Positions 1 to 64,000 of a stretch of 64,000 nucleotides of DNA are shown here, in pieces (position 1 is the first letter of the stretch; every line of letters starts with the position of its first letter). A model generated the notes under the pieces. The model worked only from the letters and a program-made list of their open reading frames with translations, was not told where the DNA came from and did no database searches. The position numbers and the translations under genes are program-made. Origin of the DNA: Spirochaetaceae bacterium (GTDB taxonomy: Bacteria > Spirochaetota > Spirochaetia > SZUA-6 > Bin103); the NCBI GenBank assembly GCA_028821475.1, contig JAPPGB010000105.1, positions 1 to 64,000 of the forward strand, read 5' to 3'.

Positions 1-190
1 TAATTATCTCAGTAGCAAAGAATTAAGTGCGTTCACCCCCCTCTGGAACTTCGGGCTAGTCGCCCCCAGCTTGTTGTTGCCGGGTCGAGCGTGATTCTTG
101 GGAACGGGTCCATGTCCATTACCCACCTCACACGGCGTCAATTGTGTGCCGCGACTTGAGTCCGGACCAGCGCACCGTACCCTAATTTTT
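1..190. other. Left-edge intergenic segment without a recognisable gene
   Basis: This is the sequence downstream of the hsdM stop codon, up to the window edge. It is less G+C-rich than the rest of the window. I see no coding frame with family resemblance, no tRNA-like cloverleaf and no clear terminator. A gene may continue to the left of the window, but nothing here proves it. Confidence 0.5.
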
Positions 191-1678
191 CTATCGCTTT
201 CCCAGCCCGTTCAGGATCTTGCGGAAGCTCGCCAAGCCGGCTTCGAGGTTCTCGACGATCTCGGCGGCCAAGTCTTCGGGCTCGGGCAGGTCGTCGAGGT
301 CGGTCAGGCTCTTGTCTTTGAGCCAGAAGATGTCGAGGCTGGTCTTGTCGCGGGCAATGATCTCCTTGTAGCTGTAACTGCGCCAGCGGCCTTCCGGTGC
401 GCTGTCGTCGTCCCAGGTCGCCGTGCGCTCGTGTCGGTTCTGCGGGTTGTAGCACTTGATGAAGTCGGCCAGATCCTCGAACCGCATCGGCTTCTTCTTC
501 AGGGTGTGGTGGATGTTGGTACGGTAGTCGTAGTACCAGACGCGCTTGGTCCAGGGGTCGGGGCTGGCTTGGCGGTTGTCGAAGAAGACCACATTGGCCT
601 TGACGCCCTGGGCGTAGAAGACGCCGGTCGGCAGGCGCAGGATGGTGTGCAGGTCGGTGGTGTCGAGCAGCTTCCGGCGGATCGTCTCGCCGGCGCCGCC
701 CTCGAACAACACGTTGTCCGGTACCACCACGGCGGCGCGACCGGTGGTCTTGAGCATGGTGCGGATGTGCTGCACGAAGTTGAGCTGCTTGTTGGAGGTG
801 GTGGCCCAGAAGTCCTGCCGGTTGTAGGTCAGGTCGTCCGTCTCCTGCTCGCCCTCCTCGTTGGTGAAGCTGAGCGAACTCTTCCTGCCGAACGGCGGAT
901 TTGCGAGCACGTAGTCGTAGCGCTCGCCGTCGTCGGCCACCAGCGAGTCGTTCGGCGAGATGGGCGCGCCGCCGTCGATCTCGCCGATGTTGTGCAGGAA
1001 CAGGTTCATCAGGCACAACCGGCGGGTGTTTGCGACGATCTCGTTGCCGTGAAACGTCTGGTGCTTCAGAAACGCATTCTGCTCGCGGTCGAGCACGAAG
1101 TTGGCCTTGTCGGTGATGAAATCGTAGCAGCCCAGGAAGAACCCGCCGGTGCCGCACGCCGGGTCCGCGATGCGCTTGCCCGGCTCCGGCCGCACGCACT
1201 CCACCATGGCGCGGATCAGGGCACGCGGCGTGAAGTACTGTCCTGCGCCCGACTTGGTGTCCTCGGCGTTCTTCTCCAACAGCCCCTCGTAGATGTCGCC
1301 CTTGACGTCGGCTTGAAGCGTGACCCAATCGGTGTCCTCCACCATGTCGATCAGCCGGTAGAGCTTCGCGGGATCCTGAATCTTGTTCTGCGCCTTGATG
1401 AAGATCTGCCCCAGCATGCCGCGCCGGGTGCCAAGTTCGCGCAGCAAGGTGACATAGTGGCCTTCGAGTTCCGCGCCCCGCTTCATCTTCAGGCTCTGCC
1501 AGTCGTACGCAGGCGGAATCCCGACGTCACGGCTGTAGGGCGGTTTGCCGTACTCGTCCGCCATCTTGAGGAAGATCAGGTAGGTGAGCTGCTCCAGGTA
1601 GTCGCCGTAGCTCACCCCGTCATCGCGCAAGGTGGCGCAGAAGCTCCAGACTCTCGAAACGATGGGCGCGGAATTCAT
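191..1678 (-). CDS. hsdM: Type I restriction-modification N6-adenine DNA methyltransferase subunit HsdM
   Basis: The product (495 aa) is the modification subunit that transfers a methyl group from S-adenosylmethionine to adenine N6 once HsdS brings it to DNA. An HsdM N-terminal helical domain spans about residues 5-130. The SAM-binding motif DPACGTGGF is at about 172-180 and the catalytic motif IV NPPFG at about 260-264, with the typical QYFTPR segment before the SAM motif. The frame is intact and full length for the family. The ATG overlaps the TGA of the upstream AlbA_2 gene by 4 bases, so it is the last gene of the operon hsdR-hsdS-AlbA-hsdM. Because hsdS and hsdR are broken, the protein probably has no complete partner, although HsdM itself looks undamaged. 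Confidence 0.95.
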   Translation of the reverse strand: MNSAPIVSRVWSFCATLRDDGVSYGDYLEQLTYLIFLKMADEYGKPPYSRDVGIPPAYDWQSLKMKRGAELEGHYVTLLRELGTRRGMLGQIFIKAQNKIQDPAKLYRLIDMVEDTDWVTLQADVKGDIYEGLLEKNAEDTKSGAGQYFTPRALIRAMVECVRPEPGKRIADPACGTGGFFLGCYDFITDKANFVLDREQNAFLKHQTFHGNEIVANTRRLCLMNLFLHNIGEIDGGAPISPNDSLVADDGERYDYVLANPPFGRKSSLSFTNEEGEQETDDLTYNRQDFWATTSNKQLNFVQHIRTMLKTTGRAAVVVPDNVLFEGGAGETIRRKLLDTTDLHTILRLPTGVFYAQGVKANVVFFDNRQASPDPWTKRVWYYDYRTNIHHTLKKKPMRFEDLADFIKCYNPQNRHERTATWDDDSAPEGRWRSYSYKEIIARDKTSLDIFWLKDKSLTDLDDLPEPEDLAAEIVENLEAGLASFRKILNGLGKR

Positions 1679-3321
1679 ACGGACGCGTCCCTCGCCGCCA
1701 CCCTGTGTGCCAGGGCCTCTCCAGCCGGCGTCCGCCGATAGCGCTGATGTCGACTCGTCGGCTTGTCAGGGAGTGTCATTTCGATCAGGCCGGCTTCCAG
1801 GGCAGGTCGGAGATACGACGCGGTGAAGTGGTCTCGATGAGCCAGCCGCAACGCAGATTGCAACTGAGCGCGGCCCATCTCGTGCTTGAGCACTGCAAGG
1901 AGGGTCTCGACATGGCCGGTGACTTGCGGGACATCTTGCCCGGCGTCTTGCCCGGTATGTTGCCCGGTGCTCGCCGAGGCCTTGCCCCCCTGTGCGCCTT
2001 TGGGGGTGACCTGCCGAGAATATTGCCCGATATCATATTCGGTGTCCTGCCCCGTCGTGCCGTTGCGAGCCCGTTCGTGCACCGGAAGACGGACGAGGAA
2101 CCAAGTGCGGTCGTCGTCGCTCTCGAACACCGCGGGGGGCGACCCGTTTTCGCGCATGGCGCGCAGGATCTTGGGAATGCCCGTAGACCGTCCCTCGGCC
2201 AGGTCGAGCTCCTTCAGAAACTCGCCGATGCGGCGGTTCCGGTAACGGCGGCTGATCGCGCGCCCGGTCTGTAGATCTTCCATGCGGATCGACCGGTCGG
2301 CACCGGGAAAGCTCAGAACCGTCAGTTCCTGCGTAGTGATGCGTACCTCTACCGGCTCACGCTCCTCGTACGAGCGGTGGTAGATCGCGTTCACCAGGGC
2401 TTCCTCGATAGCCGCAAGGGGGAAGTTCCAGAATCGCTCGGCTTCCGGCTGATGTGGATGCTTGATGACGGTTTCCTTGAGGTAGTTCCGGTCGATGAAC
2501 TCGATCGCCTCTCGCAGGATGACCGCCAAGGGACCACGAAACTCCTTCTCCTCGAAGCGGTCGCCGCCGGGCCCATACGGAAACCACACGACATCGATCT
2601 GGGTTGTAGGAAAGAAGATGTGCGGTGCCTCGTTGAAGAGCAGGAGCCCGACGTTTTTGGGAAAGCACGCCTCAGCAGGTCCGCCCACGATATTCATGCG
2701 GCGGCCCAGAGTCTCCGTCGAGAGTCCTGATTCCAACCCGAGGTCGCTGCCGACGGCGCGAAGAAACTGTTGAATCAGCCGCGGCGACAGGTCATCCAGC
2801 GAGGCTGCCTGGTGGTAGCGGTCATCGAACGGCACCGTGGCGGCCAGGGACAGCAGTTCGCGTTCATCGGCTCCTTTAGCGCGGACCGTGCTGCTGTGCC
2901 TGCGAGTGTAGTACGCCCATTCCGTCCCGCCACGTGCCAGACTGACCCTGGCTTTGTAGGGACGAGTCTCGCCACCCGGCGCCCACAGCACGAGGATCGT
3001 CCGGCCCTTGACCTCGTACACGCCCACGAGCGGATGGTAGTGCGGCTGTATACCGGACTGGCCCAACCGCAGCAACTCACTCTGAACCGCGTCGATCCGT
3101 CCGGCTTCGATGCCCTTGGGCGGCAGTACCGGCCGCCCGTCGCGTTCCTCCACACCCAACACCACGTAGCCGCCGCCCAGATTGTGAAAGTCATTGGCGA
3201 ACGCGCAGATGGTGTGCAGAACACTTTGCGGATTCCAGCCACCTTTGTACTCGACCCGCTCGCCCTCGATGGTACGCTGTCGTAAGAGGTCGTGAAGGTT
3301 TATTGGAAGCCCGCTAGTCAT
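1675..3321 (-). CDS. AlbA_2/Schlafen-type putative DNA-binding protein with GHKL-like ATPase fold, RM-associated
   Basis: The product (about 548 aa) has an N-terminal AlbA_2 (Schlafen-like, formerly 'divergent AAA-4') domain at about residues 8-130, with the ESxxxEyK-like start GERVEYKGG. A HATPase_c_4-type region around FPLAAIEEALVNAIYHRSY is followed by a Gly/Gln-rich linker with repeated 'GQ' dipeptides and a C-terminal winged-helix-like segment. Such proteins are often encoded inside type I RM operons, but their exact role is not settled; a regulatory or accessory nucleic-acid-binding role is inference. The ATG at 3321 is preferred over the upstream in-frame start because it overlaps the old hsdS stop codon in an ATGA arrangement. 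The 3' end overlaps hsdM in the same way. The frame is intact. Confidence 0.85.
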   Translation of the reverse strand: MTSGLPINLHDLLRQRTIEGERVEYKGGWNPQSVLHTICAFANDFHNLGGGYVVLGVEERDGRPVLPPKGIEAGRIDAVQSELLRLGQSGIQPHYHPLVGVYEVKGRTILVLWAPGGETRPYKARVSLARGGTEWAYYTRRHSSTVRAKGADERELLSLAATVPFDDRYHQAASLDDLSPRLIQQFLRAVGSDLGLESGLSTETLGRRMNIVGGPAEACFPKNVGLLLFNEAPHIFFPTTQIDVVWFPYGPGGDRFEEKEFRGPLAVILREAIEFIDRNYLKETVIKHPHQPEAERFWNFPLAAIEEALVNAIYHRSYEEREPVEVRITTQELTVLSFPGADRSIRMEDLQTGRAISRRYRNRRIGEFLKELDLAEGRSTGIPKILRAMRENGSPPAVFESDDDRTWFLVRLPVHERARNGTTGQDTEYDIGQYSRQVTPKGAQGGKASASTGQHTGQDAGQDVPQVTGHVETLLAVLKHEMGRAQLQSALRLAHRDHFTASYLRPALEAGLIEMTLPDKPTSRHQRYRRTPAGEALAHRVAARDASV

Positions 3322-4171
3322 ACGGTCGCTCTGGCCGCCCCTCGCTTCCCAGCAGCCCGGCGTGTTGCAGACTTCGCAGCGCGGGCTCGGCCCGCACCAA
3401 TCCTGTCGATGAGGCAAGACGCCGGGACGTCGCTAGGATCCTGAGGCACTAGTTGTCCGCTGAACGCCCTCGCGAGGATCGCCCGGCGCAACACGTCCGC
3501 TACAATAATCTGATCCCCAATGTCTCGACCTAGGGTCTCTATGATGGATAGAACTTTCGCAAGTCTCTTCACTATCAACCGCTGTTCGTCGACGCTGCAC
3601 AATGGAACCACGAGCGATTGTACTTCTCGAGCATTGATGTTGACGCCTCCTTCAAGCTCTCGATGCCTATGTCAAGTTCGGAGAACAGCTCCTCAATCTT
3701 CGCAACAATGCGGAGTTGCTCCGCCATACTCGGTATAGGTATAGATATGGATCCGAGTGACCTCTTGGTCAGCTTAAGCCTAGTTGTTCCTGTAACGTGA
3801 TACGAATAGTTTACTACGTTTAAATAGTGACACACGTACTTGTTTGATATTTCCGCACGTAGGATGTGTGCATGATTGTTGACCCAGAATCTGCCGGTGA
3901 CCAGATAGGCTTTGTTTTTGAGAGGATCGAGAAATGGAGCGCCATCTTCGCCTAAGAGAATGTGCTCCCCGTCAAATATGAAGTCGTCGATGACACCGAC
4001 TTGGCCGGTTGATCCGTAGTAGGGATAGAGATCCTCCGCCCGCACTCCGGCAACCCGTCTGTCGCGCTCCCGGTTGTTCACTGGAACTCTTCTATGGTCG
4101 AGAATCTCACAGACTTCCGTTAGCGACGCTCTGAGCCAGCCGGCGTGCATAGTCGGACGCTCGTGCTCCAT
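3318..4171 (-). pseudogene. hsdS: Truncated type I RM specificity subunit HsdS (second target-recognition domain deleted, frameshifted)
   Basis: HsdS normally carries two target-recognition domains (TRDs) separated by conserved helices. Here the first frame (3575-4171, 198 aa) holds TRD1 and the first conserved helix (SMAEQLRIVAKIEELFSELD). The reading then jumps, in another frame (from about 3611 to 3318), to the C-terminal HsdS helix: EQRLIVKRLAKVLSIIETLG, later LRRAILARAFSGQLVPQDP. Essentially all of TRD2, roughly 150 residues, is missing and the junction near 3590-3611 is out of frame. The start at 4171 abuts the hsdR stop. The C-terminal frame still ends in an ATGA overlap with the next gene, so the deletion is internal. 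The TRD region is markedly A+T-rich compared with its surroundings, as is common for horizontally exchanged TRDs. The 198-aa half could in principle act as a half-subunit. Confidence 0.85.
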
Positions 4172-6544
4172 CTAAACCGCCAGTGCCCGATTGAGTTCTT
4201 CGATTACCTCGTCCATGTGGTTGCCGAAGAGTTGGTACATGCGGCCCAGGCCGCCTTGGGAGTCGAAGGGGGCCATTTCGAGGTCGTCGCGGTCGAGGTG
4301 GAAGGAGGTGGCGACGTGGTCGCGGATCATGCGCAGCCATGCCATCTGCTGGTCGTTGAACTTCTCGCCGCTGCCGCTGTGGCGGGCCATGATCCAGGTC
4401 TGGAAGTTGCGGCGCACGGTCTCGGCGTAGGGAGCGAGCGTCTGGTCGATGCCGCAGACGCGGCGGATCAGCGCGACGAGGGCGGCGAGTTCCTTGTCGG
4501 GCTGCTGGCCGCGGTAGTCGTCGAGCAGTGCGTAGACGCGCCAGACGCGGAGCGGTGCGAGGAGCGGCTTGTCGGCTTTCAGCTTGTCGAGCACGTCGCG
4601 GATCATGGCGTATGTCATGTCGCGGCGGCGGTGCGGCTGTCTGTCGAAGATGGTGAGCGCTTCGATCTGGTCGCGGTTGGCCTCCAGGTATTCGCGGAAG
4701 TCACGCGCCAGCGCCTGTGCGTTGTCCCGGGCGTCGCCCTCCCACTCGGCTCGCAGCACGGTGTCCAGGCTGTCGTGGTCGATGGTCTGTTCCTTGTCGC
4801 GGCGGATCGAGTCGATCAGGTCGATCAGGTCGCCGGTGAACACGCCGGCAGCGTCGGCGGCGAGCAGGTCGCGAGCCTTGTCCACGGCAGCCGGGGCCGG
4901 ATCGTCGTCTCCGGCCGGTGGATCGATCTCGCGCGCTTTGGCTTCGATCCGGTCGGGGTCGATGGCTGCCAGCAGGTTGCCGACAATGGCGGTCAGCTCG
5001 ACGCCGCCGGCCTGATCCTCGACTCGCCGCCGCTCGGCGTCGTCGAGTTGCCGGTTGAGGCGGGCGAGGCGGCCGGCCAGGGAACTGATCGTTTCCTCGT
5101 CGCGGGCGCCCATCATCACGCCCATGGCGAGATCCTTGAGCGGCACGCCGGGCTTGCTGATGAGCGGTCCGCTGTCGGTCTTGACCGACTGGGTGACGCC
5201 GACCGCGTCCACGATGACGTAGTGGGTCTTGGCGGTGGCGGCGGAGGGCGTGACCTTCCGCAGGTCGTCGTGGTCGAGGGTGCGCGTGCCGCGGCCCTTC
5301 ATCTGCTCGAAGTAGTTGCGGCTGCGCACGTCGCGCATGAACAGGAGGCATTCGAGCGGCTTCACGTCGGTGCCGGTGGCGATCATGTCCACGGTGACGG
5401 CGATGCGCGGATGGTAGTCGTTGCGGAATTCGGTGAGCCGACTTCGGATCGCCGTCCACCTTGTAGGTGATCTTGCGGCAGAACTCGTTGCCGGCGCCGA
5501 ACTCCTCGCGCACGGTCTGGATGATGTCGTCGGCGTGGCTGTCGGTCTTGGCGAAGATCAGCGTCTTGGGAACCTCCTTGCGGCCCGGGAAGATCTCCGG
5601 CAGCTTGCCGCGGAAGGTGCGGATTACGGTGCGGATCTGGTCCGGATTCACTACCGAGCGGTCCAGCTCCTTGGCGCCGTATGCCTGGTCCTCGTCCTGG
5701 ATCTGCCAGCGCTTCCGGCGCGTCAGCCGTTCGCGCTTCTCGACGGACCGGCCCGCCTTGATCTTGCCACCGCGCTGGGTCTTCTCGGTCTCGACGACGT
5801 ACACCTCGTTGCCGACGTTGACCCCGTCGGCGACGGCCTGCTCATGCGAATACTCGCTGACCACGTTCTTCCGGAAGAACCCGTAAGTACGGTTGTCGGG
5901 GGTGGCGGTCAGGCCGATCAGGTAGGCGTCGAAGTACTCCAGCACCTGGCGCCACAGGTCGTAGATCGAGCGGTGGCACTCGTCGATGATGATGAAGTCG
6001 AAGAACTCGGGCGGCAGCGTGGCGTTGTAGACCACCGGCGGTGGGTTTCTCGTCCGCGCCAGCCCCGCCGGGTCCAGGGACGGCAGCCGGTGCAGCCGTT
6101 TGCGGAGGGGATCGGGCTGGGCTACCCACTCCTGCATCGTCGCCGGCCGCTTGAAGCTGAACACCTCGCGGGAGCGCGGCACCGGATCGGTGCGATTCGT
6201 GAAGCGGGTCACCACCCCGGTGCTCTCGTACACGAAGGGCAGCGGCTCCCGATTGTTGACCCACTTGAGTGTCGCCGCGGCATAGGCGCCGGACTGGTTC
6301 TCTACGTCGGTGATCCTGTGCCCCCACTCTTCCCGCTTCGCTTCGATCACGCCGACCGCCCGCCCGTCGATGAACAGCACGTAGTCCGCCGCCCCACGTC
6401 GGTCGGATACTCGCGCACTGCGATCCCGACTCCGGCGCCGAAGTCGATCTTCCCCATCGACTGCACACGCCACCCCGCCTGCTCCAGCTTCGTGTCGATG
6501 GCGGCACGCGCCTGCTGTTCGGGAGTACGGTTGTGGTCAGTCAT
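4172..6544 (-). pseudogene. hsdR: Decayed type I RM restriction subunit HsdR (two frameshifts, Walker A region deleted)
   Basis: HsdR is the motor/endonuclease subunit. Three frame pieces align end to end with one HsdR. The first is the N-terminus from ATG 6544 to about 6398 (MTDHNRTPEQQARAAIDTKL). The nuclease domain continues in another frame (AADYVLFIDGRAVGVIEAKR, with the D...ExK-type motif), followed by DECHRS (helicase motif II) and LIGLTATP (motif III). After a second shift near 5440 comes VDMIATGTDVKPLECLLFMR through to the C-terminal domain ending at 4172. Between SLDPAGL and PPPVVYN (about 6040-6065) the expected ~125 residues carrying the GSGKT Walker A are absent. The first shift lies in a G-rich run and could be a sequencing slip. 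The internal loss cannot be explained that way. The gene is probably non-functional. Confidence 0.88.
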
Positions 6545-6627
6545 CAATGCAACGTCGTATTTATGGAGGGACCGAGTCGCCGTACGGACATCCTATCACA
6601 ACGGCTTGTTGACCGGCCGACGGTCGG

Positions 6628-6730
6628 GGCTCGTCGAGTTTTCTGTTACGTCGACGAAAACCTGAAGGTAGTCTACGTGCGCACCGTACGCGAGAAGCCG
6701 CCCGACAAGCGGACGGAGGATATATTGTGA
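6628..6730 (+). pseudogene. C-terminal remnant of a RelE/ParE-like toxin
   Basis: An open frame ends at TGA 6728-6730, overlapping the ATG of the Phd antitoxin by 4 bases. Its last ~34 residues contain RRVFCYVDENLKVVYVRTV, which resembles the closing beta-strands of RelE/ParE-family mRNA interferases (pattern R-V-x-Y-x-V-D-E-x-x-x-V-V-Y-V). The N-terminal two thirds expected of a toxin are absent, because the upstream DNA runs straight into the divergent hsdR start. I read it as a truncated toxin. Resemblance is by eye only, so an unrelated small ORF remains possible. Confidence 0.4.
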
Positions 6731-6969
6731 AGACGATCAGTGTACGCGACCTGCAAAGGCGCATCAGATCCGTAATGGATACGGCTCAGCGCGACCAGGT
6801 GGTGATTACGCGAAACGGGCAGCCCGTTGCCGTAGTGGTCGGGGTGGAAGGAGCGGACTGGGAGACCGTGGCGGTCGAGACCAGCCGATCGTTCTGGAAG
6901 GAGATCGCCCGGCGGCGAGACCAGGAGACGATCTCCCTCGCCGAGATCCGCAGACGGATGGAGGCGTAA
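6727..6969 (+). CDS. Phd/YefM family type II antitoxin
   Basis: The product (80 aa) begins MKTISVRDLQRRIRSVMD and continues with VVITRNGQPVAVVVG, the typical N-terminal DNA-binding/dimerisation fold of Phd/YefM antitoxins (I-S-x-x-x-L-R ... V-x-I-T-r-x-G-x-P-v-A-V). Its C-terminal tail is charged and helical, as expected for the toxin-binding part. It is coupled by an ATGA overlap to an upstream toxin remnant, so the antitoxin seems to be orphaned. The family normally autorepresses its operon through the N-terminal domain. Confidence 0.8.
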   Translation: MKTISVRDLQRRIRSVMDTAQRDQVVITRNGQPVAVVVGVEGADWETVAVETSRSFWKEIARRRDQETISLAEIRRRMEA

Positions 6970-7025
6970 CCCACCCACCGAGGACGAGCCCGCGGGTGTC
7001 CCAGGCGGTCTCGCGATGCGCCTGA

Positions 7026-7180
7026 GCGGCAGTTGGACGCCCCTATACAAAGCAATTGGACGCTCTCATAAGCGGCAATTGGACGCTCTCATAAGCGGCA
7101 ATTGGACGCTTGTTTAACCGGCAATTGGACGCTTGTTTAACCGGCAATTGGACGGTACGATAACCGGCAAATGGCCGCTA
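7026..7180 (+). repeat. Seven tandem 23-bp repeats ending on the start codon of the AAA_14 gene
   Basis: The core GGCAATTGGACG recurs with an exact 23-base period: the 'caattgg' core starts at 7030, 7053, 7076, 7099, 7122, 7145 and 7168. The first copy has cagttgg and the last has caaatgg. The 10-11 bases between cores vary in blocks (ctctcataag twice, cttgtttaac twice). In the last copy the change from CAATTGG to CAAATGG creates the ATG at 7171 used by the downstream ATPase gene. The unit is not a multiple of three and contains no unique spacers, so it is not a CRISPR. Possible roles are operator iterons, a recombination scar or a slippage product. Confidence 0.9.
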
Positions 7181-8415
7181 ACCAGCTCTACTACCCGCGC
7201 GCGCTTGCACCAGTCATCCACCAGGCGCTGGCCGACACCCCGGTGGTGTGTCTCGTGGGGCCGCGGCAGAGCGGCAAGACGACGCTGGTGCAGCGCATCG
7301 CACCGGAGCGCGCCTACCTGAGCCTGGACGAGTACAACCTTCATCAAGCCGCAAGCCTTGACCCAACCGGTTTCGTCGACAGCCTGCCCGCCGCGGTGGC
7401 AATCGACGAAGTGCAGCGAGCGCCGGCGCTGCTCTCCACCATCAAGGTCGCCGTGGACGGCAATCGCCGGCCCGGACGCTTTCTGCTGACCGGCTCGGCG
7501 AACCTGCTATGCCTGCCCACCGTCAGCGAGTCACTGGCCGGGCGCATGGAGACGGTGCAGCTCTACCCGCTCACGGAGGCGGAGAAGGAACGCCGGCCCG
7601 GCGGTTTTCTGGGCGCGCTGACGGATGGTGACCTCAAGCCGCACATCTCAGGTGCGTCCGGCGCCGAGGGGCCGGCGCTCGCGGAGCGGCTCGTAGCGGG
7701 CGGCTACCCGGAGCCGGTTGCCCGTGCGCCGCGCCGTGCTCGCCAGTGGCACCGGCAGTACCTGCGCAGCATCATCGATCGCGACGTCCGCGATGTGGCA
7801 CGGGTGCGCGATGCGAGCGAGCTCGCCCGGCTCCTGGAATTGCTCGCCCTGCGCAGCGCGGAACTGCTCAACGTCAGCTCTCTCGGCGACGCGCTCGGTC
7901 TGCGGCGGGAGACGGTGGATCGCTACGTCACGGTGCTGGAACGGCTGTTCCTGGTTCGCCGGCTGAGGGCTTGGCACCGTAACCCCTCGCGAAGACTGGT
8001 CCGATCGCCGAAGGTGCATCTGGTGGACAGCGGATTGGCGGCGACGCTTGCCAGCCTGACGGCGGAGGATTGGCTCGCACAACGCGACCGCATGGGACAC
8101 CTGCTGGAGTCCTTCGTCGTCCAGCAACTCATCGCCCAGGCGGAGTACACCGATCCGGATCTGCGTTTCTGGCACTACCGGGACAAGGACCAGGTCGAGG
8201 TGGACCTGGTGATTACGCGCGGTGCGCGCACGTGGGGCGTCGAGGTGAAGGCATCCGCCACTGTCACGGCGCGTGACGCCCGCGGGCTGGTTCGCCTGGC
8301 TGATCGCTGCGGCGACGACTTCCAGCGCGGCATTGTTTTGTACGATGGCCGGGATCTGCTGCCGTTACGCGGCGAGCGCATCCTCGCCGTTCCGATCAGC
8401 CGTCTGTGGATGTGA
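7171..8415 (+). CDS. AAA_14 / DUF4143 ATP-binding protein
   Basis: The product (414 aa) has an N-terminal AAA_14 P-loop domain with Walker A GPRQSGKTT (about residues 30-38), a Walker B-like AIDEVQRAP near 74-82 and the sensor segment FLLTGSANLL near 108-117. A helical lid follows, then the C-terminal DUF4143 part, which has a PD-(D/E)XK-like pattern (DQVEVDLVI...WGVEVKAS, about residues 347-370). Such ATPases are common accessory or mobile genes in bacteria; the substrate is unknown and the nuclease resemblance is fold-level inference. Length is normal and the frame intact. The start codon lies inside the last of seven 23-bp repeats and no good Shine-Dalgarno sequence precedes it. Confidence 0.88.
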   Translation: MAANQLYYPRALAPVIHQALADTPVVCLVGPRQSGKTTLVQRIAPERAYLSLDEYNLHQAASLDPTGFVDSLPAAVAIDEVQRAPALLSTIKVAVDGNRRPGRFLLTGSANLLCLPTVSESLAGRMETVQLYPLTEAEKERRPGGFLGALTDGDLKPHISGASGAEGPALAERLVAGGYPEPVARAPRRARQWHRQYLRSIIDRDVRDVARVRDASELARLLELLALRSAELLNVSSLGDALGLRRETVDRYVTVLERLFLVRRLRAWHRNPSRRLVRSPKVHLVDSGLAATLASLTAEDWLAQRDRMGHLLESFVVQQLIAQAEYTDPDLRFWHYRDKDQVEVDLVITRGARTWGVEVKASATVTARDARGLVRLADRCGDDFQRGIVLYDGRDLLPLRGERILAVPISRLWM

Positions 8416-8582
8416 CAGGTTGCGAGCAGGCGGTCATCGCCACACGGCGAACAGGATGCCGGCGATGGTCAGCACCACGAGCTCGGTCGCCGCAGCGCGC
8501 CGAACCTAACAGACCCCGGCGCCGTCCGCAACGGGCCCACGGGGCGCCTCGACGACCCGGGCGCCGTCGCGTGGGTGAGGAG

Positions 8583-8975
8583 CTAGTCCGGCGCGGTGCC
8601 GGGTTTGGGGGAGAACTGATCGATCAGGATGGCGTTGCCGTCGGGATCGCGGAAGGCGACATGAGCGGGGCCGGTGCCGTCCGGGTCGGTATCGGTGGTC
8701 AGGTCGATGCCGCCTGCGACCAGCGACTCACGGATCTCCCGGATGTCGGTGAACTCCTCAAGCGGCGACCCGTCCTGCCGCAACCCGGGGTTGAAGGTAA
8801 GAATGTTGCCCTCGAACATGCCTTGAAACAGGCCGACCGTTGCCGCGCCGTTGACCATGATCAGGTAGCCTGTGCCATCCCCACCGGTACGGGAGAAACC
8901 AAGCTTCTCGTAGAATGCCCGCGCCGCCTGCAGGTCCTTGACCGCCAGGCTCACCGAAAATGCACCAAGTTCCAT
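8583..8975 (-). CDS. VOC (glyoxalase/bleomycin-resistance) family protein
   Basis: The product (130 aa) is a single vicinal-oxygen-chelate unit of two beta-alpha-beta-beta-beta modules. It starts [20 protein letters not shown], then FYEKLGF, and ends with [17 protein letters not shown], the classic 'DPDGN' closing strand. Members bind a metal and act on varied substrates, or serve as binding proteins; the substrate cannot be told here. The ATG at 8975 was chosen over a longer in-frame start because the extra 39 residues resemble no family member and overlap the divergent gene's promoter region. It is transcribed divergently from the Uma2 gene. Confidence 0.85.
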
Positions 8976-9060
8976 ACCGCGCCAATCTACCACGAGACGC
9001 ACGCGCGGCAATGGACTCGACGCCTCCCGCCGGGGTAGCGTGTGCGTACGGGAGCGACGG

Positions 9061-9627
9061 ATGTTGACGGCGGTGGAGAAGAAGCTGTTCACGGTTGACG
9101 ACTACTACGCCATGGCTCGCGCCGGCATCATCGGTGAGGATGACCGGGTCGAGTTGATCGAAGGGGAAATCATCCTGATGGCAGCCATCGGCAGCAGGCA
9201 CCAGGCGGTGGTGGACCGCGTAACCCGCCTGTTCGTGATGCGCGTGGGCGACCGCGCGATCGTCCGGGTTCAGGGGCCGCTCCGGCTGGCGGACATTACC
9301 GAGCCGCAGCCGGATCTGCAACTGCTGGCGCCGCAGGACGACTTCTACGCCGCGGGGCATCCGTCGCAATACGAGGCGCTCCTGGTGGTGGAGGTGGCGG
9401 ACACGTCGTTGCGCTTCGACCGCGACGAGAAGGCGGCCATCTACGCGCGGCGCGGGGTAGGCGAGTTGTGGATCATCGACGTGACCGGCGAGCGGGTCCT
9501 GGTGCGGCGCGGGCCGTCCGCGCACGGATACAGCGAGTCGCTGACCGTCACGAGAGGACACACGCTGGCGCCGGAGGCCTTCCCGGACATCGTCGTGAGC
9601 ACGGACGACCTGCTGGGACCGCGATAG
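9061..9627 (+). CDS. Uma2 family (DUF820) putative restriction-endonuclease-fold protein
   Basis: The product (188 aa) starts [20 protein letters not shown] and contains the family hallmarks [12 protein letters not shown] (about 30-41), EPQPDLQLL (about 80-88), [22 protein letters not shown] (about 108-129) and [10 protein letters not shown]. These form a PD-(D/E)XK-like core (D...E-V-x-D-x-S...K). The family is abundant in cyanobacteria and in some G+C-rich bacteria with many paralogues, but no biochemical role is firmly established. It is a single gene, divergent from the VOC gene. ATG 9061 fits the family N-terminus; the upstream in-frame extension does not. Confidence 0.88.
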
Positions 9628-9873
9628 CCGTCCGGCTTGCCCCCGTAGAATCTCCGGGGTCGTTCGCGGAGCACTGTCCGCCCGGCGGATACGGCTGACG
9701 CCCACGCTCCCGCTAACTTCTGACAGCGAAACGACGTCCTCACCTGCCGCACTATCACGACAGGAAGCTACCGGCGGTGGCGGACCGGCACTTGGCGGCG
9801 TACGCGCAACTGGCGGCATAGGCGTATTTGGCGCCGAGGTCGGTGCCTGCTACGCTTGGCGGCGGAGGTGGCG

Positions 9874-10680
9874 ATGGCACAGCACGGGAGCGAGGCTTGG
9901 CGGCTCGACGGCCGGGTGGCGCTGATTGCCGGCGGGGCGGGCGCGATGGGCGCCGCCACGGCACGCCGGATGGCGGCGGCGGGGGCGCGGGTGGCCGTGG
10001 CCGACATCCGGCACGACGCCGGACAGGCGGTGGCGCGTGAGCTGACCGAGGCGGGCCGCGAGGCGGTGGCGGTACCGCTCGACGTCGCCGCGGCGGACAC
10101 CTGGCAGGCGGCGGTGGAGCAGGTGGAGGAGCGTTTCGACACCCTGACCACCATGTGCTACGTGGCCGGCGGCAACCACCGCATCAGCTACGAAGCCATG
10201 ACCGAAGCGCAGTTCCGGCGCATCCTCGAGTTGAACCTGACCGGCATCTTCATCGGCATCAAGGCGGTGGTGCCGGCGATGCGGCGCGCCGGCGGCGGCT
10301 GCATCCTCACCGTCGGCTCGCTGGCTTCGTTGCGCACCGGCGGCGGCGCCCCCGCCTACGCGTGCAGCAAGTTCGGCGTCAACGCCCTTACCGCGGTCAC
10401 CGCGCGCGCCTACGCGGACGACGGCATCCGCTGCTGCCAGGTCAACCCCGGACACGTCGACACGCCGTTCCTGCGCGACTCCACCGGCTACAGCCCCAAC
10501 GACTGGTCCACCTCGATCGACAACCCGGTGAACTACGAGCGCCGGCGCAACGCGACGCCGCTCGGGCGCCTCAACCAACCGGAGGAGATCGCCGAAGCGT
10601 TCGCGTTCCTGGCCTCCGACGCCGCCGCCATGATCACCGGCTCGGCCATCACCGTGGACGGCGGCGCCGCGCTGACCTGA
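9874..10680 (+). CDS. SDR family NAD(P)-dependent oxidoreductase
   Basis: The product (268 aa) is a classical short-chain dehydrogenase/reductase. The Rossmann glycine motif GGAGAMG is near residues 19-25, with an acidic residue after beta-2 (VADIRHD) suggesting NAD preference. The catalytic Ser is in VGSLAS and the YxxxK pair in YACSK, and the C-terminal GSAITVDGG is typical. The NAG motif is replaced by AGGN, which is unusual. A Shine-Dalgarno-like GGAGGT (9864-9869) supports ATG 9874 over a TTG 18 bases upstream. The substrate is unknown; sugar or hydroxy-acid oxidation is plausible from the neighbouring aldolase and lactonase. Confidence 0.9.
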   Translation: MAQHGSEAWRLDGRVALIAGGAGAMGAATARRMAAAGARVAVADIRHDAGQAVARELTEAGREAVAVPLDVAAADTWQAAVEQVEERFDTLTTMCYVAGGNHRISYEAMTEAQFRRILELNLTGIFIGIKAVVPAMRRAGGGCILTVGSLASLRTGGGAPAYACSKFGVNALTAVTARAYADDGIRCCQVNPGHVDTPFLRDSTGYSPNDWSTSIDNPVNYERRRNATPLGRLNQPEEIAEAFAFLASDAAAMITGSAITVDGGAALT

Positions 10681-10861
10681 AGGGGCGCCGGCGCGCTCCG
10701 TCGCGTTCGCCGCCGCCACGTCGAGCATCGCGCACCGGTCGCCGGGCACGCCGGGGTGCGGTATCCGCCGCCTCCGGCGTTGCTGCCGGAACCCGCCGTC
10801 CGGTGCGCCTGCGCCGGACGGTCGGTCTGCTCACCGAGACAGCGACGGTTCGGCGACTTCC

Positions 10862-11587
10862 TCAGTTCACGCCGGACTCAAGGAGCATGGTCACGCCCAT
10901 GTCGTGGTAGGGGCGCGGATCGTCGCCGGCGGCGATGCGCATGCACACCTGCTTGCCGGTGCCCTGCAGGTCGTGCGCCAGGTAGCGCACGCAGTCGTCG
11001 ACGCTCTGCAGCGGGTGATTCGGGTGGCGCGCGATGTCGAAGTTCATGTCGGCGGGACCGATCGTGAGGAAATCCACGCCGTCCTTGGCGAAGCGACGCG
11101 CCGCGTTGGTGGCGGCGGCGATCGACTCGATCTGCATCGCCAGGGCTCCGGTCCGCTCCCACAGCGCCGCGTACTCGTCCAGCCCCTGCCCGTCGAAGCC
11201 GAGCCGCGCCGTGCCGCCCCAACTGCGCACGCCGCGCGGCGGGTAGTAGAAGTTGGCCACCGCCTCGTCGACCGTCTCCTCGGTCTCCACCTGCGGCACC
11301 TCGATGCCGGTGGGGCCCAGGTCGAGGAAGTTTCCGATCAGGTAGGTGAGCCGGGTGTGCTTGAGCCGAAACACCACCGGCACCCCCACCTCGGTTGCGG
11401 CGGCGCAGAACTCCACCAGGCGGTGCTCGCTGAGCGGCGAGTGCTGGGCATCGACCCACACGAAGTCGTACGGCCGGCCAGCGACGATGCCGCGCAGCCA
11501 GTCGGCGTCGGGCCGCATGGCGATCGAAGCGCCGAACAACTGTTCGCCGTCGCGGATGCGCTGCTTCAAGGTCTTGGTTGCGGTCAT
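10862..11587 (-). CDS. HpcH/HpaI-type class II aldolase
   Basis: The product (241 aa) belongs to the HpcH/HpaI aldolase family, metal-dependent pyruvate or glyoxylate aldolases that cleave 2-keto-3-deoxy acids. Visible hallmarks are FVWVDAQHSPLS (the catalytic His segment; usually DxEHxP, here DAQHSP), GIEVPQVET (strand 4), the metal-ligand Glu in AMQIESIAA and the ligand Asp in IGPADMNFD. The TIM barrel is complete. ATG 11587 is preferred because residues upstream of it in the same frame look non-coding. It faces away from the SMP-30 gene; together they suggest sugar-acid catabolism. Confidence 0.88.
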   Translation of the reverse strand: MTATKTLKQRIRDGEQLFGASIAMRPDADWLRGIVAGRPYDFVWVDAQHSPLSEHRLVEFCAAATEVGVPVVFRLKHTRLTYLIGNFLDLGPTGIEVPQVETEETVDEAVANFYYPPRGVRSWGGTARLGFDGQGLDEYAALWERTGALAMQIESIAAATNAARRFAKDGVDFLTIGPADMNFDIARHPNHPLQSVDDCVRYLAHDLQGTGKQVCMRIAAGDDPRPYHDMGVTMLLESGVN

Positions 11588-11670
11588 GGACCGGACTGTA
11601 ACACACGGCGCGGGTCTTGGTTGCGGATCGGCTGGCATCTCGCTTTGCTCACCGGTAGGATGGGCCGCAC

Positions 11671-12546
11671 ATGGAACGGCACGTCGAAACGGTAGTGCAG
11701 CGCCCGTCACTGGTCGGCGAAGGCGCGATTTGGGACAGCGAACGCCAGGTACTCTACTGGGTGGACATCATCGGACAGAAGCTGTTCGTGTACGATCCGG
11801 CCACCGGCGGAAACAGCGAAATCGACACCCTGCAGGCGGTAGGCACGGTGGTGCCGCGCGCCTCCGGCGGCTTGATCGTGGCGCTGCACAACGGTTTTGC
11901 GAGCCTCGACCCGGACAGCGGGCTGATGCGGCCGATCGCCGATCCGGAGCGCGACCTTCCGGCCAACCGGTTCAACGACGGCAAGTGCGACCCCGCCGGC
12001 CGGCTGTGGGCCGGCACCATGGACTTCGACGGCGAACCGGACCGCGGGGCGCTCTACTGCCTGGACACGGACGGCACCGTGTCGCGCAAGTTCGGCAACG
12101 TCACCATCTCCAACGGCATCGTGTGGAGCCTCGACGCGCGCACCATGTACTACATCGATACCGGCCGCAACAACGTCCGCGCCTACGACTACGACCTGGC
12201 GACCGGCGCGATCGCCAACGAGCGGGTCACCGTGACCAACGAGGGAAGCGGACATTTCGACGGCATGACCATGGACGCGGAGGGGATGGTGTGGGTCGCT
12301 ATCTTCGGCGGCTCGGCGGTGCGCCGCTACGATCCGGAGCGCGGCGCACTGCTGGATTCCATCGACCTGCCGATGAGCCAGATCACGTCCTGTGCCTTTG
12401 GAGGCCCCACCCTTACCGACCTGTACATCACCTCGGCCTGCCTGCGCATGAGCGAAAGCGAGCGCTCGGCCGAACCCCTTGCCGGTTCGCTGGTGAGGGT
12501 AGTACCGGGCGTCAAGGGCCTCCCGGCAGTCGCCTACGCTGGCTGA
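11671..12546 (+). CDS. SMP-30/gluconolactonase/LRE family lactonase
   Basis: The product (291 aa) is a six-bladed beta-propeller lactonase. The divalent-metal ligands are recognisable: Glu17 in GEGAIWD, Asn148 in SNGI and Asp197 in FDGM, plus the substrate-side NDGK motif (about 102-105). The length is exactly typical. The enzyme would hydrolyse an aldonolactone to the sugar acid. A GGAT-containing stretch precedes the ATG. It is divergent from the HpaI-type aldolase, and the shared 80-base spacer probably holds both promoters. Confidence 0.92.
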   Translation: MERHVETVVQRPSLVGEGAIWDSERQVLYWVDIIGQKLFVYDPATGGNSEIDTLQAVGTVVPRASGGLIVALHNGFASLDPDSGLMRPIADPERDLPANRFNDGKCDPAGRLWAGTMDFDGEPDRGALYCLDTDGTVSRKFGNVTISNGIVWSLDARTMYYIDTGRNNVRAYDYDLATGAIANERVTVTNEGSGHFDGMTMDAEGMVWVAIFGGSAVRRYDPERGALLDSIDLPMSQITSCAFGGPTLTDLYITSACLRMSESERSAEPLAGSLVRVVPGVKGLPAVAYAG

Positions 12547-12860
12547 GGCCCGCGTTCGACCGGGCTGAAGCCGGCGTTTGACCCGCCGAAGCCGGCACTG
12601 ACCGCCAGAAGCCGCCGTGGACCGGCCGGTACCGACCTTCCGCGTTGGCGGCTCGCGCAAGATCGGCCGCCGCTTCCCTGTCCCGCATACTGTTCGCATC
12701 CTGTCGTTGCGTACCGCTGGTGGCAGCCCACGCACCCGGACGGGGAGCGACCGGCACGTCGTTGGTGCGTCACCGTCGGCGGACGGCGCCGGGTTTGGGC
12801 ATGTCGCGCGCCGCCTGAACCATTGACGACATCCTGTCCGCGGCCATAGGTTGCCGGCTC
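12547..12860. repeat. Intergenic region with three imperfect ~21-bp repeats
   Basis: This is a 314-base gap without a convincing gene. Its left part (about 12553-12618) contains three imperfect units, each built on a GAC-CC...GAAGCCGGC pattern, 20-22 bases long. The rest is G+C-rich sequence with no family resemblance in any frame. No clear terminator hairpin with a T-run was found. The promoter of the ABC-DUF1854 operon must lie in the right half, but I could not pick a convincing -10/-35 pair. Confidence 0.5.
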
Positions 12861-15077
12861 GTGACGTTGCCGGAGGACATCAGCGCCCTGCTCGCACGCG
12901 AGCGGCCCCGATTCCGTGGGGCGGCGGCGTTTCGGGCCGACGTCAGCCGCGACGGACGCCTGCAGGACGAGTGGCTGGTGGCAGGCCGCGACGGGCTTGC
13001 CCAGGTGCGCGACGGCTCGGTGAAGTGGATCGGCGCCGAAGAGGCCGGCGCGCTCGCCACCCACGCCTACCTGAGCGGCGGGCGCATCACGGTGCAGCGC
13101 CGCGCGGAGGCGCTGCTGCTGGCTCGCTATTCCGGCGCGCGTGTCGCCGACGCGGAAGCGTTCGTGGATGCCGCCAACCGTATTCTGCGAGCTGCCGGCG
13201 GTGGCGCTGCAGGCGCCGGGGCGCACGCTGGCGTCGCTGCAACCGTCACGCATGACGAGACCGGCGCGGGCACGGCCGCGGCGGAAGGCGCTGTTGCCGC
13301 CCCCGCGGCGCAGGACAGCGGGCGCGTGCTGCCTCGCCTGGTCGCCATGATGCCGCGCAGCAAGTACTGGCGGTTGCCGGTGTTCTGCCTGGCGCTCGCC
13401 GGCGGCGCGGGCGCCGCGGTGGCTGCGCCGTTCCTGGCCGGACGCTTCCTGTTCGACGAGGTGCTCTCCCCCCAGGGACGCTTCGCCGGCATGATGCTCC
13501 TGGCGGTGGGCCTGATCCTGCTCGCCCGCTTGGCCGAAGTCGGATTCCGCATCACCTGGGGATGGGTCAACGCCGCCTTCATCCACGACCTCGAGATCAC
13601 GTTGAAGCGCACCGCGTTCCACTCCCTGCAGAGGCTCTCGATGCGCTTCCACACCGGGCGCCACAGCGGCGAACTGATGACCCGCCTGGAGCAGGACGCC
13701 TCCGACGTGGCGCTCCTGTTCCACATCATCGCCCCGTCGGCACTGCACGGGGGCATTTTTCTGGCCGGTTCGCTGGTCGCGATGCTGCTGCTGGACTGGC
13801 AACTTGCCATCGCCGCCATCCTTCCCTTCCCGGTGCTGTTGATCGCCTTCCGGCGCATCCTGCCGGAGGTCAACTCCTACTTCGACCGCCTGTTCCGGGC
13901 CGAGGCCGCGCTGCGCACCGTAACCAACGACTCGCTCACCGGTGCCCGCGTGGTGCGGGCGTTCGGCGGACAGCAACGCGAACTGGCCCGGTTCGCCGAG
14001 CCCAACCGCGAAGCGTCGCGCCTGGGGTACTTGGCGGAGGCAACGGTCGGCACCACCCGTCCGCCGATGGAACTGGTTACCGAGCTGGTGCTGGTCGGGG
14101 TGTGGGCCGCCGGCGCCTGGGCGGTGGCGCGCGACCAAGTCACCGTGGGCCTGGTGGTTACCTTCGCGGGTTACCTGAGCCGCTTCTTCTGGCCGGTCGG
14201 CGGCCTGGTCGACCTGGCCGAAGAGTGGGGCCGCGTGGCCACCGCCGCCCGGCGCCTGCTGACGCTGATCGATGCCCGCCCCGACCTGCCGGAACCGCGG
14301 CGGCCGCACCGAATCTCGGCAGCGGCCGGCGGCGTCGCCCTCGCCCGGGTGTCGTTCAGTTATGAGCCGGGCCAGCCGGCGCTGCACGACGTCAGCCTGC
14401 ACGCCGCACCCGGCGAGATGATCGGCCTGGTGGGCCCCACCGGGGCGGGCAAGTCGACGGTGATCAACCTGCTCGCGCGCCTCTACGATGCCGACAGCGG
14501 TGTGGTGCGCGTCGCCGGGCGGGACGTGCGCGACCTGTCCGGCCCCGACCTCGCGGCACAGCTCGGCGTGGTGTTGCAGGACACCTACCTGTTCATCGGC
14601 AGCGTGGCCGCCAACATCGGCTATGCCAATCCGGGAGCGCCGCGCGAGCAGATCGTCGCCGCGGCGATGGCCGCCGATGCGCACCGTTTCATCCTGGAAC
14701 TGCCGGACGGCTACGACACTGAACTGAGCGCCGGCGGCCAAGGGCTCTCCGGGGGCCAGCGGCAGCGGCTCGGCATCGCGCGCGCCCTGCTCGCGGATCC
14801 GCCAATCCTGCTGATGGACGAGGCCACCGCCAGCGTCGACACCGAGACCGAGGTGCGCATCCAGGGCGCCATCGAGCGGCTGGTGCACGGACGCACCGTG
14901 GTGGTGATCGCGCACCGCCTGTCCACCCTGCGGCGCGCGGCCCGCCTGTACGTGCTGGACGGCGGCCGCGTGGTGGAAACCGGCACCCACGACCAGTTGA
15001 TGCGGGCCGGCGGCTACTATCGGAGGCTGGTGCAGCGCCAGCGCGACGCGCTGCACGTCATTGGAGTGGGAGAATGA
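12861..15077 (+). CDS. ABC exporter (permease-ATPase fusion), first partner of a DUF1854-linked pair
   Basis: The product (738 aa; GTG start) has an unusual soluble N-terminal region of about 170 residues with a beta-rich domain, then a six-helix type IV exporter membrane domain (about 185-460), then the nucleotide-binding domain. That domain has Walker A GPTGAGKST (about 525-533), signature LSGGQ and Walker B ILLMDEA with the H-loop IAHRLST. The catalytic Glu is present, so the site looks competent. Its 3' end overlaps the DUF1854 gene by ATGA. ABC proteins next to DUF1854 proteins are annotated in databases as cyanophycin-metabolism-associated, but no cyanophycin synthetase or cyanophycinase is visible in this window. 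The substrate is unknown; it probably forms a heterodimer with the downstream ABC protein. Confidence 0.9.
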   Translation: MTLPEDISALLARERPRFRGAAAFRADVSRDGRLQDEWLVAGRDGLAQVRDGSVKWIGAEEAGALATHAYLSGGRITVQRRAEALLLARYSGARVADAEAFVDAANRILRAAGGGAAGAGAHAGVAATVTHDETGAGTAAAEGAVAAPAAQDSGRVLPRLVAMMPRSKYWRLPVFCLALAGGAGAAVAAPFLAGRFLFDEVLSPQGRFAGMMLLAVGLILLARLAEVGFRITWGWVNAAFIHDLEITLKRTAFHSLQRLSMRFHTGRHSGELMTRLEQDASDVALLFHIIAPSALHGGIFLAGSLVAMLLLDWQLAIAAILPFPVLLIAFRRILPEVNSYFDRLFRAEAALRTVTNDSLTGARVVRAFGGQQRELARFAEPNREASRLGYLAEATVGTTRPPMELVTELVLVGVWAAGAWAVARDQVTVGLVVTFAGYLSRFFWPVGGLVDLAEEWGRVATAARRLLTLIDARPDLPEPRRPHRISAAAGGVALARVSFSYEPGQPALHDVSLHAAPGEMIGLVGPTGAGKSTVINLLARLYDADSGVVRVAGRDVRDLSGPDLAAQLGVVLQDTYLFIGSVAANIGYANPGAPREQIVAAAMAADAHRFILELPDGYDTELSAGGQGLSGGQRQRLGIARALLADPPILLMDEATASVDTETEVRIQGAIERLVHGRTVVVIAHRLSTLRRAARLYVLDGGRVVETGTHDQLMRAGGYYRRLVQRQRDALHVIGVGE

Positions 15078-15598
15078 ACGGAAACGACGACGCTGACCGC
15101 GCCGGCGGGGCGCGCCTGCCCCGCCTGGGGCCCGACCGGGTGCGGTTCGAACGCACCGGCGGCTACCTGGTCCGGGCGGTGCTGGCGGACGGGACCAGCC
15201 ACGAACCGGTCGACTTCTACCGCGCGTTCCCCTACTCCTCCCCGGACGACCTGGTCGTGCTGCGCGACAGCCGCGGCGCCGAGTTGGGCATCCTTGCACC
15301 GCTGGCGCAGTTTCTCGCCGCCGAGCGCAAGCTCGTCGAGGAGGAACTGCAGCGCCGCTACTTCGCCCCGCGCATCGTGACCGTCGACGCGCTCGACGAG
15401 CGCTTCGGTCAGTCGCACTGGCGCGTTACCACCGACGCCGGCCCGACCCGGTTCACGGTGCAGAACGAGCACGCCAACCTGCGCGATCTGGCCGACGGCT
15501 CGCTGCTGCTGATCGACGTGGACGGCAATCGCTACCGGCTCGCCCCGCGCGCCGAGCTGGAGCCGCGCATCCGGCGCAAGCTGGAGGCCATGTTTTGA
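15074..15598 (+). CDS. DUF1854 family protein
   Basis: The product (174 aa) matches the DUF1854 pattern: VRFERTGGYLVRAVLADG, then FYRAFPYSSPDDLVVLRDS, an EL(Q)RRYF segment and the conserved end of FTVQNEHANLRDL with an IDVDGNRYRL strand. No signal peptide or membrane segment is present, so it is cytoplasmic. It is coupled by 4-base overlaps to ABC transporter genes on both sides, implying a fixed stoichiometric or regulatory partnership with the transporter. The molecular role of DUF1854 is not established. The frame is intact and the length usual. Confidence 0.9.
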   Translation: MNGNDDADRAGGARLPRLGPDRVRFERTGGYLVRAVLADGTSHEPVDFYRAFPYSSPDDLVVLRDSRGAELGILAPLAQFLAAERKLVEEELQRRYFAPRIVTVDALDERFGQSHWRVTTDAGPTRFTVQNEHANLRDLADGSLLLIDVDGNRYRLAPRAELEPRIRRKLEAMF

Positions 15599-17787
15599 CC
15601 GTGCCGCCAGAGGCGGCGGCGCTGGCAGCGCGAGCGGCTCCCGGCGAGACGCCGCTGCACTGTGTGCCCGCGGACCTGGACCGGCGCGCCCGCTACCAGG
15701 ACGGGCACACGGTCGTCACCGAGCAGAGCATCCTGGCCATTGCCGGCGGCCGGGTGGACCGCTACCCGCGCCGCCCCGGCGACCATTTCGCCGCCCACGT
15801 GATGACCGGCTCCGGCGTGTTGCTGGTGGCACGCGCTGGCGAGGGCGGCGGCAGCGAGGCGGTGGCATGGTTCAGCCGCCGCCACGCCACCGCGTACCTT
15901 CGCCTGGCAGCCAGCCTCGGCGCCACCGAATCCGACCTGCGGCCCGACGGCGGCGGCGACACGCGCCGCGCCGAGAGCATCGATCAGCGCGGCGGCTTTG
16001 CGCGTGACTGGGTGGCCGAACCGCTGCGCGACCCGCGCGGCGTCCTCGCCCGCCTGACCGCGTTCCTGCGCCCGCAGCGGGGGATCATCCTGTACGCCCT
16101 GGTACTGTTCGCCGCCGCCAATGTGCTCACCCTGCTGATCCCGCAGCTCACCCGCATACTGATCGACGGCTCCCTGGTGCCGCGCACCGTGGAGCCGGGG
16201 CCGGTCGCGCTGCTGCTTGGCGCGATGGCGACGGCCTACGTGCTGCGCACCGGAATCACCATCCTGCGCAACCGCGCCGTGGCGCGCCTCAGCTCGCGGC
16301 TGGTGTACGACCTGAGAACCACCGTGTTCACCAGCGTGCAGGGGATGTCGCTGCGCTTCCTTGCGGCCAAGCCGCCCGGTGACGTCGTCAACCGCGTCGC
16401 CACGGACACTACCAACCTGCGCCGCTTCCTGGAGAGCTGGGGCACCGACGGTGTCAGCCAGGTGCTGCTGCTCGCCCTGCTGTGTGTTGTCACGTTCAGC
16501 CAGAACTGGCTGCTCGCGCTGCTGACTGTGTCCACCATCCCGCTCGCCCTGCTGCTCGCGGTGATCGTGTGGCGCCTGATGCGCTGGATGGAACGCACCC
16601 ATCACCGGCTGCACGACAAGATCGGCACCTTCGTGCTCGACGTGCTGGCCGGCATCCGGGTGATCAAGGCGTTTCGCCGCGAGGCGGCGGAGGTGGAGCG
16701 CTACCGGAACTGGACCGCGCGCAAGTACGTGATCGACGTCCGCAACCAGAAGATCTGGCGCACCATGGTCCCGCTGATGGAGTTCGCGATCCGGATCGGC
16801 GAGTTGCTGGTATTCCTGGTCGGCGGCTCCCTGGTGCTCGCCGGGCAGCTCAGCCTGGGCGAGCTGGTACAGTTCGCGGCCTACGTGGTCCTGCTGGCCG
16901 AGCCGCTGGCGTGGGCGGGTGAGGTGCCGCAACGCCTGGTCGAGGCGCTCACCTCCGCGGAGCGCATCTTCGAGGCGATCGACCAGAAGCCGGAACTCCG
17001 CACGTCGCCGCGCGCCGTCAGCCGCACGCTTTCCGGCGAGGTGGAGTTCCGCAACGTGGAGTTCGCCTATCGCTCCGGCGAACCGGTCCTGAACGGCTTC
17101 TCGCTGCATATTCCGGCGGGCGAGACCACCGGGCTGGTGGGCGCTTCAGGGGCCGGCAAGTCGACGGTGATCAACCTCCTGCTGCGCCTGTACGACGTTG
17201 ACCGCGGGCGGATTCTGCTGGACCGGACCGACGTACGCGACCTCGACCCGGATTCCCTGCGCAGGCAGGTGGGGGTGGTGCTGCAGGATCCGTTCCTGTT
17301 TACCGGCTCGGTAGCGGACAACATCCGCTACGCCAAGCCTGGAGCCACGGACGCCGAGCTGGTGCGCGCGGCCCAGGTCGCGCAGGCATACGAGTTCGTG
17401 ATGCGATTTCCCGACGGCTTCGACACGCTCGTGGGCGAGCGCGGCCAGCGGCTGTCGGGCGGCGAGCGGCAGCGCATCTCGATCGCCCGAGCAATCCTGC
17501 ACGATCCGCGCATCCTGATCCTCGACGAGGCCACCTCGGCGCTCGACCTGGAAACCGAAGAACGCATCCACGCCGCGCTCGCCGCCCTCACCAGCGGGCG
17601 CACGGTTATCGCCATCGCTCACCGGCTGGCCACCCTGCGCCGCGCCGGGCGGCTGGTGGTGATGGAGGCGGGACGCATCGCCGAGTCGGGCACCCACCGG
17701 GACCTGATGGCGGCCGCCGGCCGCTACCGCGCCATGGTCGAGGCGCAACGCGCCCTCGCCGACGCCCAGACGCTGACCCACGCCTGA
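15595..17787 (+). CDS. ABC exporter (permease-ATPase fusion), second partner of a DUF1854-linked pair
   Basis: The product (about 730 aa) has the same architecture as the first ABC gene of the operon: a soluble N-terminal region of about 150 residues, a six-helix membrane domain (about 160-450) and a nucleotide-binding domain. That domain has Walker A GASGAGKST, signature LSGGE, Walker B ILILDEA and H-loop IAHRLAT. The start is either TTG 15595, overlapping the DUF1854 stop, or GTG 15601. Both ATP sites look complete, unlike degenerate heterodimeric exporters. The N-terminal parts of the two ABC proteins resemble each other in layout (strand-rich, ending in a helix), suggesting a duplicated accessory domain. 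Substrate unknown. Confidence 0.9.
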   Translation: MTVPPEAAALAARAAPGETPLHCVPADLDRRARYQDGHTVVTEQSILAIAGGRVDRYPRRPGDHFAAHVMTGSGVLLVARAGEGGGSEAVAWFSRRHATAYLRLAASLGATESDLRPDGGGDTRRAESIDQRGGFARDWVAEPLRDPRGVLARLTAFLRPQRGIILYALVLFAAANVLTLLIPQLTRILIDGSLVPRTVEPGPVALLLGAMATAYVLRTGITILRNRAVARLSSRLVYDLRTTVFTSVQGMSLRFLAAKPPGDVVNRVATDTTNLRRFLESWGTDGVSQVLLLALLCVVTFSQNWLLALLTVSTIPLALLLAVIVWRLMRWMERTHHRLHDKIGTFVLDVLAGIRVIKAFRREAAEVERYRNWTARKYVIDVRNQKIWRTMVPLMEFAIRIGELLVFLVGGSLVLAGQLSLGELVQFAAYVVLLAEPLAWAGEVPQRLVEALTSAERIFEAIDQKPELRTSPRAVSRTLSGEVEFRNVEFAYRSGEPVLNGFSLHIPAGETTGLVGASGAGKSTVINLLLRLYDVDRGRILLDRTDVRDLDPDSLRRQVGVVLQDPFLFTGSVADNIRYAKPGATDAELVRAAQVAQAYEFVMRFPDGFDTLVGERGQRLSGGERQRISIARAILHDPRILILDEATSALDLETEERIHAALAALTSGRTVIAIAHRLATLRRAGRLVVMEAGRIAESGTHRDLMAAAGRYRAMVEAQRALADAQTLTHA

Positions 17788-17898
17788 ACTCGTGGCCGGC
17801 TCGCGCCGACCTCACGCCCCGGCCTGCCGAGTCCGACCCCTCCTTTGCAGGAGTCGTTGACGCCGCAATTCTGGACATGTAGTGTACGTTCCAAGTCC

Positions 17899-19269
17899 AT
17901 GACATCTCGCACCGCCTCAATGCCGCGTAGGGGACACGCGCCGGTTCTGCTCGCCGTGATCGCCGGCGTGTTCGCCACCGTCAGTTGCGGGCCCGCGGCG
18001 ATGCGCAAGCCCGACTGCGATGCCTGGACTACCGGGGAGTTCTTCGAGACTGCATCCGTTCGCGACGTGGCCACCTGCGTGCACACCGATGGCGACATCC
18101 ACGCACGTGACGCCGACCTCAATACGCTGCTCCACCTTGCGGCCAGGTACGCCAACGATCCGCGCATCCTCACCACGCTGATCGACGCCGGCCTGGACGT
18201 GCAGGCACGCAACCGCAGCCGTACGCAGCCCTTGCACTACGCCGCGGGATTCAACGACGACCCGGCGTTCATCACCACGTTGCTGAACGCGGGCGCAGAA
18301 CTGGAGGGCCGCAACGGCATCGGCTTCACGCCGCTGCACTTTGCCGCCCGCTACAACCAGAGTGTGGTAATGCTCACCGCCCTGCTGAGCGCCGGTGCGG
18401 ACGTGCACTCCCAGCACGGTCTCGACGGCACACCGCTGCACGTGGCGGCAGCGTTCAACGAGAACGCCGAAGTAGTCCGGACCCTGATCGACGCGGGGGC
18501 AGATCCCGACTTGGTCAACCGTTCCGGGTACACCCCGTTGCACAGCGCCGGCACCAACGAGACCGCGGGCGTCGTCACCGCCCTGCTGGCAGCCGGAGCC
18601 GACGTCAACGCGACGCACCGGGACGAAGGAACACCGCTGCACACCGCGGCGGGAGCCAACAAGAATCCGCAAGTAATCAGGCTGCTGGTCGCCGCGGGAG
18701 CGGACCTCGAAGCGCGCAACGAGAACGGCCAGACTCCGCTGCACGTAGCGGCCGCCATCAACCGAACCGTGGCGGTGGTCGAGGCTTTGTTGCACGCGCA
18801 TCGCAACGCCGGACTCGGCATTGCTCCGCGCAACAATGCCGGCAACACGCCGCTGCACGTGGCGGCGGCGGCGAACATCAATCCGCTCGTGATCGTCGCA
18901 CTGGTACGTGGCGGAGCGAGCGTGCACGCCCGCAACGACTACGGAGGAACTCCGCTGCATTCGTTCGCGCTGCACCGTGCTCCATTCCGTTCTCGCCGCG
19001 GGCCCGACGGCGGACGGCTGCCGCTGCCGGGTTCGCTCATCGTGGGTACGCTCGTGACCCTGTCGGCAGACAAGGACGCCCAGGACAACTACGGCCGTAC
19101 GCCGCTGCACGTCGCGGCCCTGTACAACGAGGAGATCAGCATCTTCGAGGCGCTGCTGTCGGTCGAGCCGAACGTGAACGTGCGCGACGACGAGGGCAAT
19201 ACGCCGCTCCGGTACGTCCACGACGAGGACATCATCGCGGTCCTGATCGAGGCCGGCGCAACCTACTGA
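17899..19269 (+). CDS. Ankyrin-repeat lipoprotein
   Basis: The product (about 456 aa) starts with a signal peptide ending in a lipobox (ATVSC), so it is probably a secreted, lipid-anchored protein. The rest is about ten ankyrin repeats of ~33-36 residues, each with the G-x-T-P-L-H-x-A-A consensus (for example TPLHVAAAFNENAEVV, TPLHSAGTNETAGVV, TPLHVAALYNEEISIF). One repeat (about residues 350-385) carries a short insertion. Ankyrin repeats mediate protein binding, and exported ankyrin proteins are frequent in host-associated bacteria. Partner unknown. ATG 17899 is chosen because it gives a proper signal peptide; a second ATG seven codons later is possible. Confidence 0.88.
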   Translation: MTSRTASMPRRGHAPVLLAVIAGVFATVSCGPAAMRKPDCDAWTTGEFFETASVRDVATCVHTDGDIHARDADLNTLLHLAARYANDPRILTTLIDAGLDVQARNRSRTQPLHYAAGFNDDPAFITTLLNAGAELEGRNGIGFTPLHFAARYNQSVVMLTALLSAGADVHSQHGLDGTPLHVAAAFNENAEVVRTLIDAGADPDLVNRSGYTPLHSAGTNETAGVVTALLAAGADVNATHRDEGTPLHTAAGANKNPQVIRLLVAAGADLEARNENGQTPLHVAAAINRTVAVVEALLHAHRNAGLGIAPRNNAGNTPLHVAAAANINPLVIVALVRGGASVHARNDYGGTPLHSFALHRAPFRSRRGPDGGRLPLPGSLIVGTLVTLSADKDAQDNYGRTPLHVAALYNEEISIFEALLSVEPNVNVRDDEGNTPLRYVHDEDIIAVLIEAGATY

Positions 19270-19324
19270 GGGCCACGCGCCGGTCGATCTTGACGATTCG
19301 GCGCACCGTTCCATACTGGTAGCC

Positions 19325-20533
19325 ATGCTGCGGACCCTGCGCTCGGTGCTGCGCTTCCGGCGGCGGGCGCGCACACGCGCCGAACGGCTGCGCGCCGAGG
19401 CGGCGAACATCGACGACCTGCGGACGCTGGCGCGGCGCCGGCTGCCGGGCGGGGTGTTCGACTACATCGACGGCGGCGCCGAGGACGAGGTGACCATGCG
19501 CGCCAACAGCGACGCGTTCCGGCGCTGGAACTTCGCCCCGCGCGTGCTGCGCGACGTGTCGGAGGTGGACACCTCGATGACACTGCTGGGCCGCCGGTTG
19601 CCGTTCCCGCTGGTACTTGCGCCGGCCGGATTCACCCGCATGCCCGACCCTGACGGCGAGCTGTCGGTAGCCCGCGCCGCGGCCCGCGCCGGGCTCCCCT
19701 ATTGCCTGTCCACCGTGGCGACGCGCTCGATCGAAGAGGTGGCCGCCGCCGCGGACGGCAACCACTGGTTCCAACTCTACCCGCTGCGCGACCGCGAGTT
19801 GACGCGCGAACTGGTGCAACGCGCCGCGGACGCCGGCTACCAGGCGATGATGCCGACCGTCGACATGGCGGTGTCGGGCCGCCGCGAGCGCGACGTGCGG
19901 CGCGGCTTCACGCTGCCGCCGCAGATCGGCCTCGGCACGATCCTGGACGGCATCCGCCACCCCGGCTGGACCTGGCGCTTCATTCGCTCGGAGCCGATCG
20001 TGTTCTCCAACGTCCTCGGCCGCTCAGCTCCGGACGGCAGCACGCCGGTAGCCCTGGCCGACTTCATCAACACGCAATTCGATCCCGGTTTCTCCTGGCG
20101 GGACGTGGCGTGGCTGCGCGACGCGTGGCAGGGCGCCCTGGTCGTCAAGGGCATCCAGACGGTCGCCGACGCCCGCATCGCCGCCGACCACGGCTGCGAC
20201 GCCATCGTGGTGTCCAATCACGGCGGGCGCCAGCTCGACGGCGCGCCGCCTGCGCTCGACCTGGTCGCGCCGGTGAAGGACGAGGTCGGCGACCGTGCCG
20301 CCGTGATCTGCGACGGCGGCGTGCGCCGCGGCGGCGACATCGTCAAGGCACTGGCCCTGGGCGCCGATGCCTGCATGGCCGGCCGCGCCTACCTCTACGG
20401 ATTGGGTGCCGGCGGCGAGCCCGGCGTCGACTACGCGGTCGCCCTGCTGGCCGAGGAAATGCACCGCATCATGGCGCTCATCGGCTGCACCTCGGTAGGC
20501 CAGATCAGCCGCGCCCACGTGGCACCGGCGTAA
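19325..20533 (+). CDS. FMN-dependent alpha-hydroxy-acid oxidase/dehydrogenase (LldD/GOX family)
   Basis: The product (402 aa) is an FMN TIM-barrel enzyme that oxidises L-2-hydroxy acids to keto acids. Hallmarks are FDYIDGGAEDE near the N-terminus, PLVLAPAGFTR, WFQLYP, the FMN/Lys strand LVVKGIQT and the signature SNHGGRQLDGAP with the catalytic His, then DGGVRRGGDIVKALALGA. The N-terminus is Arg-rich and has no clear membrane segment. It is followed after 22 bases by coaE. L-lactate, glycolate or mandelate-type substrates are all possible. Confidence 0.92.
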   Translation: MLRTLRSVLRFRRRARTRAERLRAEAANIDDLRTLARRRLPGGVFDYIDGGAEDEVTMRANSDAFRRWNFAPRVLRDVSEVDTSMTLLGRRLPFPLVLAPAGFTRMPDPDGELSVARAAARAGLPYCLSTVATRSIEEVAAAADGNHWFQLYPLRDRELTRELVQRAADAGYQAMMPTVDMAVSGRRERDVRRGFTLPPQIGLGTILDGIRHPGWTWRFIRSEPIVFSNVLGRSAPDGSTPVALADFINTQFDPGFSWRDVAWLRDAWQGALVVKGIQTVADARIAADHGCDAIVVSNHGGRQLDGAPPALDLVAPVKDEVGDRAAVICDGGVRRGGDIVKALALGADACMAGRAYLYGLGAGGEPGVDYAVALLAEEMHRIMALIGCTSVGQISRAHVAPA

Positions 20534-20555
20534 CGGCGCCGCGACGGGCGGGACC

Positions 20556-21191
20556 ATGCCGGACGGCACACGGGTGATCGGCCTCACCGGCGGCATCGGC
20601 AGCGGCAAGTCGCTGGTCGCCGGCCTGCTCGGCGAGCGCGGCGCGGTGGTGGTCGACGCCGATACGGCAGCTCACGAGGTGTACCGGCCGAAAACCGCGG
20701 GCTGGCACGCGGTGGTGGCGGCCTTCGGCACGGAGATCGTGGATGAAGACGGCGCCATATCGCGCGCGCGGCTGGGCCGGATCGTGTTCGGCGACGACGC
20801 GGCGCGCCGCAAACTGAACGCCATCGTCCACCCGCGCGTGCGCCGCCTGCTGGCCGACCGCGTGGCGCGGGCGCGGCGCGGCGGCGCCCGCGTGGTGGTG
20901 CTGGAGGTGCCGCTCCTGGTGGAAGCGATCAGGTCCGGCGGGGACTGGAAGAGCACGTACGACGAGATCTGGGTGGTCACCGCCCCCGAGGAGCAGGTGA
21001 TCGCGCGCGTCCTGGCGCGCGGCGGCGTCAACGATGCACGCGTCAGGGCGGTGATCCGGTCACAGGCAAGCACCGCGGAGCGACTCCGCTACGCGGACGT
21101 GGTGATCGACAACGCCGCCGGCATCGACCTGCTGCGCGACCGGGTCACCGCACTCTGGGACGAGCGGCTGGCATCGTACGCGGCCGACTGA
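20556..21191 (+). CDS. coaE: Dephospho-CoA kinase
   Basis: The product (211 aa) catalyses the last step of coenzyme A synthesis, ATP-dependent 3'-phosphorylation of dephospho-CoA. The P-loop GGIGSGKS is at about residues 12-19, followed by the substrate-binding DADTAAHEVY, the HPRVR motif in the CoA domain (about 89-93), VPLLVE and a LID region with many Arg residues (IARVLARGG ... RVRAVIRSQ). The length is typical. It probably shares a transcript with the upstream FMN oxidase gene (22-base gap). It is the only clear housekeeping cofactor gene in the window besides hisG/hisI. Confidence 0.93.
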   Translation: MPDGTRVIGLTGGIGSGKSLVAGLLGERGAVVVDADTAAHEVYRPKTAGWHAVVAAFGTEIVDEDGAISRARLGRIVFGDDAARRKLNAIVHPRVRRLLADRVARARRGGARVVVLEVPLLVEAIRSGGDWKSTYDEIWVVTAPEEQVIARVLARGGVNDARVRAVIRSQASTAERLRYADVVIDNAAGIDLLRDRVTALWDERLASYAAD

Positions 21192-21318
21192 CACCGGCAC
21201 AGCCGTCACCGCGCCGCCGGGACCGATCCGACGGCGAACCGCCACGCCGCAGGCTCCGCAGCCCGATGCGCAGTCCAAAGCGACGCGTGCGGTGGTAGAA
21301 TGCCGCACGGGAGGTACC

Positions 21319-21696
21319 ATGCCGTTTGTCGCATTGAACGAGTTGCCGAAGCTGGAGCTGTTTCCCGGGATCCGTAGCGCCCTGGTGGCCGGCGAGCGGG
21401 TAATGCTGTCCGCTCTGGAGATGGAGGACGGCGGAGTGGTGCCGGAGCACAGCCATCCGCATGAGCAGGCGGGCCTGGTCCTGAAGGGCAAGCTGCGCCT
21501 GCGCATCGGCGACGAAGAGCGCGACCTGGAGCCCGGCGACGCGTTCCTGATTCCGCCGCACGTGGTTCACTCCGGGGTGGTGACGGCCGGTCCCGCCCGC
21601 GTGCTCGACATCTTCAGCCCGGTGCGCGAGGACTACGTGAACCGCTACAACAGCTTCACCGGCACCGGCGGCGACACCCGCTGGCACGACCGCTGA
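21319..21696 (+). CDS. Cupin domain protein
   Basis: The product (125 aa) is a single beta-barrel cupin. Motif 1 is EHSHPHEQAGLVLKGKL (metal-binding His pair and the later Glu/Gln) and motif 2 PGDAFLIPPHVVHSGVV with the last His ligand. The GGGAGGT-like ribosome binding site just upstream of ATG 21319 fixes the start. Small cupins of this type are dioxygenases, isomerases or ligand sensors; the function here is unassigned. It faces the MFS gene tail to tail across a 36-bp tandem repeat. Confidence 0.87.
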   Translation: MPFVALNELPKLELFPGIRSALVAGERVMLSALEMEDGGVVPEHSHPHEQAGLVLKGKLRLRIGDEERDLEPGDAFLIPPHVVHSGVVTAGPARVLDIFSPVREDYVNRYNSFTGTGGDTRWHDR

Positions 21697-21723
21697 CCCG
21701 GCGGCGCGCTGCCGACGGCGGCT

Positions 21724-21811
21724 GCGGAGATCAGTGGCCGACGGCTGCCAACGGCTACCGCGGAGGTCAGCGGCCGACGGCTGCCAACGGCTACCGCGGA
21801 GGTCAGCGGCT
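21724..21811 (+). repeat. 36-bp tandem repeat (two full copies plus partial) spanning an MFS stop codon
   Basis: Units start at 21724, 21760 and 21796; the first two are full length and differ at only a few positions (agatcagtgg versus aggtcagcgg). The third is partial and contains the stop codon of the leftward MFS gene (21803-21805). On the minus strand the array therefore looks like duplication of the DNA around and after the MFS stop. 36 bases is a multiple of three, so the array is an open 12-codon repeat in the alternative frame. Confidence 0.85.
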
Positions 21812-23050
21812 GGCCGCCGCGACGGGCTGTGGCGGCGCGGTGACGCGCGGTATACCGAACGCGGTGACCGCGGTGACCACGGCGATCATGCCGGCGAGCA
21901 GGAACACCATCTCGTAACCGGAAGCCTTCCAGATGATGCCGCCGAGAAACGGCACGGTCATCGAGAATACGTGGTCGATGGTCACCCCCATCGACAGCGT
22001 CGTGGACAGCTCGTCGCGGTTGGCGCACAGCCGCCCCACGTATACCGCGCGCGCGGCGCCGACGAAGAACAGCACGTGGTCGACCACGTAGGTGGCGCCG
22101 ATCACGACGAGGCCGATCGCCGGCGGAAAGAGCTGGGCGCCGTAGCCGTACATCAGGCACACCCCGCACAGCAGCAGGGCGTCGGCGCTGAGCACGGCGC
22201 GTGGGCCGTAGCGGTCGATCAGGCCGCCGATCAGCGGCTGCGCGGCTAGGTTGGTCACGGCCGTGGCCACCCACAGTATCGCGATGGTCTGTACCGGCTG
22301 CTCGTAGATCACCACCAGGACCCACACCGCGAACGTGATGAACACCTGCTTGCGCACCCCGAACAAGGCGCACAGCGCGTAGTAGCGCAGGAACTTGCGC
22401 TTCAGCACCATCTTGCGGCGCCGCATGCGCACCTCCGGCTGGCCGCGCATCGCCAGCCGGGTCAGCACCATCGAGGCCAGGAACAGCCCGACCGCCACCG
22501 CGAAGTAGAACGCGAAGTCGAGGTCGGTGATGGCACGCAGCCCCCACACGATGCCGGCCATCGCCAGCCCGGCGAGCGTCTTCCAGAACCCGATGCGGCC
22601 GAGCCGGCTGCCCGCGCTCGCCAGGTCGCCGTGATCCACCACGATGGCGCGCTCGATCAGCATGCCCATGTGCTGCCCTGCCGAGTAGCACATCACGAAC
22701 AGAATCAGCGGCAGTCCGGGGCCGATGCCGGCTACGCCGTCCGCGAGCGTTCGCGCCGGCAGCAGCGCCAGTCCCGCCACGCCGGCCGCGGCCACCACCG
22801 CGGCCAGCGAGAACAGGCGCCGTTCGGTGAGGGTGCCGAGCAGCACCACGTAGAACACCATCGCGAACCCCTGCGACTCGCGCGGAAACTCCAGGAATCC
22901 GCGGAACCACTCGCCGATCGCGTAGCGCTCGCGCAGGAAATTGGCGAAGTTCACCTCCACCGTGGTGGTGGCGGCGGCGAACGCCGCGAACGCCGCCACC
23001 AGGATCAGGTACGCGCGCACCGAATCGCGGCGCGCTTGGCTGGTGCTCAT
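21803..23050 (-). CDS. Major facilitator superfamily transporter
   Basis: The product (415 aa) has about 12 hydrophobic helices in two halves joined by a basic cytoplasmic loop (RMRRRKMVLKRKFLRYYAL, near residue 215). An MFS-like segment GGLIDRYGPR occurs in the second half, and an Asp/His-containing helix (TYVVDHVLFFVGAA) is distinctive. Start ATG 23050 has an AAAGGATCC-type ribosome binding site. It begins 25 bases downstream of the MMPL gene stop, so the two are probably cotranscribed and may export related compounds. Substrate unknown. Confidence 0.85.
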   Translation of the reverse strand: MSTSQARRDSVRAYLILVAAFAAFAAATTTVEVNFANFLRERYAIGEWFRGFLEFPRESQGFAMVFYVVLLGTLTERRLFSLAAVVAAAGVAGLALLPARTLADGVAGIGPGLPLILFVMCYSAGQHMGMLIERAIVVDHGDLASAGSRLGRIGFWKTLAGLAMAGIVWGLRAITDLDFAFYFAVAVGLFLASMVLTRLAMRGQPEVRMRRRKMVLKRKFLRYYALCALFGVRKQVFITFAVWVLVVIYEQPVQTIAILWVATAVTNLAAQPLIGGLIDRYGPRAVLSADALLLCGVCLMYGYGAQLFPPAIGLVVIGATYVVDHVLFFVGAARAVYVGRLCANRDELSTTLSMGVTIDHVFSMTVPFLGGIIWKASGYEMVFLLAGMIAVVTAVTAFGIPRVTAPPQPVAAASR

Positions 23051-23075
23051 CGCAAGGATCCTTTCACGACGGTCG

Positions 23076-25523
23076 CTACGCCCGCGCCTTACCGGGCATC
23101 CGGCCGCGATAGTACCAGAGCAGGGCCGGTACGAACGCCAGCGATCCGATCGCGGCGGCAACGATGGTCGCCGCCAGCAGCCCGCCGAGCCGGGCCACCG
23201 GGGTAAAGCTCGACAGCGACAACACCAGCAGCCCGGCGGCCAGCGACACCGTGTTGATCACGATCGCCCGGCCCGAGGTCACCATCGTCGCGCGGATCAT
23301 GCGCCCGGCGTCGCCGGACGACCCGCCACGACCGGACGACCCGCCGCGAGCACGGCGCAGGAATCCGACGATCATGTGGACGGCGTAGTCCACGCCCGCG
23401 CCCACCGCGACGCTCGAGAACATCATGGTCAGCGTGTCGAGCGAGCGGCCGGTCATGGACAGGAAGGCGAGAATCACCAGGATGCCGAACGCCATCGGCA
23501 GCAGCGCCAGCACGCCGAGCGCCGCCGAGCGAAAGCCGGCGGCGGCGACCGCGAACACCAGCACCAGGGCGACACCGATCGAGATCAGGTGGTCGCGCAC
23601 CAGCACCTCGGTAAGGCGCAGGGCGGCCACGCTGCCGCTCCAGATCTGCACGCCGAGGTCTGCCGGCAGGACTTCGCTCGCCGTCTGCTCGACGCGGTCG
23701 AGAAACTCGCGCAGGCGCCCCTCCAGGAAGAAGGTGTCCTCCCGCACGTCGAACACACGCGCGTTCAGGTGCAGTTGCGTGCCGTCGGCGGCGATCGGGG
23801 CGGCTCCGATGGCACCGCCGGCGTCGCGCATCGCCGCCAGGATGCGGGCCAGCAACAGCAGGGCGGCGCGCCGTTGGGGCACCTCACGACGGCCGGTCAG
23901 CGCCAGGTTCATGCGCTCCAGCTCGGAAATGAACGAGTAGCTCCAGCTCACCCCGGGCAGGGCCCGCACCTCGTGCTCGAATCGTGCCACCTCGCGCAGC
24001 ACTTCAGGGTCCAGGAAGTAGCCCGTCCGCGGTTCGCCCGCATCGGTGCGCGGTGCCGTGATGGTCACATTGAAGTCCACGAATCCGCTGAGCCGGCGTT
24101 GCACGTGCAGATTGCGGTCCATCACCGTGTCCTTGCCGCGGAAAAAGCGGGTGAAGTCGGTCTCGTAGCGCAAACCGACGACGGAGGCGGCGAGCAGCGC
24201 AAGCAGGATCGGCAGCACGATGGCGATGGTGCGCCGGTGCAACAACACCCAGCCGGACAGGGCGAACATGACCCGCGTCAGGCGCCTCGACTCTTCGCTG
24301 CGCGGTGCGCGCGGACGCACGCCGAGCACCTGCACGCACGCCGGCAGGAACAGCAGCGCGAGCACCGCACAGTAAGCGATACCGAGGCCGGTAATCGCCC
24401 CGAACTCGCGCACCGCGGCGATCGAGGCGGTTGCCAGGCCGGCGAACCCGGCCGCGGTGGTAACGGCGGCCAGCACCACCGTCACACCGATCGGGCCGAG
24501 GCCGGCGACCGACGAAGAGAACCGTGGCGCCGGTCCCGGTTGTGTCGAACCGGCGTGCGCGCCGCCGCGTTGTCCGACCGCCGGCAGCAGGTAGGAGGTG
24601 AGGATGTGTACGCTGTAGGCGCTGCCGAGGGTCATCACGAACGGCGGCGTGGTCACGCTCACGATGGTGAAATCGAGGCCCAGCGCGCTCATGGTGCCGA
24701 CCGTCCACACGCCGGCGACGGCGACCACCAGCACCGGCAGGATCATCGCCGCCAGCGAGCGGAAGCTCACGTAGTAGGTCGCCATGATCACCGCCACCGA
24801 CACGATCAGCAGCAGCGGCAGGTCGCCGGTCAGGTGGGCGCGCGTGGCGGCGTCTATGGTCGGCATGCCGGCCAGCGAAACCTCGACGCCCGCGTCGCGC
24901 AGCGGTTGCACGGCCTCGTCGACGGCGCCGAACAGGGGGCGGTAGTCGGCGCGCAGCGGCACGTTGAACAGCACGCCCAGGGCCGCGCCGTCGTCGGAAA
25001 CGACCAGCCCGCGCGCCAGTGGGTCGTCGGCGAGGCGCCGCCTGAACCGCTGCACGGCAGGGACGTCGGGCGGGGCGGTGCCGCCCGCGGCGGCGGGCTC
25101 GAACAGCAGCCGGCCGCCGGCACGGACGTAGGAGATGAACCGGTAGGGATCGATGACCGCGGTCACCTCCGGGCGTGCCTCGATCTGCTCGACGGCGTCG
25201 CGCAGCCGGGCAAGTGTCGCCGGCGCGAACAACGAGTCACCTTCGGCCAGCAGGACCAGCCAGTCGGTCTGCTCCCGGGTCTGTCCATGTTCCTCCATCA
25301 GGCTGACCACCTCGGAGTCTTGCGGCAACAACTCGTCCACGTTGGCGCTCACCCCCACCCGTGCCGCCGACCAGCCGGCGGCGGCTGTCAGCGCGGCCAC
25401 GGTCGCGATTACCACGGCCGGGTAGCGCGCCGCCACGCGCATGCCCGCCTGCACGGCTCGTTCCAGCCATGCGGCGCCGCCGCGTGCGCCGCCGGGGCCG
25501 GCGCCGGGACTCGGCTGCTTCAC
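23076..25523 (-). CDS. RND/MMPL-family membrane transporter
   Basis: The product (about 815 aa from GTG 25523; a TTG at 25592 would give 838) has the MMPL/hydrophobe-exporter layout. One transmembrane helix (PAVVIATVAALTAAAGWSA) is followed by a large extracytoplasmic domain starting VSANVDELLPQDSEV, then five helices, and the same pattern repeats in the second half (FRGKDTVMDRN ... LDTLTMMFSSVAVGAGVDYA). The GVDYAVH and TPPFVMTLGSAYSVH helices carry the typical polar residues of the proton path. The family exports lipids, hopanoids or drugs. The start is uncertain: no strong ribosome binding site precedes either candidate, and a 14-bp tandem duplication (25583-25610) overlaps the longer start. 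It precedes an MFS gene in the same operon. Confidence 0.85.
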   Translation of the reverse strand: MKQPSPGAGPGGARGGAAWLERAVQAGMRVAARYPAVVIATVAALTAAAGWSAARVGVSANVDELLPQDSEVVSLMEEHGQTREQTDWLVLLAEGDSLFAPATLARLRDAVEQIEARPEVTAVIDPYRFISYVRAGGRLLFEPAAAGGTAPPDVPAVQRFRRRLADDPLARGLVVSDDGAALGVLFNVPLRADYRPLFGAVDEAVQPLRDAGVEVSLAGMPTIDAATRAHLTGDLPLLLIVSVAVIMATYYVSFRSLAAMILPVLVVAVAGVWTVGTMSALGLDFTIVSVTTPPFVMTLGSAYSVHILTSYLLPAVGQRGGAHAGSTQPGPAPRFSSSVAGLGPIGVTVVLAAVTTAAGFAGLATASIAAVREFGAITGLGIAYCAVLALLFLPACVQVLGVRPRAPRSEESRRLTRVMFALSGWVLLHRRTIAIVLPILLALLAASVVGLRYETDFTRFFRGKDTVMDRNLHVQRRLSGFVDFNVTITAPRTDAGEPRTGYFLDPEVLREVARFEHEVRALPGVSWSYSFISELERMNLALTGRREVPQRRAALLLLARILAAMRDAGGAIGAAPIAADGTQLHLNARVFDVREDTFFLEGRLREFLDRVEQTASEVLPADLGVQIWSGSVAALRLTEVLVRDHLISIGVALVLVFAVAAAGFRSAALGVLALLPMAFGILVILAFLSMTGRSLDTLTMMFSSVAVGAGVDYAVHMIVGFLRRARGGSSGRGGSSGDAGRMIRATMVTSGRAIVINTVSLAAGLLVLSLSSFTPVARLGGLLAATIVAAAIGSLAFVPALLWYYRGRMPGKARA

Positions 25524-25749
25524 GGTTGGAATCTCGGGTGATCGGTCATGGATCGGTGAATGCGGGTACGGCAGGAAACTGGTCGTCGCCAATCAGTCGT
25601 CGCCAATCAGGACGCCGCATTATCTCCAAACCGGCACCTGCCCGCAACCGCACCCGCGCGGCGGCACGCGCGGCACCGGGCGCCGCAATGCCGGTTGCAG
25701 AGGCGCCCACGGGTTGGCACCATGCCGCGCAACCGGGAGGCAACGCGCT

Positions 25750-26523
25750 ATGGCAGACAGATTGCGGCACAAGGTGGCACTGGTGACCGGCGCCGGTTCG
25801 GGGATCGGGGCCGCCACGGCGACGCTGTTCGCCGCCGAGGGTGCCTCCGTTGCGCTCGCCGACCTGCGGTCGGGATCGGTCGAGGAGCGCGCCGCCGCGC
25901 TGGCCGGCCGCGGCGAGGCCGCCGTTGCGCTGGCCGGCGACGTGACCCGTTCGGCGGACGCGGAACGCATGGTGCAGTCGGTGGTGGAGCGCTTCGGACG
26001 CATCGACATTCTGGTCAACTGCGCGGGGGTGACGCCGCGCTACGCGCCGCCGGAGTGGGACTACGAGCGGACCTGGGACTGGGTGATCGGCGTCAACCTC
26101 AAGGGCACCTACCTGATGTCACGCTTCGCCACCGCCCGCATGCAACAGCAGGGCGGCGGCGCGGTGGTCAATCTGTCCTCCATCTACGGGCTGGTCGGGC
26201 GCCCCACGTTTTTCGGTACCGGCCACGATCCCTACCCGCCCGCCAAGGGCGGCATCATCACGCTCACCAAGGACATGGCCAATGCGCTCGGCAAGCACGG
26301 CATCCGGATCAACGCGCTGTGCCCCGGCTTCATCTACACGCACATGACCCGCACCCTCACCGACGATTCGGACTGGCTCAGCCAGATGGAGGCGATGGAG
26401 CCGCTCGGCCGCCTCGGGCAGCCGGATGAGGTGGCGCGGGCGGCACTGTTCCTGGCCTCCGACGACGCCTCGTTCATCACCGGTGTGGCCCTGCCGGTCG
26501 ACGGCGGCTATACCGCTCAGTAA
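25750..26523 (+). CDS. SDR family NAD(P)-dependent oxidoreductase
   Basis: The product (257 aa) is a classical SDR. TGAGSGIG is at about residues 14-21, NAD-type ADLRS comes after beta-2, then NCAG, catalytic Ser in NLSSIYG, and Tyr/Lys in YPPAK. The C-terminal ITGVALPVDGG is typical. The loop before the Tyr is longer than usual (GRPTFFGTGHDP). GGGAGG at 25735-25740 gives a good ribosome binding site for ATG 25750. The substrate is unknown; glucose/ribitol-like polyols or hydroxy acids are common for this sequence type. Confidence 0.92.
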   Translation: MADRLRHKVALVTGAGSGIGAATATLFAAEGASVALADLRSGSVEERAAALAGRGEAAVALAGDVTRSADAERMVQSVVERFGRIDILVNCAGVTPRYAPPEWDYERTWDWVIGVNLKGTYLMSRFATARMQQQGGGAVVNLSSIYGLVGRPTFFGTGHDPYPPAKGGIITLTKDMANALGKHGIRINALCPGFIYTHMTRTLTDDSDWLSQMEAMEPLGRLGQPDEVARAALFLASDDASFITGVALPVDGGYTAQ

Positions 26524-26593
26524 CGGGCCGCGGCGACCGACGCTGCCTCCGGCGCCGCGCATGCCGGCCGGACGCGTACCGCCCGCCCCTGCC

Positions 26594-27709
26594 TCAGAAG
26601 CCGGGGCCGCGGGCGCTGACCGGCCACAGGTCCACCACCCGCTCGCCGCGGATGCACACCAGCCAGTCATGCAGGTTCACGGTGGGGTCGCAGTGCGGCG
26701 GGATCATGCGCACCTTGTCGCCGATGCGCGGCGGGCGCGCCACGCCGGATACGTCGAGCGTGGCATGCTCGTCCGAAGCACCGCCCACGACAGCCGCCTG
26801 CCAATCGTGCCCGGGCACGGCCGCGACCCGCGGCAGCCCGCTCTCCGCCGTGAAGGCCTTCAGCCCGGCGTCCACGACCACCACGCCGGAACGCGGCGCG
26901 CTCATTACCTGGGCGAGCAGGAACAGGCTGTGTTCGAATCCGACGCCGCAGTCCCCGTAACCGACGTCCATCACCACGTAGGAGCCGGCCTGGATCTCGG
27001 TAAAGACGCCGCTCTCCGCATCGTACCGGCAGGTACCGCTGCCGCTGCCGGACACCGTCGCGCACGGCAGGCCCGCCGCCGCCAGCGCGGCAACGCAGTC
27101 GCGCACGACGCCAGCCACCTGCAAGGAGGCGGCCCGCCGCTCCTCCGGAGTCGCCAGGTGCTGCGACGAGCCGTGATACGCCTGCAGCCCGGCAAAGCGC
27201 AGATGGGGCGCGTCAGCCACCTGCCGCGCCAGCGCCACCGCCGGCGCACCAGGCGGCACGCCGCAGCGGCGCATGCCCACCTCGATCTCCACCAGCACCG
27301 CCAGTTCCGAGCCGGCGGCCGCGGCCGCGGCGCTCAGGTCGGCCACGTTGTCCGCCTGGTCCACGCACACACCGATGCGGGCCCGGCGCGCCAGCGCCGC
27401 CAACCGCCGGATCTTGGCGGCGTCCACCACCTGGTTGGACACCAGGACGTCGCCGATGCCGCCGTCTACCATTGCCACCGCCTCGCTCACCTTCTGGCAG
27501 CACACGCCCACGGCGCCGTGCGCCACCTGCAGGCGCGCCAGGTTCGGGCACTTGTGGCTCTTGGCATGCGGGCGCGGACGCGCACGAGTGCCGGCGGTGA
27601 CTTCCTGCAGCCGGGCGATGTTCGTCTCGGCGGCATCCAGATCGAGCAGCAGGGCCGGGGTCTCCACGTCGGCGACCGCATCGCCGACCCGGGCAGGCAG
27701 GTAACTCAT
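26594..27709 (-). CDS. D-threonine aldolase-like / DSD1-family PLP enzyme
   Basis: The product (371 aa) belongs to the fold-type III PLP group of D-threonine aldolase and D-serine dehydratase. ETPALLLDLDAAETNIARL is near the N-terminus. The PLP Lys is Lys50 in RPHAKSHKCP. LVEIEVGMRRCGV and GSGSGTCRY form the phosphate site. The C-terminal domain ends with a His-x-Cys metal pair (PPHCDPTVNLHD, where the metal site is formed by H and C). These enzymes cleave D-beta-hydroxy-alpha-amino acids or deaminate D-serine. Transcribed divergently from the beta-lactamase-type gene. Confidence 0.88.
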   Translation of the reverse strand: MSYLPARVGDAVADVETPALLLDLDAAETNIARLQEVTAGTRARPRPHAKSHKCPNLARLQVAHGAVGVCCQKVSEAVAMVDGGIGDVLVSNQVVDAAKIRRLAALARRARIGVCVDQADNVADLSAAAAAAGSELAVLVEIEVGMRRCGVPPGAPAVALARQVADAPHLRFAGLQAYHGSSQHLATPEERRAASLQVAGVVRDCVAALAAAGLPCATVSGSGSGTCRYDAESGVFTEIQAGSYVVMDVGYGDCGVGFEHSLFLLAQVMSAPRSGVVVVDAGLKAFTAESGLPRVAAVPGHDWQAAVVGGASDEHATLDVSGVARPPRIGDKVRMIPPHCDPTVNLHDWLVCIRGERVVDLWPVSARGPGF

Positions 27710-27880
27710 CGCGCAGACTCTATGCCACCGCCGCCGGTGCGTCGACCCGCATCCGCCGGCCGGTGCCGCCGCTGCCGGGCACACTCCGGCCCCGACAACT
27801 CCGGCACCCGCATCGCGCCTTCCCCGCGCCTTCACCGAGTGTCGCTTGCCGGTGCGGGGCTGCCCCGCTATGGTCGGAAG

Positions 27881-29200
27881 ATGCAGCGGCAGGGCGTCGG
27901 TGCGGTCCCCGCGTTGTCGGCGTGCCGCCCGGAACAGGTTGGCATGGCGGGCGATCTCGGCGATCGCCTCGCCGGCGCGGCGCGGCGGCTCATTGCCGGC
28001 CTGCAGCTTGCCGGCGCGGTGACGGTGGTCGCCCGCGCCGGCAAGATCGTGCACTTGCAGGCCCATGGAACGATGGACATCGCGCGCGAGCGGCCGATGG
28101 CGGACGACACCATCTTCCGCATCTACTCAATGACCAAGGCGGTGGGTACGGTGGCGGCGATGCTGCTGTGCGAGGCGGGCAAGCTGGAGCTGGATGCGCC
28201 GGCCGCGGACTACCTGCCGGCGCTCGGCCGGATGCGGGTAGCCTGGTCCGAAGAGGTCGGCGGCCGGGCGATGCCTGGGCATCGGCCTTCATCGTCTTCC
28301 GTGTCACCGAGTGACCGCACACACCCCGAGCGAGCCACCGGCAAGGCGGGCGCGGCGCCGCGGCGCGCCATGACGGTGCGCGACCTGCTGCGCCACACCT
28401 CCGGGCTGCCCGGCAACGTGGCCGTGAACGACCGCTTCCGGGCAACCGGCCTGCCGCCGCTCGCCGAGTGCACGCTGGAGGAGATCGGCGATCACCTCGA
28501 CCGGGTTCCCCTGCTCTATCATCCCGGCAGCCGGTGGTACTACAGCGTCGCGGCCGACGTGGTGGGGCGCCTGGTGGAGGTGGCGTCGGGGCAGCGGTTC
28601 GACGAGTTCCTGCAGCAGCGCATCTTCGCGCCGCTCGGCATGGTGGACACTGACTTCTTCTGCCCGCCGCACAAGGCCGACCGGCTCGCCGAGATGTACG
28701 GGCCCGACCCGGCCGGCGGCATCATGCCGGTGGACGCTCCGCAGGGCGGCACCGTGTCCAGCTTCAGCTTCCGGGAGCGCCCGCGCTTCCTGTCCTGCGG
28801 CGGCGGCCTGGTGTCCACCGCGCACGACTACGTGCGCTTCTGCCTGATGCTGTCGGGCAACGGAACGCTCGGCGGCGTGCCGCTGCTGCAACCGGCAACC
28901 GTCGCGAGGATGACCCGCAACCAGCTCCCCGCCACGCTGCTTCCGATCCGCAAGGCACCGCAGGAGCGCTACGACGGGCTGGGCTTCGGACTCGGCTTCT
29001 CGGTGCGCGTGGCGCCGTCCGGCTTCGTGCCCGGCGCGGAGGTCGGCGAGTACGGCTGGATCGGCGGCGCGAGCACCGAGTTCACGGTCTCCCCCCGTTC
29101 CGGGCTGGTGATCATCACCCTCACCCAGTTCATGCCGTTTTCGCCACTCAGCCGGATGGTGAAGACGATCGTCTACGACGCGCTCGAGGAGGACACGTAA
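27881..29200 (+). CDS. Serine hydrolase, beta-lactamase/class C (EstB-like) family, carrying an inserted repeat
   Basis: The product (about 439 aa) has the Ser-x-x-Lys motif SMTK (about residue 84), a Tyr-x-Ser/Asn-type motif YYSVAADVVG and a late GG-containing strand (WIGGASTEF). TVRDLLRHTSGLPG is a strong family hallmark. Between AWSEEV and MTVRDLL there is an extra stretch of about 25 residues that coincides with one copy of a dispersed ~80-bp repeat (28240-28318) found again at 47690-47770; the reading frame stays open through it. Activity is probably esterase- or peptidase-like rather than beta-lactam resistance. The gene ends 2 bases before the sulfatase ATG, so the two are likely cotranscribed. 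Confidence 0.87.
   Translation: MQRQGVGAVPALSACRPEQVGMAGDLGDRLAGAARRLIAGLQLAGAVTVVARAGKIVHLQAHGTMDIARERPMADDTIFRIYSMTKAVGTVAAMLLCEAGKLELDAPAADYLPALGRMRVAWSEEVGGRAMPGHRPSSSSVSPSDRTHPERATGKAGAAPRRAMTVRDLLRHTSGLPGNVAVNDRFRATGLPPLAECTLEEIGDHLDRVPLLYHPGSRWYYSVAADVVGRLVEVASGQRFDEFLQQRIFAPLGMVDTDFFCPPHKADRLAEMYGPDPAGGIMPVDAPQGGTVSSFSFRERPRFLSCGGGLVSTAHDYVRFCLMLSGNGTLGGVPLLQPATVARMTRNQLPATLLPIRKAPQERYDGLGFGLGFSVRVAPSGFVPGAEVGEYGWIGGASTEFTVSPRSGLVIITLTQFMPFSPLSRMVKTIVYDALEEDT
28240..28318 (+). repeat. Dispersed two-hairpin repeat, copy 1 (inside the serine-hydrolase gene)
   Basis: The core 28268-28318 matches 47720-47770 at 44 of 51 positions by hand count, with weaker similarity and identical spacing extending left to about 28240. 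It contains two inverted repeats: GATGCC-TG-GGCATC (28270-28283) and GTCAC-CGA-GTGAC (28303-28315). This copy is read through in frame by the hydrolase gene, where it adds a Ser-rich segment absent from the family consensus. Confidence 0.75.
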
Positions 29201-29202
29201 TC

Positions 29203-30741
29203 ATGGCGCGACGCCCCAACATCGTGCTGATCATGGCGGACGACCTCGGCTTCAGCGACCTCGGCTGCTACGGCAGCGAGATAGCCACCCCGAACCTCGA
29301 CCGGCTGGCCGCCGGCGGCATGCGCTTCACCCACTTCTACAACAACGCCGTGTGCGTGGCCACGCGCGCATCGCTGCTCACCGGCCAGTACTGCCACCGG
29401 GTGGGCCAGGGGCTCGGCGCCCGGCTGCGCGGCGGCGCCAACAACGTCACCTTCGCCGAGTTGCTGCGCGACGCCGGCTACCGCACGCTGATGTCCGGCA
29501 AGTGGCACAACGGCGCCGACCCCGGCGAGCTGCCGGTCGATCGCGGCTTCGACCGCTACTGGGGGCTGTTGTCCGGCGGCAGCAACTACTTCAACCCGGG
29601 CGTACGGCGGCCGGGCGAGCCGGAGCCGGTGCACAAGGCGCCCGGCAACTACCGGCCGTGGGGCGACGACCGGCGCGTCACCCACCCGTTCACGCCCGAC
29701 AATCCCGACTTCTACATCACCGATTCGTTCTCGGACCGGGCGGTTTCCTTCCTGGACCGCTACGGGCACGACGAGCAGCCGTTCCTGCTCTACCTTGCCT
29801 ATACTGCGCCGCACTTTCCCCTGCACGCTCCGGAAGCGGACATCGCCCGCTACCAGGGCCGCTACCGGATCGGGTGGGACGAACTGCGCCGGCGCCGCTA
29901 CGCGCGCTTGTGCGACCTCGGCCTGGTGGAGGAACGCTGGGGCATGTCGGAGCGCGACGATGCGTGCGGCACCTGGGCAGAGGCGCGCGACAAGCCGCGC
30001 TGGGACCGCAAGATGGCGGTCTACGCGGCGATGGTGGACCGCATGGACCAGGGGATCGGGCGCGTGCTCGCCAAGATCCGGGCGCTCGGCAAGGAGCAGG
30101 ACACCCTGGTGCTGTTTCTGTCCGACAACGGCGGCTGCGGCGAGCACATCGACAACTCACCCGACCGCCCGCCGGGCACCGTCGATACCTACGCCACCGT
30201 CGACGCGCCCTGGGCCAACGCCAGCAACACGCCGTTCCGGAAGTACAAGGTGTTCGACCACGAGGGCGGCATCGCCACCCCGCTCATTGCCTGCTGGCCG
30301 GCAGTCATCGAACCGGGCGCCATCAGCCACGAGGTGGGTCACGTGATCGACTTCCTGCCCACGTTCGCCGATCTGGCCGGCGCCGAATACCCGGACCACT
30401 ACCACGGCGGGCGTATCGCCCCCGCCGACGGCATCAGCCTGGCGCCGCTGCTGCGCGGCGAACCGCGCGACCCGCACCCGTACCTGTGCTGGGAGCTGGA
30501 AGGCTGCCGGGCGGTGCGCCGCGGGCGCTGGAAGGCGGTGAGCATGGGACCGCCGCGCCAGTACGCCGGCCACCGGTTCCCATCCGGCCACGAGGGCTGG
30601 GAGCTGTACGACATGGACCTGGACCGCTGCGAATCCAACGACCTGGCCGCCGGGCGTCCGCACCTGGTGCAGGAACTGGACGCCCTGTGGCACCGCTGGT
30701 ACGACGCCTGCCGGCGCGAACAGCGCCGCGCGCAGCCGTGA
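29203..30741 (+). CDS. Sulfatase (type I, formylglycine-dependent)
   Basis: The product (512 aa) hydrolyses sulfate esters. The N-terminal metal site is IVLIMADDLGFSDLG (Asp13, Asp14). The formylglycine signature is CVATRASLLTG with Cys51 and Arg55; the usual Pro at +2 is Ala, giving CxAxR. SGKWHNG supplies the Lys/His pair, and LFLSDNGGCGEH (about residues 306-317) the remaining Asp/Asn ligands. No signal peptide is visible, so the protein seems cytoplasmic or depends on another route. A formylglycine-generating enzyme is not in this window. It starts 2 bases after the upstream serine-hydrolase gene, with AGGAGG in that gene's end as a likely ribosome binding site. Confidence 0.93.
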   Translation: MARRPNIVLIMADDLGFSDLGCYGSEIATPNLDRLAAGGMRFTHFYNNAVCVATRASLLTGQYCHRVGQGLGARLRGGANNVTFAELLRDAGYRTLMSGKWHNGADPGELPVDRGFDRYWGLLSGGSNYFNPGVRRPGEPEPVHKAPGNYRPWGDDRRVTHPFTPDNPDFYITDSFSDRAVSFLDRYGHDEQPFLLYLAYTAPHFPLHAPEADIARYQGRYRIGWDELRRRRYARLCDLGLVEERWGMSERDDACGTWAEARDKPRWDRKMAVYAAMVDRMDQGIGRVLAKIRALGKEQDTLVLFLSDNGGCGEHIDNSPDRPPGTVDTYATVDAPWANASNTPFRKYKVFDHEGGIATPLIACWPAVIEPGAISHEVGHVIDFLPTFADLAGAEYPDHYHGGRIAPADGISLAPLLRGEPRDPHPYLCWELEGCRAVRRGRWKAVSMGPPRQYAGHRFPSGHEGWELYDMDLDRCESNDLAAGRPHLVQELDALWHRWYDACRREQRRAQP

Positions 30742-30951
30742 CCGGGCGGCGGTTCGCCGGACGACTGCCGGCAGCCGGCCGGTACCGGGTCAGGAGACGG
30801 TAGCGTCCACTCGGCAGCCGGGAGGGATCCGGCCGTTGCGCGTCGCATCGGCGCTCGCGGCTCGTGACCGCGCGTGTGGCCGCCGTACGCGGCGGACGCC
30901 GGCGGCGCCGGGGTTGTTTTCGCGCGCCCGCAGGGTCATCTTTGGTGCCGC

Positions 30952-31410
30952 ATGCGCAAAGTGCTGTCGTACCTGCTCACGCTGGTCAACTTCGCCGGTT
31001 TCCTGCTGGTGTTCGTGGTAACCCGCGACCTGTACCGGACGCTGTTCGCGGTGCTGTACGGCCTGGCCACCTCGCGCGACATGAGCGCGTTCCAGGTATC
31101 GGCCGCCCTGCGCACGTTCGACATGGTCGGCATGTTCGTGATGGGCCTAGCCGCGATCGTGCTGATCATCGTGATCCAATCGGTGTACGAGGGGGCGCGC
31201 GATGGTGTCCAGCTCGGCGCGCGCTTCGCCACCGTGAGCGGCATGCAGATGGCGTGGATCGGTGCCACCCGGGTCCTGGTGTGGCTGCTGCCGGTGGGCG
31301 TGCACGACATGGGCCTGGACGGCTACACGTTGGTTCCCCTGGCGGCTGGCGGCGCGGCTATCGCGGTTGGTATACTGCTGCGGCGGCGCACCTCCGCGTC
31401 GCGATCCTGA
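30952..31410 (+). CDS. Small four-helix membrane protein, first gene of a MacAB-like operon
   Basis: The product (152 aa) begins MRKVLSYLLTLVNFAGFLLV and shows four hydrophobic stretches (about residues 5-23, 60-82, 103-118 and 128-143) with short loops, so it is an inner-membrane protein. I do not recognise a named family. Its stop is 3 bases before the ATG of the ABC ATPase, so it opens a tightly packed operon of export genes and may be an accessory subunit. ATG 30952 is chosen because it starts directly at the basic-hydrophobic N-terminus; the longer frame upstream has no family-like features. Confidence 0.7.
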   Translation: MRKVLSYLLTLVNFAGFLLVFVVTRDLYRTLFAVLYGLATSRDMSAFQVSAALRTFDMVGMFVMGLAAIVLIIVIQSVYEGARDGVQLGARFATVSGMQMAWIGATRVLVWLLPVGVHDMGLDGYTLVPLAAGGAAIAVGILLRRRTSASRS

Positions 31411-31413
31411 TCC

Positions 31414-32112
31414 ATGCCAGCGACATCACCGATCATTCGAGCCTCCCAGGTGTCCCGTGAGTTCGTGCTCGGCCAGGAGCGGGTGCAGGCCGTGCGCCAG
31501 GTAGACATGGAACTCTCACCCGGCCGCCTGGCGCTGATTCGCGGCAAGTCGGGCTCCGGCAAGACGACGTTGCTGAACATCCTCGGCGGCCTCGACCGGC
31601 CTACTACCGGCGTCGTGTTCTACCACGAGCGCGACCTGCACATCTTTTCGGAGCGCGAGATGACCCGTTGGCGGCGCACCAGCGCCGCATTCGTGTTCCA
31701 GGCGTTCGCGCTCATCCCCGGGCTCACCGCCGCCGAGAACGTCGACGTGCCGTTGCGCATCGCCGGCATCAGCCCGCGCGACGCGGGCAAGCGCGCGCTG
31801 CAATACCTGGACATGGTGGGGTTGGCGCCGCGCGCGCACCACCGCATCTACGAGTTGAGCGGCGGCGAGCAGCAGCGCGTAGCGGTGGCGCGGGCCCTGG
31901 TCAAGGAGCCGGAGGTGCTGCTCGCCGACGAGCCCACCGGCGAGCTCGACCAGACCACCGGCCATCGCGTGCTCGCACTGCTGCGCAGCCTGGCTCACGA
32001 GCGCGGCATCGCCATCTGCCTGACCAGTCACGATCCTTCCGCTTCCGACTTTGCCGACGAGGTGTATTCCATGAAGGACGGCCGGCTCACCGCCGGACGG
32101 AGTGCCGCGTGA
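31414..32112 (+). CDS. ABC transporter ATP-binding protein (LolD/MacB-type)
   Basis: The product (232 aa) is a stand-alone ATPase. Walker [10 protein letters not shown] is near residues 45-53, the Q-loop in [12 protein letters not shown], signature [15 protein letters not shown], Walker [13 protein letters not shown] and H-loop CLTSHDP. The sequence type ([19 protein letters not shown]) is that of LolD/MacB/FtsE-like ATPases working with FtsX-type permeases. Its TGA overlaps the GTG start of the lipoprotein adaptor (GTGA). It probably energises the large permease two genes downstream together with the second ATPase of the operon. Confidence 0.92.
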
Positions 32113-33149
32113 CGTTACCCGAACCGGTCCGCCTGCGGGGCCGCTTCCTGCCCGCGGCCCCACTGGCGGCAGCGCTGTTGGCGGCCATGCTGCTGGGCGC
32201 CTGCGACGCCCTCCCCGATGAAGACGAGGATCTGCCGCGCGAGTTGCCGCCCATTCCGTTGCGCTCGCGGGCGGTTACCTATCCGGTAGAGCAGATCGAC
32301 CTGGCGGTCGAGGTACGCGGCACCGCCGTGGTAACGCCGACGCGCGAGGTGGAACTGTACTTTCGCGAACCGGGCAGGCTGACCGTGCTCAACACGTCGG
32401 TTCGCGACGAGGTGCGGGCCAACCAGGTGCTTGCCCGGCTGGAGAGCGCCGATCTGGAGCAGGAGCTGCGCCTCGCCGAGATGGACCTGGAGATCGCCCG
32501 GCTTCGGCACCAGGCGATGGCGGCCGGCAACCTGACGCGCACGGAGCGGGCCATCAACGAACTGGAGCTCTCCAAGCAGGAGATCCGCACCGAGTATCTG
32601 CGTGACCGCGTGGGCGCCTACGTGATCCGCTCACCCTACAACGGCGTGGTCAAGACGGTGCGCGGCAAGGTGGGAGAACTGGTCCAGGAGTACACGACGA
32701 TCATCGAAGTCTCCGACCCCACCGAGCTGGAACTGCAGATGCGGGTCAACATCGATGAATTCGAACGCGTCATTCCCGGACAGCCGGTGCTGATCGAGGT
32801 CAGCCGCGGTTCCTGGTCGCCCGGCGAGGTGGTTGCGGTGAGCAGCCGCAACCAGGCCACCGATCCCACCCTGCGCCGAGACGAGTACATCGCCCACCTC
32901 GCGCTCGAGGACTCCTCCATCGAACTGCGTGCCCAGGCGCGCCTGACCGCCCGCATCATCGTCGAGAACCGGCCGCAGACACTGGTGATTCCGGCTGCCG
33001 GCCTGCGCGAATTCCGGGAGCGCACCTACGTGCGCGTACTCGAAGGCGAGTTGCGCCGCGAAGTCGACGTACGCGTCGGCATCCGCACCGACACCCAGGT
33101 AGAGATCCTCACCGGTCTGGAGCCCGGCCAACTGGTAGTCGGCAAGTGA
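32109..33149 (+). CDS. Periplasmic adaptor lipoprotein (MacA/HlyD-like)
   Basis: The product (346 aa; GTG start overlapping the previous stop) has a signal peptide with lipobox LLGAC, followed by an acidic linker. A barrel-sandwich half motif (VEVRGTAVVTPTREVELYF), an alpha-hairpin of about 70 residues (LRLAEMDLEIARLRHQAMAA), the second half motif (RSPYNGVVKTVRGKVGEL) and beta-barrel/membrane-proximal domains complete the fold. This is the membrane-fusion protein architecture of MacA-type pumps. The hairpin is short, so contact with a TolC-like channel is uncertain. Its stop overlaps the permease start by 4 bases. Confidence 0.88.
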   Translation: MTLPEPVRLRGRFLPAAPLAAALLAAMLLGACDALPDEDEDLPRELPPIPLRSRAVTYPVEQIDLAVEVRGTAVVTPTREVELYFREPGRLTVLNTSVRDEVRANQVLARLESADLEQELRLAEMDLEIARLRHQAMAAGNLTRTERAINELELSKQEIRTEYLRDRVGAYVIRSPYNGVVKTVRGKVGELVQEYTTIIEVSDPTELELQMRVNIDEFERVIPGQPVLIEVSRGSWSPGEVVAVSSRNQATDPTLRRDEYIAHLALEDSSIELRAQARLTARIIVENRPQTLVIPAAGLREFRERTYVRVLEGELRREVDVRVGIRTDTQVEILTGLEPGQLVVGK

Positions 33150-36100
33150 GCGACGCCGGCGGCGGCTACGAAAGCGGCGCTCCTCCCGCACCGGCAACCG
33201 CCCCTTCGCTGAGCTACGGGCGGGTCGGGTCGCGCCGCGAACGCGGACTCGCGCCTTCCGTGGTGGTTCTCTATCCGCTCACCGTCCTGTGGATCACGCT
33301 GCAGCGCATGGCCCGCAACTGGCGCCTGCTCGGCGCGCTGCTCGCCGGCCTGGTGCTGGTGGCGGGGCTGGCGGCCGCCGTGCCGATCTACACCGCCGCC
33401 GGCCTGCAGCGCAGCTTCATCCAGCACTGGCGCCAGCAGGACGAGTTCCGCCCGCCGTTCGCGGTGATCATGGCGCACCGCAACAGCCGGCGCAAGGAAC
33501 CGGTGACCGCCGAGCAACTTACCCGGTTGCAGCGCTACCTGGACGGCGACCTGCAAGGCCGGGTCGGCCATCCCGCCATCGCCACCTCGTTCTACGGCAG
33601 CTTCGGCAGCGACTTCGTGCTGCTGAACAACGAAGCCGATCCCTCCGGGCGCGCGACGCGGGCCGAGCTGTCCTTCATGAGCAACCTGGCGGAGCACGCC
33701 GACCTCGCCGTCGGACGCTGGTACGAGGCACGCGACGACGGCGTGGTCGAGGTGGTGGCCGACGAGAAGACGCTCGACGACCTGGAGCTGATCGTCGGCG
33801 GACGCTACGTATGGGCATACCAGATGCTGCCGAACGAGGAAATCGCCGATCTGCCGGTGGAGACCTACCAGCGTCAGCGTTTTGCCCTGACGCCGATCGA
33901 AGTCGTGGGCATGTTCAGGCCGCAGGCGGAGGTGACCACGCGCGAGTGGGTGTATCCCCCGTTGCCGGGCCGGCTGTTCATGGCGCCGGAAGAGTTCGCG
34001 CGCATGCAGCACGCCGGCCTGCGCACCTCCACCTACGACCTGCAGTGGGTGTTCGACGACCGCCTGATACGGGTCGACCAGGTCGGCCGCCTGATTGCCG
34101 ACCTCACCGCGGTGGAGGAGCGCGCGGCGCAGATCGCGCCCGGCACCAAGTACTGGCTGGTGCCGCTTGATTTCTTCGGCAAGTTCAAGACCACGCTCGA
34201 CCAGGTCGCGCTGTTCCTGTTCTCCCTGGCCGCCCCTACCATCGGCATGATCCTGGTATACGTGATGCTGATCGCCGCGCTGGCGGTCGAGCGCCGGGTC
34301 ACCGAGATCTCGGTGCTGCACAGCCGCGGCGCCGGGCGCATGCAGGTGCTGGCCAGCTTCGCATTGGAGTGGCTGATCCTGGCCGCGGTGGCCGCCCTGG
34401 TCGGCCCCTACCTTGGGGTGGCCATCGGCCGCCTGGTCGGCAACGTGCAGGGCTTCCTCGACTTCAGCGCCGGCGGCGGCGTGGCGGCCGCGGCCGCCGC
34501 GCAGGCCGCCGCGTCGCCGGAAGCGGCCGCGGGGGCTGACCCGGCGCTGCTCGCGCCGACCGCGGAACGGCGGTTGCCGGTGGCGGTCACCGAGCAGTCG
34601 CAGCGGTTTGCCCTGCTGGCCACCGCGGTGGCGGTGCTGGCGGCGGTGGCGCCGGTCATTGCCAGTTCCCGGTTCTCGGTGGTCACCCTGCGCCAGGTGC
34701 AGGCGCGCGGCATGCGGCGCTCGTTCTGGCACCGCTACTTCCTCGACCTGATCCTGCTCGGGCTCGCCTTCTACGGCTACAGCGCCCTGCGCTGGCAGCA
34801 GGTGCGCCTCGCCACCGAGGCCACGGTGGACGCCGACCCGATCCTGTTCCTGGTGCCGGTAGCGTTCTTCATCGGCACCGGACTGGTGGCGCTGCGCCTG
34901 TATCCGTTCGCCATGGCCGGCCTCGGCTGGCTGAGCAACCGGTTCCGCGGCATCGTGCTGCAACTCACCTTCCGCCGCCTGAGCCGCAGTTCCGGCCAGT
35001 ACGTGTCGCTGCTGGTGCTGCTCATCCTCACCGTCGCCATGGGCATCTACAACGGTTCGGCGGCGCGCACGCTGCTGGTCAACTTCGAGGATCGCGTGCG
35101 CTACATGAACGGCGCCGAGCTGGTCATACGCGAGGCGTGGGAGTCGCCCGAGGAGCAGCAGGCGGCCGGGATGGCCGGAGCGGTGCAGCCCACCTCCTAC
35201 GACCAGCCGCGCTCGCCCGCGGCCGCCGAGCCGCCGTTCTTCAAGCGGCTGGAGATCGAGGGCGTGGAAGCCGCGGCACGGGTGCTGGTGCGGCGCGCCG
35301 AGGCGCGCAATGCCTCCCTGCACGCCGGCTCGGTTACCATGATGGCAATCGTGCCGCATGAATTCGCGCCCGTCGCGTGGGCGCGGCCCGACCTGTTCAA
35401 CCCGCACTTCTACGACTACCTGACCCAGTTGAGCAACCATCGCCAAGGCGCGCTGGTCAGCGCCGAACTGAAGCGCCGCGGCAAACTGGAGCCGGGCGAT
35501 CCGCTCACCATCAACTACAACAACCAGCGCATCGACGCATACGTGGTCGGCGTGGTTCCGTACTGGCCGTCGCTCAACCCTGAACACCGTCCGTTCGTCG
35601 TCATGAACCTGGACCACGTGCAGGAGTTCACGGCGCTCGAACCGTACGACTCGTGGTATGACATCACCGGGCCGGAGGCGATTCCGCACATCGTGCAGCG
35701 GCTGGTCTCGATCGGGGTGTGGGAGTGGAAGCGGCTGGACACCGAACAGATCCTGCGCGACCTGCACCGCGAGCCATACCGGCGCGGATTCTTCGGAATC
35801 CTCACCATCGGCTTTCTGGCCGCGGCCGCGGTGGCGGTGCTGGCGTTCGTGGTGTACACCATCTATTCGACCCGCCAACGGCTCATCCAGTTTGGCGCGC
35901 TGCGCGCCAACGGCCTGTCGCTGGTACAGACGCTCGGCGTGGTGGGCCTGGAACAGCTCCTGACCGTCGGCATCGGCCTGGCGATCGGCATCGCCGGGGG
36001 CAACGCGGCCACCACCCTGTTCCTGCCGTTCCTGCGCGACCGCGCCAGCGAGGTGCAGCCGGTGCCGCCGTTCGTGATCGTTACCGATCTCGACGACCTG

Positions 36101-36214
36101 ACGCGCATGGTGGCGATTGTCGGAGCGGCGTTCGTAATCGCGGTGGCCGCCCTGGCGCTGTTCCTGGTGCGCGCGCGGCTGGCGAGCGCACTGCGGCTCG
36201 GCGAGGAGGCCTAG
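33146..36214 (+). CDS. Large FtsX-type ABC permease (MacB/LolC-like)
   Basis: The product (1022 aa; GTG start) has one N-terminal helix (about residues 61-80), then a large extracytoplasmic domain, a cluster of about six helices (about 350-640), a second large extracytoplasmic domain (about 640-880) and three C-terminal helices (about 880-1012). The C-terminal part VYTIYSTRQRLIQFGALRAN is the FtsX cytoplasmic-loop motif, and a similar SVLHSRGAGRMQVL occurs in the first cluster. It therefore looks like two FtsX modules in one chain. An Ala/Gly-rich linker sits near residue 450. Such permeases export lipoproteins, peptides or lipids, or transmit mechanical signals. Two ATPases flank it in the operon. 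Confidence 0.88.
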   Translation: MSDAGGGYESGAPPAPATAPSLSYGRVGSRRERGLAPSVVVLYPLTVLWITLQRMARNWRLLGALLAGLVLVAGLAAAVPIYTAAGLQRSFIQHWRQQDEFRPPFAVIMAHRNSRRKEPVTAEQLTRLQRYLDGDLQGRVGHPAIATSFYGSFGSDFVLLNNEADPSGRATRAELSFMSNLAEHADLAVGRWYEARDDGVVEVVADEKTLDDLELIVGGRYVWAYQMLPNEEIADLPVETYQRQRFALTPIEVVGMFRPQAEVTTREWVYPPLPGRLFMAPEEFARMQHAGLRTSTYDLQWVFDDRLIRVDQVGRLIADLTAVEERAAQIAPGTKYWLVPLDFFGKFKTTLDQVALFLFSLAAPTIGMILVYVMLIAALAVERRVTEISVLHSRGAGRMQVLASFALEWLILAAVAALVGPYLGVAIGRLVGNVQGFLDFSAGGGVAAAAAAQAAASPEAAAGADPALLAPTAERRLPVAVTEQSQRFALLATAVAVLAAVAPVIASSRFSVVTLRQVQARGMRRSFWHRYFLDLILLGLAFYGYSALRWQQVRLATEATVDADPILFLVPVAFFIGTGLVALRLYPFAMAGLGWLSNRFRGIVLQLTFRRLSRSSGQYVSLLVLLILTVAMGIYNGSAARTLLVNFEDRVRYMNGAELVIREAWESPEEQQAAGMAGAVQPTSYDQPRSPAAAEPPFFKRLEIEGVEAAARVLVRRAEARNASLHAGSVTMMAIVPHEFAPVAWARPDLFNPHFYDYLTQLSNHRQGALVSAELKRRGKLEPGDPLTINYNNQRIDAYVVGVVPYWPSLNPEHRPFVVMNLDHVQEFTALEPYDSWYDITGPEAIPHIVQRLVSIGVWEWKRLDTEQILRDLHREPYRRGFFGILTIGFLAAAAVAVLAFVVYTIYSTRQRLIQFGALRANGLSLVQTLGVVGLEQLLTVGIGLAIGIAGGNAATTLFLPFLRDRASEVQPVPPFVIVTDLDDLTRMVAIVGAAFVIAVAALALFLVRARLASALRLGEEA

Positions 36215-36220
36215 CGGCTG

Positions 36221-37177
36221 GTGGCGGGAGACGAGTTCATTCGCTGCGAGGGGCTGGTCAAGATCTACAAGATCGAGGACGTCGAGGTGGTGGCGCTGCA
36301 GGGGCTGGACTTGACCATCCGGCGCGGCGAGGTGATGGGCATCATCGGACCGAGCGGCAGCGGCAAGACCACGCTGATGAACGTCCTCGGCGGGCTCGAT
36401 GCGCCGTCGGCCGGCAAGGCGGTGGTGGACGGCACCGACCTGATCCGCATATCCGACCGGCAGCGGCTGCGCTACCGGCGCCGCACGGTCGGCTTCGTGT
36501 GGCAGAACGTGAGCCGCAACCTGATTCCCTACCTGACCGCGACCGAGAACGTGCAACTGCCGATGATCCTGTCCGGCCGCTTCGATCACCGGCGCGCGGA
36601 GCGGCTGCTGCGCCTGGTCGGCCTCGGCCACCGCCTGCGCCACCGCCCCGTGACCATGTCGGGCGGCGAGCAGCAACGCGTGGCAATCGCCATCGCGCTC
36701 GCCAACCGGCCGCCGGTGCTGCTCGCCGACGAGCCCACCGGATCGCTGGACACCGAGAACACCATCCGGCTGCTGGAGGTATTCGACACGGTGCGCCGCG
36801 AACTGGGCGTGACCGTGGTGATCGTCACCCACGACACGTCGATGGCGCGCGCGCTCGACCGCTACGTGCAGATTCGCGACGGCAAGACCAGCACCGAGTC
36901 GATCCGCCGCGCGGCGGTCACCTACACCGAGCAGGGCACCGCCGAGGCGATCGCCGCGCTGCAGAGCGCCACCAGCGGCGCACCAGCCGGTGCCGAGGAT
37001 GGCGAGGACCACGCCGAAGCGGTGGACGAGGCGAGCCACGAGCACTTTACCCTGCTCGACTCCGCCGGCCGGCTGCAGATCCCGGCCGACATGCGCGACG
37101 AGTATCGCATCGGCGGGCGCGTGAAGCTGGTAGAGGAGGATGGCCGCATCCTCATCGTGCCCGGCGAGGACCAGTAG
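36221..37177 (+). CDS. ABC transporter ATP-binding protein with C-terminal AbrB-like domain
   Basis: The product (318 aa; GTG start) has an N-terminal MacB/LolD-type ATPase: Walker A GPSGSGKTT (about 44-52), WQNVSRNLIPYLT Q-loop, signature [11 protein letters not shown], Walker [13 protein letters not shown] and H-loop VTHDTSMA. After a ~45-residue acidic/Ala-rich linker the last ~40 residues read LLDSAGRLQIPADMRDEYR and then GRVKLVEEDGRILIVPG. This is the D-x-x-G-R-x-x-I-P-x-x-x-R pattern of SpoVT/AbrB swapped-hairpin domains. AbrB domains dimerise and often bind DNA, so here the tail may dimerise the ATPase or couple transport to regulation. It follows the permease by 6 bases. Confidence 0.9.
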   Translation: MAGDEFIRCEGLVKIYKIEDVEVVALQGLDLTIRRGEVMGIIGPSGSGKTTLMNVLGGLDAPSAGKAVVDGTDLIRISDRQRLRYRRRTVGFVWQNVSRNLIPYLTATENVQLPMILSGRFDHRRAERLLRLVGLGHRLRHRPVTMSGGEQQRVAIAIALANRPPVLLADEPTGSLDTENTIRLLEVFDTVRRELGVTVVIVTHDTSMARALDRYVQIRDGKTSTESIRRAAVTYTEQGTAEAIAALQSATSGAPAGAEDGEDHAEAVDEASHEHFTLLDSAGRLQIPADMRDEYRIGGRVKLVEEDGRILIVPGEDQ

Positions 37178-37195
37178 CCGCCTGCCGCGGGCGCC

Positions 37196-38563
37196 ATGGC
37201 CAGATTTCCCGACGACTTCCTGTGGGGCGCCGCCACCTCTGCCTGCCAGATCGAAGGCGGCGCCTCCGAGGGCGGCCGCGGCGACTCGATCTGGGACGTG
37301 TTCGCGCGCCGCCCGGGCAGGGTTGCCGACGGCGCCAGCCCCGCCGCCGCCTGCGGCCACTTCCGCCGCTACCGCGAAGACGCGGCGCTGATGGCGCGTC
37401 TCGGGATCGGCGCGTACCGCTTCTCGGTCGCCTGGCCGCGGGTGTTCCCGCGCGGTCACGGTGCCGTGAACCGCGCCGGACTCGATTTCTACGACAGCCT
37501 GACCGACACGCTCCTGGAACACGCCATCACCCCGTTGGCGACCCTGTACCACTGGGACCTGCCGCAGGGCCTGCAGGAGCGCGGCGGCTGGCCGGTGCGG
37601 GACACCGCGCGCTACTTCGCCGACTTCACGGAGCAGGTGGTGCGGCGCCTCGGCGACCGGGTGGCGCTGTGGGCTACCCTGAACGAACCGCACGCCGCTG
37701 CCCACCTGGGGCATGAGCACGGCGTGCATGCGCCGGGGCTGCGCGGCCTCGACACCGCCCTGCAGGCGGCCCACCACCTGCTGCTGGCGCACGGCCTGGC
37801 GGTGGAAGTGCTGCGCGACCTGGCGCCGCGGGCGTGCATCGGCATCGCCCTGAACGTGGCGCCGGTGCACCCGGCCGGCGACGGCGGTGCCGACGGTGCC
37901 GCCGCCGAGCGCGCCGACGGCTACCTGAACCGCTGGTACCTCGATCCGCTGCTGCGTGGCGCCTACCCCGCGGACCTGACCGACGCCTACCGGGAATTGG
38001 ACCTGCTGCCCGCGGTGCACGAGTACGACCTCGCCACCATCTCCGCCCCGCTCGACTTCATCGGCGTCAACTACTACTTCCGGTGGCTGGTGGCGGCGGA
38101 CCGGCCCGACGGCACGGGTCTGCGCCAGCGCGAGCTGGGCTTTCGCGTCCTGGACGCCGGCGGCGCGGGATCGGCGGAGCGCACCGCCATGGGCTGGGAG
38201 GTGTATCCGGATGGGCTGGCCGAGGTGCTGCTCAGATTGGCGCGCGAGTACGCACCCGCCGCCATCTACATCACCGAAAACGGCGCCGCCTATGACGACG
38301 ATCGCGGGGCCGAAGGCGACTACGACGACGGCGCCCGTCGAGCCTACCTGCACGCTCACCTGGAAGCCGTCGGCGCAGCGGTCGCGGCGGGAGCACCGGT
38401 GGCCGGCTACTTCGTGTGGTCGCTGCTCGACAACTTCGAGTGGCAGCACGGCTACCGCAAGCGGTTCGGGCTGGTGCACGTCGACTTCCGCACCGGCACG
38501 CGCACACCGCGGCGCAGCGCATACTGGTACCGCGACGTGATCGCCGCGGGAGGAGTGGACTGA
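37196..38563 (+). CDS. GH1 family beta-glucosidase
   Basis: The product (455 aa) is a glycoside hydrolase family 1 (beta/alpha)8 barrel. It starts with FLWGAATSACQIEGG. The acid/base Glu164 is in TLNEP and the nucleophile Glu361 in YITENGAA. WSLLDNFEW near the C-terminus is the sugar-binding Trp segment. No signal peptide is present, so it acts in the cytoplasm on imported disaccharides. It begins 18 bases after the ABC-AbrB gene, so it may belong to the same transcript or have a promoter inside that gene. It is followed by a tiny ORF and a glycerate kinase. Confidence 0.93.
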   Translation: MARFPDDFLWGAATSACQIEGGASEGGRGDSIWDVFARRPGRVADGASPAAACGHFRRYREDAALMARLGIGAYRFSVAWPRVFPRGHGAVNRAGLDFYDSLTDTLLEHAITPLATLYHWDLPQGLQERGGWPVRDTARYFADFTEQVVRRLGDRVALWATLNEPHAAAHLGHEHGVHAPGLRGLDTALQAAHHLLLAHGLAVEVLRDLAPRACIGIALNVAPVHPAGDGGADGAAAERADGYLNRWYLDPLLRGAYPADLTDAYRELDLLPAVHEYDLATISAPLDFIGVNYYFRWLVAADRPDGTGLRQRELGFRVLDAGGAGSAERTAMGWEVYPDGLAEVLLRLAREYAPAAIYITENGAAYDDDRGAEGDYDDGARRAYLHAHLEAVGAAVAAGAPVAGYFVWSLLDNFEWQHGYRKRFGLVHVDFRTGTRTPRRSAYWYRDVIAAGGVD

Positions 38564-38676
38564 TGCCCGCAAGACTCGCCGGCCGTGCGGCGCCCGCCCA
38601 CGGCGCCGCGCCGATCGACCTGACCCACGCCCGGTTCGCGAACCGGCGCGACTTCGCGGCCGGAGGCTGCGCGTGA
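38563..38676 (+). CDS. Possible 37-residue coupling ORF between GH1 and glycerate kinase
   Basis: An ATG at 38563 overlaps the GH1 stop (TGATG), and the frame ends in TGA overlapping the GTG start of the glycerate kinase (GTGA). It starts MPARLAGRAAPAHGAAPIDL; the peptide resembles no known family. Double stop-start overlap suggests a translational relay, but the peptide may simply be a spacer of G+C-rich sequence or the remnant of a lost gene. Confidence 0.35.
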   Translation: MPARLAGRAAPAHGAAPIDLTHARFANRRDFAAGGCA

Positions 38677-40022
38677 GCCCAAGCCGCGCCGCCCTGGTCG
38701 CGCTCTATGACGCCGCCGTGCGGCGCGTCGATCCGGGCGCGATGGTGACCGAGCAAGTAACCGTCGAGGGCAGTTCCCTCGTCGCCGCAGGCGACGGCGA
38801 GCCGGTGCGAATCGACCTGGACCGGTTCCGGGAGGTGCGGCTTGTCGGCGTCGGCAAGGCGGCCGCGGCAATGGGCCGCGGCGTTGAGGCGTTGCTGGGA
38901 GAACGCCTGAGCGGCGGCGTCGTGGTAACGAAGCTCGGCCATGCCGGGGCCGGACTGCGCTGCGCCCAACTCTTGGAAGCCGAACACCCAGTCCCAGGAG
39001 AACGGAGCGCGGCCGCCGGACGTGCGATTGCCGAAGAGTGCCGGCGCGCCGGCGCGGACACGCTCCTGATCGGCGTGATCTCCGGCGGCGGATCGGCGCT
39101 GCTGACCGCGCCCGCCAGCGGATTGACCTTGGCCGACAAGCAGGAAACCACCCGGCTGCTGCTGGCGGCCGGCGCCACCATTGGCGAAGTCAATTGCGTG
39201 CGCAAGCACCTGTCGGCCCTCAAGGGGGGCCGCATGGCCGAGTTGATCCACCCGGCGACCTCCGTCAACCTGATCCTGTCGGACGTGGTCGGCGATCGGC
39301 TCGACACCATCGCCTCCGGCATCACCGCTCCCGACCCCACCACCTATGCGGACGCGGCCGCGATCCTGCGCCGCTGCGACCTGTGGCCGGCCGTACCTGC
39401 CGCCGTGCGGGCGCGTATCGATGCCGGCCGCACGGGCGCGATCTCCGAAACACCGAAGCCCGGGCACCGCGCGTTCGCGGCAACCCACAACCTGCTCCTC
39501 GGCTCCGGTCATGCAGCCGTGGCCGCGGCGGCGGCCGCTGCGCGCGCCGCCGGCTACGACACCCTCGTCCTGTCCACCCAGCTCACCGGCGAGGCGCGCG
39601 AGATCGCCGCCGTGTTCTATGCCCTGGCCCGCGACCTGCGTAGCGGGCGCCTCGCATTGCGCCTCCCCGCCTGCATCGTAGCCGGCGGCGAGACCACGGT
39701 CACGGTCACCGGCACCGGCAGAGGCGGGCGCTGCCAGGAGATGGCACTGGCGTTCCTGGTCCAGATGGCGGAGGACAGCGACCCGCCACGAGCCGCCACC
39801 TTCCTGGCCGCCGGTACCGACGGCAACGACGGCCCCAACGACGCAGCCGGCGCGTTCGCCGACGCGGCCGCGGTCTCGGCCGCCGCCGCTCACGACCTGC
39901 GTGCGGCGCTCGCCGACAACGACTCGCACGGCTTCGGCGCCGAGGCCGGTACGCTGTTCACGCCCGGCCCCACCAACACCAACGTCGCCGACCTCTACCT
40001 GCTGACCGTCGACCGTCCCTGA
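38673..40022 (+). CDS. Glycerate 2-kinase (MOFRL/GckA family)
   Basis: The product (449 aa; GTG start) matches the GckA/TtuD glycerate kinases. The N-terminal domain has [15 protein letters not shown], the conserved ISGGGSALL and [16 protein letters not shown] segments. The C-terminal MOFRL domain has [20 protein letters not shown] and the [11 protein letters not shown] signature. It phosphorylates D-glycerate to 2-phosphoglycerate, feeding sugar-acid breakdown products into glycolysis. That fits the aldolase, dehydratase and SMP-30 genes elsewhere in the window. It is downstream of the GH1 gene and probably cotranscribed. Confidence 0.92.
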
Positions 40023-40129
40023 GCACCGCGCCGCCGCCGGCACCCACTCTCGGCTCCACCCGCACCGCGCCTGCCGTGGCCACGCCGCTCCGCTACATTG
40101 TCGGTGGAGGCCAATGGAGCCACACACCG

Positions 40130-41699
40130 ATGCATGACCGCGACAACCACGACAACCACGACAACCACGACCACAACCGGCACCTCGCCCGCAGTTCCGA
40201 CGGCAAGTGGCAGTTCCTCGCGCCGCCGCAGTCCGACGGCGGACCGCGCGAGCAGCCGCCGCTGATCCGCCCGCCGAGCCGCGGCCAGTTTCGTTTCTCG
40301 ATCTGGTACATCGTGCTCGGCGTCATGGTCCTGTTGCTGGTCAACTCGCTGGTCGGCAGCCGGCAGATGACCACCACCGTCGACTACAGCACCTTCAAGA
40401 GCCTGATCAGCGACGGACAGATCAAGCGCGTCCGCATTACCGACAACCACTACGTCGGACTCGGCGCCACCGAGGCCGAACTGACCCGCCTGCGTGAGTC
40501 GGGCTCGGCGGCGGCTCCGGTGGGCGAATGGCGCACGGTACGGGTCGAGGACCCCGGATTCGTGGCGCTGCTCGACGACAACGGCGTCCAGTACTTCGCC
40601 GACGCGCAGGGCGGACGGACGCTGCTCGGGCTGATCCTGCAGTGGGTGGTGCCGCTCGGGCTGATGTTCCTGGTATGGCGCTTCATGTTCAAACGGCTCG
40701 GCTCGATGGGCTCCAACGTGATGGCGTTCGGCAAGTCGCGCGCACAGGTGGTGGCCGAGGGAGAGACCGGCGTGCGCTTCGCCGACGTGGCGGGCGCGGA
40801 CGAGGCCAAGGCGGAGCTGGAAGAGGTGGTTGACTTCCTCGGCAGCCCGGAGCGCTATGTCGAAATCGGCGGCAAGATTCCCAAGGGAGTGCTGCTGGTG
40901 GGAGCGCCCGGCACCGGCAAGACGCTGCTCGCACGGGCGGTGGCCGGCGAGGCGGGCGTTACCTTCTTCCGCCTCAACGGCGCCGACTTCGTGGAGATGT
41001 TCGTCGGCGTCGGTGCGGCACGGGTCCGAGACCTGTTCAAGCAGGCGCGCGAGAAGTCGCCGTGCATCATCTTCATCGACGAACTCGACGCCATCGGCAA
41101 GAGCCGCGGCGTCGCCCTGGCGGGAGGCAACGACGAGCGCGAGCAGACCCTCAACCAACTGTTGGTGGAGATGGACGGCTTCGACGCCCGCTCCGGGGTG
41201 ATCATACTCGGCGCCACCAACCGTCCAGAGGTGCTGGACGCGGCGCTGTTGCGACCGGGCCGCTTCGACCGCCAGGTGCTGGTCGACAAGCCGGACCTGA
41301 CCGGCCGCGAGGCGATCCTGAAGATCCACAGCGCCGGCGTGAAGCTGGAACCGGAGGTGGACCTGCGGGAAGTGGCGCGCGCCACGCCCGGCTTCGCCGG
41401 CGCCGACCTGGCCAACATCGTCAACGAAGCGGCGTTGCTGGCGGTGCGTGCGCGGCGCAAGCTCGCTACTCGGCCACAACGGCCACGCCGTCAACCGCGA
41501 GTACTCGGAGGCGACCCAGCAGTACATCGACGAGGAAACGGCGCGCATCATCCGCGACCGCTACCGGCGCGTCGTGGACCTGTTGCGCAAGCAGCGCGCT
41601 GCCCTGAAGGCGGTCGCCGACCGCCTGCTGGAAACCGAGGTGCTGGAATCAGGCGACTTCGCCCAACTGGCCGGATCGCCCACCGTAGCGGCCGGATGA
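40130..41699 (+). pseudogene. ftsH: FtsH-like AAA protease with the whole zinc-peptidase domain deleted and frame lost
   Basis: The first 444 codons (to about 41461) encode a normal FtsH front half. It has a His/Asp/Asn-rich N-terminus from a 9-bp repeat, two membrane helices ([16 protein letters not shown] and [16 protein letters not shown]), and an AAA domain with [18 protein letters not shown]-like FIDELDAIG and the SRH ending in RPGRFDRQV. After AVRARRK the sequence jumps, in another frame, to [17 protein letters not shown] and the C-terminal helix ending at TGA 41699. The segment expected between, about 160 residues including the HEAGH zinc site, is absent. The original frame runs on as nonsense to 41920. 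It is either a decayed paralogue or an assembly collapse. Confidence 0.87.
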
Positions 41700-41769
41700 C
41701 GCAAGCTGGCGCGGTGACCGACCCGCACATCGGTCACCGCGTCGCTGCCACGGCACGCGGGCGACCAGC

Positions 41770-42474
41770 TCAGCCGAGAAGCGCAAACAGCGTCGTCAAC
41801 GAAGTAATGACCACGAACCCGATACCGATCATCCAGGTAAGCGTCTTGAACCGGCTGTCGGTGTGCGCTCTCGACTCTTCGAACCGCCGGTCCACCGTCT
41901 CGAAGCGCGCATTCATCTGACCGATCACGTCCTCAAAGCGCGCATTCATCTGGGCGATCACGTCGTCGGAGCGCTTGTCCGCCGCCTCGAAACGCGTATT
42001 CATCTGGGCGATCATGTCGTCGGAGCGCTTGTCCGCCGCCTCGAAACGCGCATTCATCTGGGCGATCATGTCGTCGGAGCGCTTGTCCGCCGCCTCGAAA
42101 CGCGCATTCATCTGGGCGATCATGTCGTCGAAGCGCTTGTCCGCCGCCTCGAAACGCGTATTCATCTGGGCGATCATGTCGTCGGAGCGCTTGTCCGCCG
42201 CCTCGAAACGCGCATTCATCTGGGCGATCATGTCGTCGAAGCGCTTGTCCGCCGCTGTGAAGCGGTCCGCCATGAATCCGAACCGCTCATCCATCAACAC
42301 CCGTTGCGCTCTGAGCTCCTCCTCGATTCTGATCGACCTTTCAACAAGCTGGCTGCCGGCGTTGCCACGCTCCAGGTGCGGAACCATCTCGCCCACCACC
42401 TCGCGCAGCCACGGCTTTACGTATTCTCCGATGCGACCGACATCGTCGTCCCTCAGCGTCATAGGATCTCCCAT
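41770..42474 (-). CDS. 18-residue-repeat coiled-coil protein with C-terminal membrane anchor
   Basis: The product (234 aa) has an N-terminal helical part, then six near-identical 18-residue units of the type [18 protein letters not shown] (about residues 74-185), a short variable helix and a C-terminal transmembrane segment ([19 protein letters not shown]). The layout resembles DUF1640/CCDC90-like coiled-coil anchors. ATG 42474 is preferred over an upstream GTG because AGGAGG lies 5-6 bases before it. Eighteen residues is five turns at exactly 3.6 residues per turn, so the repeat predicts an almost straight helix bundle. Function unknown. It is convergent with the broken ftsH gene, whose nonsense tail overlaps it. 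Confidence 0.85.
41953..42276 (-). repeat. Six 54-bp in-frame tandem repeats
   Basis: Units begin at 41953, 42007, 42061, 42115, 42169 and 42223 (forward strand 'ggcgatca' marks each unit). They are nearly identical, differing at a few codon positions (for example cgcattc or cgtattc, and tcggagc or tcgaagc). The last unit diverges at its end. They lie inside the coiled-coil gene and keep the frame. Copy-number change by slippage or recombination would lengthen or shorten the rod in 18-residue steps. Confidence 0.92.
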
Positions 42475-42521
42475 TTCCACCTCCTACCATACCCAATAAC
42501 GGGCCCGATGGCGCTGCCGCT

Positions 42522-43877
42522 TCAACCGTTGCGGAAGCGATTTTCCATCGCGCGGCGCAGGACCACGGCCGGGTCGGTCTCGTCAACGGTCACGTCGGCC
42601 CAGCGCAACACCTCGCCCGAACGACGCGGTCGCCGCAGGGTGACGCCGTGCGCCAAGCCGAGCGGCAGCGCGCCCAGCTCCACGGAGCGGGCCGCCGGGA
42701 GCTGCTTGCCCCAGACGGTGTAGCCTCCCTCGCCGTCCAGCTCCTCGCCGGCGGCCAGGTCGCACTTCGCCACGGCGGCCACGTCGGAGCGGAAGCCGGT
42801 GGCCGCGCCGGTCGGTTCGCCACGCAGCGCCACCGATGCGATCGACACGCCCAGCTCCAGGCCGATCAGGTGGTCGGGCCGGTACAGCGCCAGGTAGGAG
42901 CCGGTGGCGTCGGCCTGGAAGCCGTACTCGCGGATGCACTGGGCGACGTACGCCTGGCCCGCCGCCACCACCACGTACGTGCCCATGCGCAGGTCGTGCG
43001 GCACCGCGCTGCCGTCACGGTTGAGGCTTGACACCACCTCGGTCACGGCGTCCCCACCCGGCTCCACCGCCAGCACGCCGCCAACCGCCCGCGGGCGCAG
43101 CCGGTCGGCGAGCTGGTCGCGCGCCACCGGCGGAAAGCTCAATCCGTCCGGCTGCGGCACCAGGCCGGTGGCGTTGCACACCGCGGTCATCTCGATCGCC
43201 GACTTGCTGCCGTCGATGAAGCTGTTGAACATCTGCGGAGCCATGCGGCCACGTGTGGCCACAGCTTGGTCGATGCCGAAGTTATTCCATACCGTGTCGG
43301 GAGTTGATTGATGGAACGAGGGCAGGTAGCGAGTCCCCTTGCCGGCCGCGGTGACGCGGAAGCCGGCGGTGCGCGCCCAGTCCACCTGCTCACAGATCAG
43401 CGCCGGCTGATCGCCGTACGCCAGGCTGTACACCACGCCCGCGGCCGCCGCGCGCTCGGCAAGCAGCGGTCCGGCCACCACGTCGGCCTCCACCGTCACC
43501 ATCACCACGCTCAGCCCGCCGTCGATCGCCGCCACCGCGTGCCGCAGCCCGACGCGCGGATCGCCGGTCGCCTCCACCAGCACGTCGATGCCGTCGGCGG
43601 CGATCACATCTTCGCCGTCCTCGCCGAGGTGGGTGCGCCCGCTGTCGCGCGCCGCCGCCGGCGATGGCGCCGCGAACTGCTCCGCCTCCCAGCCGGCCGC
43701 CGCCAGCAGGCCGCGCACCTTGGGCACGTCGCGATCGGCGATCGCCACCACGTGCATTCCCGGCGTGCGCCGCGCCTGGGCCAGAAACATCGACCCGAAC
43801 TTGCCGGCGCCGATCATCCCCACCCGCACCGGCCGCCCCTCGGACGCACGCCGCTCCAGTCCCGCCGCCAGATTCAC
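42522..43877 (-). CDS. NAD(P)-dependent oxidoreductase with C-terminal SAF domain
   Basis: The product (451 aa; GTG start with a GAGGAG ribosome binding site) starts with a Rossmann fold of homoserine-dehydrogenase type (VGMIGAGKFGSMFL, then AIADRD). The strand DVLVEATGDPRVG and TVEADVVAGPLLAERA follow, with GKGTRYLPSFHQSTPDTVWN in the substrate region. The C-terminal ~100 residues (AKCDLAAGEELDGEGGYTVW) form a SAF domain, found in UxaA-like sugar-acid dehydratases and flagellar FlgA. Such fused oxidoreductases occur in sugar-acid or branched-sugar catabolic clusters. Divergent from the enolase-superfamily gene. Confidence 0.87.
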   Translation of the reverse strand: MNLAAGLERRASEGRPVRVGMIGAGKFGSMFLAQARRTPGMHVVAIADRDVPKVRGLLAAAGWEAEQFAAPSPAAARDSGRTHLGEDGEDVIAADGIDVLVEATGDPRVGLRHAVAAIDGGLSVVMVTVEADVVAGPLLAERAAAAGVVYSLAYGDQPALICEQVDWARTAGFRVTAAGKGTRYLPSFHQSTPDTVWNNFGIDQAVATRGRMAPQMFNSFIDGSKSAIEMTAVCNATGLVPQPDGLSFPPVARDQLADRLRPRAVGGVLAVEPGGDAVTEVVSSLNRDGSAVPHDLRMGTYVVVAAGQAYVAQCIREYGFQADATGSYLALYRPDHLIGLELGVSIASVALRGEPTGAATGFRSDVAAVAKCDLAAGEELDGEGGYTVWGKQLPAARSVELGALPLGLAHGVTLRRPRRSGEVLRWADVTVDETDPAVVLRRAMENRFRNG

Positions 43878-43979
43878 GCCCCACTCCTCACGGCGGCTAC
43901 TCTATCATGGATGCCGTTGCACCGGCCGGTTGACAACCGCCATGGCACTCCCCAAGGTGGCGCCCGGAGCACCACAGGC

Positions 43980-45140
43980 ATGAACGATCCCAAGATCACC
44001 AAGATAGAGATCCACGAGTACCGCTACGAACTGCCCGACATGGGGCATGACGAGGATGGCTTCAACATGGTGTACGAGCCGGGCGGACGGCTGGTCGGCG
44101 GCGGCCAGATTGTGCGCCTGGTCACGGACACCGGTCCGGTCGGCGAGTGCCTGGCGGGGCGTGCCTCCGAGCTGTCGACCATTCCGCAGTTCTGGCACTA
44201 CCTGAAGGGAAAGAGCGTCCTGCACCGTGAAAAGATCTACGACGACATCAAGCGCGCCCTGCGGCAGAGCGCCCGCATCGGCGTGGCGCCGATCGACAAT
44301 GCGCTGTGGGACATCGCCGGCAAGCTGTTCGACGTACCGATCCATCGCCTGCTCGGCGGCCACAAGGAGTCGGTACCGTGCTACGCCAGCACTTACCACG
44401 GCGACCAGGCCGGCGGCCTCGACAGCCCGCAGGCGTACGCCGACTTCGCGGTGCAGTGCCGGGAGATGGGATACCCGGCGTTCAAGATCCACGGCTGGAG
44501 CAAGGCGCCGGTGGCGCAGGAGGTGGCCAACGTGCTCGCAGTGCGCGAGGCGGTCGGCGAGGAAATGGACCTGATGCTCGACCCCGCCTGTGAGCTGCGC
44601 ACATTCGGCGACGCCGTCAAGGTGGGGCGCGCCTGCGACGAAGCCGGGTTCTTCTGGTACGAGGATCCGTTCCGCGACGGCGGCATCTCCCAGTTCGCGC
44701 ACCGCAAGCTGCGCCAGTTGATCAGGACCCCGCTGCTGCAGACCGAGCACGTGCGCTCGCTGGAGCCGCACATCGACTTCGTAGTGGCCGACGCCACCGA
44801 CTACGTGCGCGGCGACGTGGGTTACGACGGCATTACCGGGGTAATGAAGCTGGCCCACGCCGCCGAAGCGCTCGGCATCGACATCGAGTTTCACGGCCCG
44901 AGCCCGGCGGCGCGGCAGTGCATGGCCGCGATCCGCAACACCAACTACTACGAGATGGGCCTGCTCGGTCCCAACGCACCGCCGTCGCACGCCACCGAAC
45001 TGTACCTGGACCATCGCGATGAATTGGAAGCAATCGACAAACGCGGCCACGTGCCGGTGGGCCAGGCGCCCGGGCTCGGGGCGCAGATCAACTGGGACTG
45101 GGTTGCCGCCCACCGCACCGGCATCCGGACCTACGACTGA
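43980..45140 (+). CDS. Mandelate racemase/muconate-lactonizing (enolase superfamily) enzyme
   Basis: The product (386 aa) has the enolase-superfamily capping domain (ITKIEIHEYRYELP) and barrel. PAFKIHGWSK carries the Lys-x-x/His-type base segment, LMLDPACE the first metal ligand (Asp), FFWYEDPFRDG the second (Glu) and LLQTEH the third. The GPSPAARQCMA end is the usual C-terminal loop. It most likely dehydrates or epimerises a sugar acid. ATG 43980 was selected; the longer in-frame extension upstream is antisense to the SAF oxidoreductase. It precedes a PhyH gene with a 16-base gap. Confidence 0.9.
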   Translation: MNDPKITKIEIHEYRYELPDMGHDEDGFNMVYEPGGRLVGGGQIVRLVTDTGPVGECLAGRASELSTIPQFWHYLKGKSVLHREKIYDDIKRALRQSARIGVAPIDNALWDIAGKLFDVPIHRLLGGHKESVPCYASTYHGDQAGGLDSPQAYADFAVQCREMGYPAFKIHGWSKAPVAQEVANVLAVREAVGEEMDLMLDPACELRTFGDAVKVGRACDEAGFFWYEDPFRDGGISQFAHRKLRQLIRTPLLQTEHVRSLEPHIDFVVADATDYVRGDVGYDGITGVMKLAHAAEALGIDIEFHGPSPAARQCMAAIRNTNYYEMGLLGPNAPPSHATELYLDHRDELEAIDKRGHVPVGQAPGLGAQINWDWVAAHRTGIRTYD

Positions 45141-45156
45141 CCAGGAGAGACGACAG

Positions 45157-45972
45157 ATGACGAACGGCAACTCGGTGGTCGGCGACGCGCAGCGCGAGCG
45201 GTTTCGCGAGGAAGGGTTGTGCATCCTGGAGGGCGTGATCGATCCCGAGACGGTGACCATGCTGCGCGAGGAGTGCTCCTACTTTCTCGGCTACATCGAC
45301 GCGGTGATGGACGAGCAGGGCATCTCGTCCATCGGCATCACCCACCGCGGCAGCCGCTACTTCATCGCCAACCGCTACCGCACCAGCCGGCGCATGCGCG
45401 GCTTCATCTTCGGCGAGCTGATGGCGGAGGTGACGCGGCGCCTGCTCGGCGACGAGGTGTACCTGTTCAACGAGCAGTGGGTGGTCAAGGGGCCGGAGCA
45501 GGGCATGAAGTTCGCCTGGCACCAGGACTCCGGCTACGTCCGGACGCGCGACCCGAACGCCACCCACCCGCCCTACCTGACCTGCTGGTGTGCGCTCGAC
45601 GACGTCGACGAGGCCAACGGCACCGCGTACGTACTGCCGCATTCGCGCGGCGGCACGCGCGACACCATCTACCCGCACAGCCGCGAGGAGGGCAGCAACG
45701 ACTTGGTGGGGTACGCCGGCGACGACCCGGGCGAGCCGGTGATCGCACCGGCAGGGAGCATCGCGGCGTTCAGCAGCTACAACCTGCACCGCAGCGGCCC
45801 CAACACCAGCGACGGCATGCGCCGTGTCTACCTGCCGCAATACAGTAGCAGTCCGATCCGCGGCCGTGCCGGCGAACTGTGGGGCATGGCGGTGCCGTTC
45901 CTTGCCGGCGGACAGGTTGTCTACCGGGCCGACCGAGACACGCATGAGCGGTACGGGCCACACCGGGCGTAA
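45157..45972 (+). CDS. Phytanoyl-CoA dioxygenase (PhyH) family oxygenase
   Basis: The product (271 aa) is a non-haem Fe(II)/2-oxoglutarate oxygenase. The iron triad is visible as His122 and Asp124 in AWHQDSGY plus the distal His211 in NLHRSGPN, followed by the Arg for 2-oxoglutarate. It begins QRERFREEGLCILEGVID, a standard PhyH N-terminus. AGGAGA at a suitable distance supports ATG 45157. PhyH-family enzymes hydroxylate lipids, ectoine and natural products; the substrate here is unknown. It is probably cotranscribed with the enolase-superfamily gene. Confidence 0.92.
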   Translation: MTNGNSVVGDAQRERFREEGLCILEGVIDPETVTMLREECSYFLGYIDAVMDEQGISSIGITHRGSRYFIANRYRTSRRMRGFIFGELMAEVTRRLLGDEVYLFNEQWVVKGPEQGMKFAWHQDSGYVRTRDPNATHPPYLTCWCALDDVDEANGTAYVLPHSRGGTRDTIYPHSREEGSNDLVGYAGDDPGEPVIAPAGSIAAFSSYNLHRSGPNTSDGMRRVYLPQYSSSPIRGRAGELWGMAVPFLAGGQVVYRADRDTHERYGPHRA

Positions 45973-45993
45973 CGCGGCTCCCGCAAAAAACAG

Positions 45994-45999
45994 TACAAT
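45994..45999 (+). promoter_or_regulatory. Candidate -10 element before the DM13 gene
   Basis: TACAAT lies in an A-rich stretch (after CGCAAAAAACAG) just 7 bases before ATG 46006, implying a leaderless or very short leader transcript if used. No convincing -35 element stands 16-18 bases upstream. The A-rich patch is exceptional in this G+C-rich sequence and marks the only break between the PhyH and DM13 genes. Confidence 0.3.
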
Positions 46000-46005
46000 A
46001 GAAAC

Positions 46006-46683
46006 ATGAATCGGCGTGCAATAGTGACTGGGGCGATCGCGGTTGGAGCCGTGGTGGTGGTGGCCGTGGGCTGGTATCTGGCGTCGCCGCTGTTCATCAA
46101 TCGGATGGTCAGCGAGGCGTTCCCGATCGAGATACCGACCACGGCGGAGATGCGGGAGATGTCGGCGGACGAGATGGACGCCATGGAGCAGACGATCATG
46201 GACGCCATACCCTCCGCGGACGAGATGGACGCGATGCCGGAACGGGCACGCGAGCGCATCCGCAAGGACGTGGAGCGGTTCGCGGCGGCGATGCCGGACA
46301 AGCACACCATCGAGCCGATGCCGGGGGCGCCCGTGCTGCTGGCGGCCGGCGAGTTCCGTGACGCCGACCGGTTCCACAAGGGCAGCGGCCTCGCCAAGCT
46401 GTACGACATTCCGGCGATCGGCCGCGTGTTGCGTTTCGAGGAGTTCCGCGCCACCAACGGCCCCGACCTGCACGTCCTGCTGGCGGCCGCGCCGCTGCCC
46501 ACCAATCGCCACGACCTGGGCGAGTACATCGACCTGGGGTCTCTGAAGGGCAACGTCGGCGACCAGAACTACAACATACCGGAGGACGTGGACGTGGCGC
46601 GCTACGGCAGCGTGGTGATCTACTGCAAGCCGTTCCACGTCGTGTTCGCGACCGCCACCCTGAACCGCAACGGCGGCGGCTGA
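46006..46683 (+). CDS. Membrane-anchored DM13 domain protein
   Basis: The product (225 aa) has an N-terminal membrane anchor (AIAVGAVVVVAVGWYLASPL), then a Met/Glu-rich helical stalk (about residues 45-95), then a DM13 domain (about 108-222). Family hallmarks are GEFRDADRFHKGSG, VLRFEEFRATNGPDLHVLLA, DLGSLKGNVGDQNYNIP and VVIYCKPFHVVFATA. DM13 is an extracytoplasmic electron-transfer or redox-related domain often joined to DOMON domains; the Cys in YCKPF is the conserved one. Role here unknown. Confidence 0.88.
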   Translation: MNRRAIVTGAIAVGAVVVVAVGWYLASPLFINRMVSEAFPIEIPTTAEMREMSADEMDAMEQTIMDAIPSADEMDAMPERARERIRKDVERFAAAMPDKHTIEPMPGAPVLLAAGEFRDADRFHKGSGLAKLYDIPAIGRVLRFEEFRATNGPDLHVLLAAAPLPTNRHDLGEYIDLGSLKGNVGDQNYNIPEDVDVARYGSVVIYCKPFHVVFATATLNRNGGG

Positions 46684-46725
46684 GCGCGAGCCCCGCGCTC
46701 GCCTGCCCGCCTCTCGGGCGGCTTC

Positions 46726-47661
46726 CTACGCCAGGAGCACCAGGATCACGCCGGCCACCGCCAGCATGGTTGCGGCCAGGGTCATGGCACCGGGCGGTTC
46801 GCGCAGCAGCAGGGCACTCAGGGGGGCGGCGTACAGCGGCGCCGTGGCGCCGACGATGGCCGTGAAGGTGGCGCCCGCCAGCTTGATCGACTCCACGTAG
46901 AGCATTCCCACCACCACCCAGCCCAGCAGGCCGCCCAGGACCAGCAGCCACAGCGTGCGGCGGTCGCTGAGCACCCGCTCGGCGGCATCCAGCGCCCCGG
47001 GACGCCGCAGCGCCACGCTGAGCGACAGCAGTGCCGCGATCGGCACGCGCACGGCATTCACGGCCAGGGTGGTCATGCCCTCGGCGGCCTTGGCGGTCAG
47101 AATCACCTCCAGGCCCCAAACCGCCGCCGTGATCGTGGCCAGCAGCAGCCCGATCCTGCGCTTGCGCCGCGCAACATCCGGTACGGGGGCTTGCGTTCCG
47201 TCCGCCGCGGTCCTCGGCGCTGCCCGCGGCCGGCGCTCCGGGAGCGACAGCAGCGCCCCCGCCGCGACCACCAGCAGGGCGCCGAACATCGCCAGCAGCG
47301 GCGGCGCGTCTCCCAACAGGAGAAACCCGAACAGCATCGTGAATATCGGGAAGCTGCAGACCACCGGCACGGTACGCGCGACGCCCACCAAGCGCAGCGC
47401 CACCACGCTGCACGTGTCGCCGACCAGCCCGCCTACCACGATGGCCGCCACGATCAGCAGAACGCGCTCGGGGGTGAAGGTCGACGCCCCCGGTGCTCCC
47501 GCGGCCAGGAACCAGACCACGATCACCGCCGCTCCCAGCAGCGCACGCAGCCCGTTGAGCACGAACGGGTCCAGCCGCTGCGAAAGATGGCGCAACACGA
47601 CGCTGGTGGCGCTCCAGCACACGGCGTGCGCGAAGGCGATGAAGACGCCCACGGCGATCAT
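46726..47661 (-). CDS. EamA/DMT superfamily transporter
   Basis: The product (311 aa) has ten hydrophobic helices in two five-helix EamA repeats, split by a polar basic linker (VPDVARRKRRIGLLLA, about residue 165). It starts MIAVGVFIAFAHAVCWSATS, a typical DMT N-terminus. Such proteins export amino acids, purines or other metabolites. ATG 47661 is preferred because the upstream frame extension runs through the dispersed ~80-bp repeat and has no family features. Neighbours are tail to tail with DM13 and divergent from the 2TM coiled-coil gene. Confidence 0.87.
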   Translation of the reverse strand: MIAVGVFIAFAHAVCWSATSVVLRHLSQRLDPFVLNGLRALLGAAVIVVWFLAAGAPGASTFTPERVLLIVAAIVVGGLVGDTCSVVALRLVGVARTVPVVCSFPIFTMLFGFLLLGDAPPLLAMFGALLVVAAGALLSLPERRPRAAPRTAADGTQAPVPDVARRKRRIGLLLATITAAVWGLEVILTAKAAEGMTTLAVNAVRVPIAALLSLSVALRRPGALDAAERVLSDRRTLWLLVLGGLLGWVVVGMLYVESIKLAGATFTAIVGATAPLYAAPLSALLLREPPGAMTLAATMLAVAGVILVLLA

Positions 47662-47689
47662 CGCCGCTGCACCCGTGCGCGTCGATTGG

Positions 47690-47770
47690 AGCCCTTGGTC
47701 CGCAGAAGCCTGCCGGCAAGCGATGCTTGGGTATCGGTTTTCATCGTCTTCCCTGTCACGGAGTGACCGA
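47690..47770 (+). repeat. Dispersed two-hairpin repeat, copy 2 (intergenic)
   Basis: The core 47720-47770 is 44/51 identical to 28268-28318 by hand count, with weaker similarity leftwards to 47690. Both inverted repeats are kept: GATGCT-TG-GGTATC pairs when G-U wobbles are allowed, and GTCAC-GGA-GTGAC is retained with only the loop changed. It lies in the intergenic region between the EamA gene and the divergent 2TM gene, where it could affect either transcript. Confidence 0.75.
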
Positions 47771-47809
47771 ACCGACTCGTCACATGTTAGTATGATGATC
47801 ACAGGAACC

Positions 47810-48961
47810 ATGGGCAGGCAACCTAACGAGCCGGAAGAGCGCCCGGCGGCGAAAGGCCCGTTGCGCCAGCGGCTGGCAGGTTTTGTGCACCGGTGCCGCG
47901 CGCGGGCGGAGAGCGCCAAGTCCGCACTGACCGTGCACGGCGTCACCTACGCCGCCGTCAACGCCGGGCTCCTGCTGGTAAACCTGCTCACGTCACCTCG
48001 CTTTCTGTGGTTCCTGTTTCCGCTCGCCGCCTGGGGAATCGGGTTGCTGCACCACCATACCGAGGCCCGCGTCCGGGCGCGGGAGGCGCGCGAGGCCGCG
48101 GCGCTCCCACCGCTCACCAAGCGCGCGCTGCAGCGGGTTCGCAAGCTGTTCGCCGTTCGCCGCCGCCTGCGCCACCACCTCACCACGGCCGCGGGGCTGT
48201 CGGCGTTCCTGATCGGGCTCAACGTCCTCCTTACGCCGAGGGACGGCCCGTGGGCAATTATCCCGATTGTCCTGGCGCTCGGCCCTCCCCTTGCCATTCA
48301 CTACGCCGTGGCGCGCTCGCGGAGCCGGCGCCTGCGCCGCGAGTTGGCCGACGACGGATTGGACCTCGACTCGGCGGTTGCCGACTTGGCGACGCTCCCG
48401 GTGGACGACGCCGAGGTGCTGCTCTCCGATGCACCGCTGCTGGCGGAGGCGGCGGAACTGCGCGAGGCGATCCTCGCCGATCTGCAAGGCGGCGGGGCGG
48501 ACGCGGATCGCTGGCGCACGGAGCTGCAGCCGGAGCTCGACACCTATACGCGCCACATCGGCGCGCTGCTGCAGGCGCGCCGCGAGCTGGAACGCGCCGG
48601 CGCACGCGTATCCGCGGCGGAAATCACCGAGGAACTCGCCGTCCTGAACGGCAAGCTGGATGAAGCCACCTCCGCCGAGTTGCGCCGCGAATACCAAACG
48701 GCGGTGGCGCAGTACGAGGGGCAGCTCAAGTCGCTCCAGGATCTGCAGGAACGCATCGAAATGACCGATCTGCGTGCCAAGTCCGCGATACTGGCGCTGC
48801 GCCAACTCTCGCTCGACATTCCACGCCTGCGCGCCGCCCCCGCCGGTGAGCCGGCCGCCCTGGTATCGCTGCGCGGCAAGTCGCAGGAGTTGACCCGCTA
48901 CCTCGAAGACCTGCGCGCCGGCCACCGGGAACTCGACGACGCCGCGGTCCGCGCACCGTAG
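47810..48961 (+). CDS. 2TM-domain membrane protein with C-terminal coiled coil
   Basis: The product (383 aa) contains two pairs of membrane helices: YAAVNAGLLLVNLL with FLWFLFPLAAWGIGLLHHH, then LTTAAGLSAFLIGLNVLL with AIIPIVLALGPPLAIHYAV. The FLWFLFPLAAWGIGL segment matches the '2TM domain' family. A long cytoplasmic region rich in Leu, Glu and Ala follows (about residues 200-375), predicted as a coiled coil. Function unknown; similar proteins carry kinase or response-regulator partners, none of which is here. ATG 47810 has AGGA a few bases upstream; two nearby upstream ATGs (47792, 47795) are possible. A TATGAT at 47791 could serve as a -10 box. Confidence 0.78.
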   Translation: MGRQPNEPEERPAAKGPLRQRLAGFVHRCRARAESAKSALTVHGVTYAAVNAGLLLVNLLTSPRFLWFLFPLAAWGIGLLHHHTEARVRAREAREAAALPPLTKRALQRVRKLFAVRRRLRHHLTTAAGLSAFLIGLNVLLTPRDGPWAIIPIVLALGPPLAIHYAVARSRSRRLRRELADDGLDLDSAVADLATLPVDDAEVLLSDAPLLAEAAELREAILADLQGGGADADRWRTELQPELDTYTRHIGALLQARRELERAGARVSAAEITEELAVLNGKLDEATSAELRREYQTAVAQYEGQLKSLQDLQERIEMTDLRAKSAILALRQLSLDIPRLRAAPAGEPAALVSLRGKSQELTRYLEDLRAGHRELDDAAVRAP

Positions 48962-48973
48962 GCCGAGACTGCC

Positions 48974-50851
48974 ATGGCCCGTCCCTCCCCCGGCATCGAC
49001 GGCCGGCTCACCGACTACGGCGACCCCGGCTTCAGTTCTTTTCTCCGGCGTGCATTCCTGGCGTCAGCCGGGTACGACGATGCCGACGTCGACCGGCCGG
49101 TGGTGGCCATCGTGGACACCAGCTCCGACTACACCACCTGTCACCGTGACATGCCGGCGCTGCTGGCCGCGGTGCGCCGCGGCGTGCTGCAGGGCGGTGC
49201 GCTGCCGCTCACCCTGCCCACCCTCTCGCTGGGCGAGATCCTGATCTCGCCCACCTCGATGCTGTACCGCAACCTGCTCGCGATGGAGACCGAGGAGGCG
49301 CTCACCGCCTACCCGATGGATGCGGCGGTGCTGCTCGGCGGCTGCGACAAGACGGTGCCGGCGCAGTTGATGGCCGCCGCATCGGCGGACGTGCCGGTGG
49401 TATCGGTGGTGACCGGTCCGATGCGCACCGGCTTCTGGCGCGGCACCAGGCTCGGCGCCTGCACCGACTGCCGCGCGCACTGGCAGCAGTTCCGCGCCGG
49501 CGAGCTGGCCGGCCATGAACTGAGCGAGGTGCAGCAGGAGCTGTGCCCCACCGGCGGCACCTGCATGGTGATGGGCACCGCCTCCACGATGGCGTGCCTC
49601 GGCGAAGCGCTCGGGCTGATGCTGCCGGGCGGCGCCGCCGCCCCCTCCGGCTCCGGCGCCCGCCTGCGCCACGCCGTGGCATCCGGCCGCCGTGCCGCCG
49701 CCCTGGCGCAGGCGCCGGTCCGCCCGCGGCAGGTGCTCACGGCGGCGGCGTTCGCCAACGCGGTTAGCGTCCTGCTGGCGATCGGCGGCTCCACCAACGC
49801 CATCATCCACCTGCTGGCGATCGCTCGCCGCGCCGGCGTGCCGTTGACCCTGGCCGACTTCGAGGCGGCCGCCGCGCGCGTCCCGCTGCTGGTCAACTGC
49901 AAGCCGAGTGGCGCGCTGTGGCTGGAGGACCTGCACCGCGCCGGCGGCATGCCGGCAGTGCTCGCCGAGCTGCGTCCGCTGCTGCACCTCGACGCCCGGT
50001 GCGTGAGCGGACGGACGCTGGGTGAACAACTCGCCGCGCGCCGCGTGTCTGCCACGAAGGTCGCCGAAGCCGCTGGCGGCGCCGGCGAAGCGGGCCGCTC
50101 CGCCGCGAGCGACAAACCGCCGGAAGCGGCCACAACGAACGCCGGGAGTACCCGCCACGAGGTTGAGAAGGGCAAGAGCGGGCGCTCACTCACCGCCCGA
50201 TCCATCGCCCACGACCGCGTAATCGGCACGCTGGACGAGCCGATCGGTCCGCCGGGGGCGCTCACGGTGCTGCGCGGCTCGCTGGCACCGGACGGGGCGG
50301 TGCTGAAGCGCTCCGCCGCCACGCCCGCCCTGCTGCGGCACCGCGGACCGGCGCTGGTGTTCGAGTCGCCCGCGGACTTGGCGGACCGCATCGACGATCC
50401 GGACCTGCCGGTGACCCCCGGCCACGTCCTTGTGCTGCGCAACAGCGGCCCCGCGGCGGCCGGCATGCCGGAGACCGGGTCCGTGCCGATTCCCCGCAAG
50501 CTGGCGGAGGCCGGCGTGCGTGACATGGTACGAGTGTCGGACGCGCGCATGAGCGGCACCGCCGGCGGCACCGTGGTGCTGCATTGCTCGCCGGAGGCGG
50601 CGCGCGGCGGCCCGCTGGCCCTGGTCGAAGACGGCGACCAGATCGAGCTGGACGCCGACCGCGGACGGATCGACCTGTTGGTATCCGAGCGGGAACTGGC
50701 CGCCCGCCGGACGCGCGCGCCCCTACCGCCGGCACCGCCCCGGCGCGGCTGGCGGCGCCTGCACGCCGAGCACGTGCTGCCCGCCCACCTCGGCGCCGAC
50801 CTGGACTTTCTCGCGCCCGACCCCGGCACAGCGAAGAAAGACGGGCAGTGA
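48974..50851 (+). CDS. IlvD/Edd family dehydratase (probable sugar-acid dehydratase)
   Basis: The product (625 aa) has the Fe-S dehydratase hallmarks: GGCDKTVPA (second cluster Cys), CPTGGTCMVMGTASTM (third Cys region), NAVSVLLAIGGSTNAIIHL, the C-terminal swivel domain with GPALVFES and RMSGTAGGTVVLHCSPEA. The first ligand region reads DTSSDYTTCHRDMP. The lack of typical DHAD spacing and the catabolic surroundings favour a pentonate/hexonate dehydratase over IlvD. There is a ~45-residue low-complexity insertion between the two domains (about 355-400, Ala/Gly/Ser/Lys-rich). It begins 12 bases after the 2TM gene. Confidence 0.88.
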   Translation: MARPSPGIDGRLTDYGDPGFSSFLRRAFLASAGYDDADVDRPVVAIVDTSSDYTTCHRDMPALLAAVRRGVLQGGALPLTLPTLSLGEILISPTSMLYRNLLAMETEEALTAYPMDAAVLLGGCDKTVPAQLMAAASADVPVVSVVTGPMRTGFWRGTRLGACTDCRAHWQQFRAGELAGHELSEVQQELCPTGGTCMVMGTASTMACLGEALGLMLPGGAAAPSGSGARLRHAVASGRRAAALAQAPVRPRQVLTAAAFANAVSVLLAIGGSTNAIIHLLAIARRAGVPLTLADFEAAAARVPLLVNCKPSGALWLEDLHRAGGMPAVLAELRPLLHLDARCVSGRTLGEQLAARRVSATKVAEAAGGAGEAGRSAASDKPPEAATTNAGSTRHEVEKGKSGRSLTARSIAHDRVIGTLDEPIGPPGALTVLRGSLAPDGAVLKRSAATPALLRHRGPALVFESPADLADRIDDPDLPVTPGHVLVLRNSGPAAAGMPETGSVPIPRKLAEAGVRDMVRVSDARMSGTAGGTVVLHCSPEAARGGPLALVEDGDQIELDADRGRIDLLVSERELAARRTRAPLPPAPPRRGWRRLHAEHVLPAHLGADLDFLAPDPGTAKKDGQ

Positions 50852-50866
50852 CTACGCCGCGGCGCG

Positions 50867-51745
50867 CTATTCGATGATCTTGGTGAGCGGATACTCCACG
50901 ATGCCGCTCGCCCCGGCCTCCTTGAGGCGTGGAATGATGTCGCGCACCACCGCCTCGTCGATCACCGTGTTGACTGCGATCCAGTCGCCGTTCACCAGCC
51001 CCGACAGGGTCGGTTTCTGCAACGCCGGAAGGACCGCCACCACGCCGTCCACCTTGTCCTGCGGCACGTTCATCATCAGCCCCACCTTGCCCTCGGCCGC
51101 CATCGCGCCGCGCAGCATGAGCGTGATGTTGTTGATCTTGCGCCGCTTCCACTCGTCCTGCCACGCCGTTTCGTTGGCGATCAGCCGCGGCGTACTCTCC
51201 ACGATCGTGTCGACGATGCGCAGGTTGTTGGCGCGCAGCGAGCTGCCGGTTTCGGTAATCTCCACGATGGCGTCCGCAAGGCGCGGCGGCTTCACCTCGG
51301 TGGCGCCCCAGGAAAACTCCACGTGCGCCTGCACGCCGTGCCGCTTCAGGTAGTCGGTGGTGAGGTTCACCGCCTCGGTGGCGATGTGCTTGCCCTGCAG
51401 GTCGCGCGCGCTGTGCACCGGGGAGTCCTCCGGCACCGCCAGCACCCAGCGCACCGGCCGGCGGCTCACCTTCGAGAACACCAGCTCGGCGACTTCCACC
51501 ACCGTGGCGCGGTTCTCGACGATCCAGTCGTGCCCGGTCAGCCCCGCGTCCATCACGCCGTCCTGGACGTAGCGAGCCATCTCCTGGGCGCGGATCAGGA
51601 TGCACTCCATCTCCGGGTCGTCGATCTCCGGGTAGTAGGAGCGCGACCGGAAGGTGATGCGGTACCCCGCCTGCTGGAACAGCTCGGCGGTGGCGTCCTG
51701 CAGGCTGCCGGCCGGGATGCCGAACTTCAGTACCCGCGGGCTCAT
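50867..51745 (-). CDS. hisG: ATP phosphoribosyltransferase, long form
   Basis: The product (292 aa) catalyses the first step of histidine synthesis from ATP and PRPP. The start [20 protein letters not shown] and the periplasmic-binding-protein-like catalytic domain ([31 protein letters not shown] for PRPP/phosphate binding) are clear. A C-terminal ACT-like regulatory domain ([20 protein letters not shown]) marks the long HisG type, normally feedback-inhibited by histidine and independent of HisZ. ATG 51745 overlaps the hisI stop (ATGA), so it is translated after hisI. Confidence 0.95.
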
Positions 51746-52140
51746 CGGCCGTACACCGCCTCGGGATCGAACACCCGCTCCGCGACCACGTGCAGTTCTC
51801 CGTCGGCCACGTGACGAAAGAAACAACTCCGGTAGCCCTCATGGCAGGCGGCACCGCCGATCTGCCGTACCTTCACCAGGATCGCGTCGCCGTCACAGTC
51901 CACGTACAGCCCGCGCAGCTCCTGCACGTTGCCGCTCTCCTCGCCCTTGCGCCACAGCTTGTTGCGGCTGCGCGAAAAGTAGCACACGCGGCCGGTGCGC
52001 AGCGTCTCGGCGAGCGCCTCGCGGTTCATGTACGCCATCATCAGCACCGCGCCGTCCTCATCATCCTGCGCGATGACCGGCACCATACCGCCGAGCTTGT
52101 CGAAATCGACCACCCCATCCGACCCATCCAACACTGACAT
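51742..52140 (-). CDS. hisI: Phosphoribosyl-AMP cyclohydrolase
   Basis: The product (132 aa) opens the adenine ring of phosphoribosyl-AMP, the third step of histidine synthesis. LVPVIAQD-like [20 protein letters not shown] is followed by [20 protein letters not shown] and the metal-ligand [20 protein letters not shown] with the CHxGxxSCF region. No HisE domain follows, so pyrophosphohydrolase must be encoded elsewhere. It overlaps hisG by 4 bases in a two-gene hisI-hisG unit detached from the rest of the his genes. Confidence 0.95.
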
Positions 52141-52244
52141 CGCTCGCTCCTCCTTGCGATTCCGCCTACAAGGTAATCATTCGTACACCGGAGCACGAAC
52201 CCCGCCTCCACGCGTCGCGGCGACGGATCCACCGGGCCGGCGCG

Positions 52245-53270
52245 TCATATCGCGATCCCGGTCTCGCCGCCCGGCGCGGCAGCCGGGAATCGAGCCGCCG
52301 CCGCCTCGAACTCGGCCCAGATACCCTCCGGCAACTCCGCGGTGGCATGCCGGTAGCTGGCAGCGATCTCCGCCGCGTCGCGGCTGCCGACCAGCGTCGA
52401 CCCGATGCCCGTGTTGCGGGTGCTGAACTGCACCGCCAGCGCGCCCACGTCGACGCCGCGCTCCCGGCACCAGGCGTATACCGCGGCCGCGCGCTGCACG
52501 TCCCGCGGCTCCTGGTTGCCGGAGCGCGCCGGGTCAGCCGGGTCGGGGCCGGCGAGCAGTCCGCGCAGGTAGGGCGACGCGTTCACCACGCCGACATCGT
52601 GCTCCCGCGCCAACTCGATCAGCGAACGGGCGCTGTCGCGCACCGGGCTGTAGTCGTAGGGCAACAGCACCACGTCGAAACGGCCGTCCTCGATGCAGCG
52701 GCGGTGCCAGCGGTGGTTGCGCACCCCGAGACCGAGCGCGCCCACCTTGCCGGCGGCCTTGAGCTCCTCGATGGCCTCGGCGCCGCCGCCGCCGGCCAGA
52801 ACCTGGTCCACGTGCTCGTCCGACACGGGATCGTGTATGAACACGATGTCGAGGTAGTCGCGCCCGAGCGCGTCCCGGCTGATGGCGAGCGACCTGCGCA
52901 CCGACGCTCCGTCGTATTGCCCCACCATCCCGGAGCGAGTGCCCACCTTGGTCGACACGTAAAGCCCGTCCCGCTGTTCCGGGCTCAATCCGCTCAGCGC
53001 GACACCCAGGCTGCGCTCGGCGACCTCGTCCTGGTAAAACGGTGACGTGTCGATGTAGTTGATCCCGAACTCCACCGCCGCCCGTACCGTGGCGGACGCA
53101 ATCTCCGCGCGCTCGGCGACCGGATTGTCGCGCTCGCGCGCCGCGCCCAGGAACGCACCGCCCAGCCCCAGCACGGAGACCTCCAGGCCGGTGCGTCCCA
53201 GTCTCCTGCGCGGCAGGGTCGCGCGCGCCGGCCCGGCCGCTGCTGCCCTCTCCTGTTCCACGGGCCGCAC
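52245..53270 (-). CDS. Aldo/keto reductase (AKR), galactose/L-fucose dehydrogenase-like
   Basis: The product (about 341 aa) is an AKR TIM barrel: LGRTGLEVSVLGLGGAFLG, catalytic tetrad Asp/Tyr in YIDTSPFYQ, Lys in VSTKVG, His in VFIHDP, then GSTLVGSRDAAEI at the cofactor end. The sequence type resembles NAD-dependent D-threo-aldose/L-fucose dehydrogenases. The start is GTG 53270 or GTG 53261; neither has a strong ribosome binding site. It diverges from the MFS gene at 53385. Confidence 0.9.
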   Translation of the reverse strand: MRPVEQERAAAAGPARATLPRRRLGRTGLEVSVLGLGGAFLGAARERDNPVAERAEIASATVRAAVEFGINYIDTSPFYQDEVAERSLGVALSGLSPEQRDGLYVSTKVGTRSGMVGQYDGASVRRSLAISRDALGRDYLDIVFIHDPVSDEHVDQVLAGGGGAEAIEELKAAGKVGALGLGVRNHRWHRRCIEDGRFDVVLLPYDYSPVRDSARSLIELAREHDVGVVNASPYLRGLLAGPDPADPARSGNQEPRDVQRAAAVYAWCRERGVDVGALAVQFSTRNTGIGSTLVGSRDAAEIAASYRHATAELPEGIWAEFEAAAARFPAAAPGGETGIAI

Positions 53271-53384
53271 CGTACCATATGCAAGGTGCAATGCCAGCCC
53301 GAATGGCCCCAACGTGCGCACCCTTGCCCGGACTGCCGCACCGCCCCCAACGGCGGCCAGGCGTGGTACGGTTGCCCGCCTCCG

Positions 53385-54653
53385 ATGAGCATCAGCAATC
53401 GTCTCCCGCGCGTACCGGCGCAATTCCGCTCGCTGTACAGCGGGTTGCTGGCGATAAGCCTCCTGTTCGGCGCCAACTTCACCGCCATGGGCGCCGTGCT
53501 TCCGCAGATGATCCGTTCCTTCGACTGGAGCTACACGGCCGCGGCAACCGTGCTGGCAGCCGGTTCGTTCGGCTACTTCGGCGCCACCTTTGCCAGCGGT
53601 TTCGTGGTGCGCCGGATCGGCCTGCGCGTCACCGCGGTGGTCGGCCTGGTACTGATCGCGGGCGCGCTGGCCCTGTTCGGCGCCACGCCCGCGCTGGCGG
53701 CCAACGTGCTGCTGCACGGACTGGTCGGCGTCGGCAGCGGCTGCGTGGAGGTGGTAATCAACTACGGCGCGGTGCGCATGGAACGCGACGGGCGCAGCCA
53801 GCTCATGAACCTGCTGCACGCGGCGTTCTCGGTCGGCGGCATGCTCGGACCGTTGGCGGCCGCGCGGCTGTTGGACACCGGAGCACCGTGGCAGACGGTG
53901 TTCCGCATCATCGCCGCCGGTACCGCGCTCGCCGCCATCTGGCTGGCGATGCTGCCGTTCCACCGCCTCGACGAGCGCCCTCCCTCCACCCGGCGCGCTG
54001 CCCGCCGAGCCGGCGCCGCGTCGGACCGCGGCAACGGCGAGCGGAGCGCGCACGCGGTCAGGCCGGCCGAGCTGCCATTCGACCCCGTGCTGGTGGCGCT
54101 GTGCGTGGCCCTGCTGTTCATATACGTCGGCGCCGAGGTGGGCGTGTCGGGCTGGATCGGCGAGTATTTCGTGAGCGTGCTCGGCCGCAGCCCGGCGCAA
54201 GGGGCGAACCTGGTAACGCTGTTCTGGGGCGGCATCCTGGCGGGCCGGCTCCTGCTTGCGTTCTGCTATACGGGGAGGCAATCCGCGCTGGCTATCCTGG
54301 CGCTCGCCGGAGTGGCCGCGGGCGGGCTGATCGTGGCCGTTGCCGCCGGCGGACCGCTCGCCGCGGCGGCCGGATTCGTGGCGGCCGGGTTCGGGTTCTC
54401 CTCCATCTATCCGCTGGTGATGTCGATCGTCGGCAGCTACGTTCCGCCGCGCAGGCAGAGCATGGTGGTGGGGTTTGCCTCCAGCGGCGGAGGCATCGGC
54501 TCGCTGGTGTTTCCGTTCCTGGTGGCGGCGGTGGCGCAGAACACCGGCATTCGCCGGGGGTTCCTGCTGTACGTGGCACTCGCGCTGCTGCTGATGCTGC
54601 TTGCGCTCGCCGCCATGCTCAGAACCCGCGGCATCGACCGCGCGCGGCCGTGA
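53385..54653 (+). CDS. Major facilitator superfamily transporter (FucP/YfkF-like)
   Basis: The product (422 aa) has 12 helices: FRSLYSGLLAISLLFGANFT is helix 1, GFVVRRIGLRVTAVVG the conserved loop 2-3, and a long basic central loop runs from about residues 190 to 230. The second half starts LVALCVALLFIYVGAEVGVS, with the E-x-x-x-S/G-W pattern seen in sugar/fucose-type and other MFS carriers. ATG 53385 fits the family N-terminus; the upstream extension is Cys/Pro-rich and unlikely. Divergent from an aldo-keto reductase that may act on the imported sugar. Confidence 0.87.
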   Translation: MSISNRLPRVPAQFRSLYSGLLAISLLFGANFTAMGAVLPQMIRSFDWSYTAAATVLAAGSFGYFGATFASGFVVRRIGLRVTAVVGLVLIAGALALFGATPALAANVLLHGLVGVGSGCVEVVINYGAVRMERDGRSQLMNLLHAAFSVGGMLGPLAAARLLDTGAPWQTVFRIIAAGTALAAIWLAMLPFHRLDERPPSTRRAARRAGAASDRGNGERSAHAVRPAELPFDPVLVALCVALLFIYVGAEVGVSGWIGEYFVSVLGRSPAQGANLVTLFWGGILAGRLLLAFCYTGRQSALAILALAGVAAGGLIVAVAAGGPLAAAAGFVAAGFGFSSIYPLVMSIVGSYVPPRRQSMVVGFASSGGGIGSLVFPFLVAAVAQNTGIRRGFLLYVALALLLMLLALAAMLRTRGIDRARP

Positions 54654-54665
54654 CGGCGGCGTCCG

Positions 54666-55091
54666 CTATCCCGATGATCCGTTGCTGCGCCGCGGCGCGG
54701 GCTTGTTGGACGCGGCCGTGATGACGCGCAAAATGCGGCTGGCGACCAGTTCGTCGCCCACTTCCAACGTAATCACGTAGGCGCCGAAGTGGTGGAAGTT
54801 GCAGGTGATCGGCAGCACCAGCTCCACGTCCTCGCGTTCGCCCGCCACGTGGATCTCGCCGCTGCGCGCGGCCACTTCCTCCGACGACTGGCCGTGGGTC
54901 ACGCTAACGCTGAATTCGTGGGTGCCGCGCGACACGCTGCCGAGCGCCCCGTAGATGAACCACGGCACCGCCGGCGACGGTACGCGCGAAAACTGAAAGG
55001 ACTGAAACACGCCGATCAGCCCCTTTTTTCCGTTGTTCTCGGTGATGATCCGATCGCAGCACAATAGCGCGTGAACTACCAACTCGTACAT
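54666..55091 (-). CDS. DUF6941-like hypothetical protein
   Basis: The product (141 aa) starts MYELVVHALLCCDRIITENN with GKKGLIGVFQSFQFSRVPSP. This matches the pattern of a small widespread family (DUF6941: 'l.CD....e.gK..liGvF......fP'), predicted to be a beta-sandwich. The rest is strand-rich (FIYGALGSVSRGTHEFSVSV). No signal peptide. Role unknown. It is tail to tail with the upstream MFS gene, 12 bases apart. Confidence 0.7.
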   Translation of the reverse strand: MYELVVHALLCCDRIITENNGKKGLIGVFQSFQFSRVPSPAVPWFIYGALGSVSRGTHEFSVSVTHGQSSEEVAARSGEIHVAGEREDVELVLPITCNFHHFGAYVITLEVGDELVASRILRVITAASNKPAPRRSNGSSG

Positions 55092-55159
55092 GGTCGTCGC
55101 GTCGCCTTCAGGGTAGCGGATTTCTCGCTGCGCGCCTATCGCCGCCGGCGCGCGCTCTC

Positions 55160-55195
55160 GCGCAGCGCTGCTGGTCAGCGCAGCGCTGCTGGTCA
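55160..55195 (+). repeat. 18-bp tandem duplication containing an MFS stop codon
   Basis: Two perfect copies of GCGCAGCGCTGCTGGTCA lie at 55160-55177 and 55178-55195, followed by a further gcgca. On the minus strand each copy contains CTGCGC-TGA, so the stop codon of the leftward MFS gene (55193-55195) and its context are duplicated directly downstream. Confidence 0.85.
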
Positions 55196-56428
55196 GCGCA
55201 GGGTTCGCAAGCGCCGGTTGGTGAGCAGCACTACCGACACCAGCAACATGAACGCGCCCATCACGGCACCCGCCACCTGGCCGCCGAACGCTTCCGCCAG
55301 GGCGCCGGCCGGCAGCGCCCCCAGCGGCACCAAGCCGAACGAGATCATGAACACGCTCGCCACGCGCCCGTGGTACTCCTCGTCGGCGATTTCCAGCATC
55401 ACCGCCTGGTTGAGCGCCTTGCGGATGGCATCGCCCACGCCGAGGACCAGCATGCACGCCAGCCCCACCCAGAACAGCGCCAGACCCGACATCACCAGGA
55501 TCGCGGTACTGGCCACGATCGCGCCGCTCAGCAGGATCAGTCCGCGGCGCCCCGGCCCCACGTTGGCCACCACCACCGCCGCTCCGACGGAGCCCACGCC
55601 CATCGCGGTCACCAGCAGGCCGAGCACCTCCGGGCCGCGCTGGTACAGGTCGACCACGAACACCGGCAGGATGAGCCGGAACGGCATCGCCACCAGCGCG
55701 TATACCACCGAGATCACGAACAGTATGACGATGTCCGGCTGGCGGCGAATGTAGGTGAGCCCCTGCCGGATCGCCGCCTGCTGGGTGCCGCCGACGGCGG
55801 GCACGTACCTCGACGTGATCCGCCCGGTCATCCATACCGCGCCGACACCCATGGCCGCGACGAAGTAGTAGGTCGCGGCGGGGCCGAACAGCCCGTACAG
55901 CCATCCGCCGAGGGCCGGCCCCACCAGCGTGGTCAGGCTGAACCCGGCCGCCATGAGGGACAGCGCATTGGTGGTGAGCCGGCGCCCCACCAGCCCGGGA
56001 ATCATCGCCTGCCGGGCCGGCACCAGGAGCGCCCACAGCATGCCCTGCAGCGCCGACGACGCCAGCAGGTGCACCCAGGTGACCTGTCCGAATTGAATCG
56101 CCAGGCCGACCGCCAGCGCAACCATCGAGAACATCGCCTGCGCCACCTGCACCAGCCGGCGACGGTCGAACCGGTCCGCCACCGCGCCGCCGACCAGCGC
56201 CAGCGACAGCATCGGCACGGCGTAGCCGACCGCGACCAGGCTGAGCAGGAGCGGCGAGCTGGTCAGGTCGTAGGCCAGGTAGCCGGACGCCACCATGCGG
56301 ACCTGCGAGGCGCCGAACAGGATCAGCAGGCCGAACCACAACAGGCGGAAGTCGCGCACCGCCAGAGACGCGAACGTGGTGGTGCGCGCGCGCCGCCCGG
56401 TCGCGCGCAGGCGTTCAGCCAGCGCCAC
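55193..56428 (-). CDS. MFS transporter, enterobactin-exporter (EntS)-like
   Basis: The product (411 aa; GTG start) has 12 helices: LAVRDFRLLWFGLLILFGAS at the start, GGAVADRFDRRRLVQ (loop 2-3 motif), PARQAMIPGLVGRRLTTNAL and DAIRKALNQAVMLEIADEEYHGRVAS. All are typical of the MFS_3/EntS-like group that exports siderophores or drugs. Substrate unknown; no siderophore genes are nearby. Its stop lies within an 18-bp tandem duplication. Confidence 0.87.
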   Translation of the reverse strand: MALAERLRATGRRARTTTFASLAVRDFRLLWFGLLILFGASQVRMVASGYLAYDLTSSPLLLSLVAVGYAVPMLSLALVGGAVADRFDRRRLVQVAQAMFSMVALAVGLAIQFGQVTWVHLLASSALQGMLWALLVPARQAMIPGLVGRRLTTNALSLMAAGFSLTTLVGPALGGWLYGLFGPAATYYFVAAMGVGAVWMTGRITSRYVPAVGGTQQAAIRQGLTYIRRQPDIVILFVISVVYALVAMPFRLILPVFVVDLYQRGPEVLGLLVTAMGVGSVGAAVVVANVGPGRRGLILLSGAIVASTAILVMSGLALFWVGLACMLVLGVGDAIRKALNQAVMLEIADEEYHGRVASVFMISFGLVPLGALPAGALAEAFGGQVAGAVMGAFMLLVSVVLLTNRRLRTLR

Positions 56429-56612
56429 GGTTCAGCACCGGGGAAGGGCGTGACCGCCGGCACAGGGCGACGCACACGGGATGGAGCCGGGAGCAGGCAG
56501 GCGACAGCGAGGTGGGGCCATGCAAGCGGTCTTGCACCACCCTACCACGTCCGCGCCGCAAGGGGCAGGTGTCGCAGACGTCGCCTCGCGCGCAGGGGCG
56601 CGACCACCAAGC

Positions 56613-56737
56613 TGCCGGGAGTCCGGGAATTCGAACGGCAGTATGGCCCTCGTCGCTCGCTGCTGGTCGGACAGGGCGGCATACGGCTTGAAGAGTTCCT
56701 CGCCTCACCCGCGAGCCACTGGCTCGAGGAAGCATGA
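56613..56737 (+). pseudogene. C-terminal remnant of a DUF4143-type AAA ATPase
   Basis: The frame ending in TGA 56735-56737 reads REFERQYGPRRSLLVGQGGI and then RLEEFLASPASHWL. This is the closing strand-helix of AAA_14/DUF4143 proteins (G-x-x-x-F-x-x-x-Y-P...LLVG-x-x-G-I-x-x-E-E-F-L). The preceding sequence shows no ATPase domain, so it is a fragment about 40 codons long. It overlaps the next gene's ATG by ATGA, so the pair once was an operon. The 56429-56612 stretch before it holds no gene I can identify. Confidence 0.45.
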
Positions 56738-58005
56738 GTCCCATCGTCCCATATCGGAGCGACATCCAGGAGCGACGCCGCTTGCGCGAGGAACGAGAGA
56801 GGAACCATGGCGATTGGATAGCCCACGTACGTTCCAATGTGGCAGAACTGCGTTCCGGAACGGATCGTATCGATACGCTGTATTGGATCGGGAAGGCATA
56901 CTTCGGCTCGCTCGTGGAGGCTCGCGGAAGCAGTCCTGAAGAGCGGATCAGGAATCTCTTTCGATACGAAGAATCCCTGATCGCGGCGGCCCTCGCCGGC
57001 ATGCGTGGCACGCTGTGCCGTAACGACGTTCCGGAACCATCCGAGATCATCAGTTCTGCGGGAAGCGGCCAGGAGTACCGCGTTGCTCTACCGTTCCTGG
57101 CCGGTATGGAAGAGCTTGAGCCGGAGGCCGTGCTCCGACTGAGTGACAAACAGGTCAGGCAGGCTCTCGCGTTCCGTTACGGCTCGCCTGCCCTCCGCCT
57201 GGGACAGCAGGGTTCCACGTGGTACCGGACGCTGCTGGACCGGTGTCCGGAAACCGTCGCCGACGTACTCGTCCGTTGCGTAGCTTCGATTCTTCGCAGC
57301 GGTAAGCACGACTACTCCATCGTTCATCAGCTACTCGGAGAAGATCATGCTCGCGTAGCCCGTCATGCGGCCATGCCGCTGCTGCGCGGCTTCCCCCTGC
57401 GTTGCACGGCGGCGCAGCTTCAGAATCTGGACGATCTGCTCCATGCCGCCCACCGGTACGCCGATCGACGGTCCTTTCTTGGTTTGATTGCGGACAAGCT
57501 TTCCCGACCGAGCATGACCGTCGCGCAGAGGGTTCATTGGCTGGCAATGGGAGTCATTGTTCTTCCGCACAGCTACCTCGATCCCTTGTCCGACTTCGTC
57601 GGACGCACGGAAAGGCGCCTCTCGCACCTCGCCGAGTTCCTGCGGTCGGCGGGTCCCACCGTAGACGAACTGGAGGTACCGGCTCTGAAGTACTACATCA
57701 GTGTGCTGGGAAGTACCCTCGGACGTTGGTTCTCGCACGACTCGGATGTCTTGGCCACCGAGTCCGCCAGCGTGGCGCCATGTGTCTACCGGATGATCCA
57801 GCGCTTGGCAGCGCTTCCCGACCCGGAAGCAAGCGCTGCGCTGGACGAGCTCGCGACAGACGAGGCGCTGTCCTCCTGGAAGCTGAACCTGGCCACCGCT
57901 CGCGACCGACAGCGCGTGGTGCGGCGCGACGCCCTCTACCGGCATTCCCAGCGTCGACCCGACCTGCGAGACCTTGCGCGATGGTCGACCCGCGAACCCG
58001 GCTGA
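56734..58005 (+). CDS. Unrecognised helical protein of a lower-G+C patch
   Basis: The product (423 aa) starts MSPIVPYRSDIQERRRLREE, is soluble, and seems almost entirely alpha-helical with spaced Leu/Arg/His positions (for example VARHAAMPLLRGFPLRCTAA, LIADKLSRPSMTVAQRVHWL), suggestive of HEAT/ARM-type repeats. I recall similar sequences as C-terminal regions of large NTPase proteins, but this is weak. The gene is less G+C-rich in third positions than its neighbours, and follows a truncated DUF4143 ATPase tail by a 4-base overlap. It may therefore be part of a laterally acquired, partly deleted module, or itself a C-terminal fragment restarted at this ATG. Confidence 0.65.
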   Translation: MSPIVPYRSDIQERRRLREERERNHGDWIAHVRSNVAELRSGTDRIDTLYWIGKAYFGSLVEARGSSPEERIRNLFRYEESLIAAALAGMRGTLCRNDVPEPSEIISSAGSGQEYRVALPFLAGMEELEPEAVLRLSDKQVRQALAFRYGSPALRLGQQGSTWYRTLLDRCPETVADVLVRCVASILRSGKHDYSIVHQLLGEDHARVARHAAMPLLRGFPLRCTAAQLQNLDDLLHAAHRYADRRSFLGLIADKLSRPSMTVAQRVHWLAMGVIVLPHSYLDPLSDFVGRTERRLSHLAEFLRSAGPTVDELEVPALKYYISVLGSTLGRWFSHDSDVLATESASVAPCVYRMIQRLAALPDPEASAALDELATDEALSSWKLNLATARDRQRVVRRDALYRHSQRRPDLRDLARWSTREPG

Positions 58006-58167
58006 TCTCGCGTCCCTCGTGACCGTCGCACGATCTCGGTCTGCGTGGTCGACGTGAGCCCGCCGTCTCCGTGACCCGCGTGCCGGAGTGCCGATCGGGC
58101 ATGACCACGCAAGCGGCGGCGGGCTATCATGGGGCCATCAAAACGACAGTCCGACAAGGAGTTCTGC

Positions 58168-58704
58168 ATGGGCAACGACAAGCTGAGGACCATTCCGGTG
58201 AAGGACACCGATGCGCCGGAATTCGCCGCGGTGGCGCGCAAGGTGAGCTGGCCGAAGAAGGACGAAGGCAGGCCGTCGCAGTTCTGGCCGGCGATGAGCG
58301 GGTTCAACATCGGCTCCGGCACCGACGTGGACATCTCCTACCTGGAGTCGACCCGCTCGGAGCCGTCCAACGGCTTCGACCGCCACCTCAACACCGAGGA
58401 GCTGTTCGTGTGCCTGGCGGGCGAGTACGTGATGCCGATGGCGCCCTGCCGCAAGCCGGACGACCCCGACGACGAGCCGCGCATCGAGGACCTGATCGCG
58501 TTCCGGGTGCGCGCCGGAGATGCCTACGTGCTGAAGCCGAACGTGTGGCACAACGGCGGCTGGCCGACCAGGGAGGCGGGCTCGATGCGCTACATCATGG
58601 TGCTGTCCGGGCACCGCGCCGGCGAGGGCCACCAGGGGCGCGTCGACCACATCATGAAGACCCTGCCGGACGACCAGCAGGTGATCCCGGAAGGGCTGGC
58701 ATAG
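58168..58704 (+). CDS. Cupin of ureidoglycolate lyase (AllA)-like family
   Basis: The product (178 aa) has DVDISYLESTRSEPSNGFDR, then HLNTEELFVCLAGEYVMPMA and ALKPNVWHNGGW-type YVLKPNVWHNGGWP, giving the AllA pattern of conserved His/Glu and terminal WHNG. AllA-type proteins cleave ureidoglycolate, but many relatives are uncharacterised, so function is open. AAGGAG six bases before ATG 58168 fixes the start. First gene of the rightward catabolic row; ThuA follows after 10 bases. Confidence 0.75.
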   Translation: MGNDKLRTIPVKDTDAPEFAAVARKVSWPKKDEGRPSQFWPAMSGFNIGSGTDVDISYLESTRSEPSNGFDRHLNTEELFVCLAGEYVMPMAPCRKPDDPDDEPRIEDLIAFRVRAGDAYVLKPNVWHNGGWPTREAGSMRYIMVLSGHRAGEGHQGRVDHIMKTLPDDQQVIPEGLA

Positions 58705-58714
58705 CGCCGGCGCC

Positions 58715-59392
58715 ATGTCGACCGCACCGCCCGATACGGGCAACATCAAGGCGGCCGTGATCGTCGGCGGCCACGGCTACGACGTTCCCGGATTCAAGGC
58801 GCTGTTCGACTCCCTGCACGGCGTGGACTGGTACCTGCAGGACATCGACAACTGGGCCGGCTCGCCGGTCGCCGACCAGTACGACGTGTTCGTGTTCTAC
58901 CACATGGTGGCGTGGGGGGTGTGGAGCCTGCGCCCCGACATGGCCGAGCGCATCGACGAAGCCAACCGGCAGATCGGCACCACCGGCCAGGGCTGGTTCG
59001 TGTGGCACCACGCGCTGCTGTCGTATCCGGAGAGCCCCGCCTTCGACCGCGTGTGCAACTCGGCCGACCGCACGTTGAAGAAGCCGGACCGGTTCACGCC
59101 GCGCATCGACATGAACGTGCACGTCGAGCACCCCGACCACCCGGTCACCGTCGGCGTTGACGACTTCGCCATCTCCGGCGAAGGCTTCCTGCTGCCGGCG
59201 TGCGGCCCGGACAGCACCGTCCTGCTGACCCACGACCACGCCGGCAACATCCCCTCGCTGGCGTGGTGCCACGAGCTGGACCGTTCGCGGGTGCTGTGCT
59301 GGCAATCGGGCCACGACGCCACCGAGTGGACCAACCCCGCCTTCAAGAAGGTCTTCCAGCAGGGCATCGAATGGCTGGCCCGCCGCCGATAG
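58715..59392 (+). CDS. ThuA-like glutamine-amidotransferase-fold protein
   Basis: The product (225 aa) reads AAVIVGGHGYDVPGFKALFD at the N-terminus, VFVFYHMVAWG, then QGWFVWHHALLSYP and HPVTVGVDDFAISGEGFLL, ending SGHDATEWTNPAFKKVFQQG. This is the ThuA (trehalose-utilisation, DUF1037-like) fold, where the P-G-H/F-x-x-H motifs stand in place of a catalytic Cys. ThuA genes sit in sugar-oxidation clusters next to oxidoreductases, and it was shown to be involved in keto-disaccharide metabolism in rhizobia. Fits the AKR/SDR/ADH genes that follow. Confidence 0.85.
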   Translation: MSTAPPDTGNIKAAVIVGGHGYDVPGFKALFDSLHGVDWYLQDIDNWAGSPVADQYDVFVFYHMVAWGVWSLRPDMAERIDEANRQIGTTGQGWFVWHHALLSYPESPAFDRVCNSADRTLKKPDRFTPRIDMNVHVEHPDHPVTVGVDDFAISGEGFLLPACGPDSTVLLTHDHAGNIPSLAWCHELDRSRVLCWQSGHDATEWTNPAFKKVFQQGIEWLARRR

Positions 59393-59402
59393 GAAATTCC
59401 CG

Positions 59403-59570
59403 ATGCAGTACTCGGTGACTCTCGACCTGATCGACGAGCCGGGATTCGAGGGCTACTACAGGATCGAGGGAGCAGTCGCCGCGGCGAGGGACGTGGCTGA
59501 ACTGTGGGTGGCGGAGAACCACTCGCGCGGCGAACCGGTTCCACAGGAGTCCGGTACCAGGCGGCATTGA
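59403..59570 (+). pseudogene. Internally deleted HicB-like antitoxin remnant
   Basis: An ATG frame of 55 codons ends in TGA 59568-59570. Its start MQYSVTLDLIDEPGFEGYYR resembles the first strands of HicB antitoxins, and its end AVAAARDVAELWVAENHSRG then EPVPQES resembles the HicB helix and terminal P-x-P-x-E-S. The central 'lpGc.tqGdt' part (about 12-15 residues) is missing. It lies between ThuA and the AKR gene and breaks the operon. No HicA toxin is visible next to it. Confidence 0.45.
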
Positions 59571-59592
59571 CGCTGGACGAGTTCCGCCAACG

Positions 59593-60609
59593 GTGAAATA
59601 CGGAACGATTGCCGGAATCGGCAAGCCGGTGGCGCGGCTGGTGTGCGGCACCATGGTGATCACCGACGAAGAGGAGGCCAGGCCAAAAGGCCCCTGGGGA
59701 GACCTGAACCGGGAGTTGAGTTTTGCCCTGCTCGATGCGATCGCAGCCGGCGGCGGCAACACGTTCGACACCGCCCACGTGTACGGCATCGGCGGGGCCG
59801 GCGAGAAGGGGCTGGGACTGTGGATGGCCGAGCGCGGCAATCGCGACGAGTTGGTCATCATCGGCAAAGGCGGCGTCCGCCCGTCGCCGCCGGCGCCGTA
59901 CAAGGTGATGCCCAGCTTCATCGACGCCGACCTGTTCGAGACCCTGGCGCGCCTGCAGACCGGCTACGTCGACCTGTACATGATGCACTACGACGACCCG
60001 GCGGCGCCGCTCGGTCCGCTGATGGAGACCCTGAACGCCCACCTCGCCGCCGGCCGAACGCGTACCATTGGCTGCTCCAACATGACCCACGAGCGCTTCG
60101 AGGAAGCCAACGAATACGCCGACAAGCGTGGCCTGGAGCCGCTGGTGGCCTCAGAACCGCAATACTCGCTGGCGGAACAAGGCGCCATCTACATTCCCGG
60201 CTCGGTGAGCATTTCCGGGCCCGCGCATCGCAACGCGCGCGAGTGGTACGCCGGCACCGGCATGCCGGTGATCCCCTACTCCAGCCTCGGCAGCGGGTTC
60301 TTCTCCGGGCTGCTGCGGCCGGGCACGTTCGACGAAGTCAAGGAGCGCATGAACCCCACAGCGGTGCGCGTCTATGCCTGCGAAGCCAACTTCGAGCGCC
60401 TTGAGCGGGTGGCGACGCTCGCCGAACGCATGGGCGCCAGCGTCGCCCAGATCGCCCTCGCGTTCCTGCTCACCGGCCCCCTGAACGTGTTCGCCCTCAC
60501 CGGCCCGCGCTCTCCCGCCGAGTTCGCCGACAACACTGCCGCCCTGGAGATCACCCTCACCCCCGCCGAACGCGCTTGGCTCGACCTGGAAACCGACACC
60601 GCGCCGTAG
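59593..60609 (+). CDS. Aldo/keto reductase
   Basis: The product (338 aa; GTG start) has RLVCGTMVI, the Asp/Tyr pair in FDTAHVYG, Lys in VIIGKGGVR, and the His in YMMHYDDP. YMMHYD and the loop GQP-like structure are of the AKR 'plant auxin-induced/YhdN' type. C-terminal TGPRSPAEFADN is the cofactor-binding end. It probably reduces or oxidises a sugar-derived aldehyde or ketone in the same pathway as the neighbouring SDR and ADH. Confidence 0.88.
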   Translation: MKYGTIAGIGKPVARLVCGTMVITDEEEARPKGPWGDLNRELSFALLDAIAAGGGNTFDTAHVYGIGGAGEKGLGLWMAERGNRDELVIIGKGGVRPSPPAPYKVMPSFIDADLFETLARLQTGYVDLYMMHYDDPAAPLGPLMETLNAHLAAGRTRTIGCSNMTHERFEEANEYADKRGLEPLVASEPQYSLAEQGAIYIPGSVSISGPAHRNAREWYAGTGMPVIPYSSLGSGFFSGLLRPGTFDEVKERMNPTAVRVYACEANFERLERVATLAERMGASVAQIALAFLLTGPLNVFALTGPRSPAEFADNTAALEITLTPAERAWLDLETDTAP

Positions 60610-60678
60610 CACTCCGCAACGGCTGCCGAGTGCGGCAGGCGTTGTGCGGCGCACACGCCGCGCTTACACTGCCGGGCC

Positions 60679-61434
60679 ATGAAGCTGGAAGGAAGGTGTG
60701 CCCTGGTGACCGGCGGTGCGTCGGGGATCGGCAAGGCGAGTTGCGAGCTGTTCGCCCGCGAGGGGGCGAAGGTCGCCGTGGTGGACCTGAACGGCCCCGG
60801 GGCCGAGGAGACCGCACACGGGATCGGCGCGGCGGGCGGCACGGCGCTGCCGTTTACGGCCGACGTGACGGATGAAGACCAGGTGGCGCGGGCGGTGGCC
60901 GGGGCGGTGGCGGAGTGGGGACCGATCGGCGTGCTGCACAACCACGCCGGGCTGCTGCCGGCCGACGACGCCTCCATCTTCGACATCGACGTCGCCACCA
61001 TCGACGAGGCGCTGTCGATCAACGTCAAGGGGATGATCCTGGTCGGCAAGCACGTGGCGCGGGTGATGCGCGACGCCGGCGGCGGGGCGATCGTCAACAC
61101 CGCCTCCGACCTGTCCTACATCGCTCTCGGCGGGCTCACCACCTACGTCACGTCGAAGAGCGCCATACCCGGCCTGACGCGAGTGATGGCGGCCGATCTC
61201 GCCGACCACGGAGTACGGGTCAACGCGGTAGCGCCCGGCTTCACCTACACCGGCATGACCGCCGGCATGCTCGACCAGCCGGAGATCCTGGAGCCGATGA
61301 AGGACACCTACCTGATCAGGGAACTGGGCCAGCCGATCGACGTGGCCAACTGCGTGCTGTTCCTGGCTTCCGACGATGCCCGCTTTGTCACCGGCGCCGT
61401 GCTCGTGGTCGACGGCGGCCACACCGTCAGGTGA
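60679..61434 (+). CDS. SDR family NAD-dependent oxidoreductase
   Basis: The product (251 aa) is a classical SDR: TGGASGIG at about residues 12-19, acidic VVDLNG after beta-2 (NAD type), NHAG in place of NNAG, Ser in NTASDLSYIALGG, Tyr/Lys in YVTSK, and FVTGAVLVVDGG near the C-terminus. The frame is intact and the length standard. It is separated by only 69 bases from the AKR and 81 bases from the cyclase-family gene, all in the same direction. Confidence 0.92.
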   Translation: MKLEGRCALVTGGASGIGKASCELFAREGAKVAVVDLNGPGAEETAHGIGAAGGTALPFTADVTDEDQVARAVAGAVAEWGPIGVLHNHAGLLPADDASIFDIDVATIDEALSINVKGMILVGKHVARVMRDAGGGAIVNTASDLSYIALGGLTTYVTSKSAIPGLTRVMAADLADHGVRVNAVAPGFTYTGMTAGMLDQPEILEPMKDTYLIRELGQPIDVANCVLFLASDDARFVTGAVLVVDGGHTVR

Positions 61435-61515
61435 CGCCGGTCGCGGTGATGACAACCCGCAGACACGAAAGCGGTCGCCGGATGCCGACCCTCCCGTACG
61501 TGACGAACGACCTTG

Positions 61516-62346
61516 ATGCGCGCTGACTGGACCCTCGCCGACGAGCAGCAGGTGCGTGAGCGCTACCCCGGCATGGTGGAGTGCCCGCCGCCGGCGATCC
61601 ACTCGCGGATCGAGCTGCTCGGCAGGCAGTGCACCGTGACCGACCTGAGCCACGAGATCGCGCCGAGCAACCCCACCTTCAAGGGTCACCAGCGTACGGT
61701 GATGTGGCAGCACCTGTCGCACGAGGATGTGCAGCAATTCGGGCTCACCGAGCCGCCCTACTCCTACGAGGTGGTGGCGTTCACCCTGTGCGGCCATACC
61801 TCCACGCATTGCGACTCGATCAGCCACATCGTGCCCGAGCAGGGCGCCCGCCCGATCGACCAGAGCCCCCTGCAGTGGCACATGGCGCCGGGGATCTGGC
61901 TCGACTTCCGCGCCAAGGAGCCCAACTCCTACATCACCCGCGCCGACCTGGAAGGGCAGATCGCCGAGCACGGGCTGCAGATCAGGCAAGGGTCGGTGCT
62001 GCTGTACGCCACCGGCTGGAGCGACAAGTGGTCCGGCGACCCGTATGCCTACATCGCCGGCTACCCCGGCCTGGACGAGGAGGCGAGCCACTTCCTGGCC
62101 GACGCCGGCGTGGTGGCGTTCGGCGCCGACGCACCGAGCGTCGACTCCTACCACGAGGTGGCGGTGCGCCGCGTACAGCCGGCGCACATGATGTGCCGCG
62201 AACGCGGCATCCTGAACATGGAGAACCTGGCCAACGTGCACCTCATCCCGGAGCGCAGCTTCACCTTCATCGGCCTGCCGCTGAAGATCAGGAACGGCGC
62301 CGGCTCGCCGATCCGGGCCGTCGCCATCACCGAGGACCAGGACTGA
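61516..62346 (+). CDS. Cyclase family metal hydrolase (kynurenine-formamidase-like)
   Basis: The product (276 aa) has the cyclase/DUF861-independent signature: VTDLSHEIAPSNPTF, then LCGHTSTHCDSISHIV with the H-x-x-T-H-x-D metal motif, IDFRAKEP-like LDFRAKEPNSYITRADL, and FGADAPSVDSYHEVAVRRVQ near the end. Members hydrolyse amides or lactones (kynurenine formamidase, isatin hydrolase, enol-lactone hydrolases). Here a lactone or cyclic sugar derivative is plausible. Start ATG 61516 (a TTG three bases upstream also is in frame). It stops 2 bases before the ADH start. Confidence 0.87.
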   Translation: MRADWTLADEQQVRERYPGMVECPPPAIHSRIELLGRQCTVTDLSHEIAPSNPTFKGHQRTVMWQHLSHEDVQQFGLTEPPYSYEVVAFTLCGHTSTHCDSISHIVPEQGARPIDQSPLQWHMAPGIWLDFRAKEPNSYITRADLEGQIAEHGLQIRQGSVLLYATGWSDKWSGDPYAYIAGYPGLDEEASHFLADAGVVAFGADAPSVDSYHEVAVRRVQPAHMMCRERGILNMENLANVHLIPERSFTFIGLPLKIRNGAGSPIRAVAITEDQD

Positions 62347-62348
62347 GC

Positions 62349-63410
62349 ATGCAGGCGCTGGTGCTGACCGCTCCGAACCAGTTTTCGGTCGAGCAGGTGG
62401 CTGTTCCCGAAATCGGCGCGGACGACGTACTGGTGCAGGTGGACACGACATATATCTGCGGTACCGACCCGCACATCATCGCCGGCGACTTTCCCGGCTT
62501 CTGGCCCAAGTCGTACCCGTTCGTGCCCGGCCACGAGTGGTCTGGGACGGTGGTCGAGGCCGGACCGGTCGCGGCCGGCCTCGGCTGGAGCGCCGGCGAC
62601 CGGGTGTGCGCCACCTCGCACTGCGGCTGCGGCTACTGCCGCATGTGCCTGACCGGGCGCTACAACCTGTGCCTGAATTACGGCAACGAGGCGGTCGGCC
62701 ACCGCCAATACGGCCACTACACTCCCGGCGGTTACGCCGACTTCGTGGCGGCCAGCGTCAAGAGCGTGTACCGCATCCCCGACCGGCTGTCGCTGGCGGA
62801 CGCGGCGTTGATCGACCCGCTCTCCATCGCCCTGTACACGGTCAAGCGCACCCGCCTGCAGCCGGGCGCCGACATCGTCATCCTCGGCGCCGGTCCGCAG
62901 GGCCTGATGGCGATCCTGTGCGCGGCGGCGCTCGGCGCCGGGCGCATCATCGCCGCCGGCAGTGGCGAGCGGCTGGCCCGCGCCCGCAAGCTGGGCGCCA
63001 TCGGCATCGACTACCGAGCCGCCGATGTGGTTGGCGAGGTGCGCCGGCTGACCGGCGGCCTCGGCGCCCAGCACGTGGTGGAGTGCGCCGGCACGACGCA
63101 GGCGTTCCGGCAGGCGTGCGAACTGGCCGCCAAGGGCGGCGTCATCTCCGCCATCGGCCTGCCCGCCGACGACGCCGCGGTCCCGGTGCGCCGCCTGGTG
63201 CTCGACGAAGTGGAGATCCGCGGCGGGCGCGCCAACCCCAACACCGCCGAGGAAGCCCTCTCCCTGGTCATCAACGGCCGCGTCGACATCGCCCCGCTGT
63301 TCACCCACCGCTTCCCGCTCGCCGACTTCGCCGACGCGCTCGACACCTTCACCGGCCGCGTCGACGGCGCCATCAAGGTGGCGGTCGGCCCGGCCGACCG
63401 TCCCTCCTGA
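62349..63410 (+). CDS. Zinc-dependent alcohol/polyol dehydrogenase (MDR family)
   Basis: The product (353 aa) has the catalytic zinc ligand Cys in ICGTDPH and His/Glu in VPGHEWSG. The four-Cys structural zinc loop is CGCGYCRMCLTGRYNLC. The NAD-binding GAGPQGLM follows, with a Gly-rich ERLARARKLGA loop, then ISAIGLPADD. Family members oxidise threonine, sorbitol or other polyols. No signal peptide. It starts 2 bases after the cyclase gene stop and ends just before rtcB, so it completes the catabolic operon. Confidence 0.92.
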   Translation: MQALVLTAPNQFSVEQVAVPEIGADDVLVQVDTTYICGTDPHIIAGDFPGFWPKSYPFVPGHEWSGTVVEAGPVAAGLGWSAGDRVCATSHCGCGYCRMCLTGRYNLCLNYGNEAVGHRQYGHYTPGGYADFVAASVKSVYRIPDRLSLADAALIDPLSIALYTVKRTRLQPGADIVILGAGPQGLMAILCAAALGAGRIIAAGSGERLARARKLGAIGIDYRAADVVGEVRRLTGGLGAQHVVECAGTTQAFRQACELAAKGGVISAIGLPADDAAVPVRRLVLDEVEIRGGRANPNTAEEALSLVINGRVDIAPLFTHRFPLADFADALDTFTGRVDGAIKVAVGPADRPS

Positions 63411-63411
63411 C

Positions 63412-64000
63412 GTGGCCGGGCAGTCGCCTCGCCCCGCGCACCAGCTAGTCGACTCGCTGCCGGTGTGGGGCGTGCCGGTCGCAGAGGCCGTGGGGCAGAT
63501 GCAGCGCTGCCGGGAGCGCGCCGACTACGCCGCCCTGATGGCCGACCACCACCTCGGCTACGCGGTGCCGGTGGGCGGCGTGATCGCCTGGGCCGACCAC
63601 CTCAGCCCATCCGGAGTCGGCTTCGACATCTCCTGCGGCAACAAGGCAGTGCTCCTGGATGCCGACGCCGGGGAGGTACGCCGCCACATCGGGACGATCA
63701 TGGACGACCTTTGGCGCACCCTGTCGTTCGGCATCGGGCGCAAGAACCCCGAGCCGGTGGAGCACGAGCTGTTCGACGACGACCCGGCCTGGGACCTCCC
63801 GGAAGCCGCGCAGCACCGCGACATGGCGCGCGCCCAGCTCGGCACCATCGGCTCCGGCAACCACTACGTCGACCTGTTCGCTGACGAGGTCGACCGCGTC
63901 TGGGTCGGCGTCCACTTCGGCTCGCGCGGCCTCGGCCACAAGATCGCCAGCCACTTCATCCGCGCCGGCGGCGGGCGCGACGGCATCCACGTCGATCCGG
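63412..64000 (+). CDS. rtcB: RNA ligase RtcB, partial (continues past the window)
   Basis: The GTG-started frame runs open to the window end (196 codons seen; full RtcB is about 380-480 aa). Hallmarks are ADHLSPSGVGFDISCGNKAV (Asp and Cys metal ligands), ARAQLGTIGSGNHYVDLF (His ligand) and WVGVHFGSRGLGHK (His, then the G-x-x-x-Arg). RtcB joins 2',3'-cyclic-phosphate RNA ends in a GTP- and Mn-dependent reaction. It lies 1 base after the ADH stop, so it is either cotranscribed with the catabolic operon or driven by its own promoter inside ADH. Confidence 0.9.
   Translation, partial: MAGQSPRPAHQLVDSLPVWGVPVAEAVGQMQRCRERADYAALMADHHLGYAVPVGGVIAWADHLSPSGVGFDISCGNKAVLLDADAGEVRRHIGTIMDDLWRTLSFGIGRKNPEPVEHELFDDDPAWDLPEAAQHRDMARAQLGTIGSGNHYVDLFADEVDRVWVGVHFGSRGLGHKIASHFIRAGGGRDGIHVDP

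What the first reader, a model, noticed from the sequence alone, without database searches (positions are those of the whole stretch)
28240..28318. Dispersed ~80-bp two-hairpin repeat that recurs 19 kb away, here inside a coding gene
28268-28318 and 47720-47770 agree at 44 of 51 bases, with similarity and constant spacing extending left. Both stems are kept, the first through G-U-type changes and the second with only a loop change, which suggests a selected nucleic-acid structure (REP/MITE-like or small RNA-like). Copy 1 lies in frame in a serine-hydrolase gene. I have not seen it described.
Basis: seen in the sequence. Interest (0 to 1): 0.75.

Follow-up and report, generated by a model that had tools for sequence, protein, structure and literature searches.

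The report
81-bp transposase-free mobile DNA repeat
The repeat is one of about 90 copies of an 81-base mobile DNA element, apparently undescribed, that has spread through this spirochaete-like bacterium's genome, usually beside genes but sometimes inside one, where it adds 27 amino acids without breaking the reading frame.

Summary
The two window copies (28243-28323 and 47695-47775) belong to a family with about 90 matches in the 5.7-Mb genome. A same-genus genome (G002) has about 18 and a same-family genome (G003) one. None were found in the rest of the order or in other sampled class members.

Comparison with G002 shows the element is a precise 81-bp (27-codon) insertion. There is no target duplication and no terminal inverted repeat. 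It lies immediately 5' of a pre-existing CTCA-like tetranucleotide, i.e. 3' of TGAG on the other strand. Copy 1 is an in-frame insertion in a serine hydrolase; a second in-frame case is in another gene. Many copies follow a neighbouring gene's TGA stop codon. The four copies shared with G002 are degenerate, while the intact copies tested are species-specific, so the element has moved repeatedly.

Both hairpins show modest covariation. Overall folding is ordinary, and no Rfam family matches.

Best reading: a non-autonomous, transposase-free mobile repeat that works like a PATE, an IS200/IS605-type miniature. Membership is unproven: no Y1 transposase was detected in its family, so the mobilising enzyme is unknown. 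New member of a known kind.

The parts
28243..28323 (+). Copy 1: 81-bp mobile element inserted in frame (27 codons) in the serine-hydrolase gene
   Evidence: CM hit 92.2 bits; same-genus ortholog L210 lacks an 81-bp stretch here
28269..28284 (+). Hairpin 1 of copy 1: CGATGC-CTGG-GCATCG
   Evidence: sequence; covariation over 106 copies, 16 double-changed cells against 5.8 shuffled
28303..28315 (+). Hairpin 2 of copy 1: GTCAC-CGA-GTGAC
   Evidence: sequence; covariation, 13 double-changed cells against 4.9 shuffled
28324..28328 (+). Target-site bases after copy 1 (CCCCG; family consensus CTCAT); part of the flank, not of the element
   Evidence: CCCCGAG is present at the empty site in G002
27860..29200 (+). 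Beta-lactamase-fold serine hydrolase gene holding copy 1 (start codon approximate)
   Evidence: Pfam PF00144 E=1.2e-62; orthologs in G002 and G001
47695..47775 (+). Copy 2: 81-bp mobile element in the intergenic region between divergent genes
   Evidence: CM hit 99.1 bits
47721..47736 (+). Hairpin 1 of copy 2: CGATGC-TTGG-GTATCG, one G-T pair
   Evidence: sequence; flagged as terminator-like by a simple scan
47755..47767 (+). Hairpin 2 of copy 2: GTCAC-GGA-GTGAC
   Evidence: sequence
47776..47780 (+). Target-site bases after copy 2 (CTCGT)
   Evidence: sequence; family target CTC conserved at model positions 82-84
46726..47661 (-). EamA-family transporter gene to the left of copy 2 (start approximate)
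   Evidence: Pfam PF00892 E=8.5e-35
47810..48961 (+). 2TM-domain protein gene to the right of copy 2
   Evidence: Pfam PF13239 E=8.6e-15

Best explanation
This is a non-autonomous mobile DNA element of 81 bp, consensus CTGGTCCGAAAAAGCCGGCCGGCGGGCGATGCTTGGGCATCGGTTTTCATCGTCTTCCATGTCACGGAGTGACCGTACAGA. Shown: it inserts as an exact 81-bp unit immediately 5' of a pre-existing CTCA-like tetranucleotide (3' of TGAG on the other strand), with no target-site duplication and no terminal inverted repeats. It has done so repeatedly in one bacterial genus, before and after G000 and G002 separated. Shown: because 81 is 27 codons and four of its six frames are open, it can sit inside a gene as a 27-residue insertion, as in copy 1. 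Inferred: it is moved in trans by an enzyme that recognises its hairpins as single-stranded DNA and cuts next to a short target, as IS200/IS605 elements do (a PATE-like miniature); I give this enzyme type about 0.45. Inferred: its frequent position right after a TGA stop codon reflects the TGAG target plus selection for harmless sites.
For: About 90 copies. Two-sided empty sites in a sister species at C114:39536, C140:33085 and C128:21469; consistent 81-bp gains at C102:78801, C12:10870 and copy 1. A paralogous empty site in the same genome: L143 reads GGGCTGC^CTCGCACC where L135, L151 and L188 hold the element. CTCA retained at the right edge of the empty sites at C72:10758, C30:84957 and C79:18159. 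Target logo: C 53/57, T 49/57, C 53/57, A 36/57. The four copies shared by both species all score low, 32-51 bits; the tested species-specific ones score 81-107. Hairpin covariation. Stop codon of the right-hand antisense gene at the junction in about 11 of 34 cases.
Against: No Y1 (IS200/IS605) transposase was found in G000 to G003. No longer element with the same ends was found. Hairpin 1 lies 26 nt from one end, and the left-terminal hairpin shows no covariation. Overall folding is not unusually stable. There is also a weak target preference on the other side (TTNC), which IS200/IS605 elements are not known to need (own knowledge).
Confidence: 0.85

Rival explanations
1. The element is mobilised by an IS110-family (DEDD, bridge-RNA-guided) recombinase. 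The shared dinucleotide CT, at the element's first two bases and directly after it, would be the crossover core, and TTGC-CT-CAT the target.
For: Element starts CT and is followed by CT (82-83: C 53/57, T 49/57), with target preference on both sides of the junction. IS110 transposase genes occur in G000 (1) and G002 (3) but not in G003, in step with element presence though not with copy number. No TSD.
Against: No significant similarity between the element and the sequences around the IS110 genes. A few sites have TT or TC, not CT, at the junction. 81 bp is too short for a known complete bridge RNA unit (own knowledge).
Confidence: 0.15
2. Rolling-circle (Y2 HUH, IS91-like) mobilisation: a hairpin 8 nt from the 3' end and a fixed 3'-flanking tetranucleotide would be the origin end.
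For: Hairpin 2 ends 8 nt from the right end, and the strong target preference lies on that side. No TSD, no TIR.
Against: Not tested: no genome search for Y2 transposases was left in the budget. The left end is also exact, unlike one-ended products.
Confidence: 0.15
3. A conserved structured RNA or regulatory leader placed by selection, not a mobile element.
For: Covariation in two stems and a conserved unpaired TTCATCGTCTTCC. G-T pairs exceed A-C mismatches in stems (59 against 33 in the top 80).
Against: Exact empty sites and lineage-specific insertions. Orientation to genes is mixed. In-frame coding copies. No Rfam match. RNA fold energies equal shuffles.
Confidence: 0.04

Closest known systems
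PATEs (palindrome-associated transposable elements) of Haloquadratum walsbyi (PMC3119063)
   Same: No terminal inverted repeats, no target duplication, too short for a transposase, subterminal palindromes, a 4-5-bp target next to one end, divergent copies, many per genome.
   Different: Here no IS605-type transposon with matching ends and no Y1 transposase was found; bacterial host; only one palindrome is truly near-terminal.
REP sequences / TnpA-REP (RAYT) systems (PMC6006769, PMC3733652)
   Same: Short hairpin-bearing repeats, many copies, mostly between genes, thought to move as single-stranded DNA.
   Different: 81 bp, not 21-65; no GT[AG]G guide at a hairpin foot; no RAYT detected in the genome.
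Rickettsia palindromic elements (RPE; PMC10969869)
   Same: Small mobile repeats found in frame inside unrelated protein genes, encoding an inserted peptide.
   Different: RPEs are about 150 bp and often coding; here only a few clear in-gene cases, read in more than one frame and strand.
Classical prokaryotic MITEs (e.g. RUP, ERIC; PMC10969869)
   Same: Non-autonomous, moved in trans, high copy number.
   Different: No TIR and no TSD.
IS605-type free-standing stem loops in Borrelia plasmids (PMC2775950)
   Same: Transposase-free stem loops next to genes in a spirochaete, with G-U-type changes.
   Different: No sequence relation shown; here an exact insertion unit is demonstrated.

Membership tests
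PATE / IS200-IS605 derivative | No terminal inverted repeats | tested here: met
   Ends CTGGTCCG... and ...GTACAGA are not inverted copies of each other
PATE / IS200-IS605 derivative | No target-site duplication, exact insertion next to a short target | tested here: met
   Exact 81-bp gains 5' of CTCA-like bases
PATE / IS200-IS605 derivative | Palindromes close to both termini | tested here: inconclusive
   Hairpin 2 is 8 nt from one end with covariation; the left-end hairpin has none; hairpin 1 is 26 nt in
PATE / IS200-IS605 derivative | Ends shared with an IS605-type transposon, or a Y1 transposase present | tested here: not met
   PF01797 not found in G000-G003; no larger element with these ends
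REP | GT[AG]G tetranucleotide at hairpin foot | tested here: not met
   Bases before hairpins 1 and 2 are not GTAG/GTGG on either strand of the consensus
REP | RAYT (TnpA-REP, PF01797) in genome | tested here: not met
   0 matches in a 95.7% complete genome, positive controls ring
Classical MITE | Terminal inverted repeats and TSD | tested here: not met
RPE-like intragenic element | In-frame insertion in genes, absent from orthologs | tested here: met
   Serine hydrolase and an ORF of at least 1095 aa; a minority of copies
IS110 non-autonomous derivative | Shared CT core at both junctions | tested here: inconclusive
   Mostly CT, some TT or TC
IS110 non-autonomous derivative | Ends matching a resident IS110 element | tested here: inconclusive
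   No significant match around the four IS110 genes, but the true ends of those IS110 elements were not mapped
IS91-like rolling-circle derivative | Y2 transposase in genome | not tested
Known structured RNA | Match to an Rfam family | tested here: not met
   No match at E<=1 in five loci

The most novel reading that the evidence does not exclude
The element belongs to a new class of very small mobile DNA, exactly 27 codons long, open in four frames, moved by an enzyme that is not a Y1, RAYT or other known IS transposase, with a TGAG target that steers it to stop codons and lets it lengthen proteins in frame.
Probability: 0.12. Interest if true: 0.7.

Novelty: new member of a known kind. Interest (0 to 1): 0.42.

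Why it matters
It is a clean case of a sub-100-bp mobile element with exact empty sites in a sister species, no target duplication, no detected Y1 transposase and a target that overlaps stop codons. It makes testable how such elements move, and shows proteins gaining a 27-residue segment without frameshift. It also warns annotators: the repeat reads as protein in several frames and will create false conserved peptides.

Tried and rejected
Rfam search gave nothing. Y1 transposase search: none in the family. Searches for a larger parent element by its ends gave only truncated copies, contig-end fragments and degenerate relatives. Sequences around IS110 genes showed no similarity. Plasmids and phages: no match. 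Viral contigs: no match and one chance hit in a collagen-like repeat. Genome contigs pattern: none, but own records may be left out. A multicopy HNH-endonuclease gene near several copies was considered as the mobiliser and rejected: the element sits in its upstream region at a site that is empty in another copy. Left-terminal hairpin and an alternative long helix: no or weak covariation. GC-skew orientation bias: marginal (mean -0.009). Structure prediction of the hydrolase with its 27-residue insert was not run; it would not have decided the question.

Full report
Observation. BLAST within the window joins 28244-28320 and 47696-47772 at 80.5% identity, E=1.2e-15. The whole genome (G000, 5.73 Mb, 183 contigs, window = contig C105) holds many more. 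There are 40 BLAST matches, 42 matches to a 32-base pattern with up to three mismatches against none for the reversed pattern, and 91 covariance-model matches at E<=0.001. Some are contig-end fragments or lie in duplicated segments, so 'about 90 copies' is approximate.

Anatomy. Alignment of the copies gives a unit with sharp ends, consensus CTGGTCCGAAAAAGCCGGCCGGCGGGCGATGCTTGGGCATCGGTTTTCATCGTCTTCCATGTCACGGAGTGACCGTACAGA, 81 bp, followed by CTCA(T). Hairpin 1 is CGATGC-NNGG-GCATCG and hairpin 2 is GTCAC-GGA-GTGAC. Window copies: 28243-28323 and 47695-47775. Median identity to consensus over 106 aligned copies is 83%, best 95%.

Insertion proof. The ortholog of the window's serine hydrolase (PF00144) in the same-genus genome G002 is contiguous where G000 has 81 extra bases. 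Joined flanks of 20 other copies were searched in G002, G001 and G003. Empty sites were found, for example C140:33085 (G002 GAGCAGCA^CTCAGCC; G000 AAGCAACA-[81 bp]-CTCAGCC) and C114:39536 (CTCA^CTCA), with consistent 81-bp gains at C128:21469, C102:78801 and C12:10870. At the well-aligned sites the bases after the element are already in the empty site, so they are target, not element, and no base is duplicated or lost; at C128:21469, C102:78801 and C12:10870 the target differs by one or two bases between the species. One-sided comparisons at C72:10758, C30:84957 and C79:18159 show the same CTCA. A paralogous empty site exists in G000 itself, upstream of a multicopy HNH-endonuclease gene (L143 against L135, L151 and L188).

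Target. Flank statistics over 57 copies: C 53, T 49, C 53, A 36, T 27 at the five positions after the element, and a weaker T/A, T/A, N, C before it. On the other strand the element therefore follows (A)TGAG. In 30 copies where an antisense gene lies directly to the right, its frame puts a TGA stop at the junction in 17 cases (frames -1, -2, -0 = 17, 11, 2; counted). With called genes, 11 of 34 end within the last five model positions. Inference: TGAG at a stop codon is a harmless target, so insertions there survive.

Coding copies. 81 is 27 codons and the consensus is open in four of six frames (read from the sequence). Copy 1 adds 27 residues to the hydrolase. A second clear case is C102:78801, in an ORF of at least 1095 aa: EIAVYSWLGKPEE-SVRSLRDLEDDESRHPSITRRPAFSGKG-TDYTGVDWILG against G002 EIAVYSWLGTPEKDTEYTGVDWILG. 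C36:22223 is a probable third. Most copies are intergenic by a home-made gene finder, whose start codons are approximate.

Age and spread. Four copies are at orthologous positions in G000 and G002 (C72:1347 with L230; C75:22345, C48:621 and C88:18319 with L122, L123, L128); all are degenerate, 32-51 bits. The tested species-specific copies score 81-107 bits. So the family amplified before and after the two species parted. G002 has about 18 copies, G003 (same family) one, G001 none; the other 22 genomes of the order give none at E<=0.001, and BLAST found none in 35 further class members. Plasmid and phage collections are empty. The nearest named relative of a neighbouring gene product is Spirochaetaceae bacterium bin103, 77% identity, so the host is probably a Spirochaetaceae-like bacterium.

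Structure. Over 105 distinct copies hairpin 1 has 16 double-changed cells against 5.8 in shuffles and hairpin 2 13 against 4.9, none of 500 shuffles reaching the value. The shuffle control does not correct for relatedness. A left-terminal hairpin has no such support. A longer hairpin-2 alternative has some. Total folding energy is ordinary as DNA (z about -0.9 to -1.6) and as RNA (z about -0.7 to 0.4). In stems, G-T exceeds A-C among the top 80 copies (59 against 33), which leans towards the element strand being the folded one, but only weakly.

Mechanism. Exact insertion next to a short one-sided target without TSD or TIR, with subterminal hairpins, works like IS200/IS605 elements and their transposase-free PATEs (PMC3119063, PMC6006769). 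But no Y1 transposase was detected in any of the four genomes of the family, although it is found in 13 of 26 genomes of the order, and no larger element has these ends. IS110 transposases occur in G000 (1) and G002 (3), not in G003, and the CT at both junctions would suit an IS110 core, but the sequences around those genes do not resemble the element. IS91-type enzymes were not tested. I put about 0.45 on an HUH single-strand mechanism of Y1 type acting from a lost or unassembled source, 0.15 each on IS110 and IS91, and the rest on something else. The 0.85 confidence attaches to 'non-autonomous mobile element with this insertion behaviour', not to the enzyme.

Verdict. The interpretation 'REP/MITE-like' is right in kind; 'small RNA-like' is not supported. 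The family itself was not found described in the papers searched, which cover only open-licence papers.

Noticed in passing
L135:167-2263 (-), also L138, L143, L151, L188, L196, L202: A multicopy HNH-endonuclease gene (PF01844) with an internally repetitive, variable middle part, often near contig ends; several copies lie near the 81-bp element.
   Followed up: partly
L364:2931-4283 (-): IS110-family transposase gene on a short 4.45-kb contig of the same genome; one relative in G002 is 92% identical over 1.38 kb.
   Followed up: partly
L195:1, L136:3, L316 end, L317 end: Contigs of the assembly end inside copies of the element, so some copies are truncated by assembly.
   Followed up: no
L367:2059-2228: Two overlapping near-identical copies of an 89-bp stretch (95.5%), a short tandem repeat in G002.
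   Followed up: no
L142, L146, L149, L158, L170, L171, L180, L205: Many related gene copies (about 76-93% identity over 0.2-1.9 kb) near copies of the element, an expanded family not identified here.
   Followed up: no
L181 (C30:84957): A copy of the element with a small internal tandem duplication in hairpin 2 (GTCACGGAGAAGTCACGGAGTGAC).
   Followed up: no
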